From Verrucomicrobiota bacterium JB022 (GTDB lineage: Bacteria; Verrucomicrobiota; Verrucomicrobiia; Opitutales; Oceanipulchritudinaceae): a stretch of 64,000 bases of DNA. Below are positions 1-64,000 of this stretch, piece after piece. The notes under the pieces are model-generated. The model had not been told where the DNA came from, searched no databases, and saw only the letters and a list, made by a program, of their open reading frames with translations. The DNA lies in NCBI GenBank assembly GCA_030673845.1, contig JAUTCQ010000001.1:186001-250000 (forward strand), given 5' to 3'. The stretch's first letter is position 1, and every line of letters begins with the position of its first letter. The translations under genes and the position numbers were made by a program.

Positions 1-1
1 T

Positions 2-1765
2 GAGGGCATCGCTTTCGCGCCCCTTTCGCAAATTGATCGGCTGACCGAAGTCTACCTCGAAGTTTTGGAGCGTCTGGAAGGGCAGGGGGCGCAATGGGTC
101 CGCCTCGATGAGCCCGCTTTTTCCCTCGACCTCAACGCCGAGGAGCGCGCGGGCGTGCGGCGGGCATACGAGCGCTTGGCGGGTGGCTTAAAGAGCCTGC
201 GCCTGATCGTCGCAAACTACTTTGGCCCGCTGGGCGACAACCTCCCGACTTTCTTTGCCCTCCCGGTGCAGGGCCACCACGTGGACGCGGTGCGAGGGCG
301 GGAGGAAGTCGATGCGGTGCTGGAGGCGCTGCCAACCGGTCGCATATTGTCTCTCGGCCTGATTGACGGGCGCAACGTCTGGCGGGCGGATCTGGTGGAT
401 CGCCTGGCGCTCGCCCAGAAGGCACTGGACCGGGTGGGGGCGGAACGGCTGTGGCTGGCTCCATCCTGCTCGCTCCAGCACGTCCCGGTTTCGCTGGAGC
501 CGGAGACGGAGCTGCCCGACGGGATCCGCTCCTGGTTGGCCTTTGCCCACGAAAAGCTGGAAGAGCTGCAAACCCTTCGCGCCGCCCTGCTGGGCGATGT
601 GGCTGCCTTGGAGGCGGTAGAGGCATCGCGCCGCCTGCAGGAGCAGCGTCGCCAGTCTCCATGCTTGCGCAACCCCGGAGTACACGAGCGTTTGCAAGGG
701 CTGCAAGCGGATGATTTCCAGCGCCAAAGTCCTTTCCGCGAGCGGATCGCCACCCAGCAGGCACACCTCACGCTGCCGCCTTTTCCGACTACGACCATTG
801 GCTCGTTTCCGCAAACGGATGAGGTGCGGGCGCAGCGGGGGCGCTTCCGCAAGGGCGAGATCGACGAGGCCGCCTACCACGAGTTCCTGCGCGAAGAGAC
901 GGTGCGTTGTCTGCGCACGCAAGAGGAGATCGGCCTGGATGTGCTGGTGCACGGCGAATTCGAGCGCAATGATATGGTGGAATATTTTGGTGAGCAACTC
1001 GACGGTTTTGCCTTCACCCGCTTCGGCTGGGTGCAGAGTTACGGCTCGCGCTGCGTCAAGCCACCGCTGATCTACGGCGACGTCTCGCGCCGCCAGCCCA
1101 TGACGGTAGAGTGGAGCCGCTTTGCCCAGTCGCAGAGCACGCGGCCGGTCAAGGGCATGCTCACCGGGCCCATCACCATCCTGCAGTGGAGCTTTGTTCG
1201 CGACGACCAGCCGCGCCGCGATACGGCTTTCCAGATCGCGCTCGCCGTGCGCGACGAGGTGGTCGATCTTGAGGAGGCGGGTATACGGGTGATTCAGGTG
1301 GATGAGCCGGCGATCCGGGAGGGTCTGCCGCTCCGGCGCTCCGATTGGAAGGCGTATCTGCAATGGGCGGGGGAGGCTTTTCGCCTCAGCACCTCGGGTG
1401 TGGAGGACGGCACCCAGATCCACACCCACATGTGCTACTCGGAGTTCAACGACATCCTGCCGAGCATCGCTGCGCTCGATGCCGACGTGATTACGATAGA
1501 AGCCTCGCGTTCGAATATGGACTTGCTGCAGGCCTTTGTCGACTTCCGCTACCCCAACGACATCGGCCCCGGCGTGTGGGACATCCACAGCCCGCGTGTG
1601 CCGTCGGCAGAAGAAATGGTGCGCTTGCTGCGGCGTGCCGCCGAGGTCGTGCCGCCCGAACGACTTTGGGTCAATCCAGACTGCGGCCTTAAAACCCGGC
1701 GTTGGCAGGAGGTCAAGCCTGCCCTCAGCCACTTGGTAGCGGCCGCCCACCGTATCAGAGGTTAG
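2..1765 (+). CDS. metE: Cobalamin-independent methionine synthase MetE, 5' end outside window
   Basis: Transfers the methyl group of 5-methyltetrahydropteroyl-triglutamate to homocysteine, the last step of methionine synthesis, in the cytosol without vitamin B12. The frame is open from the first bases, so the gene enters from the left; the roughly 587 residues present compare with about 760 for the family, and about 170 N-terminal residues are missing. The remaining N-terminal barrel ends near nt 780 and the catalytic barrel begins at TTTIGSFPQT. Zinc ligands are visible as HTHMCYSEFND (His and Cys, nt ~1420-1445) and NPDCGLKTR (Cys, nt ~1675). A conserved VDEPAIREGLP segment precedes them. 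Family assignment is very secure. The TTG at 65 is not a start, because the homology continues upstream. Confidence 0.96.
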   Translation, partial: EGIAFAPLSQIDRLTEVYLEVLERLEGQGAQWVRLDEPAFSLDLNAEERAGVRRAYERLAGGLKSLRLIVANYFGPLGDNLPTFFALPVQGHHVDAVRGREEVDAVLEALPTGRILSLGLIDGRNVWRADLVDRLALAQKALDRVGAERLWLAPSCSLQHVPVSLEPETELPDGIRSWLAFAHEKLEELQTLRAALLGDVAALEAVEASRRLQEQRRQSPCLRNPGVHERLQGLQADDFQRQSPFRERIATQQAHLTLPPFPTTTIGSFPQTDEVRAQRGRFRKGEIDEAAYHEFLREETVRCLRTQEEIGLDVLVHGEFERNDMVEYFGEQLDGFAFTRFGWVQSYGSRCVKPPLIYGDVSRRQPMTVEWSRFAQSQSTRPVKGMLTGPITILQWSFVRDDQPRRDTAFQIALAVRDEVVDLEEAGIRVIQVDEPAIREGLPLRRSDWKAYLQWAGEAFRLSTSGVEDGTQIHTHMCYSEFNDILPSIAALDADVITIEASRSNMDLLQAFVDFRYPNDIGPGVWDIHSPRVPSAEEMVRLLRRAAEVVPPERLWVNPDCGLKTRRWQEVKPALSHLVAAAHRIRG

Positions 1766-1795
1766 AGATAAAGTACAGCTAAGCATAACGGCATT

Positions 1796-1826
1796 GCCCG
1801 CGACCGCGCATGGTCGCGGGCTTTGT
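1796..1826 (+). terminator. Likely intrinsic terminator of metE
   Basis: A 10-bp perfect stem (1796-1805 with 1812-1821, six-base loop) lies 30 nt after the metE stop and is followed by the T-rich stretch TTTGTTG. The T tract is interrupted, so termination may be partial. Confidence 0.65.
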
Positions 1827-1884
1827 TGTCCCCAGCTCAAGGAAGGATTTGCCTCCAGGGCGGGTAAGGGGCACCGTTGGAAGC

Positions 1885-3822
1885 ATGAAGTTTCTCCGGA
1901 AGTTGTTCGGCGGTCGCAAAAAGCCCGCGACGCCCGAAGCGGAAAGCCAATCCGAAGCCCCGGCCAAGATGCAGGTGGTCGACGAGTTCGGCCGCATGCT
2001 GGAGATTCCGCGCGAGCAGTGGTATGCGAACGTGCTCAAGCCCCAGCTCGAAAAAGTCTGGAGCCAGCCGGATGAACTCTACGCCTGCATCGTCTCCGCT
2101 CATGGCGACGGCTTCAAGGCGGAGGCCCATGAGGCCAGCAAGCGCCTCTACGAGATCGACCCCAACCGCGTCCGCGCCACGCTCGTCTGGACTTCGGCTC
2201 TGTGGGACACAGGCGAAAAGGCGCAGGCCAAGCGCCTGTTGGAGGAATTTCGCAAGAACAACCCGGAAGACCCGGCCGTGCTCGCCCATCTGGCCCGTCT
2301 GCGGGGTAAGGAAAACAAGGAGGCGGAGGCGGCCGAGCTTTTGCGCCGCGCCCTGCAGCTCGACCCGAACCACCACGAAGCCCTCTTTTGCTACCTCGGC
2401 CTCCTGGAAAGCTGGAAAGGCGAGGCCGCTCGCATCGAGGGGATGGCGTGGGTGGCGAGCCTGGCTGGCAGCTGGCGGGTGCGCCTCTACCAGGCCCGCG
2501 AGTCCCTCAACGACGCTTCAGACCTCGACACTGCGGTGCAGCACTACCGCGCAGTGCTCGAACAGGCCCCGCAGCCGGTCGCGGGCGACATCCTGATGCA
2601 GATCAGCGGCGACCTCGGCAACGCCGGCTTTCAACTGGAGGCGGTCAACCTCGTAGCCCCGCATTTCGACGCCAAGGCGCACGGCTTCCCGGTCGGCAAC
2701 AACCTGATCAAGGCCTGCCTCGACCTGGGGCAGCTCGACCATGCGCGCCAGCTCGTCGACCAGCTCTACGCCATCGTGCACGTCACCCAGCGGCCCAACC
2801 TCAAGTATTGGGAAGACGAAATTGCCAAGCTGGAGGTGGAGACGATGCCGCCCGTGCGCCCGGACGAGATCCAGGTGTCGCAGCAGTTGATCGTCGGCCC
2901 CGTCTGGCTGCCGGCCCATGAAGGCGTGCGGCAGCACTTGGCCGTGCCCAACGACGGCGGCCTCACCGTGGCCTATGTCGGCTCGACTTTTGAAGACGGT
3001 AGCGTCACGCCCGAGTTGAAGGCGCAACGGGCCAACGGAGCCGGACGCTTCAGTCGTGCGCTGCCGCTCTTGCTCGCGCAGGAGGCCTATTACCGCCATC
3101 ACCTGGAGGTCGCGACCGCCACGCCCTGGCTCGCCAACGACCGCGGCGGCTTCCTCATCGGCCGTCAGCCGCACGAGGCCGAGACTTTGGCCAATTTTGC
3201 CCGCACCGAGCAATTCACCGCCGATTATGTGGTGGCGACGCACCTGCGCTGCATCTCCGATGAGCAATGGGAAGTCGACGTGCGCCTGATCCGCACCATC
3301 GACGCCCGCGTGCTGGACACCTTCTCGCACCCCGTCCCGCTGAAGGAGTTCGCTCCGGCGATTCCCGACCTCACCCGCCGCGTGAGTGAGTCGCTGGCCG
3401 AGCATGCGGAAGCCCCCGCCCGCACTGCCCGTGCTGAATACGAGCTGCCGCCTGTTTCGCACCTCGCCAATTACCTCCTGCGGCTGGAGCAGATGCTGAC
3501 GCTGCGTTGCTACGCGGCGGTCCAAAACCGCAGCGGCCTGGCGGGCGAGCGGGAAATCGTCGGCGGGATCCTGCACCTCTGCCTCGAACAACCCAAGAAC
3601 GTGCACCTGCGCGTGCTGCTCAACGGCGCGCTGCGCTTGGTCAAGCGGATCAAGCCGGCGGTGGTGGAAGAATTCCGCGCGCAAGTGGAAAAGCTGGACC
3701 AGGCGCACCCCCTCGAAGGACCGCTGGCGGAGGCCTTGCGCCAGTGGCGGGCAGAGTCGATCGACGCCAAGGAAGCAGATGCGCCCTCCGAGCAAGGGGA
3801 CGAGACGCCGCCGCGTAATTAG
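1885..3822 (+). CDS. Tetratricopeptide-repeat protein of unknown role
   Basis: A 645-residue cytosolic protein. The start is placed at ATG 1885 (MKFLRKLFGGRKK), because an in-frame upstream start at 1810 would read through the metE terminator. The N-terminus is short and basic. Residues ~60-260 form TPR-like helical pairs (e.g. AEAAELLRRALQLDPNHHEAL), followed by less regular helical repeats and a C-terminal region without recognisable motifs (~350-645). No signal peptide or membrane segment is seen. It follows the metE terminator by about 60 nt and precedes the thiC riboswitch, so it is probably a single-gene unit. TPRs suggest protein-protein interaction; no partner is indicated by the neighbours. 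Confidence 0.8.
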   Translation: MKFLRKLFGGRKKPATPEAESQSEAPAKMQVVDEFGRMLEIPREQWYANVLKPQLEKVWSQPDELYACIVSAHGDGFKAEAHEASKRLYEIDPNRVRATLVWTSALWDTGEKAQAKRLLEEFRKNNPEDPAVLAHLARLRGKENKEAEAAELLRRALQLDPNHHEALFCYLGLLESWKGEAARIEGMAWVASLAGSWRVRLYQARESLNDASDLDTAVQHYRAVLEQAPQPVAGDILMQISGDLGNAGFQLEAVNLVAPHFDAKAHGFPVGNNLIKACLDLGQLDHARQLVDQLYAIVHVTQRPNLKYWEDEIAKLEVETMPPVRPDEIQVSQQLIVGPVWLPAHEGVRQHLAVPNDGGLTVAYVGSTFEDGSVTPELKAQRANGAGRFSRALPLLLAQEAYYRHHLEVATATPWLANDRGGFLIGRQPHEAETLANFARTEQFTADYVVATHLRCISDEQWEVDVRLIRTIDARVLDTFSHPVPLKEFAPAIPDLTRRVSESLAEHAEAPARTARAEYELPPVSHLANYLLRLEQMLTLRCYAAVQNRSGLAGEREIVGGILHLCLEQPKNVHLRVLLNGALRLVKRIKPAVVEEFRAQVEKLDQAHPLEGPLAEALRQWRAESIDAKEADAPSEQGDETPPRN

Positions 3823-3843
3823 GTTGCATTTGCCCGCGATAAG

Positions 3844-5941
<2,098 letters not shown>

Positions 5942-5959
5942 GGCCTGTTCGAAGATGAT

Positions 5960-5990
5960 TTGAACAGGAGTATCAGGAGTTAAAGGAGTT
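5960..5990. repeat. Dispersed intergenic repeat, TTGAACAGGAGT type
   Basis: An A/G-rich stretch beginning TTGAACAGGAGT and containing GAGTTAAAGGAGTT lies just after thiC. A closely similar segment occurs on the opposite strand at 21838-21858. Function unknown; it looks like a small dispersed intergenic repeat. Confidence 0.45.
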
Positions 5991-6007
5991 TTGCTCTTTG
6001 TTTTTGA

Positions 6008-6047
6008 AAGCCACCCCGGTCGTGAGATGGGGGTGGCTTCTTTTTTT
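6008..6047 (+). terminator. Intrinsic terminator of thiC
   Basis: A 10-bp perfect stem (AAGCCACCCC at 6008-6017, GGGGTGGCTT at 6030-6039) with a 12-nt loop is followed by a run of seven T. Confidence 0.88.
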
Positions 6048-6217
6048 CTCACGAAGTTCACCAAGGCACAAAGGGGGTGAAATGTGTGAGTGCTTGGACT
6101 GCCAACGTTTTTTTTTGGCCTTTGAATTGTTTACCTACGAAAATGTCTCCTCCGGCACACGAATTCACCAGGGACTCTCAGATCTAAGCCCTTTGTGTCT
6201 TTGTGAACTTTGTGAGA
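6047..6217. repeat. Pair of 29-nt inverted repeats upstream of the GxxExxY gene
   Basis: Segment 6047-6075 (TCTCACGAAGTTCACC...) is the near-perfect reverse complement of 6189-6217 (...GGTGAACTT-like, TTTGTGAGA), about 25 of 29 positions matching. The 113 nt between them carry a run of ten T but no gene. Together with 5942-6046 and 6218-6270, this is a 329-nt gene-free stretch holding only the thiC terminator and repeats. Confidence 0.6.
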
Positions 6218-6270
6218 GAATCTTTCTTCCAATCTTGCCAAACGTATTCGAATCGAGGCAAAAACCTTCA

Positions 6271-6684
6271 ATGCATGAAAACGAGATTGGCCGCATCGTG
6301 GTAAATGAAGCCGTGCGGCTGCATCGAGATCTCGGCCCGGGTCTGCTGGAGAGCGTTTACGAAGTGACGCTCGCCCGTCGCCTCATAAAAGCTGGTCTCA
6401 CTGTCGAGCGACAGGTACCCATTGCCATCGAGCTGGACGGCGAGCTTTTCGAGGAAGGTTTCCGGGCCGACTTACTGGTCAACCGCCTTGTCATTCTCGA
6501 ACTCAAATCAGTCGAGCGTGTGACTCCAACGCACAAGAAGCAGCTCCTTACCTACCTGAAGCTCACTGGCCTCAAGCTTGGCTATCTTCTCAACTTTGGC
6601 GACGCACTGATGAAGGATGGTATCACGCGCACGATTAACGGCCAACTTGCATCGGATCAGAATTTAGCTCTCCCGTGCACTTGA
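6271..6684 (+). CDS. GxxExxY-type protein (PD-(D/E)XK-like fold)
   Basis: A 137-residue small protein. The start is ATG 6271 (MHENEIGRIVV); the frame is open further upstream only through repeat DNA. Family hallmarks: LGPGLLESVYEVTLARRL (the GxxExxY signature), a basic strand ERQVPIAIELDG, FRADLLVNRLVILELKSV (a D...E-x-K arrangement as in PD-(D/E)XK nucleases) and HKKQLLTYLKLTGLKLGYLLNFG. The biological role of the family is not established; members often occur as scattered single genes in Verrucomicrobiota, Planctomycetes and Bacteroidetes. The flanking inverted repeats fit such a dispersed cargo. Confidence 0.85.
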   Translation: MHENEIGRIVVNEAVRLHRDLGPGLLESVYEVTLARRLIKAGLTVERQVPIAIELDGELFEEGFRADLLVNRLVILELKSVERVTPTHKKQLLTYLKLTGLKLGYLLNFGDALMKDGITRTINGQLASDQNLALPCT

Positions 6685-6807
6685 CGGAAGAGTGGCTTCA
6701 AAACCTCCATTCCGCAGCTTTTCCGGTTGACCGCAGGCGGGCGGGCGGCTTTGTTGGTCGTTTTTCCGCAATACTCGCGATAAATCCACCCTTTAAGTTG
6801 GCACCCT

Positions 6808-8166
6808 GTGAACGTTTCCGTTACTGACCTTTCTGCCACGCGCAAAGAACTGCTGGTTACCGTCTCCGGCGAAGAAATTGCCGCCGAAGAACAAAACCTG
6901 ATCCAAGAGTTCAAGAACCACGCCAAGCTCCCCGGCTTCCGCCCCGGCAAGGCCCCCGACAGCGTTGTGCGCATGCGCCTGCGTAAGCAGCTCCAGCAAG
7001 AGCTGAACCGCCAGATGCTGCAAAAGGTCTACCAGGAAGCCGTCGTTGAAAACGAGCAGTTCGACCTCTACAGCCTCGTCGAGTTCGAGCACAACGAAGA
7101 TTTCAAGCCCGGCACCGAGGCTAATGTCGATGTGACCGTCGACATCACCCCCAAGTTCGACCTGCCGGAATACGTGGGCCTGGAAACCAGCAGCCCCTCC
7201 ACCGAGGTCGAAGACAAGGAGATCGACGACACGATCAACAACATCCGCCGCCAGCGGGCCGACTTCGAGAAGGTCGAGCGCGCCGCCGCCGCCGGTGACT
7301 ACGTACAAGTCTCCTACACCGCTACCTTCGAAGGTAAGCCGCTGAAGGAGCAGGTGGAGGACAGCGCCGCGATCCGCCCCTTCCTCGACGTCGAAAAGAC
7401 CTGGGAAGAAGCCGGCACCGATGAAGCCCGCGAATACGGCGTGCCTGCCATCGTCGACGGCCTCGTCGGCATGGCTGTGGGCGACGAAAAGGAAGTCGAG
7501 CAGACCTACGCCGACGACTTCCGCGTCGAAGCCCTGCGCGGCAAGACCGTCCAATACAAGATCACCGTCCAGGAAGTGCGCGAGCGCATCCTGCCGGAGC
7601 TGGACGAAGCTTTCCTCAAGTCCCTGCGCGTCGAGACCGTCGAAGAGCTGAAGGACCAGATCCTCCAGCAGCTCGAAGGCCGCAAGAAGCAGCAGGCCCT
7701 GCAAAGCCAGCGCGAGCAGATCCTCGACCGCCTCGATCAAGCCATCTCCTTCGACCTGCCGGAGAGCGGTGTCGAGCGCGAGAAGGACCAGGTGCTCGCC
7801 CGCGTGGCCCAGCAAAATGCCCAACAAGGCATCTCGGCCGAAGAATTTGAAGCCAACCGCGAAGAACTCGAAAAGGAAGCCCGTGAAGTCGCCGAGCGCG
7901 ACGTGAAGCTCCAGATCGTGCTCGTGAAGATCGCGGAGAAGGAAGAGATCAAGGTCGGCGACGAAGATATGTCGCAGGCGATTTACTCGATCGCGATGCA
8001 GCAACGCCGCGACCCGCAAGAGGTCGTGCAGGAGCTGCGCAGCGATCGCAACCGCATCATCGCCCTCCAACGTCAGATCCTCTTCTCGAAGACCCTTGAT
8101 TTCCTGCTCGAAAAGGCTAAGGTGACGGATAACCAGCCGGCCGCGGAAACCGAAGCTTCCGAGTAA
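6808..8166 (+). CDS. tig: Trigger factor, ribosome-associated chaperone
   Basis: Binds ribosomal protein L23 at the exit tunnel and assists folding of nascent chains; it also has peptidyl-prolyl isomerase activity. The 452 residues match the family length. The N-terminal ribosome-docking signature is [10 protein letters not shown] (residues ~44-53). The FKBP-like domain spans about 160-245, with [16 protein letters not shown] and an insert before the region [17 protein letters not shown]. The helical C-terminal chaperone arm follows. The start is GTG 6808. It heads the classical tig-clpP-clpX cluster, 47 nt before clpP. Confidence 0.96.
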
Positions 8167-8213
8167 GCAGAGGTCCCCGTGCCGCAGCCGGCCCATACCT
8201 GCAAAGAACGAGC

Positions 8214-8840
8214 ATGAGTTATTACTTACCCACGATCGTAGAAAGCGACGGTCGGACGGAACGCCACTGGGACATCTACAGTCGCCTCCTGAAGGATCGC
8301 ATCATCTTCATCGGCACCCCCATCAACGACGATGTCGCCAATGCGGTCATCGCCCAGATGTTGCTGCTGCAGATGGAAGACCCGAAGAAGGACATCCAGC
8401 TCTACATCAACTCCCCGGGCGGTAGCGTTACTGCGGGCATGGCGATCTACGACACGATGCAGTTCCTGAGCTGCGACGTGAAGACGTATTGCATGGGCCA
8501 GGCCGCCAGCATGGCCACGGTGCTCCTCGCCGCCGGCACCAAGGGCAAGCGCTATGCGCTGCCCCACAGCCGGGTGATGATTCACCAGCCCCAGGGCGGT
8601 GCCACGGGCCAGACGTCCGACATTTCGATTGCGGCCAAGGAGATCCTGCGCTGGCGCAAGTCCCTCAACGACGTGCTCTCCACGCACTCCGGCCAAAACG
8701 CGGACAAGATCGAAAAGGATTCCGACCGCGACTTCTACATGACCGCGCAGGAAGCCAAGGAATACGGCCTTGTCGACGTGGTGATCGAGTTCAAGAAAAA
8801 GCCTTCCAACGAGAAGGAACCCGAACGGATTCAATCCTAG
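8214..8840 (+). CDS. clpP: ATP-dependent Clp protease proteolytic subunit ClpP
   Basis: Serine peptidase that forms the tetradecameric degradation chamber and works with ClpX. It has 208 residues. The catalytic triad is intact: Ser99 in MGQAASMAT, His124 in VMIHQPQGG and Asp173 in SDRDFY. The oxyanion segment [16 protein letters not shown] is present. There is no long propeptide. It lies between tig and clpX; the TAG stop at 8838-8840 is directly followed by the clpX ATG, giving zero spacing and implying one operon with coupled translation. Confidence 0.97.
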
Positions 8841-10112
8841 ATGGCGAAATCCACCAAGATGACCTTCTGCAGCTTCTGCGGAAAAAGCCAGTCCGAGGTC
8901 CGCAAGATGATTGCGGGCCCCGCTGGTGTGCACATCTGCGACTCGTGCGTGAACGTCTGCAAGACGATCATCGACCGCGAGCTGAAGGAGGCTGAGACCA
9001 AGGAAGAGACCGCTTTCAACCTCATCCGCCCGGCCGAGATCAAGGCCGAGCTGGACCAGTACATCATCGGGCAGGACTACGCCAAGAAGGTCCTCGCTGT
9101 CGCCGTGCACAACCACTACAAGCGCCTCGCCAACGAGCACCAGCATACGCAGGTGGCCGAGCGTGGCCTGAGTGATGTGACGATCGAAAAGAGCAATGTG
9201 CTCATGATCGGGCCCACCGGCAGCGGTAAGACGTTCCTGGCCCGCACCCTCGCGCGCCTGCTCGACGTACCGTTTGCCATCGCCGACGCCACCACGCTGA
9301 CCGAAGCCGGTTATGTGGGTGAAGACGTGGAAAACATTGTGCTGCGCCTCCTGCAGTCGGCCAACTACGACGTGCGCCGGGCCGAGTGCGGCATCATCTA
9401 CGTCGACGAGATCGACAAGATTGGCCGCAAGACCGAGAACGTCTCCATCACGCGCGACGTATCGGGCGAAGGCGTGCAGCAGGCCCTGCTCAAGATCCTC
9501 GAAGGCACCACTTGCAACGTGCCGCCCCATGGCGGCCGGAAGCACCCGAACCAGGAATACATCCAGGTCGACACCAGTAACATCCTGTTTATCTGCGGTG
9601 GGGCTTTCGTCGGCTTGGACAACCTGATCAAGCGCCGCCTCGGCAAGGGCACCGTCGGTTGGGACCAGGAGCAGCGCGAAGAGCTGGAAGACGAAGCCAA
9701 GGTGTTGCAAAAGCTGCAACCCGAAGACCTCGTCCGCTTCGGCCTCATCCCCGAGTTTATCGGCCGCCTCCCGGTGGTTTCGGTGCTCGACGAGCTCAAC
9801 GAAGAGCAGCTTGAGCATATCCTGACCCAGACGAAGAACTCCCTCGTGAAGCAATACGAGAAGCTTTTCGCGATGGACAACGTGCGCCTCAAGTTCGATG
9901 CCGGTGCCATCCGGGCCATTGCCGTGGAAGCCATGGCGATGAAGACGGGTGCACGTGCTTTGCGCTCGATCATGGAAAAGCTGATGCTCGACGTGATGTA
10001 TGACTTGCCCGACATGAAGGATGTCGACGAAGTCGTCATTACCGAGGCAACGGTAAAGGAGCGCCAGGCACCGCGACTCAAAAAGAGTTCGAAACGGGCC
10101 GATGCCGCCTGA
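8841..10112 (+). CDS. clpX: Clp protease ATP-binding subunit ClpX
   Basis: AAA+ unfoldase that feeds tagged proteins to ClpP. It has 423 residues. The N-terminal zinc-binding domain has Cys10, Cys13, Cys33 and Cys36. Walker A is GPTGSGKT (124-131), the pore loop GYVG (157-160), Walker B IIYVDE (185-190), the RKH loop GGRKHPNQ (231-238) and the sensor-2 region [10 protein letters not shown]. The ClpP-docking loop, usually IGF, reads VGW at about 272-274. It starts immediately at the clpP stop. A terminator-like hairpin follows at 10144. Confidence 0.97.
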
Positions 10113-10143
10113 TTCCGACCGTTAAGCATGCCTAAATTTGAAG

Positions 10144-10193
10144 GCGAGCGCGTATTGGCTATGGTAGTAGCTGATGCAGCGCTCGCTTTTTTT
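10144..10193 (+). terminator. Terminator-like hairpin after clpX that encloses the next start codon
   Basis: An 8-bp perfect G/C-rich stem (GCGAGCGC at 10144-10151, GCGCTCGC at 10179-10186) is followed by seven T (10187-10193). The 27-nt loop contains ATG 10174, the annotated start of the next gene, and the 3' arm encodes its first codons. Confidence 0.7.
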
Positions 10194-11118
10194 GTCTTTG
10201 TTGGTCGGGGCAGGCAGTCTCCTTTGTGCCCCCGCCCACGCGATTATCCTCTACGGTGCGGGCAATGATGCCACCACCTCCGATCCCGGTGGAGGCTTGC
10301 CCTTTACCAATGTGGCCCGAGTTACCAACAATGCGGGCTCGGTCACCTGGGGTAGCGCGGTCTACCTCGGCAACGGCTGGGTCCTTGGGGCCAGCCACGT
10401 CGGCACGATCAACTACGTGCAGTTCAATGCGGGCGGTGCCCGCTACGCGCGCGATACCAGTACCAGCACGGTCCGCCTCGGCTCAAGCGACCTGGTGCTG
10501 ACCAAGCTGACTTCGCTGCCCAATCTCCCTTCGGTCCCGATCTATGACTTCGCCCAACTACGCGCCGGCGGCGTGATGGTGGGGTGGGGTTTGGGACGCG
10601 CCTCGACCGAAGCCCTCTACGACAACAACGTCACCTGGGGCGACAGCTCGACGGCAGCCCGGCGCTGGGGCCTCAACGCAATCGAGGCGGTGACCACCTA
10701 CACCGACTCGGCCGACCGCACGACGGAAGCCTTCGTCACGGTGGCGGGCAATGCCGACCCGGTGCTGGAGTTGCCTCAGTTCAACAGCTTCCAGGGCGAT
10801 TATGAGGCGTCGGCCACGCAATACGACTCTGGTTCGGCTTTTTACACGTTCTACAACGATGTCTGGTATCTCTCCGGCCTCACGCTGGCGGTGGAGAAGC
10901 CCAACAACCAGAACGCGACCCTGTTCGGGATCGACAACGTGACGGACGAGGAGCGTGGCAATTACAACATCTTTGCCAACCTCAGCCTCTACGCCACTCA
11001 GATCAATGCGGTCGTCAATCCCAGCCCGGCTCCGACCGTGCCGGAGCCTAAAGCCTTCGCATTGCTGGGCGGCACCGCCGCACTGGGGCTGCTTGGGTGG
11101 CGACGACGGCAGAAGTAG
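10174..11118 (+). CDS. Secreted trypsin-like protein with PEP-CTERM anchor
   Basis: A 314-residue protein. It has a clear signal peptide (MQRSLFLSLLVGAGSLL, cleavage after APAHA). A chymotrypsin-like core can be read: the His of GNGWVLGASHV (compare VLTAAHC), the Asp of LGSSDLVLTKL and the Ser of GDYEASATQYDSGSA (compare GDSGGP), which gives a plausible His-Asp-Ser triad. The C-terminus is a PEP-CTERM sorting signal: VPEPKAF, a hydrophobic helix and RRRQK, normally processed by exosortase at the cell envelope. Activity is not proven, because the Ser motif is divergent. The following gene is a paralogue. The start lies within a terminator hairpin, so expression may depend on read-through. Confidence 0.85.
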   Translation: MQRSLFLSLLVGAGSLLCAPAHAIILYGAGNDATTSDPGGGLPFTNVARVTNNAGSVTWGSAVYLGNGWVLGASHVGTINYVQFNAGGARYARDTSTSTVRLGSSDLVLTKLTSLPNLPSVPIYDFAQLRAGGVMVGWGLGRASTEALYDNNVTWGDSSTAARRWGLNAIEAVTTYTDSADRTTEAFVTVAGNADPVLELPQFNSFQGDYEASATQYDSGSAFYTFYNDVWYLSGLTLAVEKPNNQNATLFGIDNVTDEERGNYNIFANLSLYATQINAVVNPSPAPTVPEPKAFALLGGTAALGLLGWRRRQK

Positions 11119-11165
11119 TGGCTTCCTAGGCCAAAAGAAAGGGTTATTTCCCGCTAGGCAGATCA

Positions 11166-11198
11166 TGCCATTTGCGCTACACTGCGGCGCAAATGGCA
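11166..11198 (+). promoter_or_regulatory. 12-bp perfect hairpin that contains the start codon of the following gene
   Basis: TGCCATTTGCGC (11166-11177) and GCGCAAATGGCA (11187-11198) are exact inverted repeats with a nine-base loop. The second arm contains ATG 11193, the start of the next gene. In RNA this would bury the start codon; in DNA it could be a dyad operator. Confidence 0.6.
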
Positions 11199-12128
11199 CG
11201 ATTGTCGCGCTTCTGGATTTTCCTGGCCCTCTTCTGGGCTGCCACGCCAACCTTTGCCCTTGTTCTCTATGGTCTGGACGACCGCGCGACGGCGTCCGAC
11301 CCCGGAAACGGTGTGCCTTACGCCTATGTGGCCCGCCTGACCGATGCCGCCGGCGTTACGACCGAAGCCAGTGCCGTTTATCTCGGCAACCGCTGGGTCT
11401 TGAGCACCCGCCACGCCGGCGCGCCGGCTTACATCCAGTTTGAAGTCGGCGGCCCCGTCTACCCGCGCGATCTGGCGGAGCTGGTGCTGCCCCTCGGCGA
11501 TTCGGATCTGATCCTGACTCGCCTGCGCGTCGATCCCGGCCTGCCGCAGCTCCCTTTGGTCCCCGCCGATGCCCGTAAAGGCATTGGCACTCTCGTCGGT
11601 TGGGGTGAAGGCCGCGGCAGCAGCCACTTGCGCCGCAAAAAGCTCGTGCGCTGGGGGCAGGGCGGCGATACCACGGCCAAGCGCTGGGGCCTCAACGCTT
11701 TCGAGAGCACACTGACCTTTACCGACCAGCACGGTCGCACGACCGAATCCTTCACCATCATTGCGGGCAACAGTGACGCGCCGGAAGGCCTCTCGCCCAA
11801 GAGCTTTTGCGGCGACTACGAGGCGGCGGCCGTCGACAAGGATTCCGGCTCGGCCTTCTTCATGCAGGCAGAGGATGGGCTCTGGTATCTCGCCGGCCTC
11901 ATGCTTGCCGCCGAGCGCCCGGTGACGGGGGAGACCGTGACCCGCTTCGGTCGCGACTGCGGGCAGGACCCCCAGCGCGGCTACTCCAACGTCTATGCCG
12001 ATCTCTCCGCCTACCGCCGCCAGATCCAGGCCGTGATCGACCCGGCGGCTTATGTCATGACGCAAAAAGACCTTCCCGATGAAGGAAAGGTCGTGGCGGT
12101 GGAAAAGTCAGCTGCGCAGGGGGCCTAG
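11193..12128 (+). CDS. Secreted trypsin-like protein, paralogue without PEP-CTERM tail
   Basis: A 311-residue product. The start is placed at ATG 11193 (MARLSRFWIFLALFWAATPT, signal peptide ending near FA). It is alignable with the preceding gene over its whole core: ASDPGNGVPYAYVARLTDAAG, NRWVLSTRHAGAPAYIQFE (His), LGDSDLILTRL (Asp), RRWGLNA/KRWGLNAFES and GDYEAAAVDKDSGSAFF (Ser). It lacks the PEP-CTERM segment and ends in a short polar tail, so it is probably released or periplasmic. The two genes are 74 nt apart on the same strand, which indicates a local duplication. Its stop overlaps the stop of the convergent M42 peptidase gene within CTAG. Confidence 0.82.
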   Translation: MARLSRFWIFLALFWAATPTFALVLYGLDDRATASDPGNGVPYAYVARLTDAAGVTTEASAVYLGNRWVLSTRHAGAPAYIQFEVGGPVYPRDLAELVLPLGDSDLILTRLRVDPGLPQLPLVPADARKGIGTLVGWGEGRGSSHLRRKKLVRWGQGGDTTAKRWGLNAFESTLTFTDQHGRTTESFTIIAGNSDAPEGLSPKSFCGDYEAAAVDKDSGSAFFMQAEDGLWYLAGLMLAAERPVTGETVTRFGRDCGQDPQRGYSNVYADLSAYRRQIQAVIDPAAYVMTQKDLPDEGKVVAVEKSAAQGA

Positions 12129-13192
12129 AAGTCGCCGCGTTCGCCCTGCTTGAGGCTGCGGGCGTAGGCGCAGATCAGCTGGATCACCTTTTCGACGTCT
12201 TCGGTGTCGATCAGCTCGGAGGCGGTGTGCATGTAGCGCAGCGGGATCGAGATGACGGCGCAGGCGCTGCCGCCGGCACCCATTTGCAGTTCGCGACCGT
12301 CGGTCGGGGTGGGGCGGGGATCGGCCTCGATCTGCACCTTGATCTTCTCCTGCTCGGCCACTTCCAGCAGGCGGTCGAAGACGAGCGGGTTGACGTTGGG
12401 GCCGCGCGTGATGATCGGTCCGCCACCCAGCTTGAACTCGCCAAAACGACGGTTGTCGCACTCGGGGTGGTCGGTGGCGTGGCTCACATCCACGGCGATG
12501 CTGTAGTGGGCCTTGTAGCGTTCGGCCACCACGTGGGCCCCGCGCACGCCGATCTCTTCCTGCACGGTGGCGACGGAGACGACCTTGGCGGCGAGGCTGG
12601 CCTTTTCCTGGGCGAGGCGGCGCAGTACTTCCAGCACCACATAGCAGCCCGCCTTGTTATCGCAGGCGCGGCCCGCGATCACGCTGCCGTAGATCGGCTC
12701 GTAGCCGACGCTGTAGACTGCTACGTCGCCGATGCGCACGCGCTTGAGGGCCTCTTCGCGGTTCTTGGCCCCGATGTCGATCCACAGGTTGTGCTGCTCG
12801 GGCACCTTCTTGCGCTCTTCCTGCGTCAGCAGGTGGATGGCTCGGCGCCCAGTCACGCCCGGCACGACGCCGTTCTTCGTGAGGATGGAGACGCGGCGGC
12901 CAGAGATGGTGTTCACGTCGATACCGCCAACGTTGTCGAAATAGAGGAAGCCGTCCTTGTCCACATAAGTGATCATCAGCGCCAGCTCGTCCATGTGGCC
13001 GGCGAGGAGCAGAGTCGGGTCGTTCTCCGGGTTGATGATGGCGATGCGGTTGCCGAGGGCGTCGCGCTCATACACATCGGCCGCGTCTTTCACGTATCGG
13101 TCGACGACCGCCTGGGCTTCGAATTCCGCTCCCGACGGGGAACGGGCAGTTAACAAATCGATGAGGAATTGGGGGGCCTGCTTGTCGGACAT
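12125..13192 (-). CDS. M42-family metalloaminopeptidase (FrvX/TET-like)
   Basis: Cytosolic dinuclear-metal aminopeptidase, typically a large oligomeric shell that trims peptides. The product has 355 residues. The M42 metal ligands and catalytic residues are visible: His and Asp of LLAGHMDELA, Asp of GRACDNKAG, Glu-Glu of TVQEEIGVRGA, Asp of IAVDVSHATD and the final His of LRYMHTASE. The start at 13192 (MSDKQAPQFLIDLL) is preferred over the longer TTG-initiated frame. It is convergent with the trypsin-like gene and divergent from hisA. The family has been annotated variously as cellulase, glutamyl aminopeptidase or FrvX; the exact substrate is not predictable. Confidence 0.92.
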   Translation of the reverse strand: MSDKQAPQFLIDLLTARSPSGAEFEAQAVVDRYVKDAADVYERDALGNRIAIINPENDPTLLLAGHMDELALMITYVDKDGFLYFDNVGGIDVNTISGRRVSILTKNGVVPGVTGRRAIHLLTQEERKKVPEQHNLWIDIGAKNREEALKRVRIGDVAVYSVGYEPIYGSVIAGRACDNKAGCYVVLEVLRRLAQEKASLAAKVVSVATVQEEIGVRGAHVVAERYKAHYSIAVDVSHATDHPECDNRRFGEFKLGGGPIITRGPNVNPLVFDRLLEVAEQEKIKVQIEADPRPTPTDGRELQMGAGGSACAVISIPLRYMHTASELIDTEDVEKVIQLICAYARSLKQGERGDF

Positions 13193-13245
13193 GTTGTAAC
13201 AAAAGACTAGCCTTTGCCGCAAAAGTCAAAGACCATCCAGCCTCC

Positions 13246-13962
13246 ATGGAGCTATATCCGGCAATTGATTTGATGGGCGGCGAAGTCGTGCGCCTGACCC
13301 AAGGTAAGGCCGACCAGAAGACCGTCTACTACCGCGATCCGCTGGAGCCGGCGCGGCAGTGGCAGCAGGCGGGCACCCGCTGGCTGCACGTGGTGGACCT
13401 CGACGGCGCATTCACTGGCACTCCCGGCAATCTCGACGCGATCGAGCGCATCCTTGGCCTCGGCCTGAAGGTGGAGCTGGGTGGCGGCCTCCGCGATAGC
13501 GCCACCGTGCAGCGCGTGCTCGATCTGGGCGTACAGCGCGTAATCATCGGTACCAAGGCCGCGCAGGACGAAGGCTTTATCGCCGAGTTGGTCGAGACCT
13601 TTGGCGGCGACCGTATCGCGGTGGGCATCGACGCCCGCGACGGCAAGGTGGCGATCAAGGGCTGGGTCGACGTGACCGAAGTCGACGCCCTCGAAATGGG
13701 CCGCCGGATGGGCGAGATTGGCGTCGGCACGCTGATCTACACCGATATTTCGCGCGACGGCATGATGACGGGCCCGAATTTTGCCGCGCAGGAAGCAATG
13801 CTGCAGACCACCAAGTGCCGCGTGATCGCCTCGGGCGGCGTTTCCCAGCCTTCCGACATCCCGCACTTCCGCGAGATCGACCAGCGCTACGACAACCTCG
13901 AAGGCGTCATCATCGGCAAGGCGCTCTACGAGGGCACCGTGCGCCTCGAAGACGTGATCTAG
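13246..13962 (+). CDS. hisA: ProFAR isomerase HisA
   Basis: 1-(5-phosphoribosyl)-5-[(5-phosphoribosylamino)methylideneamino]imidazole-4-carboxamide isomerase, the fourth step of histidine synthesis, a (beta/alpha)8 barrel. It has 238 residues. The catalytic aspartates are in PAIDLMGGEVVRL (near residue 8) and YTDISRDGMMTGPN. The phosphate-binding loops GGGLRDSATVQRVLDLG and IASGGVSQPSDI are intact. No other his gene is adjacent, so the pathway genes are scattered. The start is ATG 13246 without a Shine-Dalgarno sequence. The stop TAG shares the tetranucleotide CTAG with the stop of the convergent kinase gene. Confidence 0.95.
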   Translation: MELYPAIDLMGGEVVRLTQGKADQKTVYYRDPLEPARQWQQAGTRWLHVVDLDGAFTGTPGNLDAIERILGLGLKVELGGGLRDSATVQRVLDLGVQRVIIGTKAAQDEGFIAELVETFGGDRIAVGIDARDGKVAIKGWVDVTEVDALEMGRRMGEIGVGTLIYTDISRDGMMTGPNFAAQEAMLQTTKCRVIASGGVSQPSDIPHFREIDQRYDNLEGVIIGKALYEGTVRLEDVI

Positions 13963-15080
13963 CGTTTCCCGTTGGCCGTCTCCGCTGCCTGGGGTGGCGG
14001 CACGAGCAAAGTCACACAGGTTCCCTTCCCCGGCTCGCTTTCGATCTGAAAGCGAGCGTCGTAAATCTGCGCGATCAGCTTCACGATCGGCCAACCGAGC
14101 CCCACGCCTTCCTGCATATAGTGCTGGCGGTCGATCTGCTGCAGCACGGGCATGTCTTGCAGCTTCTGCGGAGCAAAGCCGCGGCCCTGGTCGGTAATGC
14201 TGAACAGCCCGGCCACAAACTCGGATTCCTGCGCGCACTCGACCACCACCGGCTGCCCGGGCTGCGAAAACTTGAACGCATTGTCCACCAGTTCCTCGAT
14301 CATCTTGATCAGGTGCACGGGGCTGATGCCTAAGGCGATGTCGGCCAGGCTCAACTGCAGGTCGCCAGCACGGCGGTAACGCTCGGCGAGGGTCTGCAAA
14401 CGGTGCTCCAGCTGGTGGCTCCAGTCCTCGGAGGTCTCTTGTTGCCGCAAGAGCTGATGCTCGGTCTTGGACTTTGTGACCAGCTCCGAATACAGGATAA
14501 AGTTGGAGTTGAGGTGGTGCAGGCGATGCCCGGCCTGCTGGATACTCTGCACGGCCTCCTGCAGCAGCTCCATGTCGGGCATCTGGCCTTCGGCGAGCAT
14601 GTCGTTGAGCAGCGAGCTGTAGCCGAGAATCGCGTTGAGCGGCGTATTGAACTCGTGGGAGACGACCTGCGTCACGTGCCGGCGCAATTGCTCGACCTGC
14701 AGGTTGTAGGTCGAGTGCCGCTTGAGGCGGGCATTGATCGCCTGCATCAGCTTCTCGAAGCGGACGGGCTTCACTAGGTAGTCGTCGGCCCCGTGCTCCA
14801 TCACCTTGCGGTAGAGTTCGGGGTCTTCCTCGCCGGTGAGGAAGATGAAGGGGATCGCTGCGGTGGGCTCATGCTGGCGCAGGTTGAGCAAGACCGCTTC
14901 GCCGTTCATGCGCGGCATCTTCCAGTCCGACACGATCAGGTCGGGCAGGGTCTCGCGGGCCAGTTCAGTACCTAGCTCGCCGTTTTCCGCCACCAGCACT
15001 TCGTGGCCGGTCAGCGCCAGCATCTCCTGCAGCGTCTGACGCATCAAGGAGTCATCTTCAATGACGAGAAGGCGGGCCAT
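13959..15080 (-). CDS. Response-regulator receiver domain fused to histidine kinase
   Basis: A 373-residue cytosolic signalling protein with receiver domain first and kinase second. The receiver (residues 1-120) has VIEDD, the phospho-acceptor in LIVSDWKMPRM, and the Lys of YLVKPV. The HisKA-type dimerisation helix carries the phospho-His in VVSHEFNTPLNAIL (~145). The ATPase domain follows with the N box MIEELVDNAFKFS, the G1 box DQGRGFAP and GLGWPIVKLI. There is no transmembrane or sensory domain, so input must come by phosphorylation of the receiver from another kinase. It lies 68 nt downstream of the disulfide oxidoreductase gene on the same strand; a functional link is not evident. Confidence 0.9.
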   Translation of the reverse strand: MARLLVIEDDSLMRQTLQEMLALTGHEVLVAENGELGTELARETLPDLIVSDWKMPRMNGEAVLLNLRQHEPTAAIPFIFLTGEEDPELYRKVMEHGADDYLVKPVRFEKLMQAINARLKRHSTYNLQVEQLRRHVTQVVSHEFNTPLNAILGYSSLLNDMLAEGQMPDMELLQEAVQSIQQAGHRLHHLNSNFILYSELVTKSKTEHQLLRQQETSEDWSHQLEHRLQTLAERYRRAGDLQLSLADIALGISPVHLIKMIEELVDNAFKFSQPGQPVVVECAQESEFVAGLFSITDQGRGFAPQKLQDMPVLQQIDRQHYMQEGVGLGWPIVKLIAQIYDARFQIESEPGKGTCVTLLVPPPQAAETANGKR

Positions 15081-15148
15081 GTTTTAGGAGACAGAGGAGA
15101 TCAGCTGGCGAAGTTACTCCAGCAAAGATAGCCGCAGCCTGAGCTAGA

Positions 15149-16534
15149 TCAACCGCACTGATCAAGAACTTCTTCCAACGGATACGTCCAAATTTCGGAA
15201 AGGGTAGGGTGATACCATTGCACCTGCAGCAGCTGTGCGGCGGTCGCGCCGAGGGTAACGGCCACTGCCATGGAGTGAATCAATTCCCCGGCGTCCTTGC
15301 CCACACATTCTGCCCCGATCAGGCGTCCGCTGGGGCGCTCGGCCCAGACGCGCACGTAACCATGGTCGGCATGCATCAGGATCGACTTGCCGTGGTCGTT
15401 GAAGGGGTAGGTAGACTCGACGAGGTCGAGGCCCTCGCACTCCGGCTCGTAGGGCAAGGGCCCGACGCTGGCCACTTGGGGATCGGTGAAGGTGACGCTG
15501 GTGCGGTGGCGGTAGTCCAGCGGCTGGGTGGCGACGCCGATGGCGTGTTTGGCCGCGATCTCGCCCTGCAGCACCGCGAGGTGCACGATCTCGAAGGGCC
15601 CGGTGACGTCGCCCGCTGCATAGATGCATTCGTTGGACGTCTGGAAATAGTCGTTTACGTCGATGTGCTTCGACGGCTTCAGCTTCACGCCGGCGGCTTC
15701 GAGGTTGAGCCCGTCGATGGCCGGGCGGCGACCCAAGGCGTTGACCAGTCGCTCGGAGGTGATGCGCTTCTGTTTGCCCTCGTGGTCGAAGCAGACCGTG
15801 TAGCCGTCTTTGCCCGTGCTGACTTCGGTGCAATGGGTGTCGGTATAGAGGTCGATGCCTTCTTCGCGGAACACTTTCATGATCTCGCGAGCGGCCTCCT
15901 CGGTGTGGTCCTTGAGGATCAAGTGGCTGCGCTGGATCATCGTCACCTTGCAGCCGATGCGGTGGAGATATTGCGCCAGCTCGCAGGCGATCACGCCGCC
16001 GCCGAGCACGGTGACGGACTGGGGCAGAAAATCGAGTTCCAGCACCTCGTCGCTCGTCCAGGCGTCGGCCTCCTTCAGCCCCGGGATGGGCGGCACGTTG
16101 TTGACCGAGCCGGTGGCGATCATGAAGTGGCGTCCCTGGATCTCTTCGCCGCTCTTTTTCAGCTTCACGGTATTCGGGCCGGTGAAGCTGGCGCGGTCGC
16201 GGATGAGGGTGTATTTATCGCTCTGTAGCTGGCCCTTGCGGTAGCTCTGGAACTCGTCGACCATCGTGCGCTTGCGCTTGAGCATCGCCTTCATGTCAAC
16301 CGCGGCCTCGGGGATCTTGAGCGCAAACTTGTCGGCCTGCTTGGCCAGGTGGAGCACTTCGGCCGAGTAGATGAGGGTCTTGGAAGGCATGCAGCCGCGC
16401 AGGATGCAGAGGCCGCCCAGCTCTTCGGCGTCGTCGATGATCGCGACGCGCTCGTATTTTTCGCGGGCGGTGCGGGCCGCCGCGTAACCGGCGCTGCCGC
16501 CGCCGATCACCACATAGTCAAACTCTCGTGCCAT
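15149..16534 (-). CDS. Pyridine nucleotide-disulfide oxidoreductase (lipoamide dehydrogenase/mercuric reductase-like)
   Basis: A 461-residue class I flavoprotein disulfide reductase. The FAD motif is VVIGGGSAGYAAA near the N-terminus. The redox-active disulfide is GGLCILRGCMPSK (Cys-X4-Cys). The NAD(P)-binding motif is VTVLGGGVIACELA, and the second FAD segment YAAGDVTG. The C-terminal catalytic dyad is YHPTLSE (His...Glu). The sequence places it in the lipoamide dehydrogenase/glutathione reductase/mercuric reductase superfamily. It lacks an N-terminal heavy-metal domain and a C-terminal Cys pair, which argues against true MerA. No 2-oxoacid dehydrogenase genes are nearby, so the physiological substrate is open. 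Confidence 0.88.
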   Translation of the reverse strand: MAREFDYVVIGGGSAGYAAARTAREKYERVAIIDDAEELGGLCILRGCMPSKTLIYSAEVLHLAKQADKFALKIPEAAVDMKAMLKRKRTMVDEFQSYRKGQLQSDKYTLIRDRASFTGPNTVKLKKSGEEIQGRHFMIATGSVNNVPPIPGLKEADAWTSDEVLELDFLPQSVTVLGGGVIACELAQYLHRIGCKVTMIQRSHLILKDHTEEAAREIMKVFREEGIDLYTDTHCTEVSTGKDGYTVCFDHEGKQKRITSERLVNALGRRPAIDGLNLEAAGVKLKPSKHIDVNDYFQTSNECIYAAGDVTGPFEIVHLAVLQGEIAAKHAIGVATQPLDYRHRTSVTFTDPQVASVGPLPYEPECEGLDLVESTYPFNDHGKSILMHADHGYVRVWAERPSGRLIGAECVGKDAGELIHSMAVAVTLGATAAQLLQVQWYHPTLSEIWTYPLEEVLDQCG

Positions 16535-16578
16535 GGGTTGATCCTAAGGCGGCGGCAGCCTTTGGCAATGGCGCGCAC

Positions 16579-16614
16579 AAAAAAGCCGCACCCGAATGGC
16601 GTCCGGGTGCGGCT
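16579..16614 (-). terminator. Intrinsic terminator of the TonB-receptor gene
   Basis: The stem AGCCGCACCCG (16584-16594) pairs with CGGGTGCGGCT (16604-16614); on the minus strand it is followed by a run of T (A tract at 16579-16584). It lies 20 nt beyond the receptor stop. Confidence 0.88.
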
Positions 16615-16633
16615 GAAAAGGTTGTGAGTGGCG

Positions 16634-18784
16634 TTAGAACGAGGCGCGGAAGCCGACTTGCAGGTTACGGCCCGGGTAAGGCGCGTAGTCCTTCAGTTGG
16701 CTGGTGTGCATGCGGATCTCCTCGTCCAGCACGTTGTCGAGGCGGGCAAAGATCGTCACTTCGCTGCTGCCCACCGCAATGTCGTAGGCCAGGTGCAGGC
16801 GCACGAGGTCGTAGCCGTCGCTGGTCGACTCAAAGGCCGCAGCGTCGTCCTGATCTAGGGCGTGGATCCAGTTTGCGCCGGCGTGCCACTGGTTCCAGGC
16901 CTGCTCGATGCCAAAGAGCAGACGCACGGGCGGGGTCAAGGGCAGGTCGCCGTCGCTGTCGAGGTCGAAGGCGCGCACCCAGTCCAGTCCAGCCGTCAGC
17001 TCGGTGTGGTTCTCGCCCTGCTGCCACACGCGCCAGCCCGCCGTGGCTTCGCCGCCGTAGACTTCGGCCTCGACACCTTGGTAGGCAAACACTGGCAATT
17101 CGTCGACCTCCGCGCCGGTCGGCAGCTCCGCCAGGAAGGTGTCGTAACGCTGGTAATAGAGGTTCAGCTTCACGTCCCAGGCTTCCTGTTGGTAGCGCAC
17201 ACCCCATTCGACCGCGTGGCCTTCTTCGCGGTCCAGCCCCGCATCGCCCACCAGATATTGGCGAGTGGCAAGGTGGGGGCCGTCAGCATACAGCTCCGTG
17301 CGGTTGGGGCTGCGCTGGAGATACGCATATTGGAGGGAGGTGCTCCAGGCCTCGCTCAGGCGATAGGTGGCGGCGAGGCTGGCGTTCCAGTTGTCGTCGT
17401 CATAGTCGGGCGCATCGCCCTCGGGGTCGATCGAGACGTGCTCGTAGCGCAGGCCGCCAGTGAGCGTCCACGCGTCGAATTGCAGGCTTTCGATCAAAAA
17501 CAGGCCGTGGCGCGTTTCATCGGTCGAAGGCGTGAAAGCCTCCTCGCCGCTCAGGCGGTAATCGTCGAACTGGCCGTGGTAGCCCAGCTCACCCTGCCAC
17601 GGGCCATACGGTTGGCTGAGGCCTGAGACACGCAGCTCCCAGCCCTCGCGGTCGAAGCGGGTCGCCACTTCGTCGCCTTCGATTTCCTCGTGGCGGTAGT
17701 CACCATAAGCGGCGGAAGCCTTCAGGCGCTGGAGGAAGGGCAGGGGCTCTTCGATTTCGAGACCGGCGGAGGCACGCCACTGGTTCAGCTCGATGCGGAC
17801 GTCGTGCTCCTCGTGCTCGTGTGCTTCCTCGTCCTCATGATCGTGATCGTGATCGTGATCGTGATCGTGATCGTGCTCCTCTTCATGGTGGTGGGCATGG
17901 CCAGGCACACCGTAATCCTGCTCGTAGCCGCTCAGCTTCAGCTCCAGCCGGGTAGAGGGCGCGAGCTGGAAGACCCCGCTCAACGCGGCATCCTGACGCT
18001 CCTGCCAGGTGTTGGGCACGTAGCCGTGGACGGATTCGACCTCGTCTTCATGCTCGTGCTCGTGGTCGTGGTCCTCCTCATGATCGTGCTCATCCTCTTC
18101 GTGATCATGGTCGTGCTCGTGTTCATCGTGGGCGGCGGCAGACTCGGCCGCGCCGGGGATGTCGTAGTCGCGGCTGTCTTGCCAGCCGTAGGTGAAGCGC
18201 AGGGCCGCACGCTCGCCCAGTGGCGTCAGCGCCTCCAGCTCGGCCAGCTTGCCATCATCGACCACGCTGTATTGGCCGCCGACGCGCAGCGACGGGGTGA
18301 GCACCGAAAGGTCTTCGGGCCAGGGGTTGAGGACGTTGACCACGCCGCCGACTGCTGCGCTGCCGTAGCGCAAGGCCGCCGGCCCGCGCAGGATTTCGAT
18401 CCGGTCGGCTGCGAGAGCGTCGAGCGGCACCGCGTGGTCGGGGCTGGAGGCGGAGAGGTCCATCACGTCCTGCCCGTCTTCGAGCACGCGGACGCGTTCG
18501 CCGCTGAAGGCGCGAATGATCGGGCGGCTGGCCCCGGCGCCGTAAAACGACGAATGCACGCCGGGCAGGTGCCCCAGCGCGTTGCCCAGCTGGCTCTGGC
18601 CGGCCTGGCTGTAGGCGTCGGGGTCGAGCACATCGACCGGTTGTGCGGTGGCGTCGGAGGCGAGCCAGTAGGCCGTGCCGGTAACGGGCTGCGGCGGCAG
18701 GTTGTAGACCGGCTCGTCGGCCAGCAGGATGGATGCTACGCTCGTAAACGTAAGAGCGAAGGCGGAAAATTTACGTAAAGACAT
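16634..18784 (-). CDS. TonB-dependent outer-membrane receptor with His-rich loops, probable metal (zinc) uptake
   Basis: A 716-residue outer-membrane transporter. The signal peptide is MSLRKFSAFALTFTSVASI. The plug domain spans ~45-160 (LGNALGHLPGVHSSFYGAGA, RVLEDGQDVMDLSASSPDHAVP, EILRGPAALRYGSAAVGGVVNVL) and the 22-strand barrel ends in the aromatic residue RASF, as expected for BAM recognition. Two extracellular-loop-like inserts are dominated by His, Asp and Glu: roughly residues 215-250 (HEHDHDHEEDEHDH) and 300-335. His-rich loops resemble zinc receptors such as ZnuD of Neisseria, so zinc or another divalent metal is the likely cargo (inference). The second insert is encoded by a GATCGT tandem tract. 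The gene is preceded by a small Cys/His-rich secreted protein gene, likely co-transcribed. Confidence 0.88.
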   Translation of the reverse strand: MSLRKFSAFALTFTSVASILLADEPVYNLPPQPVTGTAYWLASDATAQPVDVLDPDAYSQAGQSQLGNALGHLPGVHSSFYGAGASRPIIRAFSGERVRVLEDGQDVMDLSASSPDHAVPLDALAADRIEILRGPAALRYGSAAVGGVVNVLNPWPEDLSVLTPSLRVGGQYSVVDDGKLAELEALTPLGERAALRFTYGWQDSRDYDIPGAAESAAAHDEHEHDHDHEEDEHDHEEDHDHEHEHEDEVESVHGYVPNTWQERQDAALSGVFQLAPSTRLELKLSGYEQDYGVPGHAHHHEEEHDHDHDHDHDHDHEDEEAHEHEEHDVRIELNQWRASAGLEIEEPLPFLQRLKASAAYGDYRHEEIEGDEVATRFDREGWELRVSGLSQPYGPWQGELGYHGQFDDYRLSGEEAFTPSTDETRHGLFLIESLQFDAWTLTGGLRYEHVSIDPEGDAPDYDDDNWNASLAATYRLSEAWSTSLQYAYLQRSPNRTELYADGPHLATRQYLVGDAGLDREEGHAVEWGVRYQQEAWDVKLNLYYQRYDTFLAELPTGAEVDELPVFAYQGVEAEVYGGEATAGWRVWQQGENHTELTAGLDWVRAFDLDSDGDLPLTPPVRLLFGIEQAWNQWHAGANWIHALDQDDAAAFESTSDGYDLVRLHLAYDIAVGSSEVTIFARLDNVLDEEIRMHTSQLKDYAPYPGRNLQVGFRASF
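17839..17874. repeat. Six tandem GATCGT hexamers inside the receptor gene
   Basis: Six perfect head-to-tail copies of GATCGT, encoding alternating Asp-His on the minus strand. Being a multiple of three, gain or loss of units would keep the frame and change only the length of the His-Asp loop. Confidence 0.9.
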
Positions 18785-18850
18785 GGAAACGGTTCAATTT
18801 GAGCAGGGACAAACGGAAACACGCACCTCGAAACGAGACGCGGCAACGGA

Positions 18851-19195
18851 TTACTGGACTGCTGCCTGAACCGGGGGAGCGCGGGAGTTGGGGCGGTCGC
18901 GCCAGAGCAGAGGGGCCGCCTGGGCGTGGAACGTCTGCCAACGCAGCACCGTAAAACCAGGTGCGGGCACGGGCGGCGGCACGTCGGCCAGATCGAATTG
19001 ACCATGCGCGAGGATACACGCCGCGCAGACGACGCCCGGAGGGTGCCCACCGTCTGGCTTGTCTCCACAATCGTGGTGGGCCAGGTGGTTGTGCAGGGCC
19101 GGGCTGAAGGCCGCGAGGTTGAGCACCGACCACACGAGCAGGCAAAGCCCCGCAAACAAGGGGCGGAACCTGGACTGGGTGAAGTGCATCAACAT
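18851..19195 (-). CDS. Small secreted or membrane-anchored His/Cys-rich protein upstream of the receptor
   Basis: A 114-residue protein of unknown function. It has an N-terminal hydrophobic segment (PLFAGLCLLVWSVLNLAAF, residues ~12-30) that could be a signal peptide or anchor. After it comes a metal-ligand-rich stretch with HNHLAHHDCG and VCAACILAHGQ. The C-terminal part is Pro/Ala-rich. ATG 19195 is used; ATG 19189 is in frame and also possible. It ends 66 nt before the TonB-receptor start on the same strand. Position and ligand content suggest a periplasmic metal-binding partner or a sensor of the receptor; this is inference. Confidence 0.7.
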   Translation of the reverse strand: MLMHFTQSRFRPLFAGLCLLVWSVLNLAAFSPALHNHLAHHDCGDKPDGGHPPGVVCAACILAHGQFDLADVPPPVPAPGFTVLRWQTFHAQAAPLLWRDRPNSRAPPVQAAVQ

Positions 19196-19237
19196 CTGCT
19201 CACCAACAGCATACCCGATGCGTCAAGACCATCGTTT

Positions 19238-19243
19238 TATAAT
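19238..19243 (+). promoter_or_regulatory. Candidate -10 element for serA
   Basis: A consensus TATAAT lies 46 nt upstream of the serA start in the short divergent gap. No convincing -35 hexamer stands at 16-18 nt, so this is a weak prediction. Confidence 0.3.
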
Positions 19244-19289
19244 CTATTGCCAAAACCGGATTCACTGATCTACGCTGCGAGCTTCTGCC

Positions 19290-20891
19290 ATGAAAGTGCT
19301 TGTAGCCGATAAAATCGCCACCAGCGGAGTTGAATACCTCCGACAACTCGAAGGCTTCGAGGTAATCGAAGCCTACGGTTCGACGCCGGAAAAACTTAAA
19401 GAATTGGTGTCCGACGTGGACGCGATCATCGTGCGTAGTGCTTCCACCATTACGGCGGACATTATCGCGGCCGCGCCCCAACTGAAGGCCGTTGGCCGCG
19501 CCGGTGTCGGTGTGGACAACATCGACGTGGTTGCCGCCTCGGATCGCGGCATCACCGTGATGAACACCCCCGGCGGCAATACCATCGCCACCGCAGAGCT
19601 GGCCTTTACGCACCTGCTCTGCAGCGCCCGCCCCATCCCGCAGGCCAACGCCACGATGAAGGCCGGCAAGTGGGAGAAGAAGCTTTACCAAGGCACCGAA
19701 CTCTTCCAGAAGACCCTCGGCGTGCTCGGCCTCGGCCGCATCGGCACCCAGGTCGCCAAGCGTGCGAAGGCCTTCGGGATGCAAGTCGTCGCTTTCGACC
19801 CCTTCCTCACGGAAGCCCGCGCCGAAGAGCTGGAAGTTGAAAAGGTGGAGCTGGACGAGCTGTATGCCCGCGCCGACTTCATCACCGTCCACATGCCCAA
19901 GACGGATTCGACCGCCAACATGCTCAACGCCGACGCCTTCGCCAAGATGAAGAAGGGCGTACGCATCGTGAATTGCGCCCGCGGCGGCCTGATCAAGGAA
20001 GACGACCTCGCCGAAGCCCTCAAGAGCGGCAAGGTGGCGGCAGCCGGCCTCGACGTGTTTGAAGAAGAGCCCCTCCCGGCCTCCAGCCCCCTGCGCGAAT
20101 ACGACAACCTCGTGATGACGCCCCACCTCGGCGCCTCCACCGTCGAAGCGCAGGAAAACGTGGGCCAGGAAGTCGCCGAGCTGATTGGCGAATACCTGAA
20201 GAACGGCACCGTCCAGAACGCCGTCAACGCCCCCTCGGTCGACAGCTCCACGCTGAAGCTGCTCAAGCCCTATTTCCCGCTGGCCTACCGCCTCGGCACC
20301 GTCATCCAGCAGCTCGCCCCCAAGGACGTGAAGAAGCTGGTGGTGACCTACGCCGGCAAGGTCGCCAATCTCGAAGTGAAGCCTATCACGCGCTCCCTCC
20401 AGCGCGGCTTCCTCCGCAAGATCACCAACGACGTCAACGACGTCAACGCCCCGCGCGTCATGCAACGCCTCGGCATCGAAGGTGACGTGGTCAAGAGCTC
20501 CGCCGAGACCGATTACACCGAGATGGTCCGCATCGAAGCCCACACCGGCAAGGGCGAGACCTACTCGATCGAAGGCACCCTGATCGGCAAGGGCCTGCAG
20601 CCCCGCATCGTGTCCCTCAACGGCCGCGAAATCGAGTCGTCGCTCGACGAGAAGTTCCTGCTCGTGCTCGAAAACCACGACCAGCCCGGCATCATCGGCA
20701 TGGTGGGCACCACGCTGGCCCAGCACCGCGTGAACATCTCCAACATGAACCTCGGCCGCAACCGCCAAGGCAGCACCGCTCTCGCGATCTACTGCCTCGA
20801 CAGCCGCCCGCCGGAGCGCGCGCTCGACCAGATCCGCGAACACGAAGCGATTAAGGGCATTACCCTCGTCGACCTCGAAGGCGGCCTGTAA
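19290..20891 (+). CDS. serA: D-3-phosphoglycerate dehydrogenase, long form with ACT domain
   Basis: Oxidises 3-phosphoglycerate to 3-phosphohydroxypyruvate, the first step of serine synthesis. The 533 residues match the long type (about 530) with substrate, NAD, intervening and ACT domains. The NAD-binding motif is LGLGRIGTQVAKRA. Catalytic residues are in NCARGG (Arg), FEEEP (Glu) and MTPHLGAST (His). The C-terminal ACT domain begins near NHDQPGIIGMVGTTLAQH and is the usual site of serine feedback. The start is ATG 19290. It is divergent from the His-rich protein/receptor operon and ends in an intrinsic terminator. Confidence 0.97.
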   Translation: MKVLVADKIATSGVEYLRQLEGFEVIEAYGSTPEKLKELVSDVDAIIVRSASTITADIIAAAPQLKAVGRAGVGVDNIDVVAASDRGITVMNTPGGNTIATAELAFTHLLCSARPIPQANATMKAGKWEKKLYQGTELFQKTLGVLGLGRIGTQVAKRAKAFGMQVVAFDPFLTEARAEELEVEKVELDELYARADFITVHMPKTDSTANMLNADAFAKMKKGVRIVNCARGGLIKEDDLAEALKSGKVAAAGLDVFEEEPLPASSPLREYDNLVMTPHLGASTVEAQENVGQEVAELIGEYLKNGTVQNAVNAPSVDSSTLKLLKPYFPLAYRLGTVIQQLAPKDVKKLVVTYAGKVANLEVKPITRSLQRGFLRKITNDVNDVNAPRVMQRLGIEGDVVKSSAETDYTEMVRIEAHTGKGETYSIEGTLIGKGLQPRIVSLNGREIESSLDEKFLLVLENHDQPGIIGMVGTTLAQHRVNISNMNLGRNRQGSTALAIYCLDSRPPERALDQIREHEAIKGITLVDLEGGL

Positions 20892-20920
20892 ATCAAGTTT
20901 GGTTCCTGCACCTTTTCCCC

Positions 20921-20955
20921 AGCCACCTCTCGATCTTCGGGCGGTGGCTTTTTTG
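20921..20955 (+). terminator. Intrinsic terminator of serA
   Basis: The stem AGCCACC (20921-20927) with GGTGGCT (20943-20949) is followed by six T. Confidence 0.85.
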
Positions 20956-21054
20956 TCTTTGGCCATGGATGGAACGCGAACAAGCACGGTTGATCAGAGC
21001 GAGGGAAGTGGGCGCCGCGTGCAGGTTCAGTCGTTTCTTCGAACTAACTTTTTT

Positions 21055-21091
21055 CTTATCTGTGTAAATCCGTGTTTCATCCGTGGCTAAA
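21055..21091. repeat. Dispersed intergenic repeat, ATCYGTG type, copy 1
   Basis: A segment with three phased ATCYGTG-like words (ATCTGTG, ATCCGTG, ATCCGTG) ends in GGCTAAA. A related copy lies at 44910-44947. The rest of the serA-plsY gap (20956-21147) shows nothing else recognisable. Confidence 0.6.
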
Positions 21092-21147
21092 GATCATCCT
21101 ACGTTTTCGCGTTGCCCTTGGCGGGAGGGTTGCATGATCTGGTGTGC

Positions 21148-21765
21148 ATGTCCGTCTGGATTGCTTCCCTGCTTACCCTTTTGATTGGCTACCTCGTCGG
21201 GTCGGTGTCGTTTGCCGTGCTCATCTGCAAGAGCCAGGGCGTCGACATCTTCAAGCTCGGCAGCGGCAACCCCGGCGCGACCAACGTCCTTCGCAACCTC
21301 GGCAAAAAGTGGGGCTACCTCTGCTTTGGGCTCGATGCGCTCAAGGGCGTCATCCCGGTGCTGGTCGGGTGGGGGATCGCCAGCGCGATGGGCGTCAACG
21401 CCCCGCTGCTCGGCGTGCTCGGCCTGGTGGGCGCGATCCTCGGCCACAGCTACTCGCTCTTCCTGCGCTTCAAAGGCGGGAAAGGTGTCGCCACCACGAT
21501 CGGGGGCCTGCTCGTGCTCATGCCGGTGGTGATCCTCGTTGGTCTGCTGCTCTGGCTGGCCGTGTTCTACACCTCCCGTTACGTGTCCCTGGCCTCGATC
21601 GTCCTCGGCGTCAGCCTGCCCATTACGGCGCTGATCCTGCGCGAACCGGCGATCTACTTCTGGGTGGCCCTCGCGCTGGCCGTGCTCATCGTCGTCCGCC
21701 ACCGCGCCAACATCCAGCGCCTGCTCAACGGCACGGAAAACCGCGCAGCGCCGAAGAAGAAATAG
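21148..21765 (+). CDS. plsY: Acyl-phosphate:glycerol-3-phosphate acyltransferase PlsY
   Basis: Integral membrane enzyme that transfers an acyl group from acyl-phosphate to sn-glycerol 3-phosphate, giving lysophosphatidic acid at the inner membrane. It has 205 residues from ATG 21148 (MSVWIASLLTLLIGYLVGSV). The three family motifs are present: LGSGNPGATNVLRNLG, ILGHSYSLFLRFKGGKGVAT and VRHRANIQRLLNGTE. About seven hydrophobic segments fit the family topology. An earlier in-frame start at 21112 would add 12 non-conserved residues and is disfavoured. It appears monocistronic, followed by an inverted-repeat gap before hom. Confidence 0.95.
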   Translation: MSVWIASLLTLLIGYLVGSVSFAVLICKSQGVDIFKLGSGNPGATNVLRNLGKKWGYLCFGLDALKGVIPVLVGWGIASAMGVNAPLLGVLGLVGAILGHSYSLFLRFKGGKGVATTIGGLLVLMPVVILVGLLLWLAVFYTSRYVSLASIVLGVSLPITALILREPAIYFWVALALAVLIVVRHRANIQRLLNGTENRAAPKKK

Positions 21766-21770
21766 GATGG

Positions 21771-21858
21771 ATTGAACAAGAGTTTTTCAAACGGAATTTG
21801 GCGGTCCTTTTCTACCCTGTTCTGCTCTCTTTCACTCTTTTTAACTCCTGTTCAAAAA
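21771..21858. repeat. Imperfect inverted repeat in the plsY-hom gap, TTGAACAGGAGT family
   Basis: ATTGAACAAGAGTTTTT (21771-21787) faces TTTTTAACTCCTGTTCAAAAA (21838-21858), whose reverse complement contains TTGAACAGGAGTT, the same word as at 5960. The ~50 nt between are pyrimidine-rich. The arrangement resembles a small non-coding mobile or dispersed repeat. Confidence 0.5.
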
Positions 21859-21927
21859 CCCCTTCTGCAGTGGCAAGGGCGGAAGAGTCTTGCGGAATTC
21901 TCGCCTCACCTGTAACCGCTGTTGTGC

Positions 21928-23223
21928 ATGGAGTCGTTGAATGTCGGTATCGCCGGGCTCGGCACGGTCGGGCAGGGAGTGTGGAAATACCTCTTAGATC
22001 ACGCGGAGCCGCTGGGCCAGCGCGCGGGCGGCAAGCTCGTGCCCTATCGCGCCGCCGTGCGTAGCCTGGAGAAGCGCCGCGAGGTGGCTATCCCGTCTTC
22101 CCAGCTCACGACCGACCCCATGGAGCTGGCGACCGACCCCAACATCGACATCCTGTGCGAGCTGATGGGCGGCGTCGAGCTGGCCCGCAAAGTGACCCTC
22201 ACCGCGCTGGAGCACGGCAAGAGCGTCATCACCGCCAACAAGGCCATGATCTGCGACCACGGGGCCGAGCTGTTCGCGGCGGCCGAGCGCACCGGCTCGC
22301 GCCTCTACTACGAGGCCAGCACCGCTGGCGGCATCCCGATCATCAAGGCTGTGCGCGAAGGCCTCGTCGCCAACCAGTTCCCCCTCATCTACGGCATCCT
22401 CAACGGCACCTGCAACTACATCCTCACGCGCATGGAGCGCGAGCAGAAGACCTTTGAGGAGATCGTGGTCGACGCCCGCCGCCTCGGCTATGTGGAGGCC
22501 GACGAAAGCCTTGACCTCGACGGTTGGGACACTGCGCACAAGACGGCAATCCTCGCCTTCCTCGCTCATGGCCGCTGGATCTCGATGAAAGAGATGCCCG
22601 TCGAAGGCATCCGCGACGTGACGCTCGACGACCTCGCCTGGGCCCGCGAGCTGGGCTACCGCGTCAAACTGCTGGCCGTGATCACGCGCCACCTCAAGAA
22701 CAACTGCATCTTTGCCGACGTCCACCCCACGCTGATTCCCGAAGACTTCATCCTCGCCAACGTCGACGAAGTCTTCAACGGCGTGAGCGTCACGGGCGAC
22801 ATCGTGGGCGAGACGACCTACATTGGCCGTGGTGCGGGCCAGAACCCGACCGCCAGCGCCGTGATTACGGACCTCGTCGACGCCACGATCGATCGCCTCA
22901 ACGGCGTCACGCTGCCCCCCCATGCCTCGCGCGGCCCCACGCCCGAGCTTGCGCGCCTCGACGACGTGCGTCGCCCGTTTTACCTGCGCCTGCGCGTAGC
23001 CGACCGCTCGGGAGTGCTGGCCGACATCGCCCGCATCATGGCGCAGCACAACATCAGCATTGAGCAGCTCGTGCAAAAGCCGCACCGCGAGCCCGATCAG
23101 GCCCACCTGATCATGACCACCCACACCACCAGCGAACGCCAGATGCGCGACGCCATCCGCGACCTCGAGGCCGACCGGGCGGTGCAAAGCAAGCCCCTCC
23201 TGCTGCGCATCCTGAAGGTGTAG
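21928..23223 (+). CDS. hom: Homoserine dehydrogenase with ACT domain
   Basis: Reduces aspartate semialdehyde to homoserine, the branch point to threonine and methionine. It has 431 residues from ATG 21928 (MESLNVGIAGLG). The Rossmann motif is GIAGLGTVGQG; substrate-domain segments include ITANKAMICDHG, EASTAGGIPIIKAVREGL, GILNGTCNYILTRM and ADESLDLDGWDTAHKTAIL with its catalytic Asp/Lys. The C-terminal ACT domain (FYLRLRVADRSGVLADIARIM) suggests threonine feedback. The length is typical of the monofunctional enzyme. lysC lies 1.4 kb downstream on the same strand with one unrelated gene between. Confidence 0.96.
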   Translation: MESLNVGIAGLGTVGQGVWKYLLDHAEPLGQRAGGKLVPYRAAVRSLEKRREVAIPSSQLTTDPMELATDPNIDILCELMGGVELARKVTLTALEHGKSVITANKAMICDHGAELFAAAERTGSRLYYEASTAGGIPIIKAVREGLVANQFPLIYGILNGTCNYILTRMEREQKTFEEIVVDARRLGYVEADESLDLDGWDTAHKTAILAFLAHGRWISMKEMPVEGIRDVTLDDLAWARELGYRVKLLAVITRHLKNNCIFADVHPTLIPEDFILANVDEVFNGVSVTGDIVGETTYIGRGAGQNPTASAVITDLVDATIDRLNGVTLPPHASRGPTPELARLDDVRRPFYLRLRVADRSGVLADIARIMAQHNISIEQLVQKPHREPDQAHLIMTTHTTSERQMRDAIRDLEADRAVQSKPLLLRILKV

Positions 23224-23267
23224 ATTTGTTTGGTTGCGTTATGGGGATGCGGCCCTAAGCTGGGCCT

Positions 23268-24530
23268 ATGCTTACCCCGTTACCCCGCTTGATCCTCGCC
23301 TGGCTACTGGTTGCATATGGGGCTGTTCCTCTGCGCGCCCAGTCGGCTTTTTGTGATGTGCCGATGGGCTCAGCCCTGCACCAGAGCGCCTACATCGCGG
23401 CTTTGGCTCTGCCGGTCTATGCAGACGATCCCTTCAATGGCAAGAAAGGGGAGTTCACGGTCGATCTCGTGATTCACGACCGCAACCTCCTCCCTTTGGC
23501 GATGCACCCCGCATCCGATGAGCAAGTGAAGACAGAAACGGTGCGGGCTATTTCGCAGTGCGTATTCGAACCGGCGCAATACGATGGTGAGCCGGTCCCG
23601 GCCTTTTTTCGGACGAAAATCGACGATTACTTTTACGTGCGTAAACCGAGAGATTTGGCGAAGGTGCCGATGCCACGCTTCAGTATCGGCGGCGCGTTCA
23701 AGCAGCGCCTTGATCTGCTGACCTCTGCCGAGCGTCAGGTGTTCGATGGCGACGGGCGGTTTGAGCTCTACTTCGAGATCGACGAGCAGGGGGCATGCAC
23801 CGGCATTCGGACAAAGGGCTCAGATCAGAAGGACGTTGGGAAGGCACTGAATGAGATCCGAGGGCATTTCACATTTCAGCCGGCCATGCGGGATGGGCAG
23901 GCCGTCCCCTGCGAATTGGTGCTGGTGATCCAGAATAGCATCGTCTTCCCGAAGCGAGACAAGAAAGCAGTGCAGGAAGACCCTGAATGGGAAGAGCAAC
24001 CTCTCCCAGCTTTGCCCGCGGACGTTTTGGAGAAGGTAGAGGACGATGTCTCCACCGTCTTGTATTTCTACAATGAAAAGGTGCAGCACATCTGGTTTCC
24101 CGGCCTCAAGGACTACGTCGTTGCTGCCTACATGGCGCGGACGCTGCGCGACTGGCAGCCCCCGGGCGACAACGGCTATGCCAAGACCTGCTTTGCCTTC
24201 GATGGAGAAAGTGGGGAGGGGATGCTGACCCAGCAGATTACCAATTTCAAGATGCTGCCGCCCAAAGCCGTTGAACGCCCGCGGATGTATTTCCCCAATA
24301 ATGGCAAGGTCTATATCGACGGTAAGTTGATTACACGTGCGTTGGTGCAAGCCCGCTTCATGGTAATGCCGGACGGCACGGTCGGAGAGATTGTCGTGGA
24401 AATAGGGCACCCGATTTTCGTCGAAGAAGTTACGAGAGTCCTGAAAAAAATGAAGTTCGAACCGGCCACCTTCGATGGAAGGCCCACCTTGTGTTGGGTG
24501 CGGCAGGAATTCCCGTTTAAGCTGAGATAG
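23268..24530 (+). CDS. Secreted protein with three TonB C-terminal-like modules
   Basis: A 420-residue protein with a signal peptide (PRLILAWLLVAYGAVPLRA, cleavage near AQS). Three segments share the TonB_C-like pattern of beta strands closing with F-x-PA-x-x-D/G-x-P: CVFEPAQYDGEPVPAFF (~105-120), HFTFQPAMRDGQAVPCELV (~205-222) and MKFEPATFDGRPTLCWV (~395-411). It has no TonB membrane anchor or proline-rich linker, so it is not an energiser. It may be a periplasmic structural or binding protein; function unknown. A short GGCCC/GGGCC dyad (23251-23266) sits just before the ATG at 23268. Composition is slightly less GC-rich than the neighbours. Confidence 0.75.
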   Translation: MLTPLPRLILAWLLVAYGAVPLRAQSAFCDVPMGSALHQSAYIAALALPVYADDPFNGKKGEFTVDLVIHDRNLLPLAMHPASDEQVKTETVRAISQCVFEPAQYDGEPVPAFFRTKIDDYFYVRKPRDLAKVPMPRFSIGGAFKQRLDLLTSAERQVFDGDGRFELYFEIDEQGACTGIRTKGSDQKDVGKALNEIRGHFTFQPAMRDGQAVPCELVLVIQNSIVFPKRDKKAVQEDPEWEEQPLPALPADVLEKVEDDVSTVLYFYNEKVQHIWFPGLKDYVVAAYMARTLRDWQPPGDNGYAKTCFAFDGESGEGMLTQQITNFKMLPPKAVERPRMYFPNNGKVYIDGKLITRALVQARFMVMPDGTVGEIVVEIGHPIFVEEVTRVLKKMKFEPATFDGRPTLCWVRQEFPFKLR

Positions 24531-24599
24531 CTCTCCCTTGCGCTATTTTTGTGGATTGCCTTGCATGTGCGGCGGGAAGGGTATATCCCGGTTCGCTTC

Positions 24600-25814
24600 A
24601 TGGCTTTGATCGTCCAGAAGTATGGCGGCACCTCAGTCAAGGATCTCGACCGGATCAAGGCAGTTGCGGAACGGATCAAGAAGACGAGGGATGCCGGTAA
24701 CCAGGTGTGCGTGGTAGTCTCCGCGCGCGGTGGCGTGACCAATCGGTTGATTGCCGACGCCAAGGCGCTGCATGCCAACCCCGACAAACGCGAGATGGAT
24801 TTGCTCCTCTCGATCGGGGAGCAGGAGACCATCGCGCTGACCGCCATTGCGCTGCATGCGCTCGGTGTGCCCGCCGTCTCCCGCACGGGTGCGCAGGCGG
24901 GCATTCATACCGACCTCTTCCACACCAAAGCCCGCATCGTCGACATCCAGGGCGGCGACATCAAGGAGCAGCTCGACGCGGGCCGCGTCGTCATCGTGGC
25001 CGGCTTCCAGGGTGTCAATGCCCAAGGCCAGATCACGACCCTTGGCCGGGGCGGTAGCGACCTCAGCGCCATCGCCCTTGCCGGCGCGCTGAAGGCCGAC
25101 GTGTGCCAGATCTACACCGATGTCGACGGCGTTTACACGGCCGACCCCCGCATTGTGCCCAACGCGCGCAAGCTCCAGGAAGTGGCCTACGACGAGATGC
25201 TCGAATTGGCCAGCCTGGGCAGCAAGGTGATGCAAAGCCGCTCCGTCGAGTTTGCCAGCAAGTTCGACGTCGTTTTTGAAGTCCGCAGCAGTTTTAACGA
25301 TAATCCCGGAACGCTCGTGAAAGCCGAAACCACTCTCGAAGACGTCGTCGTACGCGGCGTCGCCTCCGACAAGAACCAGACCAAGGTCGTCGTCAGCGAT
25401 TTGCCCGACGAGCCCGGTGTGGCGGCCCGCGTGTTCCAGGCGCTGGCCAAGGCCAACGTCAATGTCGACATGATCGTGCAGAACGTGGGCCGCGACGGCG
25501 TGGCCAACCTCACCTTCACCGTGGGCAACGATGATGCCAGCTCCGCCGAGGAAGCCGTTGCCGGCCTGCTCCGCGAAGTCGGTGCCGGCAGCGTGCGCGC
25601 CGCCGAGAATGTGGCCAAGATCAGCGTGGTGGGCATCGGTATGCGCTCCCACAGCGGCGTTGCGAGCACCATGTTCGACGCTCTGGCGGCCGCTGGCATC
25701 AACATCCAGATGATCTCCACCAGCGAGATCAAGATCTCCGTGATCGTGGAACTGGCCAAGGCCGACGACGCTACCCGCGTGGTCCATACCGCCTTCGGCC
25801 TCGACGCCCACTAG
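24600..25814 (+). CDS. lysC: Aspartate kinase, monofunctional with two ACT domains
   Basis: Phosphorylates aspartate, the first step towards lysine, threonine and methionine. It has 404 residues from ATG 24600 (MALIVQKYGGTSVKDLDRI). Kinase motifs are KYGGTSV, FQGVNAQGQITTLGRGGSDLSA and CQIYTDVDGVYTADPRI. Two ACT domains follow from about residue 265 (SDLPDEPGVAARVFQAL and VGIGMRSHSGVASTMFDALAAAGINIQMISTSEI in part), the usual lysine/threonine regulatory site. An internal start producing a separate beta subunit, as in Bacillus, cannot be decided. A terminator follows. Confidence 0.96.
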   Translation: MALIVQKYGGTSVKDLDRIKAVAERIKKTRDAGNQVCVVVSARGGVTNRLIADAKALHANPDKREMDLLLSIGEQETIALTAIALHALGVPAVSRTGAQAGIHTDLFHTKARIVDIQGGDIKEQLDAGRVVIVAGFQGVNAQGQITTLGRGGSDLSAIALAGALKADVCQIYTDVDGVYTADPRIVPNARKLQEVAYDEMLELASLGSKVMQSRSVEFASKFDVVFEVRSSFNDNPGTLVKAETTLEDVVVRGVASDKNQTKVVVSDLPDEPGVAARVFQALAKANVNVDMIVQNVGRDGVANLTFTVGNDDASSAEEAVAGLLREVGAGSVRAAENVAKISVVGIGMRSHSGVASTMFDALAAAGINIQMISTSEIKISVIVELAKADDATRVVHTAFGLDAH

Positions 25815-25842
25815 GCGCGAAACCCATACCTTTTTAGCGCAA

Positions 25843-25877
25843 AGCCCGGCAGCCATCACGGCCTGCCGGGCTTTTTT
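25843..25877 (+). terminator. Intrinsic terminator of lysC
   Basis: The stem AGCCCGGCAG (25843-25852) with CTGCCGGGCT (25863-25872) is followed by six T. It might also serve the convergent ankyrin gene weakly. Confidence 0.9.
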
Positions 25878-25927
25878 CTGTCTCGTCAGTTTTCTCTCTT
25901 GGTCGCTTTGCTGTCTGTAAAACGCTT

Positions 25928-26431
25928 CTATCCGCGGATCAGGCTGCCGATCAGGTTGGAGGCATTGACCATGAGGTTGGCGGAGACGCCCAGCTTGTTG
26001 CGCGCTTCCAGCTTCGCCCCGGCTGCGCGCAGCGCCTGCACCACATCGTGGCGGCCAAACATCGCGGCAAACATGATGGGCGTCATCCCACCGCCATTGT
26101 CGGCATTGATGTCGGCCCCGTGGTCGATCAGCAGCTGCACGGCCTCCGTGTAACCCTTGAAGGCGACCCCGCCGAGGGGCGTCTGGCCCCGGTCGTTGCG
26201 GCGGTCCACATCCGCCCCGTGCTCAAGCAACATGCGGGCGGTTTCGAGGTTGCCGTTGTAGGTGGCGAGCATGAGCAGGCTGTTGCCCTTTTCGTCGGCG
26301 AGGTTCACCGGGATCCCGGCTTCCACCATCACCTGCAGGCCTTCGGTAAAGCCTTGGCGAGCGTAGTCGAGGGCCTGGCGCTGCAGCTCGGCGTAGCGCT
26401 GCTCTTCCTGTTGGCTATGTGCAAGTTCCAT
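25928..26431 (-). CDS. Ankyrin-repeat protein downstream of catalase
   Basis: A 167-residue protein. After an acidic/Gln-rich N-terminal helix (MELAHSQQEEQRYAELQRQA) it has about four ankyrin repeats, e.g. KGNSLLMLATYNGNLETARMLLEHGADVD (two repeats-worth of TPL/GAD signature), RGQTPLGGVAFKGYTEAVQLL and GMTPIMFAAMFGRHDVVQAL. No signal peptide is seen. It starts 57 nt after the catalase stop on the same strand, so co-transcription is likely. In Pseudomonas aeruginosa (KatB-AnkB) and Campylobacter (KatA-Cj1386) an ankyrin protein beside catalase is needed for full catalase activity or haem loading; the same role is inferred here. Confidence 0.88.
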   Translation of the reverse strand: MELAHSQQEEQRYAELQRQALDYARQGFTEGLQVMVEAGIPVNLADEKGNSLLMLATYNGNLETARMLLEHGADVDRRNDRGQTPLGGVAFKGYTEAVQLLIDHGADINADNGGGMTPIMFAAMFGRHDVVQALRAAGAKLEARNKLGVSANLMVNASNLIGSLIRG

Positions 26432-26488
26432 CGCGGGAAGGGGTAGAGGGGCTCCGGCTTGCGCTCGCGCCCCAGGTGAGAAGGTGGT

Positions 26489-27961
26489 TTATGCCTGACC
26501 GGCGAACGATTCGACGGTGGCGGGGTTGGGCATCTTCAGCGCCTTGGCCACGCCTGCCGCATAGGCCGGGTCGGCCTTGTGGAAGTGCATCAGCTGGCGG
26601 TTGATGATCTCGGCGGGCACTCCTTCCATCGCGGCGGCGATGTTGCTGAAGAGGCGCTGCTTGGCGTCGTCGGGCATCAGGCGGAAGAGGTTGCCCGGCT
26701 GGGTGTAGTCGTCGTTGCCCTCGCGGTGGTCGAAGCGGGCAGCCCAGTCGGCCGAGAGCTTGAGCGGGGGCTCGATCATGTCCGGATCTTCCTTCGGGCC
26801 GTTGAAGCTGTTGGGCTCGTAATAGGGCTCGTTGCCGGGGCGGATGTCGTAGCGCATCGGACCGTCGAGGTGATAGTGACGCACGGCCGACTTGGGCCGG
26901 TTGACCGGCAGCATCTCGTAGTGCGTGCCGATGCGGTAGCGGTGGGCGTCGGCATAGGAGAAAATGCGGGCCTGCAGCATCTTGTCGGGCGAGAAGCTGA
27001 TACCCGGCACGATGTTGGAGGGGCTGAAGGCAGCTTGCTCGACCTCGGCGAAGTAGTTCTCCGGGTTGCGGTTGAGCTCCATCACGCCCACCTCGATCAG
27101 CGGGTAATCGCCATGCGGCCACACCTTGGTGAGGTCGAACGGGTTGAGGTGGTAGGTCTCGGCGTCCGTCTCCGGCATCACCTGAACAAAGACGGTCCAC
27201 TTCGGGAAGTCGCGCTGCTCGATCGAATCGAAGAGGTCGCGCTGGGCCGATTCGCGGTCGTTGGCGACCACCTGCGCGCCTTCTTCGTTGGTCATGAACT
27301 TGATGCCCTGCTGGGTCTTGAAGTGGAACTTGACCCAGAAGCGTTCGTTCTTCGCGTTGATGAAGCTGTAGGTGTGGCTGCCGTAGCCGTTGACGTGGCG
27401 GTAGCTGAGCGGGAGGCCGCGGTCGCCCATCAGGATCGTCACCTGGTGCAGGCTCTCGGGGCTCAGCGACCAGAAGTCCCACATCGCGGTGGGGCTGCGC
27501 AGGTTGGTCTTCGGGTGGCGCTTTTGCGTGTGGATAAAGTCGGGGAACTTGTAGGGGTCGCGGACGAAGAATACCGGCGTGTTGTTGCCTACGAGGTCCC
27601 AGTTACCCTGCTCGGTGTAAAACTTCAGCGCAAAGCCGCGCACGTCGCGCTCGGCGTCGGCGGCACCGCGTTCGCCGGCCACAGTGGAGAAGCGCAACAG
27701 CAACTCCGTCTGCTTGCCCACCTGGCTGAAGATGTCCGCCTTGGTGTATTGGGTGATGTCGTGGGTGACGGTGAAGGTGCCGTAGGCGGCGGAGCCCTTG
27801 GCGTGCACGGTGCGCTCGGGGATGCGCTCGCGGTTCTGGTGGGCCAGCTTTTCGATCAGCTGGTAGTCTTGCATCAGCAGCGGACCCCGGGGCCCGGCAG
27901 AAAGGGAATTCTGGTTGTCACCTACCGGGTTACCGGCAGAGGTGGTCAGCGTGTTCTTCAT
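26489..27961 (-). CDS. Monofunctional haem catalase, small-subunit type
   Basis: Converts hydrogen peroxide to water and oxygen. The product has 490 residues, typical of the small-subunit catalase clade. Active-site residues are intact: His53 in [13 protein letters not shown], the Asn of [12 protein letters not shown] (~126), and the proximal haem ligand Tyr337 in [14 protein letters not shown] with Arg333. There is no signal peptide, so it is cytosolic. It begins 130 nt from oxyR, to which it is divergent, and is followed by the ankyrin gene. A 37-bp OxyR-type operator in the gap indicates peroxide induction. A specific kat letter is not assigned. Confidence 0.96.
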
Positions 27962-28055
27962 CGGATCAGAGAATTAAAGGTGTCTCAGGAAGGGGCGAAC
28001 GGCCGCCACGGGGGCGACGTGCAGGCAGTATATAAAAGCCTCGACCATATGTGAA

Positions 28056-28092
28056 ATACTTAGTTTGTATGACCACGATAGAAGGCATCTAT
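28056..28092. promoter_or_regulatory. OxyR operator between catalase and oxyR
   Basis: The 37-bp element reads ATAC-N7-GTAT-N7-ATAG-N7-CTAT, with exactly the spacing of the known OxyR tetramer site (two ATAG-N7-CTAT dyads separated by 7 bp). Each dyad is self-complementary. The second dyad overlaps the oxyR start codon (28091), which fits autorepression, while the catalase promoter lies within reach on the other side. Confidence 0.75.
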
Positions 28093-29011
28093 GGAACTGC
28101 ATCAAATCCGCTACTTCCTCGAAGTGGCCCGCACGCAGAACTTCACGCGGGCGGCCGAGCGCTGCCATGTGTCGCAGCCCACTCTCAGCCATCAGGTGCG
28201 CAAGCTGGAGGAGGAGCTGGGCGAACCGCTCTTCCACCGCCAGCGCTCGGGCGCGCGGCTCACGCCCTTTGGTGACCTCTTTTATCCGCGCGCCGTGCGC
28301 ATCCTGCAGGAGGTCAAGGCGGTGGAGGTGGAGGCGCAGTCTTACCGCGAGGAAGTGCGCGGCGTGCTTCACATTGGGGTTATCCCGACCATCGCGCCTT
28401 ACCTTTTGCCCCGCCTGATCGAAGCCATGCTGGAGACGCACCCGGGCGTGTCGTTTGAGGTGTTTGAAGACCCGACCGAGATCCTGCTGCAGCGCCTGCG
28501 CCAAGGGCAGCTCGACGTGGCACTGGTCAGCCCGCCCTTGCCGGGGGACGACGACTGGCAGCTTTGCGACCTGCTGGAAGACGAGCTACTGATCACCCTG
28601 CCACGCCGCCACCCGCTGGCCGGTCGCAGCCGCATCAGCCTCGACGAGTTGAAACAACACCCGCTCGTGCTGATGAAGGAAGCGCACTGCCTGAGCCAGC
28701 AAAGCCTCTCCGTCTGCCATCGCGCGGGCTTCGAGCCCAATGTCTCCATCGAAAGCTCGCAACTGGAGACGGTGCTGGCGCTGGTCGAAGTGGGGCTGGG
28801 GCTCTCGTTTACCCCGTCGATTGCGATGCCCTTCCTGTCGCCGCGAGAGGTGGTTTTCTGCTCCATCGCACCCGCTCCGGTCTACCGCCGCATCGCCCTC
28901 GCGTGGTCTCGCACGGCCGCACCCACGCGGGCGCTGAAGGCCTTCGTCGAGCTGGCCAAGGAAGTCTTTGCCAGTGCCCCTCGCACCGACGAAGCAAATT
29001 CAAGTCAATAA
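28091..29011 (+). CDS. oxyR: OxyR, LysR-family peroxide-sensing regulator
   Basis: A 306-residue LysR-type regulator. The N-terminal winged HTH spans residues 1-60 (FTRAAERCHVSQPTLSHQVRKLE). The sensor domain carries Cys200 in KEAHCLSQQ and Cys209 in SLSVCHRAG; the nine-residue spacing and flanking sequence match the peroxide-reactive Cys199/Cys208 pair of Escherichia coli OxyR. The following segment SSQLETVLALVEVGLGLSFTP is also OxyR-like. It is divergent from the catalase-ankyrin genes with a matching operator between, the classical LysR arrangement. The gene would be activated as a disulfide and repress itself; the regulatory details are inferred. Confidence 0.93.
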   Translation: MELHQIRYFLEVARTQNFTRAAERCHVSQPTLSHQVRKLEEELGEPLFHRQRSGARLTPFGDLFYPRAVRILQEVKAVEVEAQSYREEVRGVLHIGVIPTIAPYLLPRLIEAMLETHPGVSFEVFEDPTEILLQRLRQGQLDVALVSPPLPGDDDWQLCDLLEDELLITLPRRHPLAGRSRISLDELKQHPLVLMKEAHCLSQQSLSVCHRAGFEPNVSIESSQLETVLALVEVGLGLSFTPSIAMPFLSPREVVFCSIAPAPVYRRIALAWSRTAAPTRALKAFVELAKEVFASAPRTDEANSSQ

Positions 29012-29095
29012 AGTTAGTAACTACCCTCTATTACGGAGTTTACTCTTGCTTAGGCACCTGGATTCCCTTTGCTGACCCAAAACCCCCTTATTGAT

Positions 29096-29509
29096 ATGGA
29101 AACCACGCTGATCATCCTGAAGCCGGACGCTTTCGAAGGCCGTAAAATCGGTGCCACCATCAACCGCTTCGAGCAAGCCGGTTTTGAGATCGTGGGCTGC
29201 AAAATGATTTCGCTCGATGAAGCGAAGCTCAAGGAGCACTACTCCCACATCGCCGACAAGCCCTTCTTCCCGGAGCTGGCTGGCTTCATGGGCTCGCGCC
29301 CGGTCATCGTCATGGCCCTGCGCGGCAAGGGCATCATCGACCGCGTGCGCCTGCTCGTCGGCCCGACGAACTCCCTCGAAGCCCCCGCCGGCACCATCCG
29401 TGGCGACTTCGGCGCCGACAAGATGCACAACATCGTGCACGCCTCCGACAGCGCCGAATCCGCCGCTGCCGAGCTCAAGCGCTTCTTCGTCGACGGCGAG
29501 GTCTTTTAA
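29096..29509 (+). CDS. ndk: Nucleoside diphosphate kinase
   Basis: Transfers the gamma phosphate between nucleoside di- and triphosphates. The 137 residues match the family. The start is ATG 29096 (METTLIILKPDAFEG); the frame is open a little further upstream without conserved sequence. The phospho-His is His115 in NIVHASDSAESA (usually NxxHGSD, here Ala for Gly). LKPDAF and KPFFPELAGFMGSRPVIVMAL are typical nucleotide-binding segments. It stands alone with its own terminator downstream. Confidence 0.97.
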   Translation: METTLIILKPDAFEGRKIGATINRFEQAGFEIVGCKMISLDEAKLKEHYSHIADKPFFPELAGFMGSRPVIVMALRGKGIIDRVRLLVGPTNSLEAPAGTIRGDFGADKMHNIVHASDSAESAAAELKRFFVDGEVF

Positions 29510-29542
29510 CCCGCCGCTCCACCGGAGCTTCTTTCTTTTTTC

Positions 29543-29574
29543 AAAGCGTCCCGTGCACTGCGGGGCGCTTTTTT
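29543..29574 (+). terminator. Intrinsic terminator of ndk
   Basis: The hairpin AAAGCGTCCCG / CGGGGCGCTTT with one mismatch is followed by six T. Confidence 0.85.
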
Positions 29575-29575
29575 G

Positions 29576-30022
29576 TCAGCCGAGCAGGCGGAGGCGGAGG
29601 CCGTAATCTACGAAACGCCTGAAATCCCGGTCGTTGGTTACGAATTGAAGGCCTGCTTGAATGGCGAAAGCAGCAAGGTACGCATCCATCCAGACTTTGG
29701 GGGAAGGAGTATCCAATTTCGCCAATTTATGCCATTGGGGCTCGATGCCAGCCGGTTCTGGCTGAAATCCTACGCCAGGTAATTTACAAAGAGTCGCGTA
29801 GGCTTCGATTGCTAGGCGATTGGTCATCGCTTCGAGGCCATAGTGCCGGAAGATATTTGATGTAGTCAGCAAGCGTAGATAACTCTGCTGAGTCGATCGG
29901 CAGAACATGGCCTGAGCGTCCTGTCCAATCTCGGCTATGACATGCTTGCTCTCGGCGTGAAGGGGATGGGTAGGGAAGGTTCTCGCCAGCCAGATATTGG
30001 TATCAATCAATGATGCCGGCAC
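29576..30022 (-). CDS. PIN-domain toxin, VapC type
   Basis: A 148-residue PIN-domain ribonuclease. The acidic active-site pattern is visible: Asp7 in SLIDTNIWLA, the second conserved Asp in VWMDAYLAAFA and TNDRDF near the C-terminus. VapC toxins cleave tRNA or rRNA when not held by their antitoxin (known for the family). Its start lies 20 nt inside the antitoxin gene, the standard overlap of toxin-antitoxin pairs. The stop abuts the ndk terminator. Confidence 0.88.
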   Translation of the reverse strand: MPASLIDTNIWLARTFPTHPLHAESKHVIAEIGQDAQAMFCRSTQQSYLRLLTTSNIFRHYGLEAMTNRLAIEAYATLCKLPGVGFQPEPAGIEPQWHKLAKLDTPSPKVWMDAYLAAFAIQAGLQFVTNDRDFRRFVDYGLRLRLLG

Positions 30023-30314
30023 GTTTCAGATCCTCCTCAAGTAAAGCTTCTTGTTCCAGCGCCAACAGTTCTGCTCCTGTCATCCGAGTGGCAGGAGCAT
30101 TGGGATGGCACCGAAAAATGGGAAAGCCCTGCTCATCGATCATGAGCGGAGAATCGGCCTTGGAACCGGTTGAACGCGCCACCGCCAACGGCTTCGCTTC
30201 CAGGCTCTGCTCCATTCCTTCGCGCACGATGTCCTTCAGCTTCCGGTTTTCGCGGGCAGCTTTCAGCTTCAGTTCCCGGACCAGCGAGGCCGGTAGGTCG
30301 ACCGTCATCTTCAT
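30003..30314 (-). CDS. Antitoxin of the VapBC-type pair
   Basis: A 103-residue protein. The start is set at 30314 (MKMTVDLPASLVREL); ATG 30308 is also possible, and the longer open frame would run into the ispF gene. Residues 3-38 look like a ribbon-helix-helix DNA-binding unit (strand MTVDLP, helices SLVRELKLKAARENR and LKDIVREGMEQSL). The C-terminal part (MIDEQGFPIFRCHPNAP, MTGAELLALEQEALLEEDL) would wrap the toxin. The upstream direct repeats at 30320-30339 may be the operator for autoregulation. Confidence 0.82.
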   Translation of the reverse strand: MKMTVDLPASLVRELKLKAARENRKLKDIVREGMEQSLEAKPLAVARSTGSKADSPLMIDEQGFPIFRCHPNAPATRMTGAELLALEQEALLEEDLKRAGIID

Positions 30315-30319
30315 GTGCC

Positions 30320-30339
30320 CAGCAAACCAGCAAACCAGC
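30320..30339. repeat. Direct repeats upstream of the antitoxin, possible operator
   Basis: Two and a half tandem copies of CAGCAAAC lie 6-25 nt upstream of the antitoxin start. Short direct repeats in this position are common ribbon-helix-helix operators; the role is inferred. Confidence 0.4.
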
Positions 30340-30354
30340 TTCCCGTCAAGCTGG

Positions 30355-30855
30355 CTAAGCTTCCCGGCGCAATAACATGGCCACGGCATGGGCGGCAATG
30401 CCGGCGCGGCGGCCGAGGTCGCCGATCTTTTCGTTGGTCGTGGCCTTGATGCCCACCCGGTCGGGCGTCACGCGCAGGCTGGCGGCGAGGCGCTCCTTCA
30501 TGGCCGAGAGGTGGGGGGCGATTTTGGGCTCCTCTGCGATCAGGGCCACGTCGATGTTGCCGATCTCGTAGCCGTGTTCATGGGCCAGCTCGACGGCGCG
30601 CTGGATGATCTTCTGGCTGTCGATGCCTTTGATCGTCGGGTCGTTGTTGGGGAAGAGGTGCCCGATGTCGGGCAGGGCCAGCGCGCCGAGAATGGCGTCG
30701 GCCACCGCGTGGGAGAGCGCATCGGCGTCGGAATGGCCGTCGAGCCCGCGGCTGTGTGGGATGGTGACGCCGCCGAGCACGAGGGGGCGACCTTCGATAA
30801 AGCGGTGGATGTCGTAGCCGAGGCCGACGCGGAAGGGCAGGGCGGCAGATGTCAT
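30355..30855 (-). CDS. ispF: 2-C-methyl-D-erythritol 2,4-cyclodiphosphate synthase IspF
   Basis: Cyclises CDP-methylerythritol phosphate in the MEP pathway of isoprenoid synthesis. The 166-residue product starts at 30855 (MTSAALPFRVGLGYDIHRF). The zinc ligands Asp and His are in GYDIHRF and the third His is in ALSHAVADAILGAL; the signature GLDGHSDADAL is present. TTNEKIGDLGR and AAHAVAMLL close the protein. Its ATG overlaps the ispD TGA (ATGA), so translation is probably coupled. Confidence 0.96.
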   Translation of the reverse strand: MTSAALPFRVGLGYDIHRFIEGRPLVLGGVTIPHSRGLDGHSDADALSHAVADAILGALALPDIGHLFPNNDPTIKGIDSQKIIQRAVELAHEHGYEIGNIDVALIAEEPKIAPHLSAMKERLAASLRVTPDRVGIKATTNEKIGDLGRRAGIAAHAVAMLLRREA

Positions 30856-31544
30856 GAAGGACGGCTTAGCAGAAACTCGAGGTAGGGCAAATCTTCCGGC
30901 GTGGTCAGCTTGGGATTCGTGCCCGGGTTTTCGACCAGCGCGACCGGCACCCCCAACTTGGCCACCGCTGCCGTGTCGTCGGTAATGGCCTCGGCGATCT
31001 CGCGGTAGGCGCGCAGGATCAGAGCTCGGTGGAAGCACTGGGGCGTCTCCATGCCCCAGAGGGTGGGGCGGGCGAGGTCTTCCAGCATCACGGGCTCTGC
31101 CGGCACGTTTGCCTGAGAGGGCACGCGCTTGATCGTATCCGTCACGCGATGCGCCAGACACACCGCCGGTTGTTCCTGCAGGCGGGCGGCGAGGCGCTGA
31201 ATGGCCTCGGGCGAGATCAGCGGACGGGCGCAGTCGTGGATCATGACCGCGTCAATGTCCTCCGTCGTCGCTTCGATGCCCGCGCGCACGGAGTCCTGGC
31301 GCTCCTGTCCCCCCTGGGCAAAGCACACATCGACCACACCCTCGGCATCGTTCACGAGCTGCGCCCGTTGGGCTTCATCGCGGTAGACGACCACGTATTG
31401 GCTGCACACACCGCTGCGCACGAAGGCTTCCAGGCTGTGGCGCCACACGGGCTTGCCCGCGAGGATCCAGCGGCATTTGTCTTCGACGGTGCCTCGCATC
31501 CGGCTACCCCGGCCGGCGGCGAGAAGAACGGCGGCGATTCGCAT
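30852..31544 (-). CDS. ispD: 2-C-methyl-D-erythritol 4-phosphate cytidylyltransferase IspD
   Basis: Forms CDP-methylerythritol from MEP and CTP. The product has 230 residues starting at 31544 (MRIAAVLLAAGRGSRM). The nucleotide-binding loop LLAAGRGSRM, GGQERQDSVRAGIEA, MIHDCARPLIS and TDDTAAVAKLG are family signatures. The open frame extends far upstream, but only as a shadow of the divergent ispE. The stop overlaps the ispF start by four bases. ispE diverges 46 nt away, so three consecutive MEP-pathway enzymes share this locus. Confidence 0.95.
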   Translation of the reverse strand: MRIAAVLLAAGRGSRMRGTVEDKCRWILAGKPVWRHSLEAFVRSGVCSQYVVVYRDEAQRAQLVNDAEGVVDVCFAQGGQERQDSVRAGIEATTEDIDAVMIHDCARPLISPEAIQRLAARLQEQPAVCLAHRVTDTIKRVPSQANVPAEPVMLEDLARPTLWGMETPQCFHRALILRAYREIAEAITDDTAAVAKLGVPVALVENPGTNPKLTTPEDLPYLEFLLSRPS

Positions 31545-31590
31545 GGCGTTCACGTTGACTCCCGGCGCCGCGAAGGCAACCTTTCGCTCC

Positions 31591-32484
31591 ATGTCCACAG
31601 TCGTATGGCAGCGCCGGGTGACGTGCCCCGCCAAACTCAACCTCGGCCTCTGGGTGCTCGGGAAACGGGCCGACGGCTTCCACGCTCTCGAGTCGCTCGT
31701 CGTACAGACCGAGTGGGGGGACGAGCTGGAGCTGTGCCTGCACGACGAGCCCGGCGACGACTCCCTGACCTGCGACGTATCGGAGCTGCCGACCGACTCT
31801 TCCAACCTCGTCATGAAGGCTGTGCGCCTCTTTCGCGAGCGGCATGGGATCAAGGGGCGGGCGGCCTTCAGCCTGACCAAGCGCATCCCCTGGGGCGGCG
31901 GGCTGGGGGGCGGCAGTGCCGACGGGGCCTGGGCGCTACGCCTGCTCAACGAAGCCCACGGGCACCCGCTGAGCCCCGACCAGCTGCTCGAGTTGGCCGC
32001 GCAGCTGGGCTCCGACGTGCCGCTCTTTCTCCACGACGAGCCGGTTTGGATGCGCGGACGCGGGGAAGTCATCGAAACGGTGTCGCCGGAGCTAGTGGCG
32101 CGCCTCTCCGGGCTCTATGTGACGGTTGCCCACCCCGGCTTCCCGGTAGAGACGCCGTGGGCCTACAAGCACCTCGCGGCGCAGCGGGCTTACTCACCGG
32201 TGGAGCTGGCGCAGGCGGGACGCGAGGCATGGGCTCAGCCAGGGCTTCCCCCGCATTCGGCTCTGCACAACGACTTCCGTGCGGTGGTCGATGCTAAATA
32301 CCCTACCGTCCCGCTCGTGCTGGCACAGCTCAATGCGGTCGACGGCGTGCGCGCTCAAATGAGCGGCAGCGGCAGTGCCTGCGTTGCCCTTTATGAGGCG
32401 GTGGAGGCGCAGGATGCCGTGGCAAACGTCTTGCGCGAAGCATGGGGCGAACAGGCCTGCGTAGTGCAGACGCGCTTACGGTAG
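31591..32484 (+). CDS. ispE: 4-diphosphocytidyl-2-C-methyl-D-erythritol kinase IspE
   Basis: GHMP-family kinase that phosphorylates CDP-methylerythritol, acting between IspD and IspF. It has 297 residues from ATG 31591 (MSTVVWQRRVTCPAKLNLGL). Motifs are CPAKLNLGLWVLGKRADGFH, the ATP-binding loop PWGGGLGGGSADGA and the C-terminal MSGSGSACVALYE. An upstream ATG at 31543 is in frame but would overlap the ispD start; the family N-terminus argues for 31591. It shares a divergent promoter gap with ispD-ispF. Confidence 0.95.
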   Translation: MSTVVWQRRVTCPAKLNLGLWVLGKRADGFHALESLVVQTEWGDELELCLHDEPGDDSLTCDVSELPTDSSNLVMKAVRLFRERHGIKGRAAFSLTKRIPWGGGLGGGSADGAWALRLLNEAHGHPLSPDQLLELAAQLGSDVPLFLHDEPVWMRGRGEVIETVSPELVARLSGLYVTVAHPGFPVETPWAYKHLAAQRAYSPVELAQAGREAWAQPGLPPHSALHNDFRAVVDAKYPTVPLVLAQLNAVDGVRAQMSGSGSACVALYEAVEAQDAVANVLREAWGEQACVVQTRLR

Positions 32485-32565
32485 CGACGAATCCACGCTG
32501 TTAGCCATTTGATTCAAGCTTTTTCATTGCCTTTGGCGCGCAGCGTAATACCGATGGTTTGGGGT

Positions 32566-34335
32566 ATGTCACAGCCAAAAGAGGAACGTGTCTTTCAAGG
32601 CATTGCGGCGGCACCGGGAGTAGCCCACGGTCCGGCGTTTCTCTTTGTGCGCACCGATGTCGACATTCCCAAACGTTTGGTGCCCCGCGAGCGCCGGGAA
32701 GAAGAGATTTCGCGCTTCGAGCAGGGCCTGTTGACCACACGCCAGCAGATCACCCAGATCCGGGCCGAGATCGAGGAACGCTTGGGCGAAGAGGAGGCTG
32801 CCATCTTCGATGCGCACCAGATGGTCCTCGAAGATCGCGCGCTGATCGAGGAAACCATCCGTGAAGTCGTGGAGACGGGTTACAACATCGAGTTTTGCTT
32901 CCATCAGGTGGCATCCCGCTACATCGAAGCCTTCTCCAACATCGACGACGAATACATCCGGGAGCGCGCCGCCGACATCCGCGACGTGACCCGCCGGGTG
33001 ATTTTCAACCTTTTAGGCAAGCGCGAGAGCGACCTCGATCTGCTGGTCGAGCCGAGTGTCCTCGTTGCCGACGACCTACACCCCTCCGACACCACCCACC
33101 TGACTCGAGGGCGCGTGATCGGCATCATCTCCGAGCAGGGCGGGCGTACGGGCCACTCCGTGATCATGGCGCGCTCGCTCAATGTGCCCTGCGTCGTCGG
33201 TATGCCCAAGATCACCGATGAGGTGGTGGCAGACGACCAGGTGCTCGTGGACGGTTTCGACGGCGTCGTGATCGTCAACCCCTCCGAGCAGACCCTTTAC
33301 CGCTACGGCCGCCTGCGCAGCGCGCGCGCCGATATCGAGCGCCGCTTCAACGAGGCCAAGAACGCCGACGCGAAGACCGACGACGGCATCAAGTTCGAGA
33401 TCCAGCTCAACATCGAGGGCAACGAGCCGGAAGACCTCCTGCGCGGCTCCGGTGCGCTCGGGGTGGGGCTGTTCCGCACGGAAGCTCTCTTCCTCGGCTC
33501 GCGCGAGTTCCCGAACGAGGAGGCCCAGTTCCGCGCCTACACCCGCGTGGTGGAGCTGATGGCGCCGCACCCCGTCACCATCCGCACGCTCGACCTCGGG
33601 GGCGACAAGAACCCGCACAACAGCCTCTACGGCTATCAGGAGGCCAACCCGTTCATGGGCTTCCGCGCGATCCGCTTTTGCCTGGAGACGCCCAAGGTGT
33701 TCAAGGAGCAGTTGCGGGCCATCCTGCGCGCCAGCGCCTACGGTAAGGTCAAGATCATGTATCCCATGATCGCCTCGTGCGAAGAAGTCATCGCCGCCAA
33801 CCGCCTGCTCGACGAATGCAAGGAGGAGCTGCGGCGCGAGGGCCAGCCCTTTGACGAGAAGATCGCCCGTGGGGCCATGATCGAGACGCCCAGCGCGGCG
33901 GTGATCACCGACCTGCTGGCGCAGCACTGTGATTTCTTCAGTATCGGCACCAACGACCTCGTGCAATACCTGCTGGCGGTCGACCGCGTGAACGACCGCA
34001 TTGCCCACCTTTACGAACCGGCCCACCCGGCGGTGATCCGCGCGCTCAACTTCATTTTCGAGGCGGGCCGCGAGCACGACGTACCCGTCAGCGTGTGTGG
34101 CGAACTGGCGGGCGACCCGCTTTACGTGCCGCTGCTGCTCGGCCTCGGCGCCAGCGAATTGAGCATGACCTGGAGCTGCGTGCCGGAGGTCAAATACCTG
34201 ATCCGCGAGATGACGATGCGGGATGCGAAGCGCCTGGCGCGGCGTGCCCTGCAATCGGGCTCTGCGCCGGAGACGGTGGAGCTGCTGCGCGAGTTTTACT
34301 CGAAGACAGTCAGCATCAAGATGCCAAAGGCTTGA
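32566..34335 (+). CDS. ptsI: Phosphotransferase system enzyme I
   Basis: Transfers phosphate from phosphoenolpyruvate to HPr. The 589-residue product is set at ATG 32566 (MSQPKEERVFQGIAAAPG); ATG 32554 is an alternative. The phospho-His is His197 in GGRTGHSVIMARS. The PEP-binding C-terminal barrel shows GLFRTEALFL, IRTLDLGGDKN, MIETPSAAV, FFSIGTNDLVQYLLAVDR and the catalytic Cys of VSVCGELAGDP. No HPr or sugar-specific EII gene is adjacent, so it may serve a regulatory or nitrogen-type phosphorelay; not decidable here. Its last 20 nt overlap the end of the convergent ArsR-methyltransferase gene. Confidence 0.95.
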   Translation: MSQPKEERVFQGIAAAPGVAHGPAFLFVRTDVDIPKRLVPRERREEEISRFEQGLLTTRQQITQIRAEIEERLGEEEAAIFDAHQMVLEDRALIEETIREVVETGYNIEFCFHQVASRYIEAFSNIDDEYIRERAADIRDVTRRVIFNLLGKRESDLDLLVEPSVLVADDLHPSDTTHLTRGRVIGIISEQGGRTGHSVIMARSLNVPCVVGMPKITDEVVADDQVLVDGFDGVVIVNPSEQTLYRYGRLRSARADIERRFNEAKNADAKTDDGIKFEIQLNIEGNEPEDLLRGSGALGVGLFRTEALFLGSREFPNEEAQFRAYTRVVELMAPHPVTIRTLDLGGDKNPHNSLYGYQEANPFMGFRAIRFCLETPKVFKEQLRAILRASAYGKVKIMYPMIASCEEVIAANRLLDECKEELRREGQPFDEKIARGAMIETPSAAVITDLLAQHCDFFSIGTNDLVQYLLAVDRVNDRIAHLYEPAHPAVIRALNFIFEAGREHDVPVSVCGELAGDPLYVPLLLGLGASELSMTWSCVPEVKYLIREMTMRDAKRLARRALQSGSAPETVELLREFYSKTVSIKMPKA

Positions 34336-35257
34336 TCGCGCTGGCGAGCAGCGTTTCGAAGCCCGGTTCCGCATCTTCCTTCGCCACCACGTCCACGCGG
34401 ACGTTTTCAAACCCGGCGGCCTGTAGCCACTGGTAGACTTCGTTGGGCGAAAACCCGAGCCAGCGGTCGGCATACAGCTCGCGCGCCTGCTCAAAATTGT
34501 GGGCCTTCAAGTCGAGCACCAGCACTTGCCCGCCGGGCTTGAGGATGCGGAAAGCCTCCTCAATTGCACGGTTGGGGTGCTCGGCATGGTGCAGGGCCTG
34601 GCTGAGCAGCGCGAGGTCTAGCGTGGAGTCCTTCAGCGGCACTTTTTCGATGTCGCCGAGGCGATATTCCAGATTCGTCAGCCCCTGCTCCTTGGCCAGC
34701 TGCATGCCCACCTCCACCATGCGGGGAGAATAGTCGATGCAGTAGACGTGCTTGGCGCGACGGGCCAGCAGCTGCGCGATCAGGCCTTCCCCAGCCCCCA
34801 GGTCGGCCACGACGATGGGCGGGGTGAGGTAGAGCAGCATGTGCCCGATGGCTTCCCACGAGCGGCCCGGGCAGTAGTTGCGGCCCAAGCGACCGGCCAC
34901 GGCGTTGAAGTAGGCTTCCGAGGCCGCACGGCGGGTTTCGAGCACCCGCGCCAGGGCCTGTTGATCTTGCTCTACCAGGTCGGTGGTGGAAAAGGCATCC
35001 AGCGCAGACTCGATCAAGGGGCGCAGCTCACGAAACGCCTCGATGCGAAACGTATAGTAGCTGCGCTTGCCGTCTTTGCGGTCTTGCACGAGCCCCACCT
35101 GGCGCAACAGGCCGAGGTGGGACGAAATGCGTGACTGGCCCATGTCGAGGATCTCCTGCAGCTCCGCCACGGAGAGTTCTTCGCAGCGCAGGAGGTATAG
35201 CAGACGCAACCGAGTGCCATCTGCCATCAGTTTCAGGATTTCCAGCGGATCGGCCAT
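34316..35257 (-). CDS. ArsR-family regulator fused to SAM-dependent methyltransferase
   Basis: A 313-residue two-domain protein. Residues 1-95 form an ArsR-type winged HTH (LLYLLRCEELSVAELQEILDMGQSRISSHLGLL in part) without the usual metal-binding Cys pair. Residues ~140-310 form a class I methyltransferase: VVADLGAGEGLIAQLLA (motif I), YCIDYSPRMVEVG, LALLSQALHHAEHPNRAIEE and LKPGGQVLVLDLKAHN. Such fusions are known in several phyla, some linked to methionine/SAM metabolism; the methylation target is unknown. It lies between greA and ptsI; a CGGCCGC hairpin (35268-35285) separates it from greA. Confidence 0.9.
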   Translation of the reverse strand: MADPLEILKLMADGTRLRLLYLLRCEELSVAELQEILDMGQSRISSHLGLLRQVGLVQDRKDGKRSYYTFRIEAFRELRPLIESALDAFSTTDLVEQDQQALARVLETRRAASEAYFNAVAGRLGRNYCPGRSWEAIGHMLLYLTPPIVVADLGAGEGLIAQLLARRAKHVYCIDYSPRMVEVGMQLAKEQGLTNLEYRLGDIEKVPLKDSTLDLALLSQALHHAEHPNRAIEEAFRILKPGGQVLVLDLKAHNFEQARELYADRWLGFSPNEVYQWLQAAGFENVRVDVVAKEDAEPGFETLLASAIKPLAS

Positions 35258-35290
35258 TGCGGGAATCCGGCCGCTTGCGCGGCCGTCACT

Positions 35291-37183
35291 TTAGGCCGAG
35301 ACGCCCGACTTCTGCAGATCGCACCAGCGTTCGATCGACTGCACCTCGTACTCGTCCTCGTTGTCGCCCACCTTCACCTTGATGTGTTCGCCGGTGGTCT
35401 TGGCAATCAAGGCCTTGGCCAGCGGGGTCTGGTAGGAGAGGACGTGCTTCTCGGGGTTGCCGTCCCAGGCGCCGAGGATGGTGTAGGTGACGGCTTCGCC
35501 GCTCTGCAGGTTGCGCAGGCCGACGACGCTGCCGATGCCCACCCGGTCCTTCGGGGCGTCGCTGAAGTCCGTAACCTTGCAGCGGTTGATCGCCAGCTCC
35601 AGCTCGGTCTTGCGGGTGAGGAGGATGTCCTGCTCCTGGCGGGCCATCTTGTATTCGGCGTTTTCACGCAAGTCGCCGTGCGCACGGGCTTCGGCGATGT
35701 CCACCTTGTTACGGGGGATCTGGTTTTGCACCAGGTCTTCGTATTCGCGCTTTTGCGTCTCAAAGCTCCACTTGGAGACGATGAGGCCTTCGGCGGCGCT
35801 GGTGGATTCTTCGGCCACTTCGGCCGACTCGCCGGAGACGAGGGCCTGCACGCTCGGGAAGAGCTTGATGAAGCGGGCGAGCAGGGACTTCTTGGAAAGG
35901 TCTTCGAAGCCCTGGTTGAGGATCAGCGTCTGCGCGAGGTCGTGCGCCGTTTCGGGCGTTGCGGTGTTGAGCAGGTCGGCGATCAGGTCGCTGTCTTCGA
36001 TCACGAGGTCGGCCAGCGGGATGCGGCGGGTGCCGGTGTTCTGCAGGGCCTCGTAGTCGATGGCAAAGAAGATGGCGCTGAGCAGGCGCGGGCCCATCAG
36101 GCCGTCGAGCATGTTCGCGTATTTGCGGCTGTTGCGGTTCTTGAGCACCCAGGCCAGGACGGGGGCCTTCAGGTTTTGCTCGACCAGCCAGCGGCGCATG
36201 GTAGCGGCCAGCTCGTCTTCCAGGTCGCGCTCCAGCAGGAAGTTGATGCACTCGCTGGTGAACTTGCCCGAGCTGTTCTTGAGCAGTTCGAACACCACGC
36301 GCTCCCATTCGTCCGGCAGCACGCGGGTGATGAGGTCGAGGTAGCGCTTGTAGTGGGTGGCAGGGATCTGCTCGGCCAGCTCGCTCAGGTTGATCGACTC
36401 TTCCAGCACGGTGGCGGAGGTCGGTTCGAGCTGCTCCACGTCTTCGTGGATGAAGCGGGCCAGGTCGTTGCGGATCCAGATGCCGTAAAGGCGTTCGCCG
36501 GGGTTGAGCTGCTTGGTCTCCGCGAGGGAAGCGGTCAGCTCCTTCAGGATGTCGGGCAGCGAGTCGGCGATGTCTTCGTGGTTGACGGAGAGCTCGATCA
36601 GGCGGCTAGCCAGCGTGATCTTCTTCTTCGGCGCCTTGGTCTCGAAGAATTCTTCCAGCACCTCTTCCTCGGCGCGCACGGGCTCGTCGCGCAAGATGTA
36701 GGGGTCGGTCTTCTTCGAGGGCACGGCCACGCGCGGGTCGCGGATGAGCACCTTCTTGGTCGCGGTCCACCACTTCTTGTATTTGGTGGGCCCGAGCAGG
36801 CGGCTCAGGATGGTTTCCAGCTCCAGGTTGGTGGCGCTGTGGGTTTCAGTCTGGGTCAGGATCTCGACAATCAAGTCGGCCGGCTCACTCTTGATGAGCT
36901 GGTTGATCCGGGCTGGTTCTTCGCGGGAACGCACGAGGATGTCCTGCGTAGGCAGCACGTCCAGTTTGTCGGCGCAGAACTCGGGGTCCATCGGGTGGCC
37001 CTTCTTGCCCTCTTCGAAGTCGATAATCAGCTTGTTATCCTGAACATCATACTCCTGAATCTGCCCCAGTCCCCAACTGCGGTGCACCACGTAAGCGCCA
37101 GGCCGCATGGCCTCGAGCTTGCTGCGGTAACGCTTCAGGCGGGGTGAATTCTTAATGAGCTGATCGATCGCTTCCTTATCCAT
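35291..37183 (-). CDS. greA: GreA-type transcription elongation factor with long N-terminal extension
   Basis: A 630-residue protein starting at 37183 (MDKEAIDQLIKNSPRLKRY). The C-terminal ~155 residues are GreA-like: the coiled coil that enters the RNA polymerase secondary channel (DIAEARAHGDLRENAEYKMARQ in part, with the catalytic acidic tip DLRENAEY) and the FKBP-like domain (VGIGSVVGLRNLQSGEAVTYTILG, LSYQTPLAKALIAKTTGE). Residues ~25-80 form a small beta module (PGAYVVHRSWGLGQIQEYD), followed by about 350 helical residues of unknown function. Normal GreA is ~160 residues. Comparably extended GreA is known in Chlamydia, so this may be a PVC trait. Confidence 0.92.
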   Translation of the reverse strand: MDKEAIDQLIKNSPRLKRYRSKLEAMRPGAYVVHRSWGLGQIQEYDVQDNKLIIDFEEGKKGHPMDPEFCADKLDVLPTQDILVRSREEPARINQLIKSEPADLIVEILTQTETHSATNLELETILSRLLGPTKYKKWWTATKKVLIRDPRVAVPSKKTDPYILRDEPVRAEEEVLEEFFETKAPKKKITLASRLIELSVNHEDIADSLPDILKELTASLAETKQLNPGERLYGIWIRNDLARFIHEDVEQLEPTSATVLEESINLSELAEQIPATHYKRYLDLITRVLPDEWERVVFELLKNSSGKFTSECINFLLERDLEDELAATMRRWLVEQNLKAPVLAWVLKNRNSRKYANMLDGLMGPRLLSAIFFAIDYEALQNTGTRRIPLADLVIEDSDLIADLLNTATPETAHDLAQTLILNQGFEDLSKKSLLARFIKLFPSVQALVSGESAEVAEESTSAAEGLIVSKWSFETQKREYEDLVQNQIPRNKVDIAEARAHGDLRENAEYKMARQEQDILLTRKTELELAINRCKVTDFSDAPKDRVGIGSVVGLRNLQSGEAVTYTILGAWDGNPEKHVLSYQTPLAKALIAKTTGEHIKVKVGDNEDEYEVQSIERWCDLQKSGVSA

Positions 37184-37229
37184 AGAACACTCGCTAAATT
37201 CGGGAACAATCAGCACAACAAGGCGTATA

Positions 37230-38531
37230 TTGCAGGTCAACAAAAAGGTGGATAGGCGCATAACAGCCCCCGAACAGGCATGGCGGCAGGCATACCGGAT
37301 TTTGCTCCAGTATCGCCAGCAGCCGGCCAAAATAGACGAACTCATCGAACGGTCCGAAGCTACCGTCGACACTGCCGCTCTCGGTCGCCTTCATTGGCTC
37401 GTGAACGGCGTGATACGGCACCTTCGCAGGCTGGAGGACGCGCTAGGAAGGCAGGTGAAAAAGCCGCCGCGCGACCGGGCCGAAATCGTCTTGCTGCTCG
37501 GCCTGTACGAGCTGTGGGAAGACGAGAAATCGGCCCGCGCACAAGTCGTGAATTTTGTGACGGAGCAGGCGAAGAAACTGCTGTCGAAACCCGAGTCGGG
37601 CTTCGTCAACGCTGTTTTACGTCGTGCTCCGGAGACTTGGCCGGAGGTCGGCGACCCCGGTTTGCGCTACAGCCACCCCGCGTGGCTGGCCGAGCGCTGG
37701 CAGGCCCAGTTTGGCCCCGAGGCTGCCGAAGCCCTCATGGCGTGGGACCAAAAGGCCCCGGAGCTGTGGATCCAGATGGCACCCGGTCACGAGGCCCCCG
37801 CTACCTGGCAGGCGACCGACTGGCCCCGCTTCTATAAAGTGCCGGATTCCGTCTCCGACGCGCGGCCTGCGCTCGAGCAGGGCATCGCGTATATTCAAGA
37901 CCCGGCGACTCGTCACCCGGTGGAGCTGGCGGAGATTCAGCCCGGCATGGCCGTGCTCGACCTCTGCGCCTCCCCCGGCGGCAAGAGCTGGCAGGCCTTG
38001 CAGCGCCTGGGCGGGCAGGGGAGCCTCTTTGCGGTCGATATGCCCGCGCGAGCCGAGCGCCTGCGCCGTAACCTGCAGGCCGCCGGCCAGCCCTTCAACG
38101 CCGCATTGGAGTCCGGCGCGCTCAAGCTGGGCGTGATCGAGGCCAATGTGTTGGAGTTGGAGGCCGCGCAGCTCACCAAGCTGGCGGGTACCGATCTCTT
38201 CGATGTGGTGCTGCTCGATGTGCCGTGCTCCAACACGGGCGTGCTGCGCCGCCGCCCCGACGCCAAGTGGCGTCTCCAGCCCAAGGAGATCGACCGCGTG
38301 GCCGAGCTGCAGCAACGCCTCCTGCAACAGGCCGCGCGCTTTGTGAAGCCCGGCGGCACGCTTGTATATAGTACCTGCAGTATCGAGCCGCAGGAAAACG
38401 AGGCCCAGGTGGAGACCTTCCTCGCCGAGGGAGGCTTTACCCTGCAGGCGCAAAAACTGAGTCGTCCAGACTTGGACGGGCATGACGGCGGCGGTGCTTT
38501 CCGTTTGACGCGTTATGCCGCTGAGTCTTGA
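37230..38531 (+). CDS. rsmB: 16S rRNA (cytosine-967 C5)-methyltransferase RsmB
   Basis: A 433-residue rRNA methyltransferase. The N-terminal NusB-like RNA-binding domain spans ~1-140 (QAWRQAYRILLQ, LHWLVNGVIRHLRRLEDAL, VNFVTEQAKKLL). The SAM domain has VLDLCASPGGKSWQAL (motif I), DVVLLDVPCSNTGVLRRRPD with the release/catalytic Cys, and VYSTCSIEPQENEAQV with the nucleophilic Cys. The start is uncertain: TTG 37230 is annotated and GTG 37248 is in frame. It is divergent from greA across about 50 nt. Its last bases overlap the open frame of the next gene. Confidence 0.93.
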   Translation: MQVNKKVDRRITAPEQAWRQAYRILLQYRQQPAKIDELIERSEATVDTAALGRLHWLVNGVIRHLRRLEDALGRQVKKPPRDRAEIVLLLGLYELWEDEKSARAQVVNFVTEQAKKLLSKPESGFVNAVLRRAPETWPEVGDPGLRYSHPAWLAERWQAQFGPEAAEALMAWDQKAPELWIQMAPGHEAPATWQATDWPRFYKVPDSVSDARPALEQGIAYIQDPATRHPVELAEIQPGMAVLDLCASPGGKSWQALQRLGGQGSLFAVDMPARAERLRRNLQAAGQPFNAALESGALKLGVIEANVLELEAAQLTKLAGTDLFDVVLLDVPCSNTGVLRRRPDAKWRLQPKEIDRVAELQQRLLQQAARFVKPGGTLVYSTCSIEPQENEAQVETFLAEGGFTLQAQKLSRPDLDGHDGGGAFRLTRYAAES

Positions 38532-38548
38532 ATTGCAACAACTTCGCC

Positions 38549-40012
38549 ATGTCATCGAAACTCCCTTACAGTCGGCAGATCATGGCCGGGGCGTGGGTCG
38601 GCAACGTGCTTTTGACCATCATCGCGTTTGTCCTGGCCTTCATGCACCCGGACAAGTTGTCGCCGCTCACGTTCATCGCGGCCGCGTTCGCCATCCTCTC
38701 CGGTAACCTGCTGCCGCTGGCCGTCTACATCATCGAGCTGCTCTACCACCAGGCCGAGGTCAAGGCCGAGAACGCCAAGGCCGGGGATACCCTCCGGCGC
38801 GTGGCTGCGCGTATCGAGCAGCTGGAAGCCCGCCTGCAGGAGACCTCCGAGGCCGCTTCCAAGAGCATCCTTATCGCGCGGCAGGTGCCTGACCGGATCG
38901 ATGAAAAGCTCAAAGGCTTTCAGGCCTTCGTAGAGCTGGCGCAGGAAGGTGGTTTGAAGGACCTGCTGGGCCAGATCGGCAACCGCAGCAGCGCTCCTGC
39001 TGCTCCCGCTGCCGATCCGGCGCAGCTCAAGGCCCTGGAGGCGAAAGTCGATGCCGTCCTGCAGCGTCTGGAGCAAATGCCCGCCACTGCGGTGGCGGCA
39101 GCGCCGGTGGAAACGCCGGTCGAAGCGCCCAAGCCAGCCCCGATTTCGCCGGTTGCCCCCGCCAAGGCCGAATCCAAGCCGCGCCGCCTCGGGCGAGGTC
39201 TGGACCGCCTGATCAGCAAGGGCGTGGCTGGCTCGGCCGCCGCCAAGCCCAAGCCGATGCCCCCGTTGGAACCGGCACCCGCCCCTGAGGCAGCGCCGGA
39301 ACCCAAGCCTGAGCCGGAGCTGACCTTGGAGCCTGCCGAAGAGCTGGAAAGCATCGACGATGGACTCGAAGAGCTGGACGACATCGAATCGCCTTTGGGC
39401 CGCCAGCGCGCGAGCGCTCAGCCGGAGCTGTCCGAGCTTGCCGAGGAAGAAGCCGAGCTGGAGGCGGAAGCCGAAACCGTCGAGGCTGCCGAGGAGGAGG
39501 AAGCGGACGAAGACCAGAACTGGCTCGACGACGACGAACTCGCGGCGCTCGAAGACGATTTTGCGGGCGAAGTCTCGGTAGAAGAAGAGGAAACTCCTGC
39601 TTCGGAAGAGCCTGCCGCCTCGGACTTCGAAAAGCCGACTCCGGTCGTTGCTTCCGCCGCCGACGAGGCCCTGACCTTCGACGACGACGAACTGAGCTGG
39701 GACGAGGAAGGCTTTGACTTCACCCATGGCCAGGAAGCCCCGGCGGTCACGAACAAGCAGAAGAGCACCGTCGTCGTGCGCGCCATGGTGGGCAACGACC
39801 ACACGATCACGCTGCGCGGGGCCGCCCCGTTGCGCGAAGAGGTGGGCTTGCCCTTGCCCATGACCGGCGTCGGCGAATACCGCTGGGAAGTCGAGCTGGA
39901 CGAGCCCGTGCTTTTCCAGGTCTACCTCGACGACCAGGTGCAGGCCGCCGGCGAAGTCCAGCTGCTGGAGCCCGGCCAGACGCTCCGTCTCATGCCGCGC
40001 TTCCCGCGCTAG
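38549..40012 (+). CDS. Membrane-anchored coiled-coil protein with acidic linker
   Basis: A 487-residue protein of unknown function, starting at ATG 38549. Two hydrophobic helices lie at ~14-33 (GNVLLTIIAFVLAFM) and ~43-62 (FIAAAFAILSGNLLPLAVYII). A cytosolic coiled coil follows at ~65-125, then a long low-complexity Ala/Pro/Glu-rich linker (~150-380) with very acidic blocks. The last ~85 residues form a compact beta-rich domain (STVVVRAMVGNDHTITLRG, GEYRWEVELDEPVLFQVYLDD, LLEPGQTLRLMPRFPR) reminiscent of carbohydrate-binding or glycogen-binding beta sandwiches. It begins 17 nt after rsmB and ends in its own terminator. Confidence 0.75.
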   Translation: MSSKLPYSRQIMAGAWVGNVLLTIIAFVLAFMHPDKLSPLTFIAAAFAILSGNLLPLAVYIIELLYHQAEVKAENAKAGDTLRRVAARIEQLEARLQETSEAASKSILIARQVPDRIDEKLKGFQAFVELAQEGGLKDLLGQIGNRSSAPAAPAADPAQLKALEAKVDAVLQRLEQMPATAVAAAPVETPVEAPKPAPISPVAPAKAESKPRRLGRGLDRLISKGVAGSAAAKPKPMPPLEPAPAPEAAPEPKPEPELTLEPAEELESIDDGLEELDDIESPLGRQRASAQPELSELAEEEAELEAEAETVEAAEEEEADEDQNWLDDDELAALEDDFAGEVSVEEEETPASEEPAASDFEKPTPVVASAADEALTFDDDELSWDEEGFDFTHGQEAPAVTNKQKSTVVVRAMVGNDHTITLRGAAPLREEVGLPLPMTGVGEYRWEVELDEPVLFQVYLDDQVQAAGEVQLLEPGQTLRLMPRFPR

Positions 40013-40037
40013 AAAACGGATTAGAGGTGCAATAGAC

Positions 40038-40064
40038 AGGCGGCTGATAAGGCCGCCTTTTTTT
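40038..40064 (+). terminator. Intrinsic terminator of the coiled-coil protein gene
   Basis: AGGCGGC (40038-40044) pairs with GCCGCCT (40052-40058), followed by seven T. Confidence 0.85.
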
Positions 40065-40070
40065 ATGCAC

Positions 40071-40103
40071 AAAAAAGCCCGCCAGCCGGAGAGGCTAGCG
40101 GGC
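40071..40103 (-). terminator. Intrinsic terminator of pnp
   Basis: On the minus strand GCCCGCTAGCC pairs with GGCTGGCGGGC (one mismatch) and is followed by a T run (A tract at 40071-40076). It stands back to back with the previous terminator. Confidence 0.85.
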
Positions 40104-40129
40104 GAAAGGTATCAATGGGCGGTCAGGGA

Positions 40130-42556
40130 TTAACCTTCGTCGCTGAGGCGTTCGCCGCCTTCAGCTTCGCGGCGCTCACCGCCTTCACGCTCACGGCGTT
40201 CACCACCTTCACGGCGCTCGCCGCCTTCGCGACGGGGGCCACGACGGCGGGGGCGGTCGTCACCGCCACGGCCACCGCGTTCGCCGCGATCACCACGGTC
40301 GCCGCGCGGGCCACGGTCGCCACGGGAGCCGCGATCACCACGGTCACCGCGTGAGCCACGATCACCACGGTCGCCACCGCCGTTTTGGGCGTAGCGCTCC
40401 TTGGCGGCGGCCACCTTGCCGGCGATGCCGTCTTCACCTTCGCGCTCCTGAAGAGCGGCGACACGGCTCAGGCGCACGCGGCCCTTTTCGTCGATACCGA
40501 CGCACTTGACCCACATTTCGTCGCCCAGCGAGCAGACGTCTTCCACCTTGTTGACGCGGAAGTCGGCCAGCTCGGAGACGTGGACGAGGCCTTCCTTGCC
40601 CGGCAAGCACTCGACGAAGCAGCCAAACTCCTTGATGCCACGGACGATACCGCGGTAGAGCTTGCCTTCTTCGATGTCGGCCGTGACGAGGGCGATTTCT
40701 TCCAGCGCGCGGCGCATGGATTCGCCCGTCGTGGCGTAGACGTTGACGCGGCCGGAGTTGTCGTCGGCGATGTCGATCTCGGCGCCGGAGACTTCCACGA
40801 TGCGGCGGATCGTCTTGCCGCCGGTGCCGATGAGGGCGCCGATCTTGTCCGGCTCGATCTGGATCGTCTCGATGCGGGGGGCGTAGGGGCTGAGTTCGGC
40901 GCGCGGGGCGGAGATGGATTCGGCCATGACGCCGAGGATCTTGTCGCGCAGCTCCTTGTTGCGGCGGATGGCTTCGACCGCGATCTTGTGCGGAATGCCG
41001 CCGATCTTCAAGTCGAGCTGGAAGCCGGTAATACCGTCCTTCGAGCCGCAGATCTTGAAGTCCATGTCGCCGAAGTGGTCTTCCGCACCGATGATGTCGG
41101 AGAGGACGACGTGGCGCTTCAGCTTGCCCTTGCCGTCAAACTCCGTCACGAGGCCGCAAGAGATACCGGCCACCATGTTGGTGATCGGCACGCCGGCGTC
41201 CATCAGGCTGAGGCAGCCGCCACAAACGGAAGCCATCGAGGTGGAGCCGTTAGACTCCATGATCTCGGAGACGAGGCGGATGGTGTAGGGGAATTCGTCT
41301 TCGGCGGGGATGATCGGGAGCAGCGAGCGTTCGGCCAGGTTGCCGTGGCCGATTTCGCGGCGGCCCGGGCCGGCGATGCGGCCGGTCTCACCCACGGAGA
41401 AGTTCGGGAAGTTGTAGTGCAGGAGGAAGGACTTTTCCTTCGGGCCGCCTGTCAGGCCGTCCATCTCTTGCGTTTCGCCGGAAGCGCCGAGGGTCGTGAA
41501 GACGATGCCCTGGGTTTCGCCGCGCTGGAAGAGGGCGGAGCCGTGCACGCGGGGGTAGAGGCCCACTTCGCACGAAATCGGGCGCAGGTCCTTGGGGGTG
41601 CGGCCGTCGGCACGCTTGCCTTCGTCGAGGATCTTGCTGCGGTAGAGTTCTTCCTGCAGTTCTTCGAAGACGAGCATGATCTGGTCGCTCTCGAAGTCGT
41701 CGCCGTCGCGCTCCTGCATGGCGGCGCGGGCTTCGTCCTTCAGCACGTCCACGGCCTTGCTGCGCTCGGCCTTGGAATCCTTGAAGACGGCAGTCTGGAG
41801 GCGGTCGCCGAGCAGCTTGCGCACAAAGTCGACGTTTTCCTTCTTCGCGACGAAGAGGTTGAAGGTCGCCTTTTCCTTGGCGCACTGGGCGGCCAGTTCT
41901 TCCTGCGCCTTGATGATCGGCTGGATCGCCTTCTGGGCAAATTCGAGGGCGGCGATGAAGTCGTCGTCCGGCAGCTCTTCGGCCGAACCTTCGATCATCA
42001 TCATTTCCTTCTTGTTGCCGACGTAGATGAGGTCGAGGTCGCTCTCATACATCTGCTCGTGGGTCGGGTTGACCACGAATTCGCCGTCGATCATGCCGAT
42101 GCGGACGCAGCCCACCGGGCCGTTCCACGGGATGTCGGAGCAGAGCAGGGCGGCGGAGGCCGCATTCACCATCAGGATGTCGGGCTCATTCACCGCATCG
42201 GCGGAGAAGAGCAGGCCCTGCACCTGGACTTCGTTCATGAAGCCATGCGGGAAGAGGGGGCGCAGGGGACGGTCGCAGAGGCGGGAGGTGAGGATTTCCT
42301 TCTCGCTCGGGCGGCCTTCGCGCTTGAAGAAGCCACCGGGCATGCGGCCCGCAGCGTGATACTTCTCGCGGTAGTCGACCGTGAGGGGGAAGAAGTCCTG
42401 GCCTTCGCGCAGCTTGGTGGCGGCGGTGGCGGCGACGAACAGGGTCGTTTCGCCCTTGCGGATGGTAACGGAGCCATTGGCCAGCTTGGCCAGCGTACCG
42501 GTCTCGATCGTAATGTCGTATTCCGGAATGTAGACGGAGTACTTCTGCTTGAACAT
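40130..42556 (-). CDS. pnp: Polyribonucleotide nucleotidyltransferase (PNPase) with Arg/Gly/Asp-rich tail
   Basis: Phosphorolytic 3'-5' exoribonuclease of mRNA decay. The product has 808 residues against about 700 usual. Two RNase PH domains ([30 protein letters not shown]; second core [34 protein letters not shown] in part, the catalytic Asp in [11 protein letters not shown]), then a KH domain ([15 protein letters not shown], ~555-610) and an S1 domain ([19 protein letters not shown], ~625-695). Residues ~715-808 form an unusual tail of RGD, RGS, RGG and GGERR units, likely disordered and RNA- or protein-binding. A strongly folded leader lies just upstream, as expected for PNPase autoregulation. 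Confidence 0.96.
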
Positions 42557-42582
42557 GTTCTAACTATTTGGGTTTTGCGGAA

Positions 42583-42681
42583 CCGCCTCCACGTCGCTCC
42601 CAGGAAGTTCGCCGAGGCACCCGGGGGTAAGGCGGATGCACCGGCGGACTTCCTGCGAATCGGGTCGTCTCGTGGAGGCGG
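42583..42681 (-). promoter_or_regulatory. Long double-stem structure in the pnp leader
   Basis: Two nested inverted repeats lie 27-125 nt upstream of the pnp start. The outer stem is 11 bp and perfect (42583-42593 with 42671-42681); the inner stem is 14 bp with one G-T pair (42601-42614 with 42642-42655), enclosing a 27-nt apical region. The pnp leader in Escherichia coli is also folded and is cut by RNase III for autocontrol; a similar role is inferred. The remaining bases of the gap (42682-42769) show no gene. Confidence 0.65.
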
Positions 42682-42769
42682 GAATTAAAAGAAACAGTCG
42701 TAAAGCACTTCCGCGCCGATGAACAGAATTTTCCGCGCGGAAGTGAGGTTGGCCGAGATGAGCGGCCCT

Positions 42770-43597
42770 CTAATACTCGAGCCGATAGGCGGCTACGGTA
42801 TTACCGGCAAAGGTGGGCACGAGGACCAGTCGCTCTGCCGGGATATAGCCGATGTCGGCGGTATTCAGGCCCTGCTCTCGGGTATCTAGCATCTGGGTGG
42901 CCTTGCTGCCTTGCACGAGGAAGACTTCGCCCGACCAGTGGCTGGCGACCCAGGTATCGCCGGTCAGCGCCACCAGGCCGTCGCCGCCCTTGACGCCGTC
43001 GCTCACCATCTCCGGGGCCGAGCCGTCGAGCGGGTACTGGCGGAAGCCCAGGTTATCCAGCGCGTAGAGCTTGCCATTGCGGAACTGGAGCCCGTTGACC
43101 CCCTCGCGGTCGTCGGCGAAGAGGGAGATCTTGCCCTTTTTCAGCACGTGGACTTTGCCCGTGCGCGTGTCGGAGACGTAGACCTTGCCCGCGTAGGCCG
43201 CCACGTCGTTGAGGAACACGGCATCTTTGACGGGGTAGCGCTTGAGGATCTTGCCGGTTGCAAGGTCGATCTCCACCAGGTCGTCGAGGTCGGCCACGTA
43301 GAGCTTGCCGTCGCTGATCGCGAGGCCCTTGGGCGCGTCGAGGCCTTCGACCCACTTGAGCTCCAGCACCTTGCCCTCGGTCGAAACCTTGGAGATGAAG
43401 CCGACCCCGTCGGCTTCGGCGGGGTTGCCGACGATGTTGCTGACGAAAATGTAGTCGCCCGTGTGATAGTAGAGGGCCGATTCGCAAGTCGTCAGCACCG
43501 GTTCGGTTTCCCAGACTTTGGTCAATGTCTGGGCCGTCGCCGTGGCGGCCGAAGAGAGGATGGCTGCAGCCAGAAGGGGGAGATAAGAGCGCTTCAT
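42770..43597 (-). CDS. Secreted SMP-30/gluconolactonase-like beta-propeller protein
   Basis: A 275-residue protein with a signal peptide (MKRSYLPLLAAAILSSAATATA, cut before QTLTK). The mature part has repeated propeller blades, e.g. APKGLAISDGKLYVADLDDLVEID, FLNDVAAYAGKVYVSDTRTGKVHVL, GVNGLQFRNGKLYALDNLG and GYIPAERLVLVPTFAGNTVAAYRL. The Asn and Asp positions typical of the SMP-30 metal site (LNDVA, VNGL, YVSD) are recognisable. Substrate cannot be predicted. It is downstream of the small secreted protein gene on the same strand, but a terminator hairpin separates them. Confidence 0.8.
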   Translation of the reverse strand: MKRSYLPLLAAAILSSAATATAQTLTKVWETEPVLTTCESALYYHTGDYIFVSNIVGNPAEADGVGFISKVSTEGKVLELKWVEGLDAPKGLAISDGKLYVADLDDLVEIDLATGKILKRYPVKDAVFLNDVAAYAGKVYVSDTRTGKVHVLKKGKISLFADDREGVNGLQFRNGKLYALDNLGFRQYPLDGSAPEMVSDGVKGGDGLVALTGDTWVASHWSGEVFLVQGSKATQMLDTREQGLNTADIGYIPAERLVLVPTFAGNTVAAYRLEY

Positions 43598-43672
43598 GGC
43601 CCCGCAGCATGGGAAAAACGGGCCAAATTGGAAGTCGGATCGGGATATTTCGGCGCAGTTGGCTTGTCTAGC

Positions 43673-43703
43673 AAAAGACGCTGGCGAACAAGTCGCCAGC
43701 GTC
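43673..43703 (-). terminator. Intrinsic terminator after the 120-residue secreted protein gene
   Basis: An 11-bp perfect stem (43677-43687 with 43693-43703, five-base loop) is followed on the minus strand by TTTT. It lies 30 nt beyond the stop of the upstream minus-strand gene. Confidence 0.75.
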
Positions 43704-43733
43704 GTCGAATGCTCGGGAATCTGAGAGGTCCGC

Positions 43734-44096
43734 TTAATAAACGTCCACGTAGACGTAATAGATTGTCATGTGGCTGGAGACTTCGAGCCGGTATTCGCCC
43801 GCCGGCAGGCTGTTAAATTCAAACCACGCGTAGTCGGAATAGACGGTCCCGTCATCGGGCTGGGTGCCGCCAAGCGGTGCATACGAATAGCCTGCCGCAT
43901 CCCAGGCGCCGACGATCTGGTTGTCTTCGTCATACAGGTAGTAGACTTGCGGCGCGTTCTGCTGGAAGTTGATTTGGAACACGACCAGCGAGCCGTTGGA
44001 GGTAAACGTCTCTGTGACGGTATTGGCCGAGGCGACAGCCGGGAAGAGGAAGGAGAGAAGGAGCGCAAAGAGCGCGGTGTAGCTGCGGTTGTTCAT
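43734..44096 (-). CDS. Small secreted protein of unknown function
   Basis: A 120-residue protein. The signal peptide is SYTALFALLLSFLFPAVASA. The mature domain is beta-rich and aromatic (FTSNGSLVVFQINFQQNAPQ in part, QVYYLYDEDNQIVGAW, YAWFEFNSLPAGEYRLEVSS, YYVYVDVY), with a pattern (D/E-N-x-I-V-G, LPAGEYRLEV) like one extracellular immunoglobulin-type or carbohydrate-binding sandwich. No cysteines, no sorting signal. Probably periplasmic or exported. It is a single-gene unit with its own terminator. Confidence 0.7.
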   Translation of the reverse strand: MNNRSYTALFALLLSFLFPAVASANTVTETFTSNGSLVVFQINFQQNAPQVYYLYDEDNQIVGAWDAAGYSYAPLGGTQPDDGTVYSDYAWFEFNSLPAGEYRLEVSSHMTIYYVYVDVY

Positions 44097-44275
44097 GTTC
44101 TTTTTTGGGGTGGGGAGTGTAGCTTTCGTGAGGCGGCGGACGGGCGCGAATCGCCTGTCGGTCCAAGGCCGCTTATAGCTCGCGGAAGCGGTGTGGATGA
44201 AATCGCTTAAGGCCTCTCATGTCCAATGGCTGATTTTCTGACCGTAAATATTTAAGTTAATGCACGTTTGTATGG

Positions 44276-44923
44276 GTGGAGATAGGATCAACCTGCGCGC
44301 AAGAAATTCTGGTGACTTACATGCCGAATTTCTTTATCTGGATTGCGATGCGCTTACTCGTGAAAAAGGCGATTAGGTTCTACTTCGGCTTCTTTTTGCT
44401 GGCCTTTGTCGTAGGGCATGTGGACTTAGTCTTGGCCATCAGCCGGAAAGACGTAAACGACTATAATCGCCCATTGTTAGCTCTGCCCGGTGCCCTCATG
44501 AAATGGGATGGCGGTACACGTTATTGGCTTGGCCTCGGCTATGTAATCATCCGGCGAAACGAGATAATATTTGAGGACGGGGACACCATTGTTTCGAATT
44601 ACCTGCACGGTTGGGAGTTGCGGCCTTGGCCGATCTTTCGAATCCCGTTTATTGGAAACAGCCTCTTTGCTATGGAGAGACTGGACGAATACAGGAATCT
44701 CAAGGATCCCTTTGATTTGACTAGCGCAGAGTTTGTCGTGCCAAGCATGCGGGAGGAGACGCTTCAAGATGAACGTTTTTGGGAAGATGTGCGTTGGGTG
44801 GTCTCGGGCGTGGGCTTTGTGCTACTTTTTTTATTTTGGAGGCTGTTTGCTTGGCTGTATGGATTCCTGAAGCATAGGGGCAGCAGGCGTGGGCAGGTCG
44901 AGCAGTTTGATCATCCGCGCTAA
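44276..44923 (+). CDS. Orphan membrane protein of unknown function
   Basis: Up to 215 residues from GTG 44276; ATG 44321 (MPNFFIWIAMRLL) or ATG 44348 are alternative starts. It has an N-terminal hydrophobic segment (FYFGFFLLAFVVGHVDLVLAI, with the preceding helix) and a second near the C-terminus (WVVSGVGFVLLFLFWRLFAWLYGF). The loop between (residues ~60-175) is soluble and has no motif I recognise. GC content is visibly lower than the neighbours, which suggests recent acquisition. The last codons and the stop fall within a dispersed intergenic repeat. Confidence 0.6.
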   Translation: MEIGSTCAQEILVTYMPNFFIWIAMRLLVKKAIRFYFGFFLLAFVVGHVDLVLAISRKDVNDYNRPLLALPGALMKWDGGTRYWLGLGYVIIRRNEIIFEDGDTIVSNYLHGWELRPWPIFRIPFIGNSLFAMERLDEYRNLKDPFDLTSAEFVVPSMREETLQDERFWEDVRWVVSGVGFVLLFLFWRLFAWLYGFLKHRGSRRGQVEQFDHPR

Positions 44924-44947
44924 TCTGCGTTTCATCTGCGGCTGAAA
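44910..44947. repeat. Dispersed intergenic repeat, ATCYGCG type, copy 2
   Basis: Same length and phase as 21055-21091: three words ATCCGCG, ATCTGCG, ATCTGCG and the ending GGCTGAAA. The T/C differences from copy 1 fall mainly in the YG positions. It supplies the TAA stop of the preceding gene. Confidence 0.55.
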
Positions 44948-44986
44948 CCACTTCCAGAACTCCTCCGCCCTTGATTCCCGGAGCAC

Positions 44987-45016
44987 AAAAAAGCCAACCA
45001 CGTGCGGTGGTTGGCT
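44987..45016 (-). terminator. Intrinsic terminator of rpsO
   Basis: AGCCAACCAC (44992-45001) pairs with GTGGTTGGCT (45007-45016); on the minus strand six T follow. Confidence 0.88.
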
Positions 45017-45047
45017 TGCAGGAAAGGGTGATGAACCCGGAATCGAA

Positions 45048-45320
45048 CTAGCGGCGCAGCTTGAGGCGCTCGAGCATGCTCTTGTACTTCTCGAGGTCGT
45101 GCTTCTTGACGTAGTCGAGCAGCTTACGACGGCGATTGGTCAGAGCGATCAGGCCGCGGCGGGAGTGGAAGTCCTTGCGGTGCGTGCGGAGGTGATCCGT
45201 CAGGTGCACGATGCGCGCGGTCAGGAGCGCGATCTGGACTTCCGGGCTGCCGGTGTCGGATTCGTGGGTCTTGAAGTCAGCGATAACGCTGGCCTTGTCA
45301 ACTTGGCTGGAGGTAGACAT
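45048..45320 (-). CDS. rpsO: 30S ribosomal protein S15
   Basis: The 90-residue protein binds the central domain of 16S rRNA early in 30S assembly. Family signatures are THESDTGSPEVQIALLTARI, LTDHLRTHRKDFHSRRGL and LTNRRRKLLDYVKKHDLEKY. It lies 2.5 kb from pnp and the two are not adjacent, unlike the rpsO-pnp order of many bacteria. The 181 nt between it and the uridine kinase gene show only a CCCGG/CCGGG dyad (near 45407-45420) and no obvious promoter. Confidence 0.97.
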   Translation of the reverse strand: MSTSSQVDKASVIADFKTHESDTGSPEVQIALLTARIVHLTDHLRTHRKDFHSRRGLIALTNRRRKLLDYVKKHDLEKYKSMLERLKLRR

Positions 45321-45501
45321 GTATTTTTGATGAGGTGCACGACTGCGGGGGAAGGGCGACTCACCACTTCCGCCGAACCCGCCGAGGCCGGTCCGACCGT
45401 TTTAACCCGGGGATCCGGGCCAGTCGCGGAACTGCTCGCTCGCGCGCTCAGTTCTCAACGCAAAGAGGAAGAAAACAATCAGTGCCGGCGGTGCTGGCAA
45501 G

Positions 45502-46125
45502 TCAAAAAGCCAGGCGGACGGATGCTTTTTCGCGCAGCTGACACCGCAGGCTCTCGATCGCCGCTTCGGTGGTGCCAGTATTGGAGACGACGAGGTCGGC
45601 GCTGGCCGCGTAGGGCTGCACGTAGTGGGCGTGCATCGGCTCGACGGTCGAGGTAAATTGCGCGTGCACACTGGCGGCGCTGCGCCCGCGTTCGCCCACA
45701 TCGCGTTGCAGCCGCCGAGCGAGACGGAGGTCCGCCGGGGCGTCCACAAACACCGCGAGGTCGATCAAGGCGCGCAGGCCGGGCAGGGCAAAGAGTAGCA
45801 CGCCGTCGAGGATCAGCACCGGGCGGGGTGGGAAGGGCTCGGTGCCGCAAGGCTGGTGAGTGGTGAAGTCGTAGCGTGGCACCTCCACCGCTTGCCCGGC
45901 GCGCAGAGCTGCCACATCCCGGCAAAAACGCTCGCCTTGGAGGCAGCCCGGATGGTCGTAATTGCCGGCGAGGGCGGGCGGGATATCGTCCGGGCCCTGG
46001 TAATAGCGGTCCAGCTCCAGCAGGGCGGATGTGTCGGGGAGACGGGCGTGGAGCCAGCGCGCGAGCAGGCTCTTGCCGCTGGCCGAGCCGCCGCCAAAGC
46101 CGATCACGTAGACGGGCTCGCTCAT
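45502..46125 (-). CDS. Uridine kinase family protein
   Basis: A 207-residue P-loop kinase starting at 46125 (MSEPVYVIGFGGGS). Walker A is GGGSASGKSLLARWL. LLELDRYYQGPDD is the substrate-binding acidic segment, NYDHPGCLQGERFCRDV and VPRYDFTTHQP are characteristic of uridine/phosphoribulokinase-type enzymes, and ILDGVLLFALPGL forms the Walker B region. It probably phosphorylates uridine/cytidine in salvage, but the family includes other small-molecule kinases. It is translationally coupled to the upstream histidine kinase gene (TGATG overlap). Confidence 0.85.
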   Translation of the reverse strand: MSEPVYVIGFGGGSASGKSLLARWLHARLPDTSALLELDRYYQGPDDIPPALAGNYDHPGCLQGERFCRDVAALRAGQAVEVPRYDFTTHQPCGTEPFPPRPVLILDGVLLFALPGLRALIDLAVFVDAPADLRLARRLQRDVGERGRSAASVHAQFTSTVEPMHAHYVQPYAASADLVVSNTGTTEAAIESLRCQLREKASVRLAF

Positions 46126-48080
46126 CAAAGCACGAAGGTGAAGGTAGTCCCGACGTCGACTTCGCTGCGCACCGATACGCTGCCACCTTGCGACTCGACC
46201 TGGCTTTTGACGAGGAAGAGCCCGACCCCGTGGGCGTCGGCGTTGCGGTGGAAGGTCTGGTAAAGGCCGAAGAGCTTGTGCCCGTGGCGCTGCAGGTCGA
46301 TCCCCTGGCCGTTGTCGCGAAATGCCAGCTCGACGTGTCCGCCGGGCAGGGGGCGACTGCGGATGCGCAGGAGGGGCACGCGCTCCGGCGAACGGTATTT
46401 GAGCGCGTTGGATGCCATGTTGAGGAAGATGCTTTCCAGGTAGGCGGGCACGAAGGCGATCTGGGGCGCGGCGGAGAAGTCGGCTTCGATCTGGGCGTCC
46501 AGAGCCTCAACCTCGGATGCGAGGATCTGTTTCACCTTTTGCAGCACGTCCTCAAAGGCGAGGACTGCGCGCTCTTGCTCCACCTGGCTTTGCACCTTCA
46601 CCAGTTCGGACAGCTCTTCGATCGTGCTGAAGAGTGTTTCGCTGGTGGAGCCGAAGAGCTCGATCAGCTCTTCGCGCATCTCGGCATCGTCTTCGGTGCG
46701 GTAGAGGTCGAGCAGGCTGCGCAGGTTGCCCGTGTGGGTGCGCAGGTTGTGCGTCACGATATGTGCAAAGTGGGTCAGCCGGGTGTTTTGCTTGCTCACG
46801 ACTTCCAGGGTGCGGCGCAGCTCCAGCTCGCGGCGCTTGGGTTCGTCGATGTTCTGGAGAATGCCCCGCAGCTTCACCACCTCGCCTTTGGAGTCGAGAA
46901 CGGGTTCGCCGCGGGCTCGTGCCCAAAAAATTTCCCCTTCCACCGGCTGCAGGCGCAACTGCAGCTCGAAGGGTTTGCAGGCGAGGCGGCACTGCTTGAC
47001 GGCTTCGGTGATGGTGGGCCGGTCTTCCTCGACATAGAAGTCTATCCCCGTCAGCAGGTCGGGCTTGAAATCGGAGGCGACGCCATGCATTTCCCGCACT
47101 TCGGGGGACCAGTAGAGCGTTTCGTTGACGAAATCGAGCTCCCAGCTGCCGATCATGGCGAGGCGCGTCACCTCGTGCAGGTGGTAGCTTTGGCGTTCGA
47201 GCGCGAGCTCCTTTTCCTTGCGGTCCTGAATGTCGAGCATGGCGCCGATCATGCGCAGCGGCTGGCCGTCGGTGGCGCGGGTGCAGGTGCCGTGCGCTTC
47301 CACCCAGTGGTAGTGTCCGTGCTGGTGGCGCACGCGGAATTCGACCCGGTAGGGCAGGCCTTCCTCAAAGTGGTTGCGCGCGGCCAGGCGGACTTTTTCC
47401 CGGTCGTCGGGGTGCATCAGCTGGTAGAGCGTCTCGCGCGAGGCTGGCAGCGCGCCCGCCTCGTAGCCCAGGATCTCGTAGAGCCGGTCCGACCAGATGG
47501 CCTCGCCGGTCTCGACGTTGTGGTCCCAGATGCCAGCGTGGATGTTGGAAAGGATGAGGTGGAGCTGCTCGAAACTGGCTTCGAAGGCCTGTTGCTGCTC
47601 CTGTTCGCGGGTGACGTCGAAGCAGCAGCCAAACATGAGGGAAGGCCGCCCATCGGGCGTCCAGCTGGCGATGCGGCCAAAGCTGTGCACCCAGATGATG
47701 CCGCCTTCGCGGTGGCGCGCGCGGAAGGTGCAGCGAAAGGGGATGCGGCCCTTGCTCAAAATATGCTGCTCACGCACCCGGGCGACGAGGGTGAGGTCGT
47801 CGGGTAAAATGAGTACGCGGAGGTCGTGCCGGTTCTGGACGGTGGTGGCCGAGATGCCGAAGATCGCCAAGGCTCCCGGGCTGAGAAACATCTCTTCGCT
47901 CGCGATATCCCAGGTCCAGTAGCCGGCGCGGCTGCCTTCGATCAATGTTTCGAACCGCAGGTCCTGCTCGTCGATCCGCTGGCGCAGGCGGGTGTTTTCG
48001 GCGCGCAGCTGGCGCAGCTCGGCGGCTGGGTCTTGGCCTTCGGGCCCGGCAGTGTCTACGGCGTTCGACATTAAAAACAT
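46125..48080 (-). CDS. Multi-PAS sensor histidine kinase
   Basis: A 651-residue cytosolic kinase. An N-terminal coiled coil (PAAELRQLRAENTRLRQRID) is followed by three PAS/PAC modules: ~50-165 (SRAGYWTWDIASEEMFLSPG), ~170-290 (HAGIWDHNVETGEAIWSDRL) and ~300-415 (AMIGSWELDFVNETLYWSPE). The H box is HIVTHNLRTHTGNL, and the ATPase domain has FLNMASNALKYRSPE (N), FRDNGQGIDL (G1), KLFGLYQTFH (F) and HGVGLFLVKSQVE (G2). No transmembrane helices and no receiver domain. No response regulator gene is adjacent. It ends overlapping the start of the uridine kinase gene. Confidence 0.92.
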   Translation of the reverse strand: MFLMSNAVDTAGPEGQDPAAELRQLRAENTRLRQRIDEQDLRFETLIEGSRAGYWTWDIASEEMFLSPGALAIFGISATTVQNRHDLRVLILPDDLTLVARVREQHILSKGRIPFRCTFRARHREGGIIWVHSFGRIASWTPDGRPSLMFGCCFDVTREQEQQQAFEASFEQLHLILSNIHAGIWDHNVETGEAIWSDRLYEILGYEAGALPASRETLYQLMHPDDREKVRLAARNHFEEGLPYRVEFRVRHQHGHYHWVEAHGTCTRATDGQPLRMIGAMLDIQDRKEKELALERQSYHLHEVTRLAMIGSWELDFVNETLYWSPEVREMHGVASDFKPDLLTGIDFYVEEDRPTITEAVKQCRLACKPFELQLRLQPVEGEIFWARARGEPVLDSKGEVVKLRGILQNIDEPKRRELELRRTLEVVSKQNTRLTHFAHIVTHNLRTHTGNLRSLLDLYRTEDDAEMREELIELFGSTSETLFSTIEELSELVKVQSQVEQERAVLAFEDVLQKVKQILASEVEALDAQIEADFSAAPQIAFVPAYLESIFLNMASNALKYRSPERVPLLRIRSRPLPGGHVELAFRDNGQGIDLQRHGHKLFGLYQTFHRNADAHGVGLFLVKSQVESQGGSVSVRSEVDVGTTFTFVL

Positions 48081-48203
48081 TTGTTCTAGTTAACCAAGAT
48101 CGGAGTCTTTTCCCTCTCACTTAGGTTTTTACACCAGATGCGCCGGATTCGCGAATGAGCAACGTCGGGTGTTTCCCCGTTACAGGGCGTTTGTCCTCAT
48201 GCT

Positions 48204-48572
48204 TTACCCGGCAATGAAGCGGACGCCTTCGATATGGGCACAGTTGGGCAAGCTGCGCAGCGCCGTCATGATCCGGTCTTCGGTAAATTGCAGCTCGCGG
48301 CGGACGATGGAGTTGCCCACCCGGACGAGCAAGACGCCATCGGTGTCGATCTTGGTGGGGGCGCAGCGTTGGGCATAGCGCGCGCCGACGATGCGGGCCC
48401 AGTTTTGCATCACCGTCTCCTCCGGCGTCTCCTGGTCGATCTTGTGCCGCTCGAAAATCACCTCCATCAGGGAGTCCAGCCGCTTGGCTCCCCGGTCGAG
48501 GCTGTGGCTTTCGTCCTCCGGCAGCCCTTTGAGGTTGGAGAGGAGGTTGTTGACTTGGCGCGAGTAAAACAT
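48204..48572 (-). CDS. DUF721 protein, DciA-like
   Basis: A 122-residue protein starting at 48572 (MFYSRQVNNLLSNLKG). The C-terminal half has the DUF721/DciA pattern: VMQNWARIVGARYAQRCAP and TDGVLLVRVGNSIVRRELQFTEDRIM (a KH-like fold). DciA is the ancestral loader of the DnaB replicative helicase in bacteria lacking DnaC/DnaI; that role is inferred by family. The frame extends upstream into the neighbouring gene, but the family N-terminus fits 48572. It lies 10 nt downstream of the glucosaminidase gene on the same strand. Confidence 0.82.
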   Translation of the reverse strand: MFYSRQVNNLLSNLKGLPEDESHSLDRGAKRLDSLMEVIFERHKIDQETPEETVMQNWARIVGARYAQRCAPTKIDTDGVLLVRVGNSIVRRELQFTEDRIMTALRSLPNCAHIEGVRFIAG

Positions 48573-48582
48573 CCGCAGGAAA

Positions 48583-49464
48583 TCATCCCGGGAAGGGCAA
48601 GACGGGGGCAGCGGGCCCTGCCAGATAGCCGTCGGCCTCATCCAGGCGATTCTGTCGGATGATATTGCGTATCTTTACAATGTAAAGTTCGCCTTCGTCG
48701 GAATAGAGCACGAGGCCGGCGGCCAGGGCGTGGCCTGTGGCGTCCATCCCCCCGCCGCGCATCTCGGAGCGGATTGCGCGCAGCTCTCGGTAGGCGTTGT
48801 TGGTATTGAGGTTGCGCACGTAGGCGCGCAGGGAGGCCGTTACGCTCGGGTAGGTAGCATACTCGTAATAGGGCAGGTGCGGCGGCCGGTCGGTCGGTTC
48901 CTTGCCGCAGCCCGGTTCATAACAGAGCATGCCGTAGAGGTTGTTCTCGAAGCGGGCGAGCGACGAGGTGCCCCAGCCGGTTTCGAGCGCAGCCTGGGCG
49001 ATGGCGAGCCCCACCGGGATGGTATCGACCCGCTCGGCCAGCGCCTGAAAATCGGCCTCGGTAGGTGTGCCGGGCCAGGTGAAGCGGTATTCCAGCGCAA
49101 GCTCGTCGAGAAAGCTCTCATCGCGGTCGGGTAGCTCCCCCGTGTTCTGCCAGTGCTGCCAGATGCCGTAGAGGCGCTGCCGCTGGCTGAGGATGCGCTC
49201 GTTGATGATCTCGATCTGCGGCGCGAGGAACGAGATGAAGGCCTGTTTGCGCTCGCTCGGATCGTTGAAAGCGTTGAAGTCTGGCAAGGTACGACGCACC
49301 CATTCATACCGGGGCAGCGAATGATGGGCGCTGTTGAACCCGATGCCTGCCGTGGCCAGGATCACCAGCATCGCCGCCCAGGGGGTAATCCGACGCAGGC
49401 GCTGCCGTGAAGCGCGCCCGACGACGGGACGTATCCGCCCGGTTGTCGAAGTGGAAAACAGCAT
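48583..49464 (-). CDS. Bax-like glucosaminidase, membrane-anchored
   Basis: A 293-residue protein. It has an N-terminal signal anchor at ~28-45 (WAAMLVILATAGIGFN) after a basic stretch. The remainder resembles Bax/glucosaminidase-domain proteins: FISFLAPQIEIINERILSQR, IPVGLAIAQAALETGWGTSSLA with the catalytic Glu in LETGWG, and FENNLYGMLCYEPGCG. The family cleaves the N-acetylglucosaminyl linkage in peptidoglycan. The active site would face the periplasm. Very likely co-transcribed with the DciA-like gene. Confidence 0.85.
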   Translation of the reverse strand: MLFSTSTTGRIRPVVGRASRQRLRRITPWAAMLVILATAGIGFNSAHHSLPRYEWVRRTLPDFNAFNDPSERKQAFISFLAPQIEIINERILSQRQRLYGIWQHWQNTGELPDRDESFLDELALEYRFTWPGTPTEADFQALAERVDTIPVGLAIAQAALETGWGTSSLARFENNLYGMLCYEPGCGKEPTDRPPHLPYYEYATYPSVTASLRAYVRNLNTNNAYRELRAIRSEMRGGGMDATGHALAAGLVLYSDEGELYIVKIRNIIRQNRLDEADGYLAGPAAPVLPFPG

Positions 49465-49591
49465 AATCCAGAGACGCCCCTACGTTACAAGGGCTTACGG
49501 CACAATCAAGCATTCACGCTGGATTGCTCGCCACCCGGGCAATGATTGTGGGGTGGAATAGGGGAACGCCTGCCTGAAAGACCGGGGTTTT

Positions 49592-49996
49592 CTAGAAGAG
49601 GATCTGCCCGTTGACCAAGGCGTTGACGAAACGCACCGTGAAGAGCACGAACATCAGCAGACCGAAGATCAGGTTGCACCAGAAGCCGATCTTGGCATGG
49701 CTTTCCCCTTGGATGAGGCCATGGCTGCGGAAGATGTTGCGCATGCCGCGCCGCGCCATGAGGAGGCCGATCAAGGCCACCACGAATGCCGCCCCTGGAG
49801 CGATCAAGCGGTCGAAGTCCTTCAATACCATGAAGGTGCAGCCCGCCACGATGAGCATGAAGACCGAGCCGAGCGCCAGCCACGAGTGGCGCATCTCCCC
49901 CCGGCGTTGGTAGCGGCGATCCGACTTGCTGTTGCGGCGATTCGAGCCGGAAGAGGATCGGGAAGACGAGGGAGACTTTTGACTGGTGGCGGACAT
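49592..49996 (-). CDS. Small integral membrane protein of unknown function
   Basis: A 134-residue protein. It has a Ser/Arg-rich cytosolic N-terminus (residues 1-36) and three hydrophobic segments: ~39-58 (SWLALGSVFMLIVAGCTFMV), ~68-82 (GAAFVVALIGLLMA) and ~105-125 (IGFWCNLIFGLLMFVLFTVRF). The loop RRGMRNIFRSHGLIQGESHAKIG between helices two and three resembles small DUF4190-like proteins, but I do not assign a family. It lies between the glucosaminidase and lpxL-like genes. Confidence 0.65.
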   Translation of the reverse strand: MSATSQKSPSSSRSSSGSNRRNSKSDRRYQRRGEMRHSWLALGSVFMLIVAGCTFMVLKDFDRLIAPGAAFVVALIGLLMARRGMRNIFRSHGLIQGESHAKIGFWCNLIFGLLMFVLFTVRFVNALVNGQILF

Positions 49997-50085
49997 GGCA
50001 GAAACAGGGGATCGTGTTGTGGTGCGAAACTGAAGGGTGCGGCTCGGGAGTCAAGCCTTCAGGAGTCGGGCGTTAGTGACCGCTG

Positions 50086-51003
50086 TCAGCGATAGACGTC
50101 GGGCAGGCCCTCGCCGCGGCGTTTGAAGCGCTTGTGCAACCACAAATACTGGGCTGGGGCGCGCCGGATCGCAGCCTCCAGCATGCGGTTCATGGCCAAG
50201 GCGCCCGCCAGCGGGTCCAGACCTTGCATATCGGCCATTTCGGGCCCGATTTCGACTCGGACCACGCCGCCTTGCATGTCGCGCCGTGCGGCAACGGGCA
50301 AGACGGCGGCGTTGGTCATCTTGGCCAGCCGGGAGGTGGCGGTGTTGGTGATCGCCGGTTCGCCAAAGAACGGCACAAGTGCGGAATCCTTGATCTTCCG
50401 CCCCTGGTCCGGCGCATACATTACCGATTTGCCCTGTTTGAGCGCCCGGATCAGCGTTTTGACATCGCTCATCGGGATGGCTTCCAGAAAAGCGTGCCGC
50501 CGCTGGTGCATTTCCCGCGCAAAAAGTTTGTTGTTCGGCGGGCGATAGAGAGCGCTCAGCCCCGGAACATGCCACTGCACGATCCGGCCGGTTGTCTCCA
50601 GGTGGATAAAGTGCGGGATCAGCAGAATTGCGCCCCGCCCCTGCGCCTGCACCGCCTGGAGGTGCTCCAGACCGCTCAAGGTATGCGGAAGATCGAAGTC
50701 GCGGTTCGAGCGATACCAGTTGTGCCCCAGCTCCAGCGCCGCGATGCCCATCTGGCGGAAATTTTCCCGCACCAGGTCCTCCCGTTCGCTTTCGGCCAAC
50801 TCCGGGAAGCAAATGCGCAGGTTGACGCGGGCCACTTGGGCGCGGATCGGGCAGGCGCGGTAAACGCCTTCACCCAGGGCCGCGCCGTAGGCCAGCACAT
50901 CCGCGTAGTCCATGCGGCTGGCCGCCTGCAGCACTCCCAACCCCAGCCACGAAGGCCAGTAACGCGGGCGGGAAAAGTCGATTTCGCCTTCGGGCACGCT
51001 CAT
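50086..51003 (-). CDS. LpxL/HtrB-family lipid A acyltransferase
   Basis: A 305-residue inner-membrane-associated enzyme of the lysophospholipid acyltransferase superfamily. The start is set at 51003 (MSVPEGEIDFSRPRYWPSW); ATG 51012 is in frame. The catalytic HX4(D/E) motif is HFIHLE in AILLIPHFIHLETTG. Other family segments are NLRICFPELAESEREDLVRE, NWYRSNRDFDL and YAPDQGRKIKDSALVPFFGEPA. It transfers a secondary acyl chain to lipid A (family knowledge). Divergent from a family-9 glycosyltransferase gene, both consistent with LPS synthesis. Confidence 0.9.
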   Translation of the reverse strand: MSVPEGEIDFSRPRYWPSWLGLGVLQAASRMDYADVLAYGAALGEGVYRACPIRAQVARVNLRICFPELAESEREDLVRENFRQMGIAALELGHNWYRSNRDFDLPHTLSGLEHLQAVQAQGRGAILLIPHFIHLETTGRIVQWHVPGLSALYRPPNNKLFAREMHQRRHAFLEAIPMSDVKTLIRALKQGKSVMYAPDQGRKIKDSALVPFFGEPAITNTATSRLAKMTNAAVLPVAARRDMQGGVVRVEIGPEMADMQGLDPLAGALAMNRMLEAAIRRAPAQYLWLHKRFKRRGEGLPDVYR

Positions 51004-51131
51004 GCCCAACATATTGCAGCAAAACCCCACCGCTTGGCAATCCACCGACAAGCGATTGTTGCCTGATTGTGACGCGAGAGGCACCTAACCCACTTGCTTC
51101 AACGTATTCACCCCTTGTATACCTTCTCTGC

Positions 51132-52214
51132 ATGACGACGGCTCACCAGCCGGTTGCCTACCGCTTTGGCGGCATGGCCGACCAAATCATGCTCTTGCCT
51201 GCGCTCGCCCGCTTGCAGCGCAGCTACGGCATGTCGCCGTTGCTCATCCACCGAGCGGGCTGGTCCGACGAGTTGCTGGCCGAGCAGTGGGGCGAAGTGA
51301 GAATTCTCCGGCCAGATCGGCTGCCCTACTGGCTCAACCCCTCGCAGCAAGCCCTGGTGAAAGAGCTGCGCGAGATCGGGCCCGCTCCCGCCTACCTCTT
51401 TGGCGACGCCGCGCGCCTCTATCCGCTGCTGGAGCTGGCCGGGCTGCAAGCTGGTGACATTATCGACGCCCGGCATTACCCCCGCGGGCCGCGAGAACAC
51501 CAGGTAGCCTATCAACTCCGCCTCGCTTCGCAGTGCCCGCCACGCTGGCAAAGCGCATTTTGTGCCGACGCCCCGCTGCGTGAGCTACCAGCCCCCGTGC
51601 TGCAAGTCGACGACCGCCAGCGCCGCGAATGCCTCAGCTGGCTGACCGGGCGCCAGTGGGACGACCGCCCCTTTATCCTCATCCAGCCCGGCACCCACCT
51701 CACGCAAGAAGAGGAAGACGCCAGCGCCCGCCTCAACTGCCGCTGGCCCGAGCGCCACTGGGCCGCTGTCATCGACACCCTGTCGGTCGAAGCCGAAGGC
51801 GCGCGCTTCCTGCTCTGCGGCACGCCCGAAGACCTGCCCTATCACCGCCGCATTCTCGACCTCTGCCGCTACCGCCGCGTCGCCAGTCTGGCGGAAGGTC
51901 TCACCGCGTCGCGTCTCCTGCCACTGCTCGAATACGCGCACAGCATGATCAGCGTCAGTGCCGGGCCCGCCCACGCCGCCGCCGCCGTCAACTGCCCGCT
52001 GGTCGCCATCTTTGGCCGCACCGACCCGCATCGCGAACGCCCCCTCGCCCGCCAGGCCCCCGTGCTGATCGCCACCCCTCAAGGGCTCGACTGGATTCGC
52101 TGGGCGCCCGGCGAAGTCGAGCCCGAGCTGGTCGTGCAAGCCTGGCGAGAACTGGTGCGCACTCACCCCTGGCCCGCCAGCCACCCACGCCGCCGCGCCC
52201 CATCCCGCTTGTAA
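51132..52214 (+). CDS. Glycosyltransferase family 9 protein (heptosyltransferase-like)
   Basis: A 360-residue ADP-heptose:LPS heptosyltransferase-like protein from ATG 51132. GT-B fold features: N-terminal FGGMADQIMLLPALARLQRSYG (the GDxxxxxPxxxxL-type loop), and C-terminal PFILIQPGTHLTQEE, WPERHWAAVIDTL, RFLLCGTPEDL, and SVSAGPAHAAAAVNCPLVAIFGRTD with the Asp/Pro motif (SVDTGPMHLA in relatives, here SAGPAH). It probably adds heptose or a similar sugar to LPS core. The C-terminus is a short basic tail. It is divergent from the lpxL-like gene. Confidence 0.87.
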   Translation: MTTAHQPVAYRFGGMADQIMLLPALARLQRSYGMSPLLIHRAGWSDELLAEQWGEVRILRPDRLPYWLNPSQQALVKELREIGPAPAYLFGDAARLYPLLELAGLQAGDIIDARHYPRGPREHQVAYQLRLASQCPPRWQSAFCADAPLRELPAPVLQVDDRQRRECLSWLTGRQWDDRPFILIQPGTHLTQEEEDASARLNCRWPERHWAAVIDTLSVEAEGARFLLCGTPEDLPYHRRILDLCRYRRVASLAEGLTASRLLPLLEYAHSMISVSAGPAHAAAAVNCPLVAIFGRTDPHRERPLARQAPVLIATPQGLDWIRWAPGEVEPELVVQAWRELVRTHPWPASHPRRRAPSRL

Positions 52215-52267
52215 AACGCCTTTCGGCTCTTGAAAAAGCGCCCGGGGCATCTTTGTTTCAAGGTATT

Positions 52268-52867
52268 ATGGATACCCTGACCGCGATCAACGAACGCCGG
52301 GCCGTCAAAGCCTACGACCCCGCCCACCAAATGACCGACGCGGAAGTCCGCCAGCTGATGGACTACGTGCGCAAGGCGCCCACCGCCTTTAACCTGCAGA
52401 ACTGGCGCTTTGTGCTCGTGCGCAATCCCGAGCTGCGCCGCCAGATCCGTGCCGCCGCCTGGGATCAGGCCCAAGTCACCGACGCCTCCCTCCTCGTCGT
52501 GCTCACCGCCGACCTCAAGGCCTGGCAAGACCTCGAAGAACCGCTCTCCGACGCCCCGCAGCCGGTCAAAGACTACTTCAAGCCCGCCATCAAGGACTAC
52601 TATGAGGGCAAGGAGCGCGTGCAGATCGACGAAGCCCACCGCTCCTGTGGCCTCGCCGGCGCCACCCTCATGCTCGCAGCCAAAGCCCTCGGCTACGAAA
52701 CCAGCCCCATGGACGGCTTCGACTTTCAGAAAGTCGGCGAGCTCATCCGACTGCCCAAAGACCACGTCATCTCCTTCATGATCGCGGTGGGGAAGGGGAT
52801 CAAGCCCGCCCAACCCAAGCTCGGCTGGCGCCCCTACGACAAAGTCGTTCTCGAAGACACCTTCTAA
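52268..52867 (+). CDS. Nitroreductase-family flavoprotein
   Basis: A 199-residue FMN-dependent NAD(P)H reductase starting at ATG 52268 (MDTLTAINERRAVKAYDP). FMN-binding Arg residues are in INERRAVKAY, the second motif is KAPTAFNLQNWRFVLV, and the third is GLAGATLMLAAKALGYETSPMDGFD with VGKG near the end. It is a small cytosolic oxidoreductase of the NfsB-like type; the substrate is not predictable. A weak AAGG five bases before the start is one of the few Shine-Dalgarno-like sites here. A terminator follows. Confidence 0.92.
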   Translation: MDTLTAINERRAVKAYDPAHQMTDAEVRQLMDYVRKAPTAFNLQNWRFVLVRNPELRRQIRAAAWDQAQVTDASLLVVLTADLKAWQDLEEPLSDAPQPVKDYFKPAIKDYYEGKERVQIDEAHRSCGLAGATLMLAAKALGYETSPMDGFDFQKVGELIRLPKDHVISFMIAVGKGIKPAQPKLGWRPYDKVVLEDTF

Positions 52868-52900
52868 GGCAACCCGCATGATGCTGATGAAGAGGGGTTT

Positions 52901-52934
52901 GGTGAATTGGTGGTCAATAAATTCACCATTTTTC
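52901..52934 (+). terminator. Intrinsic terminator of the nitroreductase gene
   Basis: The 8-bp stem GGTGAATT (52901-52908) with AATTCACC (52920-52927) is followed by ATTTTTT. Confidence 0.75.
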
Positions 52935-52992
52935 CACAAAAAGGCTTGCCAAGCCCTATACCCCTCAGCACTATCACAAACTTTCCATTCGG

Positions 52993-53068
52993 GCCAGATT
53001 AGCTCAATTGGTAGAGCAGCGGACTCTTAATCCGTTGGTTCTGGGTTCGAGTCCCAGATCTGGTACCA
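52993..53068 (+). tRNA. tRNA-Lys (anticodon CTT)
   Basis: A complete cloverleaf: acceptor GCCAGAT (52993-52999) pairs with ATCTGGT (53058-53064), D arm GCTCAATTGGTAGAGC, anticodon loop CTCTTAA with anticodon CTT at 53026-53028, T arm CTGGGTTCGAGTCCCAG. The 3' CCA is encoded (53066-53068). Confidence 0.98.
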
Positions 53069-53176
53069 TTTTTTTGTTAGATGGTGCGGCCCAAGGAAAA
53101 ACCTGCGCGACTTTTGGCTCGCCACCCGTCTCTCCATCCATATCTCAGAGACGCAAGCGGCCCTTACCGCCCACCC

Positions 53177-53252
53177 GCCAGCTTAGCTCAGTTGGTAGAG
53201 CTACTGATTTGTAATCAGTGGGTCGTCGGTTCGAGTCCGACAGCTGGCTCCA
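53177..53252 (+). tRNA. tRNA-Thr (anticodon TGT)
   Basis: A complete cloverleaf: acceptor GCCAGCT (53177-53183) pairs with AGCTGGC (53242-53248), D arm GCTCAGTTGGTAGAGC, anticodon loop TTTGTAA with anticodon TGT at 53210-53212, T arm GTCGGTTCGAGTCCGAC. CCA is encoded (53250-53252). Its 3' end is the likely integration site of the prophage that follows. Confidence 0.98.
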
Positions 53253-53316
53253 TTTTATCCCGTTGATTTGCAACGGTTCTTAAGAGGCTTCGACCCTCTC
53301 CCTTGGTTTCAATCAT

Positions 53317-53347
53317 ATCCGAAAGGCGGACATATTCGGATGTTTTT
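53317..53347 (+). terminator. Possible hairpin terminator after the tRNA genes
   Basis: ATCCGAA (53317-53323) pairs with TTCGGAT (53335-53341), followed by GTTTTT. The stem is short, so the call is moderate. Confidence 0.5.
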
Positions 53348-53400
53348 ACAACGACTTAGGCTTGCTCGTGCTACTGGCTGCTACCATGCTCGCGGCTCAA

Positions 53401-54588
53401 ATGGATTTGGTAGCAAATGGTAGCAGGCCGGTCGCGAGAATCATCAACCTCGGCGACCGCGCCAAGCCGTGGCGGGTGACCTACAAGGACGCGGGCAAGC
53501 GTAAGACCCAGCACTTTGCCTACAAGCTCGAAGCCGAAGAATTCGTCGCTGCGCTCGAGAAAGAGCGGCAGATGGCCGGTATCGGGCTGGCGCTACCAGC
53601 CCAGGAGCGCACCAACTGGCAGCGGATCAAGCGAGCTGCGGAGGCCGCAGGCCTGCCGTTGGATCGGGCCGTAGATTTGGCGGTAGCAGCGATTGCTACC
53701 GCGCAACGAACCACGGTCACGGTCGAGCACGCCTACGACCGCTGGCTGGTGGATTGCGAACGGCGCAACCTGCGGCCGAAGACGCTGGCCTCCTACCAAT
53801 CGCACGTGCTGCCGTGGAAGAGGGGCCATCATGAGGAGATGGTCGACACGATTGACCTGCCAGCCCTGTGGGCTCATCTCGAGAGGACCTACCAGTCGCC
53901 GTCTGGCTACCGCTCGGCGGTTGGCTCCTTTTCGGCCTTTCTGAATTTTGCCGCCACCCAGGGCTGGCGGGAGCCGGTGAAGGCACAGAAGGGGACCGTG
54001 CGCCAGGACGAGCACACCATTGCCGCGCTCCGGTGGGATGAGGCGCGCGACCTCATAGACGGCGCTCCGCCCCATTACCGCGCCGCACTGGCGCTGGCGC
54101 TATTTGTCGGGCTCCGGCCGGAGGGAGAGCTGCAACGGATCACATGGGATGCCGTCGACTGGGAAATGCGGGTTATCCGGATCTCGGGTAAAATGTCCAA
54201 GGTCCGAGAGAAGCGAGAACTGACCGATCTGCCTTCAAGTGTGTGGGCATGGCTCGATGCCTACGCTCCGAATCCGGCTCGCGGGAAGATCGCGCCGGTT
54301 GATACTCAACAGTGGTACCGTACGCTCACGAGCGTGCGAGAATCGAGAGGTATTCAAACCTGGGGGCACGACATCATGAGGCACTCGTTCGCCAGTCACG
54401 CCTACAACCTCGGCTACGAGTGGGCCATGAGCGTCACTGGGCACGAGACCCAGCCCCGCACATTCGTTCGACACTACAAGCAAAGCCGCACCCGAATGGA
54501 ATCGGCCATGTATTTCTCGATCTTCCCGGACGGCGTCTACTCGCCGCTGGAGGTGCCGGACCGGTGCCGCCCTGCGTTGCGCATTTAG
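53401..54588 (+). CDS. Phage-type tyrosine recombinase (integrase)
   Basis: About 395 residues from ATG 53401; ATG 53386, GTG 53368 and TTG 53362 are also in frame. Residues ~20-50 form a small N-terminal beta domain (PWRVTYKDAGKRKTQHFAY). The SAM-like core-binding domain follows at ~110-200 (TVEHAYDRWLVDCERRNLRPKTL in part). The catalytic domain shows Arg in LFVGLRPEGELQRI, HDIMRHSFASH (His-x-x-Arg-His), GHETQPRTFVRHYKQ with His and the nucleophilic Tyr. It would catalyse site-specific integration, most likely at tRNA-Thr. Its stop abuts the stop of the convergent holin-like gene. Confidence 0.9.
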   Translation: MDLVANGSRPVARIINLGDRAKPWRVTYKDAGKRKTQHFAYKLEAEEFVAALEKERQMAGIGLALPAQERTNWQRIKRAAEAAGLPLDRAVDLAVAAIATAQRTTVTVEHAYDRWLVDCERRNLRPKTLASYQSHVLPWKRGHHEEMVDTIDLPALWAHLERTYQSPSGYRSAVGSFSAFLNFAATQGWREPVKAQKGTVRQDEHTIAALRWDEARDLIDGAPPHYRAALALALFVGLRPEGELQRITWDAVDWEMRVIRISGKMSKVREKRELTDLPSSVWAWLDAYAPNPARGKIAPVDTQQWYRTLTSVRESRGIQTWGHDIMRHSFASHAYNLGYEWAMSVTGHETQPRTFVRHYKQSRTRMESAMYFSIFPDGVYSPLEVPDRCRPALRI

Positions 54589-55041
54589 CTACCGGCTCTT
54601 GATCACGCCCGCGCCGAAGTAGTAGCACATGATCATAGTGGCCAGGTGCGTGTGCAGGGGAGTGATCACGTAGCCTGTCGTGATCGCCGAATACATCTCA
54701 TCCGCCTTGCCGAAGATCCAGAACCCGCCTCCTGCCTGTGTGTAGAGGTAGGTAGTGACCGGGTTGAGTCCCGCAAATTGCGCTAGGGCCAAGACTGAGG
54801 GGATGCCGAAAATGAAGAAGCCGGCCATGATGGCCAGGATGCGGCGTGTCCATTCGCCACCCCGGGCATGGGCGGCGTTGGCGGAGGCATCGGCGAGGGC
54901 CGTCTGACGAGCCAGCAACTCGAGCGTGAACTGCTGCTGGGCGTGCTTGAGGGCTTGGATCTTGGTCCATGCCCCGACCGCCAGGCTACCCAGTCCAGTG
55001 ATGACCTCGGTCGGGATGCCGGTGAAAAAATCAGTGAGCAT
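54589..55041 (-). CDS. Holin-like phage membrane protein
   Basis: A 150-residue protein. It has an N-terminal hydrophobic stretch (FFTGIPTEVITGLGSLAVGAW), a helical middle (LKHAQQQFTLELLARQTALA), a strong transmembrane segment at ~67-90 (ILAIMAGFFIFGIPSVLALAQF) and another near the C-terminus (LHTHLATMIMCYYFGAGVI). Last gene of the visible late operon, overlapping the lipoprotein gene by 11 nt. Position and topology suggest a holin or lysis-timing membrane protein; no sequence signature proves it. Confidence 0.6.
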   Translation of the reverse strand: MLTDFFTGIPTEVITGLGSLAVGAWTKIQALKHAQQQFTLELLARQTALADASANAAHARGGEWTRRILAIMAGFFIFGIPSVLALAQFAGLNPVTTYLYTQAGGGFWIFGKADEMYSAITTGYVITPLHTHLATMIMCYYFGAGVIKSR

Positions 55042-55312
55042 TGTAGTCGACTCCGATCAGCCAGTTGGATTGGCGGTAGCCGCCGCGACCGTCCTCGAGG
55101 TAGAGGTAGTCGACTCCGGGCCGGTCTTCACCCGCGCGGACGTAGGCTGGGATCGTGCGGGACCATTGCGACTCGTGCTCGCGGGTGAGCGCCGGGTATT
55201 CCTGGGCGGTGGCAAGGCGGAACTCGGGGGCCTGGCGGCAGCCGGTCTGGCTGCAGCCGCCGATGGCGGTCGCGAGCAGGACGGCGGGGAGGATCAAGAG
55301 GGCGGCGTGCAT
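55031..55312 (-). CDS. Small phage lipoprotein, possible outer-membrane spanin
   Basis: A 93-residue protein from ATG 55312. A short signal sequence (LLILPAVLLATAIGGC) ends in the lipobox IGGC, so the mature protein would be a lipoprotein with Cys at the N-terminus. The mature part (GCRQAPEFRLATAQEYPALT, EDRPGVDYLYLEDGRGG) has no known domain. Its place beside the holin-like gene fits an o-spanin or other lysis component, though the mature part is not Pro-rich as in Rz1. Confidence 0.55.
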   Translation of the reverse strand: MHAALLILPAVLLATAIGGCSQTGCRQAPEFRLATAQEYPALTREHESQWSRTIPAYVRAGEDRPGVDYLYLEDGRGGYRQSNWLIGVDYNAH

Positions 55313-55329
55313 ACGATGGCCGCCGGATG

Positions 55330-55764
55330 TCAACCGATGATGCCCGCTGCCTGAAGCCGGTCACGCAGCGCGTGGATGGTGCCAATGGCTTCGGCCAGAG
55401 CGGTCCGCAGGTGCTCGCACTCGTCCCGTAGCGACTGCACCTCGGCTTGCGTGGGAGGATCGGAGACGGGTAGGGCGCCTATCACTCCGGCGGCCGGCAA
55501 ATCGGTTGTATCGACGTCGGCGACGGCGGGGCCGCGGGGAACGCGCTCGAGTTGGGTGCCGTTCCACTGGAAGTGGTCGCCGTCGGTGAGACCGGCGGCG
55601 GGGATGGCGAGTAGGTAATAGGACCAGGCACCCGCTGCGTCGGAGAGGCGGACGTTGCCGGTGTCGGTCTCGAGCGCGGGTTCGACGGCTTCGGCGGCGA
55701 TGGCGTCCAGCTCGGTGGCCGTGCGGCGCAAGAACTTGATGCGGGTGGGAATGACTTGAGCCAT
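55330..55764 (-). CDS. Phage structural protein, possibly tail fibre or tip accessory
   Basis: A 144-residue protein. The N-terminal part (IPTRIKFLRRTATELDAIAAEAVEPAL, DTGNVRLSDAAGAWSYYLL) resembles the first module of phage tail-fibre or receptor-binding proteins (KRGTTAEW...GEPAYETDT-type). The C-terminal helix QSLRDECEHLRTALAEAIGTIHALRDRL is a likely coiled coil for trimerisation. It follows the tail-tip gene by three bases. Confidence 0.6.
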   Translation of the reverse strand: MAQVIPTRIKFLRRTATELDAIAAEAVEPALETDTGNVRLSDAAGAWSYYLLAIPAAGLTDGDHFQWNGTQLERVPRGPAVADVDTTDLPAAGVIGALPVSDPPTQAEVQSLRDECEHLRTALAEAIGTIHALRDRLQAAGIIG

Positions 55765-55767
55765 GGC

Positions 55768-57687
55768 TTAAATTGCGGCGTTGCCGTCAATGATTACGGG
55801 CTCGGAGAGCTGGGTGTGCAGCTCGAGTGAATGTTCGGTTGCGTCGACCAGATCGAGAGTTCCGCCCGCTCCCACTGGCTGGGCCTTGACGTAGATGGTG
55901 CGCTCGGCGGTGGTCGAGGCATTGGCGACTGAGGACCACGCGCCACTGGTCAACAGAAGCAGCTGGCTACGGAAGGCCAAGTAAGCGGGTGAGCCGGCGG
56001 AGAAATCACCCTTGGTGGTTCCGAGGCGGCCGCGCAGGGCGTAGACCGGATACTGATCGCCTACCGGAGACTCGAGGCTCTTCACGGTCAGGATCTCGTA
56101 GTTCGCCCCGTCGACCACGATGAGCAGGAGGTTGTCGGCTAGAACCTCTTCTTCGCTTTGGGTCCCGGGGATGTCGCCGAATCCGAGCGGCGCCGGCACG
56201 TATTCCTCGATCAGGATGCCGCCGGTTTCATCGTCATCTTGCCCAGAAGCGGAGAGCGCTGCGCTCAGCTTTACCGGCACGGCGAAGGATATTAGCGTGC
56301 CCATTTCGCTGAAGGCGGCGGAGCCATTGAGACGCCAGAAAAGCGAGGCGTAGCGGGTCTGGTATCCCGATCGGCCAGCCAAGGCTACCAGACCGTAGGC
56401 CTCGCCCCCGGCGGCCGCTGAGGTGGCCTGCAGCACGTGGAAATACTCGAGGTCGCCCGGGGCCTCGGGAGCCTCGAAGACGGGATCGTCGACGCCCGCA
56501 TCGGCTCCCTTCGGGCGCAGGCGGCGCTCTGATTCGATCCGCAGCCGCACGGGTCCGCCCCGCGAGGAAAAGCCGGAAGCCTGCTCTGCCCGCATCACCT
56601 CGCGAAAGCCCATCGGCGCATACTCGAGCACAAAGGGATCCCCGACTTGCAGGCCCAAATCCCACCAGCGGGCGAAGCGCACCGAGATACTGCCTTCCCA
56701 GTAGGGAGTCACCGCCTGCTCGCCGATCTCCGTAACCTTGGCGGCCGCCTGGGCGTCTCGCACGATCCAGTCCATCGTCGTCTCCTGATCGCGTTCGCCG
56801 TCGGTCTGGATGCGGCCGGCGGGATCGTCGAAACGCACGATGCGTTCCTGGTAAGCGTTGCTTTCGGAGACATACTTCAGGTTGATGCGGTCGGGCACCT
56901 CCGCCGGCGTCACCGGGTTGAGGTCCGGCAGGTCGGTCAGATCGTCTGCTGTGATAACGGGCAGCCCTGCCGGCTCTTCGCCGATCAGCACGCGCCCTGC
57001 TTCGATCTTGCCGGTACGGCCGACACGAAACCAGACGTCGCTGTAGTTGCGCAGCCGGTTGAGCGCCTCCCTCAGGCGCTGCCCGGAACTCAGGGCCACC
57101 GAGAGGTATTCGGTCGCCTGACTATCTTCGAGCGCTGCGGCGATGGGATCCCATGAAGCTGAGTCAACCTTCGAGGCGGCAAGCCCTACGCCGGTGACCG
57201 GGTTGGTCAGCCATTCGGCTGCGACAGCCATCGGGCTTACCTGGCCATTATCCAGCGTCGCTACGACCGTCTGCTGGTCTGCCTCGCGGCGATAAACGAT
57301 CTGCATGTTCGGAACCGAGTCCCGCTCAAAGCCGCAGTAGAAGTCCTCGAACACCACCAGCACACGGCGGCGGTAAGGCGGGTGGGAGCGCCCCGGTTTG
57401 GTCAAGACAGGATCCGTGAGCACTTGATTCGTGGTGCCCCAGTAGAAGTAGACGCGGCCGTCATAGGTCTTCTCTGCGCCCTCGGAGCCAGTGGCCGCCA
57501 GCACGAAGATATAGGGATTAGCGGCCGTCGTTCGCAAGACCGGGCTGGCTGGTCGCCAGACACTCTTGCCATCGACGATCAACTCGATCAGCGCATCAGC
57601 CGTGCCGAGGCCGGCTACACCCGCAAACGAGGCGTAGTAGTCGTAGCCGATGACCGTCTTCCCTCCACCTTTTCCGCCGCCGCTCAC
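55768..57687 (-). CDS. Phage tail-tip (host-specificity/J-like) protein
   Basis: A 639-residue protein starting at GTG 57687, overlapping the previous stop as GTGA. After a Gly-rich N-terminus (MSGGGKGGGKTVIGYDYYAS) it shows features of tail-hub/tip proteins: ELIVDGKSVWRPA, RVLVVFEDFYCGFERDSVPNMQIVYRR, LREALNRLRNYSDVWFRVG and PVITADDLTDLPDLNPVTPAEVPDRINLKY. C-terminal parts are beta-rich fibronectin-like or baseplate domains. It lacks the full length of lambda J (1132 residues). Expected at the tip of the tail, contacting the host surface. Confidence 0.75.
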   Translation of the reverse strand: MSGGGKGGGKTVIGYDYYASFAGVAGLGTADALIELIVDGKSVWRPASPVLRTTAANPYIFVLAATGSEGAEKTYDGRVYFYWGTTNQVLTDPVLTKPGRSHPPYRRRVLVVFEDFYCGFERDSVPNMQIVYRREADQQTVVATLDNGQVSPMAVAAEWLTNPVTGVGLAASKVDSASWDPIAAALEDSQATEYLSVALSSGQRLREALNRLRNYSDVWFRVGRTGKIEAGRVLIGEEPAGLPVITADDLTDLPDLNPVTPAEVPDRINLKYVSESNAYQERIVRFDDPAGRIQTDGERDQETTMDWIVRDAQAAAKVTEIGEQAVTPYWEGSISVRFARWWDLGLQVGDPFVLEYAPMGFREVMRAEQASGFSSRGGPVRLRIESERRLRPKGADAGVDDPVFEAPEAPGDLEYFHVLQATSAAAGGEAYGLVALAGRSGYQTRYASLFWRLNGSAAFSEMGTLISFAVPVKLSAALSASGQDDDETGGILIEEYVPAPLGFGDIPGTQSEEEVLADNLLLIVVDGANYEILTVKSLESPVGDQYPVYALRGRLGTTKGDFSAGSPAYLAFRSQLLLLTSGAWSSVANASTTAERTIYVKAQPVGAGGTLDLVDATEHSLELHTQLSEPVIIDGNAAI

Positions 57688-57875
57688 TTCTTACCTCCAG
57701 AGTCCTGTTTCACCGGCACTGTGCGCTGGTCGTAGACCTGACCGACCCACGAGAGCGCGATCGGCTGAGTGCCCGCCAAGTAGGGATAATGCCGCTGCTG
57801 ATTGCTTGAGACCTCGTCCGCCGCGATGTTCGCGAGGATCGGCTGGTCTGTTGGTTCGTCAAAGTTAGCGGACAT
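57684..57875 (-). CDS. Small phage protein between peptidase and tail-tip genes
   Basis: A 63-residue protein from ATG 57875, overlapping the peptidase stop by 11 nt and the tail-tip start by 4 nt, which supports real translation. The sequence (ADEVSSNQQRHYPYLAGTQPIALSWVGQVYDQRTVPVKQD in parts) has no motif I recognise. A virion or assembly accessory protein is likely from context. Confidence 0.6.
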   Translation of the reverse strand: MSANFDEPTDQPILANIAADEVSSNQQRHYPYLAGTQPIALSWVGQVYDQRTVPVKQDSGGKK

Positions 57876-58377
57876 CGTGCGGCAGGATCCGGAAGGTGGT
57901 GACGATCGGGCGGCTCCAACTCGGGTCGAGCAGGTTGAAGAAGGCGACGCCGGAGCGGTGAGTGGTAGACACAATCGCGCCGAGCTGTCCGTCGACAGTG
58001 CCGAGGAAGGTTGCCAGGTGATACTCTCCCCCGATGGTTTCGCCGGTGAGGATGTCCCCCGGCTGCAGCGACTCGACCAATCGCAGGATCCCGAAGGACT
58101 CGTCTGGCAGCTCGACTTCGCGGCACTCCGGTCGTGTGTGGAAGAACGAACTCATGCGGCGCACCTGAAGCATGCCGGCAATACCGGATTGGCCGCGCGG
58201 AATCGGAAACGGGCCCCATGCACCGGTCGCGCAGTGCAGGGCGTAGACGAGGTTGTGGCAGTCGCAGGCCTTGCCCTTGGCGCTGCCGTTGGTGCGAAAA
58301 GGCGTATGCAGCCATGTGCGGGCTTCCGCGATGAGTTGGGCCTGGCGTTCCGGGGTGTCGTAAAAGGTCGGCGTCAT
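57865..58377 (-). CDS. NlpC/P60-type tail peptidase
   Basis: A 170-residue cysteine peptidase-like protein. The catalytic Cys lies in GKACDCHNLVYALH after the helix QAQLIAEARTWLHTPFRTNG, and the His in GEYHLATFLG; the pattern matches NlpC/P60 proteins of phage tails and gene transfer agents. Such enzymes open peptidoglycan during DNA entry. Its ATG overlaps the hub gene stop as ATGA, and it ends inside the next small gene. Confidence 0.82.
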   Translation of the reverse strand: MTPTFYDTPERQAQLIAEARTWLHTPFRTNGSAKGKACDCHNLVYALHCATGAWGPFPIPRGQSGIAGMLQVRRMSSFFHTRPECREVELPDESFGILRLVESLQPGDILTGETIGGEYHLATFLGTVDGQLGAIVSTTHRSGVAFFNLLDPSWSRPIVTTFRILPHDVR

Positions 58378-60395
58378 TTCTTCGCTCCAGAATTTTGAGA
58401 CGGGAGGTCGACCTTGAGCAGGCTGAGGTTGCCGGTTGCCACCAAGGCGCCTCCCCAGTTCGCGTAGTTGTCAAACGCGAACTGGCAGGTCGTGCGCCGT
58501 CCGTCGCAGCCGCGCACGAGCACGAGGGCATCCCCGACTGTGGGGAACGTCTTGGGATCGCGGGCGAGCGTCACGGTGATGATGCCGGAGGAAAGAGCGG
58601 TGGACTGCTGGATGCGGACGATGTCCCCGTTGAGTTCGACGTAGCCGCGGGCAAACCAGTTGATGCTGCCGAAGCTGGCCGGGAGCGGCTGCCCGTTCTC
58701 ACGAGCGAGGCTGTTGACGGTGAAGGTGAACGGATAGCCCGGCGTGCCGACGTCGGTCAGCAGGGCGGTGAAACGCCAGTTCGCCAGTAATAGGCCGCAA
58801 GCCTCTCCGTAGAGAGGCCATTGGCAGGTTCCGGCAAAGCGAGCTCTGGGCACGAAGTTGTCGAGCACCCGCCAGAGCCCGCACTTGGACTTGAGCGTGC
58901 TGCCGCTGGCCTTGGGCTCGCGGACCTCTCCGGTGAAGACGCGACGCGCGTTGCTGGCCGTTTCGCCGGAGACTTCCGCCAGATCGATGGCAAGGCCAAC
59001 CGTGCCGCGCTCGCACCTCCAGAGCTGGAATACCGGCGCGATCTGCCGGTCGCAGGTCAGACTCACGGCGTCGTTGAGGTCGAGCGTGTGGGTGATGTCC
59101 GCGTGCTCAATCTGCTCGGCGAGGTAGACGTTGCCGCCATAGCTCAGGTCGCGCTCCCAGCCGGTATAGCGCCAGGTCTGGCCGCCGCTGGTGAAGGTGT
59201 AGAGGCTGGCCAGCTTGGGTTGCACGCCAATGGATGAGCCGACGGGCGGATCGTAGGCGGCGGGCACCTCGATCAAGTCGAGGTCGATCTCGCCCACCTC
59301 GTCCGTCTCCCACTGCACCCGGATCACCCGTCGGTCGAAGCGGGTCAGGAGCAGCGGGCAGATGCTGGTTTCGTCTTCCCGGAAACTGGCGGCCGCAATG
59401 CCAGTGAGGGTGAGCGAGCTTGCGGCGGTGCCTGTGATCTTGAGCGGGCGAATCTGCTCGCGGTCACACAGCGCGAGGTAGGGCGGCATCCCGGCCAGCG
59501 CCAGACCGTCCTCGACGGACAGGACAGAATCGCCTGGCTGCACATCGGCAGTCAGGCGGGTAGGGGCGAGGTTGCCGCACATCCAGAAGGCGTCAGCGGT
59601 GCCCTGCCGGTCGAGGAAGAAGCGTAGGACGGCGGAGGCCTCGGCGGCTTCGAGGAATGTGCACTGCAGCCCGAGTTCCTGTCGGCTTTGTGCGCCGTGG
59701 TAGACGAGTTGATAGCGACGCCCATTGCCCAGCGTCTCGCGCTCCAGTTGGATCGTGTGGGACTCCTTGGGGCTGCGGCTCCAGTCGTGCCGGAGTGGGA
59801 AGAGCTTTGGCGTAGAGGCCGCGAGGGCAGGGCCGTCCGCAGCGGCAACGGTCGCGATCTGAAGCGCGTGAGAGGCGTCTGAGTCTTCCTCGAAGTCAAC
59901 GCCGAACGCCCAGTCCTCGTCACTGTCGAAACCGCCGCCGGGGTCGTCCAGATAGCCGAGGAGCAGCGGTGCGGTGTAGGTCTGGGCGTCGGCACCGTAG
60001 GCAGACGATGGAGCGAGCCCGGTGTGGATCTCCCAGCGGCTGAACGTCGGCCAGCCGATCTCGTCGACCTGATAGGAGATGTTCAGCCCGCCGTGGATCT
60101 TGGCAGCGGCATACTCGGCGCGGGGCTTGGCGGCGGGCCAGAACGGCATCGCGACGCGCTCGGTGGTCATGGCCCGGAGCGCCCGCTTCACGGCAACAGC
60201 CTCATCGTGGATCAAGTCGGCCGTAAAGGTCAGGCTCGTGCGTAGCGTCTCCCCCGCCGGGTGCCCGGCCTCGAGATTGGAAAGCCCGGCCTCCACTCGA
60301 CCGGGCAACTCGTGTTCACTGCGGACCCGCCGCGCCCAGTTTGGGGCGTAGGGCCAGAGTAAGAGGCTTTCGCCTGCGTAGTTGATCTGGATCAT
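58374..60395 (-). CDS. Phage tail hub-like protein, two-part
   Basis: A 673-residue protein. The C-terminal ~300 residues carry the pattern of DUF2163/BR0599 tail proteins, ending [26 protein letters not shown] with its paired Cys. The N-terminal ~370 residues ([52 protein letters not shown]) look like a separate tail module of unknown family. In Rhodobacter-type gene transfer agents related functions are split between consecutive genes (gp12, gp13) just before the NlpC/P60 gene. It overlaps the tape-measure stop as ATGA. Confidence 0.7.
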
Positions 60396-63300
60396 GAGCG
60401 CAAACGGCGGATTTCGTCTTGGGCCATGCGGCGGATTTCGACCTCGCCCGGGATAGTTTCTTTGAGGCGCTGGGCTTCGGCGTCGGTCCCGACAACGTAA
60501 ATCACGCTGCGGCTGAGGTCGCTGGTGTCGGCTTGGACTTGGGGCGCGTAGGTGTTGCGAGTGGCGGCGCGTTCGACGGCCGCGTAAGGATCGGTGATCG
60601 CCGGACGATTCGTCCAGGCGCTGCCCATCGCCGAGTCGCCAGTTACGTAGCCACCGTCAGCGTAACCAGCCATACGGGAGAGCTGCAGGCCGAGCGGGTA
60701 GGACATCTGGTCGACGCCGCCGGTGCGCATCTGCTCGACTCTGGCCACGCCTCCGGAGCGCGCTACGTCCTCCTGGCTCCAGACAACTTCGCCCTTGTGC
60801 ACCACGCCGGCGGTTTCGTATTTGCCGCCGTCGCCAGTATAGCCGCCCGTGTAGAAGGCTCCCATTGCAGCCATGGCGGCGAGCACCAAGGCCAAGCCCA
60901 CAATCGCAGCTACACCGAAGCTGCCGATACTGGCGAAAGTGGCATTAGTCGCCAGCTGGGGCGTCTTCATCGCCTCCTGCTGCATCGTCTCGGCCGTCTC
61001 CTTTTTCTTTAACATGGAGCCGAGCGCGGAAAGGGCCTTCATAGCCCCCTGCATCATGACGTGCTTCGTCAGCCACGCGGCTGCCATGTCGGCGATCCCC
61101 TTCGTGAACGACGCAAAGACGCTTTGGCCCACGCTGCGTAGGCCTTCCCACGTGATCTTGCCCGTCTGGAATAACTTATCCAGCCCGTTGGATAGCCCCG
61201 AGAACATGCCTTCGAAAGGAGCTGCCGCGATGGCAGCCCAATCCTCCGAGCGCTGCTCAAGCTCTTCGGAAAGGCGGTCCCATTTGTCTTCCGGTTCGTA
61301 TTGCGACAACGGCGAATCTGGGACGTTCCCAAATTCATACGGATCGACGCTCCCGCCAGTGACGGGGTCGACGGCATCGGGGATTCCCGCCCCCGCTGAA
61401 AGTTCGTTGAGTTCTCGGGCCTTGGCGACGGCTTGCTCGATCAGTTGCAGGCGTTGGCGCTCAAGCGCGGTCGCCCGGGCGATCGCATCAGGCGTGCCTT
61501 TGGCCAGCAGGTCGCGCTGTTCTTCGTCCAGCTTCTCGAGTTGCTTTCGGTAGTAGTCCTCGTAAGCCTGCCAGGTATTGTCGATCCGCTGCTTGACTGC
61601 GTCCTCGATGTCCTGTTCTACGCCTTCGCGGCGCTGGCGGTATTCCTCGTCGAGGTTGGCCAGCGCTTGGGCCCGGGCGGCTTCGTCGGTGACGCGGGCG
61701 GTGATCGCCTCGCGTTCGCGCGACTGCTGCTCATCGAGGATCTCAAGATAGCGGTCGTGATACTGTTCCGCCGAAAGGGCACCGCGCTCGAATTGGTTCT
61801 CCAGCGCGGATGCCTGCAGGTTGAGACCCGACAGTTCTTCTTGGCGAAGACCAGACCGACGTTCTTCGGCTTCGCGGTCCAGCTCCGCTTTTAGGCTGGC
61901 GATATCTTCCTCGAGCTTCTTCCGTTCGGCTGCTTCGTCGATCAAAGCCGACCAGTCGGCGATCCCTTGATACAGTTCCGCTTGAGAAGGCGCCTCCTGA
62001 AATTGGCGCTCCAGCTCAGGATCAAAACGGCGGATGCTGTCGCCCATTGACGATGCGGGGGCATCCTGTGCGGCTAGTTGCCTCTCGATGGCTTCCTTCG
62101 ACTGGACGGTGCGCAGTCGATCGATCTCCGCCAGCGCTGCGTCGACGTCTACTTCGGGAAGCGCATCGCGCCGGGCCTCCATCGCGGAGAGCTTTCCTTC
62201 CTTCGTCTCCGGACCTTGGAGATAGGCGCGGTTGGCCTCCAGCTCCTTCAGGCCTCGCTCGCGTTCGCGGTCGGCTTGTCGGCGGAGCTGATTTGCCCGC
62301 AGCTCGGCCAGCGTCACCTTTTCTGCTTCGGCTACCTGCTGACGCAAGAGCCGCGCCTGCTCACGGCTTTCCTTGGTGCCCTCGCGCTCCAGCTTCAGGA
62401 TCTCTTCGCGCTTGTCCTTGATGTAGTCCAGCAGCTCGGCCTCGCTCTGCAACTCGCCCATGCGCTCCGCGTGAGTCGCCGATAGCTGCTTGAGACCGTC
62501 TTGGATACGCTCCTGCTCCTGACGGCTCGCCCGCCAGGCGGCGGTCCACTGCCAGATCAGCGTGATGCCGACGGTGAGTGCCGTCACCGCCAGTCCGATG
62601 GGATTGGCGGCGAAGGCCAGGCGGATCGATGTGCCGAGAGCGCCAGCCCCGGCGGCCATCTTGCCCATGAGGCCCGTCGCAGAGCCGACGCTGGTGGAAA
62701 AGCGCCCGACCATGGCAGGCCAGCCAGCAGCGGGAGGCCCTTGGAAGAATGCGGCCTGTTTGGCTTTGTTGAAACCGAGGGTAGCGGCGGTGGCCTTGAT
62801 CGTTTCGATCGTATACTTGCTGATGCTGAGCGTCATCGCTCCAACTCCCACCGCCGACGCCGCCCAGATCAGGGGTGAAGCATACTCGGCGAGAGTCGCC
62901 AGCACCTTCGCCGCCCCAATGCCGAAGCGGGTCAGGTCGCCCAACAGGATGCCCATTTGGCTCAAGAGCGGCAGTCCGCCTTCCACCTCGTCGATCACGC
63001 CTTCGAGCGAGTCCTTCAGCGCGTCATAGACCGGCGCAAAGGCTTCGGCCTGTTCCATCGCCACGGCGTCTTGCAGAGTCGAGGTTAGTCCGCCGAAGGT
63101 GCGGCTCTGCTCCTGCATGGAACCGCTGGTGTGTTGGAGCGCCTCCCGAATGGCGCTCATGGCCTGCTCTACGCTGCCGCCGCTCGCGGCCAATGCTTCG
63201 AGCCTAGCCTTCGACTCGGTGGAGATGATCCCCATTTCGAGCAAGCGCCCGGTCGCCTCGCCGATGGGCTCTCCGCTCTGCAAGCCGCTGTAGAGCTTGC

Positions 63301-63769
63301 CCACCCATTCCGACACTTCGGCAAAACCTCGGTTTGCAAAGGCGGCCGAGTCGCCCACGAGGGTCAGGTTGTCGCGAGCCGCGAGGGTCGAACCGCCAAA
63401 GGTCTGCAGTAGGCGGTTGGCCTGGATGATGTCCGGGAGCTGGAATGGCGTGTCGGCCGCGAACGTCACCAGATCGGACATGCGGCGCTGCGCAACCTCG
63501 GCCGATCCGGTGAGAGACTTCAGGCCCACCGTCTGCGTCTCTACCATCGCGTTGAAAGCCACGCCGGCGGCGACGGACTGCCGCGCCATCTGTGGGAGTT
63601 GCGTGACCGACTGGGCGAGTTGCGCCCCCAGCTGCAAGAGGGCTCCGCCCTTGATGAAGGAGGCGATGCCAGCCAGCCGAGCATTCAACTCGTAGAGAAC
63701 GTTGCTGCCGCGTTCGAGGTCCTTCCAGTCGCCGCGAGCGTTCAGCTTGATGTTGAATTGCGTGTCCAT
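60392..63769 (-). CDS. Phage tail tape measure protein
   Basis: A 1125-residue protein, the largest in the operon. The N-terminal region ([46 protein letters not shown] in part, [21 protein letters not shown]) matches tape-measure proteins. A hydrophobic section lies at ~285-410, a long charged coiled coil at ~430-760, and a C-terminal hydrophobic segment ([20 protein letters not shown]) followed by the Gly-rich tail tip [16 protein letters not shown]. It sets tail length and is threaded into the host membrane. The size would suggest a siphovirus-like tail about 165 nm long by the usual 0.15 nm per residue rule (inference). Confidence 0.88.
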
Positions 63770-63943
63770 TTAGGCTAACCTGATCGTGATGTTGGTGATC
63801 TTTTACCTCGTGCTGCTGCCGGTCTGCTGCTTGATGCAGGTCGTGACGGGGCAGTTGGAGTGGTGGCAGGGCCTTTTATCATGGCCCTTGGGCATCCTCC
63901 TGGGTGAGTTCTGCCGTCAACTGTGGTTGCGGATCTGCAACGC

Positions 63944-64000
63944 CTAGTCCCGCCGACTGGCCTTCTTGAGGTGGCGGCGGAATTCGCGGTAGCTCTGGTG
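63944..64000 (-). CDS. Partial phage gene running off the right edge
   Basis: Only the last 18 codons are visible, read as YREFRRHLKKASRRD then TAG. Its position just before the tape measure is that of a tail assembly chaperone. A second minus-strand frame is open from the edge to 63879 and is also protein-like, so the true frame is uncertain. The 175 nt between 63769 and 63944 otherwise hold only short frames on both strands. Confidence 0.35.
   Translation of the reverse strand, partial: HQSYREFRRHLKKASRRD

What the first reader, a model, noticed from the sequence alone, without database searches (positions are those of the whole stretch)
42583..42681. Folded leader RNA upstream of pnp: candidate autoregulatory element
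An 11-bp perfect outer stem and a 14-bp inner stem are nested within 99 nt, ending 27 nt before the start. Such long stems by chance are improbable. In Escherichia coli, PNPase controls its own mRNA through RNase III cleavage of leader stems. A similar or new cis-acting RNA is likely here, of a different shape.
Basis: partly seen in the sequence, partly recalled or inferred. Interest (0 to 1): 0.6.

Follow-up and report, generated by a model that had tools for sequence, protein, structure and literature searches.

The report
Conserved hairpin in PNPase mRNA leader
The messenger RNA for the RNA-degrading enzyme PNPase in this verrucomicrobial bacterium begins with a real, evolutionarily conserved hairpin structure that is probably cut by RNase III so that PNPase can limit its own production, much as in E. 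coli but with its own conserved sequence signature.

Summary
The folded leader is real and conserved. On the mRNA (minus) strand, 42681-42583 folds into an 11-bp outer stem around a long imperfect hairpin (z -6.9, 0 of 200 shuffles). Of 15 family genomes in which pnp was found, 11 carry the element just before its start. The lower hairpin arms are nearly invariant, with a C.A mismatch in 11 of 11; the upper stem covaries, 8 of 19 pairs showing double changes. An outer stem of unrelated sequence re-forms clearly in 6 of 11, weakly in 5. Each of the 11 genomes has one full-strength copy, at pnp. Rfam has no such family. Here the element stays with pnp although rpsO is 2.5 kb away. Best reading: an RNase III-processed leader through which PNPase limits its own mRNA, as in E. 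coli. The K-12 leader is predicted to have the same nested shape, so "a different shape" is not supported. Many other Verrucomicrobiota pnp leaders are also unusually structured. Cleavage, feedback and the transcription start are untested.

The parts
42583..42681 (-). whole leader element of the pnp mRNA (outer stem, asymmetric internal loop, inner hairpin)
   Evidence: fold z -6.88 on the mRNA strand; model R1 84.5 bits at 42573-42693 (the window is one of the model's own sequences)
42671..42681 (-). outer stem, 5' arm CCGCCTCCACG
   Evidence: cognate flank pairing across the family
42583..42593 (-). outer stem, 3' arm CGTGGAGGCGG
42601..42655 (-). inner hairpin; lower arms conserved in 11 leaders, upper stem covarying
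   Evidence: the arm pattern occurs once in the genome
42647..42647 (-). C of the invariant C.A mismatch (partner 42609)
   Evidence: C.A in 11 of 11 leaders
42609..42609 (-). A of the invariant C.A mismatch
40130..42556 (-). pnp, polynucleotide phosphorylase (808 aa) with RNase_PH, PNPase, KH and S1 domains
   Evidence: Pfam
45048..45320 (-). rpsO (ribosomal protein S15), here 2,491 nt upstream of pnp; in the 10 family relatives with the element it lies about 149-442 nt upstream

Best explanation
It is a cis-acting leader RNA of pnp that lets PNPase limit its own synthesis. SHOWN by comparison: a conserved structure (inner hairpin with nearly invariant lower arms and a covarying upper stem, in most cases inside an outer stem of changing sequence), with one full-strength copy in each of 11 genomes, just upstream of pnp. 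INFERRED: RNase III cuts the long inner helix on both strands, leaving a short 5' RNA paired to the new 5' end of the pnp mRNA. PNPase trims that short RNA from its 3' end, or binds the leader, which exposes the mRNA to RNase E/G and lowers translation. When PNPase is scarce the duplex persists and the message is stable. The invariant arms and C.A mismatch exceed what general dsRNA cleavage should need, so they probably set the cleavage site or bind a specific protein (PNPase or RNase III).
For: Stable on the mRNA strand. Covariation in 11 distinct leaders: 96.2% of 209 cells paired, 8 of 19 pairs with double changes (shuffled mean 4.7, reached in 4 of 500), 24 double-change cells against 6.9 (sd 2.0) in shuffles and at most 10 when slid by 1-3 columns; RNAalifold recovers the hairpin unaided. 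Outer stem: cognate flanks pair at -25.3 kcal/mol on average against -17.8 for flanks swapped between genera. One full-strength hit per genome, at pnp, in 11 of 17 family genomes, 15 of which gave a pnp match. It stays with pnp although rpsO is 2.5 kb away here. RNase III, RNase E/G and KH+S1 in PNPase are present. The E. coli leader, known for this circuit, is predicted to have the same nested fold. [quoted passage not shown] burgdorferi, S. coelicolor, S. pyogenes and C. jejuni (PMC8708148, passages).
Against: No transcript, cleavage or regulation data exist here. Nine of 19 inner pairs never vary, so covariation is silent on them. The outer stem is uneven: shuffled flanks pair as well in 0-1 of 200 for 6 leaders but in 12-24 of 200 for 5 (L007, L010, L012, L013, L016), and in 6 of 11 leaders at least one swapped pair does as well. 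Four genomes of the same family lack the element although they have pnp, so the circuit, if real, is not tied to this sequence. The invariant C.A would be a U.G pair on the opposite strand, so an antisense role is not formally excluded.
Confidence: 0.6

Rival explanations
1. A conserved leader RNA of pnp bound directly by PNPase (KH/S1) or another protein, repressing translation without RNase III cleavage.
For: The lower arms of the hairpin are nearly invariant in sequence, which fits specific recognition better than general dsRNA cleavage. In E. coli, routes that do not need phosphorolysis, including probable translational repression, are described, and an RNase III-independent one is named in a reference title (PMC10362022, passages).
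Against: The long, almost fully paired inner helix is what an RNase III substrate looks like, and RNase III is encoded.
Confidence: 0.2
2. The hairpin is a stability or processing element only: RNase III matures the rpsO-pnp readthrough transcript or the 5' end of pnp mRNA, with no feedback by PNPase.
For: In 10 of 11 leaders rpsO lies directly upstream, and in S. coelicolor and E. coli RNase III cuts a hairpin in that gap of the readthrough transcript (PMC10126417, passages).
Against: Arm sequences are conserved beyond need; in the window the element persists although rpsO is 2.5 kb away.
Confidence: 0.1
3. The functional RNA is on the opposite strand: an antisense small RNA like E. coli SraG, which is annotated in the rpsO-pnp gap.
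For: SraG is annotated there in K-12. The invariant C.A mismatch of the mRNA strand is a U.G pair on the other strand; the plus strand also folds well.
Against: The mRNA strand is the more unusual of the two (z -6.88 against -4.90). Apart from the invariant mismatch, wobbles fit the mRNA strand better (my count, pairs 0-7 and 9-19: 9 G.U cells against 4 A.C cells); with the mismatch included the count turns to 9 against 15.
Confidence: 0.05
4. A DNA-level feature: palindromic operator, terminator or mobile repeat.
For: The lower arms are near-invariant inverted repeats, as an operator would be.
Against: The upper stem covaries and the hairpin length varies from 45 to 59 nt; one pattern match in the genome and one full-strength model hit in each of 11 genomes speak against a dispersed repeat; no terminator was called in 41800-43200.
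Confidence: 0.03

Closest known systems
Escherichia coli pnp leader (RNase III-processed, PNPase-autoregulated)
   Same: Place (5' leader of pnp, downstream of rpsO in most relatives); predicted nested outer stem plus long inner hairpin with an asymmetric internal loop; similar excess stability at like length (z -5.04 for 176 nt; z -4.04 for 180 nt); same set of enzymes encoded.
   Different: Model R1 finds no match in it. E. coli has a second small hairpin before the start that the window leader lacks. Nearly invariant arms with a C.A mismatch mark this family. Cleavage and feedback are reported for E. coli, not tested here. Only predicted folds were compared; the published E. coli structure papers are not held.
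Streptomyces coelicolor rpsO-pnp intergenic hairpin
   Same: Hairpin between rpsO and pnp, cut by RNase III, lowers PNPase (PMC10126417, passages).
   Different: There the cuts lie on the two sides of a 4/4 internal loop; its sequence was not compared here; different phylum.
Other pnp leaders of Verrucomicrobiota (clade-specific hairpins)
   Same: In many, a long imperfect hairpin just before pnp with conserved arms; excess structure over other gene leaders.
   Different: Different arm sequences; in 83 other pnp loci none of the 6 rows of model R1 lies in the sense-strand leader.

Membership tests
RNase III-processed autoregulatory pnp leader (E. coli type) | Structured RNA directly upstream of pnp on the mRNA strand | tested here: met
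   (that it is transcribed is inferred)
RNase III-processed autoregulatory pnp leader (E. coli type) | Structure under selection (compensatory changes) | tested here: met
   inner hairpin; outer stem clear in 6 of 11, weak in 5:
RNase III-processed autoregulatory pnp leader (E. coli type) | Nested long helix as in E. coli | tested here: met
   predicted folds of both leaders only
RNase III-processed autoregulatory pnp leader (E. coli type) | Sequence similarity to the E. coli leader | tested here: not met
   no match of R1 in the K-12 locus, (the circuit is not defined by sequence, but common descent is not shown)
RNase III-processed autoregulatory pnp leader (E. coli type) | RNase III, RNase E/G and KH+S1 PNPase present | tested here: met
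RNase III-processed autoregulatory pnp leader (E. coli type) | RNase III cleaves the hairpin | not testable with these tools
   needs RNA
RNase III-processed autoregulatory pnp leader (E. coli type) | PNPase lowers its own mRNA or translation through the leader | not testable with these tools
   needs reporter fusions
Any Rfam 15 family | Match at the leader | tested here: not met
   window 40000-46500, up to E 5: one match, not at the leader. Ten of the 11 family loci (L013 not given), up to E 1: five rows, all below gathering score and none at a leader
Intrinsic terminator of rpsO | G+C stem followed by a T-run, beside rpsO | tested here: not met
   none called in 41800-43200; element stays with pnp 2.5 kb from rpsO
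Dispersed palindromic repeat | Many copies per genome | tested here: not met
   one pattern match in 4.35 Mb; one full-strength model hit in each of 11 genomes

The most novel reading that the evidence does not exclude
Across Verrucomicrobiota the pnp message carries a leader hairpin whose arm sequence is fixed within a clade but replaced between clades, so that a specific reader (PNPase or RNase III) and its RNA signal have changed together. The feedback design is the same as in E. coli while the recognition sequence has been rewritten several times.
Probability: 0.3. Interest if true: 0.6.

Novelty: new variant of a known kind. Interest (0 to 1): 0.42.

Why it matters
PNPase self-control through an RNase III-cut leader is a classic case studied in few bacteria. 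A covarying, sequence-marked leader in a little-studied phylum suggests that this control is more widespread, gives a ready family model for annotation, and points to fixed arm sequences and a C.A mismatch that can be mutated to learn what PNPase or RNase III reads.

Tried and rejected
Rfam: one match in the window stretch (anti-hemB, 17 bits against a cut-off of 49.5, at 40069-40140) and five rows in ten family loci. The latter are four at L010 1384-1483, beyond the 3' end of pnp and far from its leader at 3953-4068, and one at L008 3035-3199 inside pnp; all are below gathering score. Terminator or promoter scan of 41800-43200: none. Dispersed repeat: rejected. A leader peptide was considered and set aside because hairpin lengths (45, 48, 50, 55, 56, 57, 59 nt) do not keep a frame; no dedicated test was run. 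Weak model hits away from pnp (L113 28.3 bits, L125 19.7 bits, L126 27.0 bits) have no significant PNPase match by tblastn and are treated as chance. R1 on 83 other pnp loci gave 6 rows, best 26.9 bits: L094 6787 and L094 1348 are far from the pnp start, L053 543-678 (two rows, both strands) lies over 2 kb upstream of it, and L057 2709-2739 (13.1 bits) is on the antisense strand about 260 nt upstream. A shared upstream promoter motif was looked for by eye in 11 leaders without a clear result. Variant B (Opitutaceae-like) did not give a clean ungapped stem in my anchored table (62 of 128 cells paired, 4 of 5 leaders anchored), so I do not claim it. The anchored table for variant C/E (181 of 269 cells) is biased by its anchors, which fix the U.C mismatch. 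Alignment A2 was poorly aligned and was not used for counts. The structured-RNA survey looked up by DOI and two E. coli pnp papers are not held and were not read.

Print searches: searches listed no paper on a pnp leader in Verrucomicrobiota. They showed 20 of 51, 2 of 2, 15 of 98, 12 of 41, 0, 1 of 1, 0 and 12 of 1,298 papers; only open-licence papers are searched, and apart from passages of four papers I saw listings only.

Full report
WHAT IS THERE. pnp (808 aa; Pfam RNase_PH, RNase_PH_C, PNPase, KH_1 and S1) runs on the minus strand, 42556 to 40130. Its leader RNA, 42681 to 42583, forms an 11-bp perfect outer stem (42681-42671 with 42593-42583), an asymmetric internal loop and an inner hairpin (42655-42601). 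On the mRNA strand the energy is -61.9 kcal/mol against a shuffled mean of -38.3 (z -6.88, 0 of 200). In the mRNA it is 8 pairs, a C.A mismatch (42647/42609) and 6 pairs with one G.U wobble, then further pairs above another mismatch.

RELATIVES. PNPase was found in 15 of 17 genomes held for the family; 80 more loci, the best of 585, came from named records, by their titles Verrucomicrobiota. Eleven distinct pnp leaders share the element (window, L007 to L016; L021 has the same leader as L007). Their lower arms read (C/U)AGGAAGU-C-CGC and GCG-A-(A/G)CUUCCU(A/G), with the C.A mismatch in 11 of 11. The hairpin is 45-59 nt long and ends 30-79 nt before the start codon inferred from the alignment to the window's PNPase.

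COVARIATION. Alignment A1 (11 sequences, 126 columns): RNAalifold finds the inner hairpin and a four-pair piece of outer stem on its own, with 11 of 22 pairs showing a double change. On the named inner stem, 201 of 209 cells pair (96.2%). Eight of 19 pairs have double changes (shuffled mean 4.7, reached in 4 of 500 shuffles); 24 double-change cells stand against 6.9 (sd 2.0), reached by none; sliding by 1-3 columns gives 1-10. Nine pairs never vary and say nothing. The stem was derived from these sequences, so the slide control leans in its favour; the sequences are related and cells are not independent events.

OUTER STEM. It cannot be aligned because its sequence changes, so I asked whether each leader's own flanks pair better than flanks swapped between genera: mean -25.3 against -17.8 kcal/mol, and each cognate value is below its own swapped mean. 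But in 6 of 11 leaders at least one swapped pair does as well (L012: 5 of 14). Single-letter shuffles of the flanks do as well in 0-1 of 200 for 6 leaders (L001, that is the window, L008, L009, L011, L014, L015) and in 12-24 of 200 for 5 (L007, L010, L012, L013, L016). I call the outer stem clear in 6 of 11 and weak in 5; in the window it is 11 perfect pairs.

SPECIFICITY. The arm pattern occurs once in the 4.35-Mb genome (25 contigs, 97% complete). Model R1 gives one full-strength hit (76-94 bits), at pnp, in 11 of 17 family genomes; the other rows are echoes of the same site on the other strand (23-43 bits) and two weak off-site hits (G013, 28.3 bits; G009, 19.7 bits). These 11 are the model's own sequences, so the new information is the single copy and the absence elsewhere. 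Six family genomes lack a full-strength hit: in two (G001, G004) pnp was not found at the threshold used, and in four (G012 to G015) pnp is present with another leader. In 273 genomes drawn from the order (256 outside the family, stricter filters that can lose weak matches) only these 11 and one weak hit appear (G056, 27 bits, no PNPase in its locus). No Rfam family matches at the leader.

LINK TO pnp, NOT rpsO. In the 10 other leaders rpsO lies about 149-442 nt upstream of pnp on the same strand. In the window rpsO (45048-45320) is 2,491 nt away, with two same-strand ORFs (42770-43597, 43734-44096) between. The element has stayed next to pnp, which argues against an rpsO terminator; none was called.

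MECHANISM. The genome encodes RNase III (Pfam 78.2 bits; 237-aa ORF) and RNase E/G (343 bits), and PNPase has KH and S1. In E. [quoted passage not shown] A review says RNase III repression of PNPase is conserved in B. burgdorferi, S. coelicolor, S. pyogenes and C. jejuni (PMC8708148, passages); another describes the S. coelicolor rpsO-pnp hairpin and its cleavage (PMC10126417, passages). The K-12 leader is predicted to fold into an outer stem and an asymmetric loop around a long inner hairpin (176 nt, z -5.04; the window's 180 nt, z -4.04), that is, the same nested design, without a match to R1. I therefore place this leader with that circuit by way of working (0.60), not by descent. Cleavage, feedback and the transcription start were not tested.

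STRAND. The mRNA strand has the stronger z (-6.88 against -4.90). Outside the invariant mismatch, wobble cells in the table favour the mRNA strand (9 G.U against 4 A.C over pairs 0-7 and 9-19). Including the mismatch, the balance turns (9 against 15), so an antisense RNA is not formally excluded; E. coli has SraG annotated there.

WIDER VIEW. I folded the 120 nt before pnp in 91 of 95 pnp loci (left out: L007, same leader as L021; L076, whose contig starts inside pnp; L020 and L094, whose start my script's anchor missed). The 80 leaders outside this family set have mean z -2.67 (42 of 80 below -2) against -0.82 (35 of 173) for other gene leaders in the same loci (Mann-Whitney p 5e-11, one-sided; loci are related, so the p-value is optimistic). 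The 11 family leaders have mean -4.2, 8 of 11 below -3. To keep rpsO terminators out I took 42 loci outside the family whose rpsO ends 205-355 nt before pnp, from the 80 rows that one search printed: mean -2.79, 26 of 42 below -2. Several clades seem by eye to have their own conserved arms. One group of 6 (L073, L078, L082, L085, L087, L091; L073 and L082 are close) has a consensus fold of 26 pairs, 9 with double changes. A Spartobacteria-like group shares UUAGG..CCUAC arms (anchored table, so biased). Not all leaders are structured: 16 of 42 and 38 of 80 do not reach z -2. Whether the variants share an ancestor is open.

VERDICT. A real, conserved leader RNA of pnp that is not in Rfam 15; a new variant of a known kind of control. 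The print searches listed no paper on it, within an open-licence library and capped lists.

Noticed in passing
window 40130-40462 (-): The PNPase C-terminus after the S1 domain is a long Arg/Gly/Asp-rich low-complexity tail (repeats like [14 protein letters not shown]), possibly an RNA-binding disordered region.
   Followed up: no
window 42770-44096 (-): Two ORFs (275 aa with a weak NHL-repeat match; 120 aa without a Pfam match) lie between rpsO and pnp, which are neighbours in the 10 relatives with the element.
   Followed up: partly
window 42706-42745 (-): A second inverted repeat (CACTTCCGCGCGGA / TCGGCGCGGAAGTG) upstream of the leader, perhaps the terminator of the 42770-43597 gene, without a clear T-run.
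   Followed up: no
L017, L018, L020 (same family, genus g9), within about 120 nt before pnp: These three leaders lack the element but share another motif by eye (GGAAGGGGT..CCCCTCG) inside different outer stems, perhaps a replacement leader.
   Followed up: partly
L057 and L067, about 170-60 nt before pnp: Very long hairpins made of short CTTAAT-like repeats and their complement lie in the pnp leaders of Chthoniobacter flavus and an uncultured Spartobacteria bin.
   Followed up: no
L128 (own genome contig C17): A second, short RNase III-domain protein (Mini-III-like by eye; 27 bits, at the Pfam cut-off).
   Followed up: no
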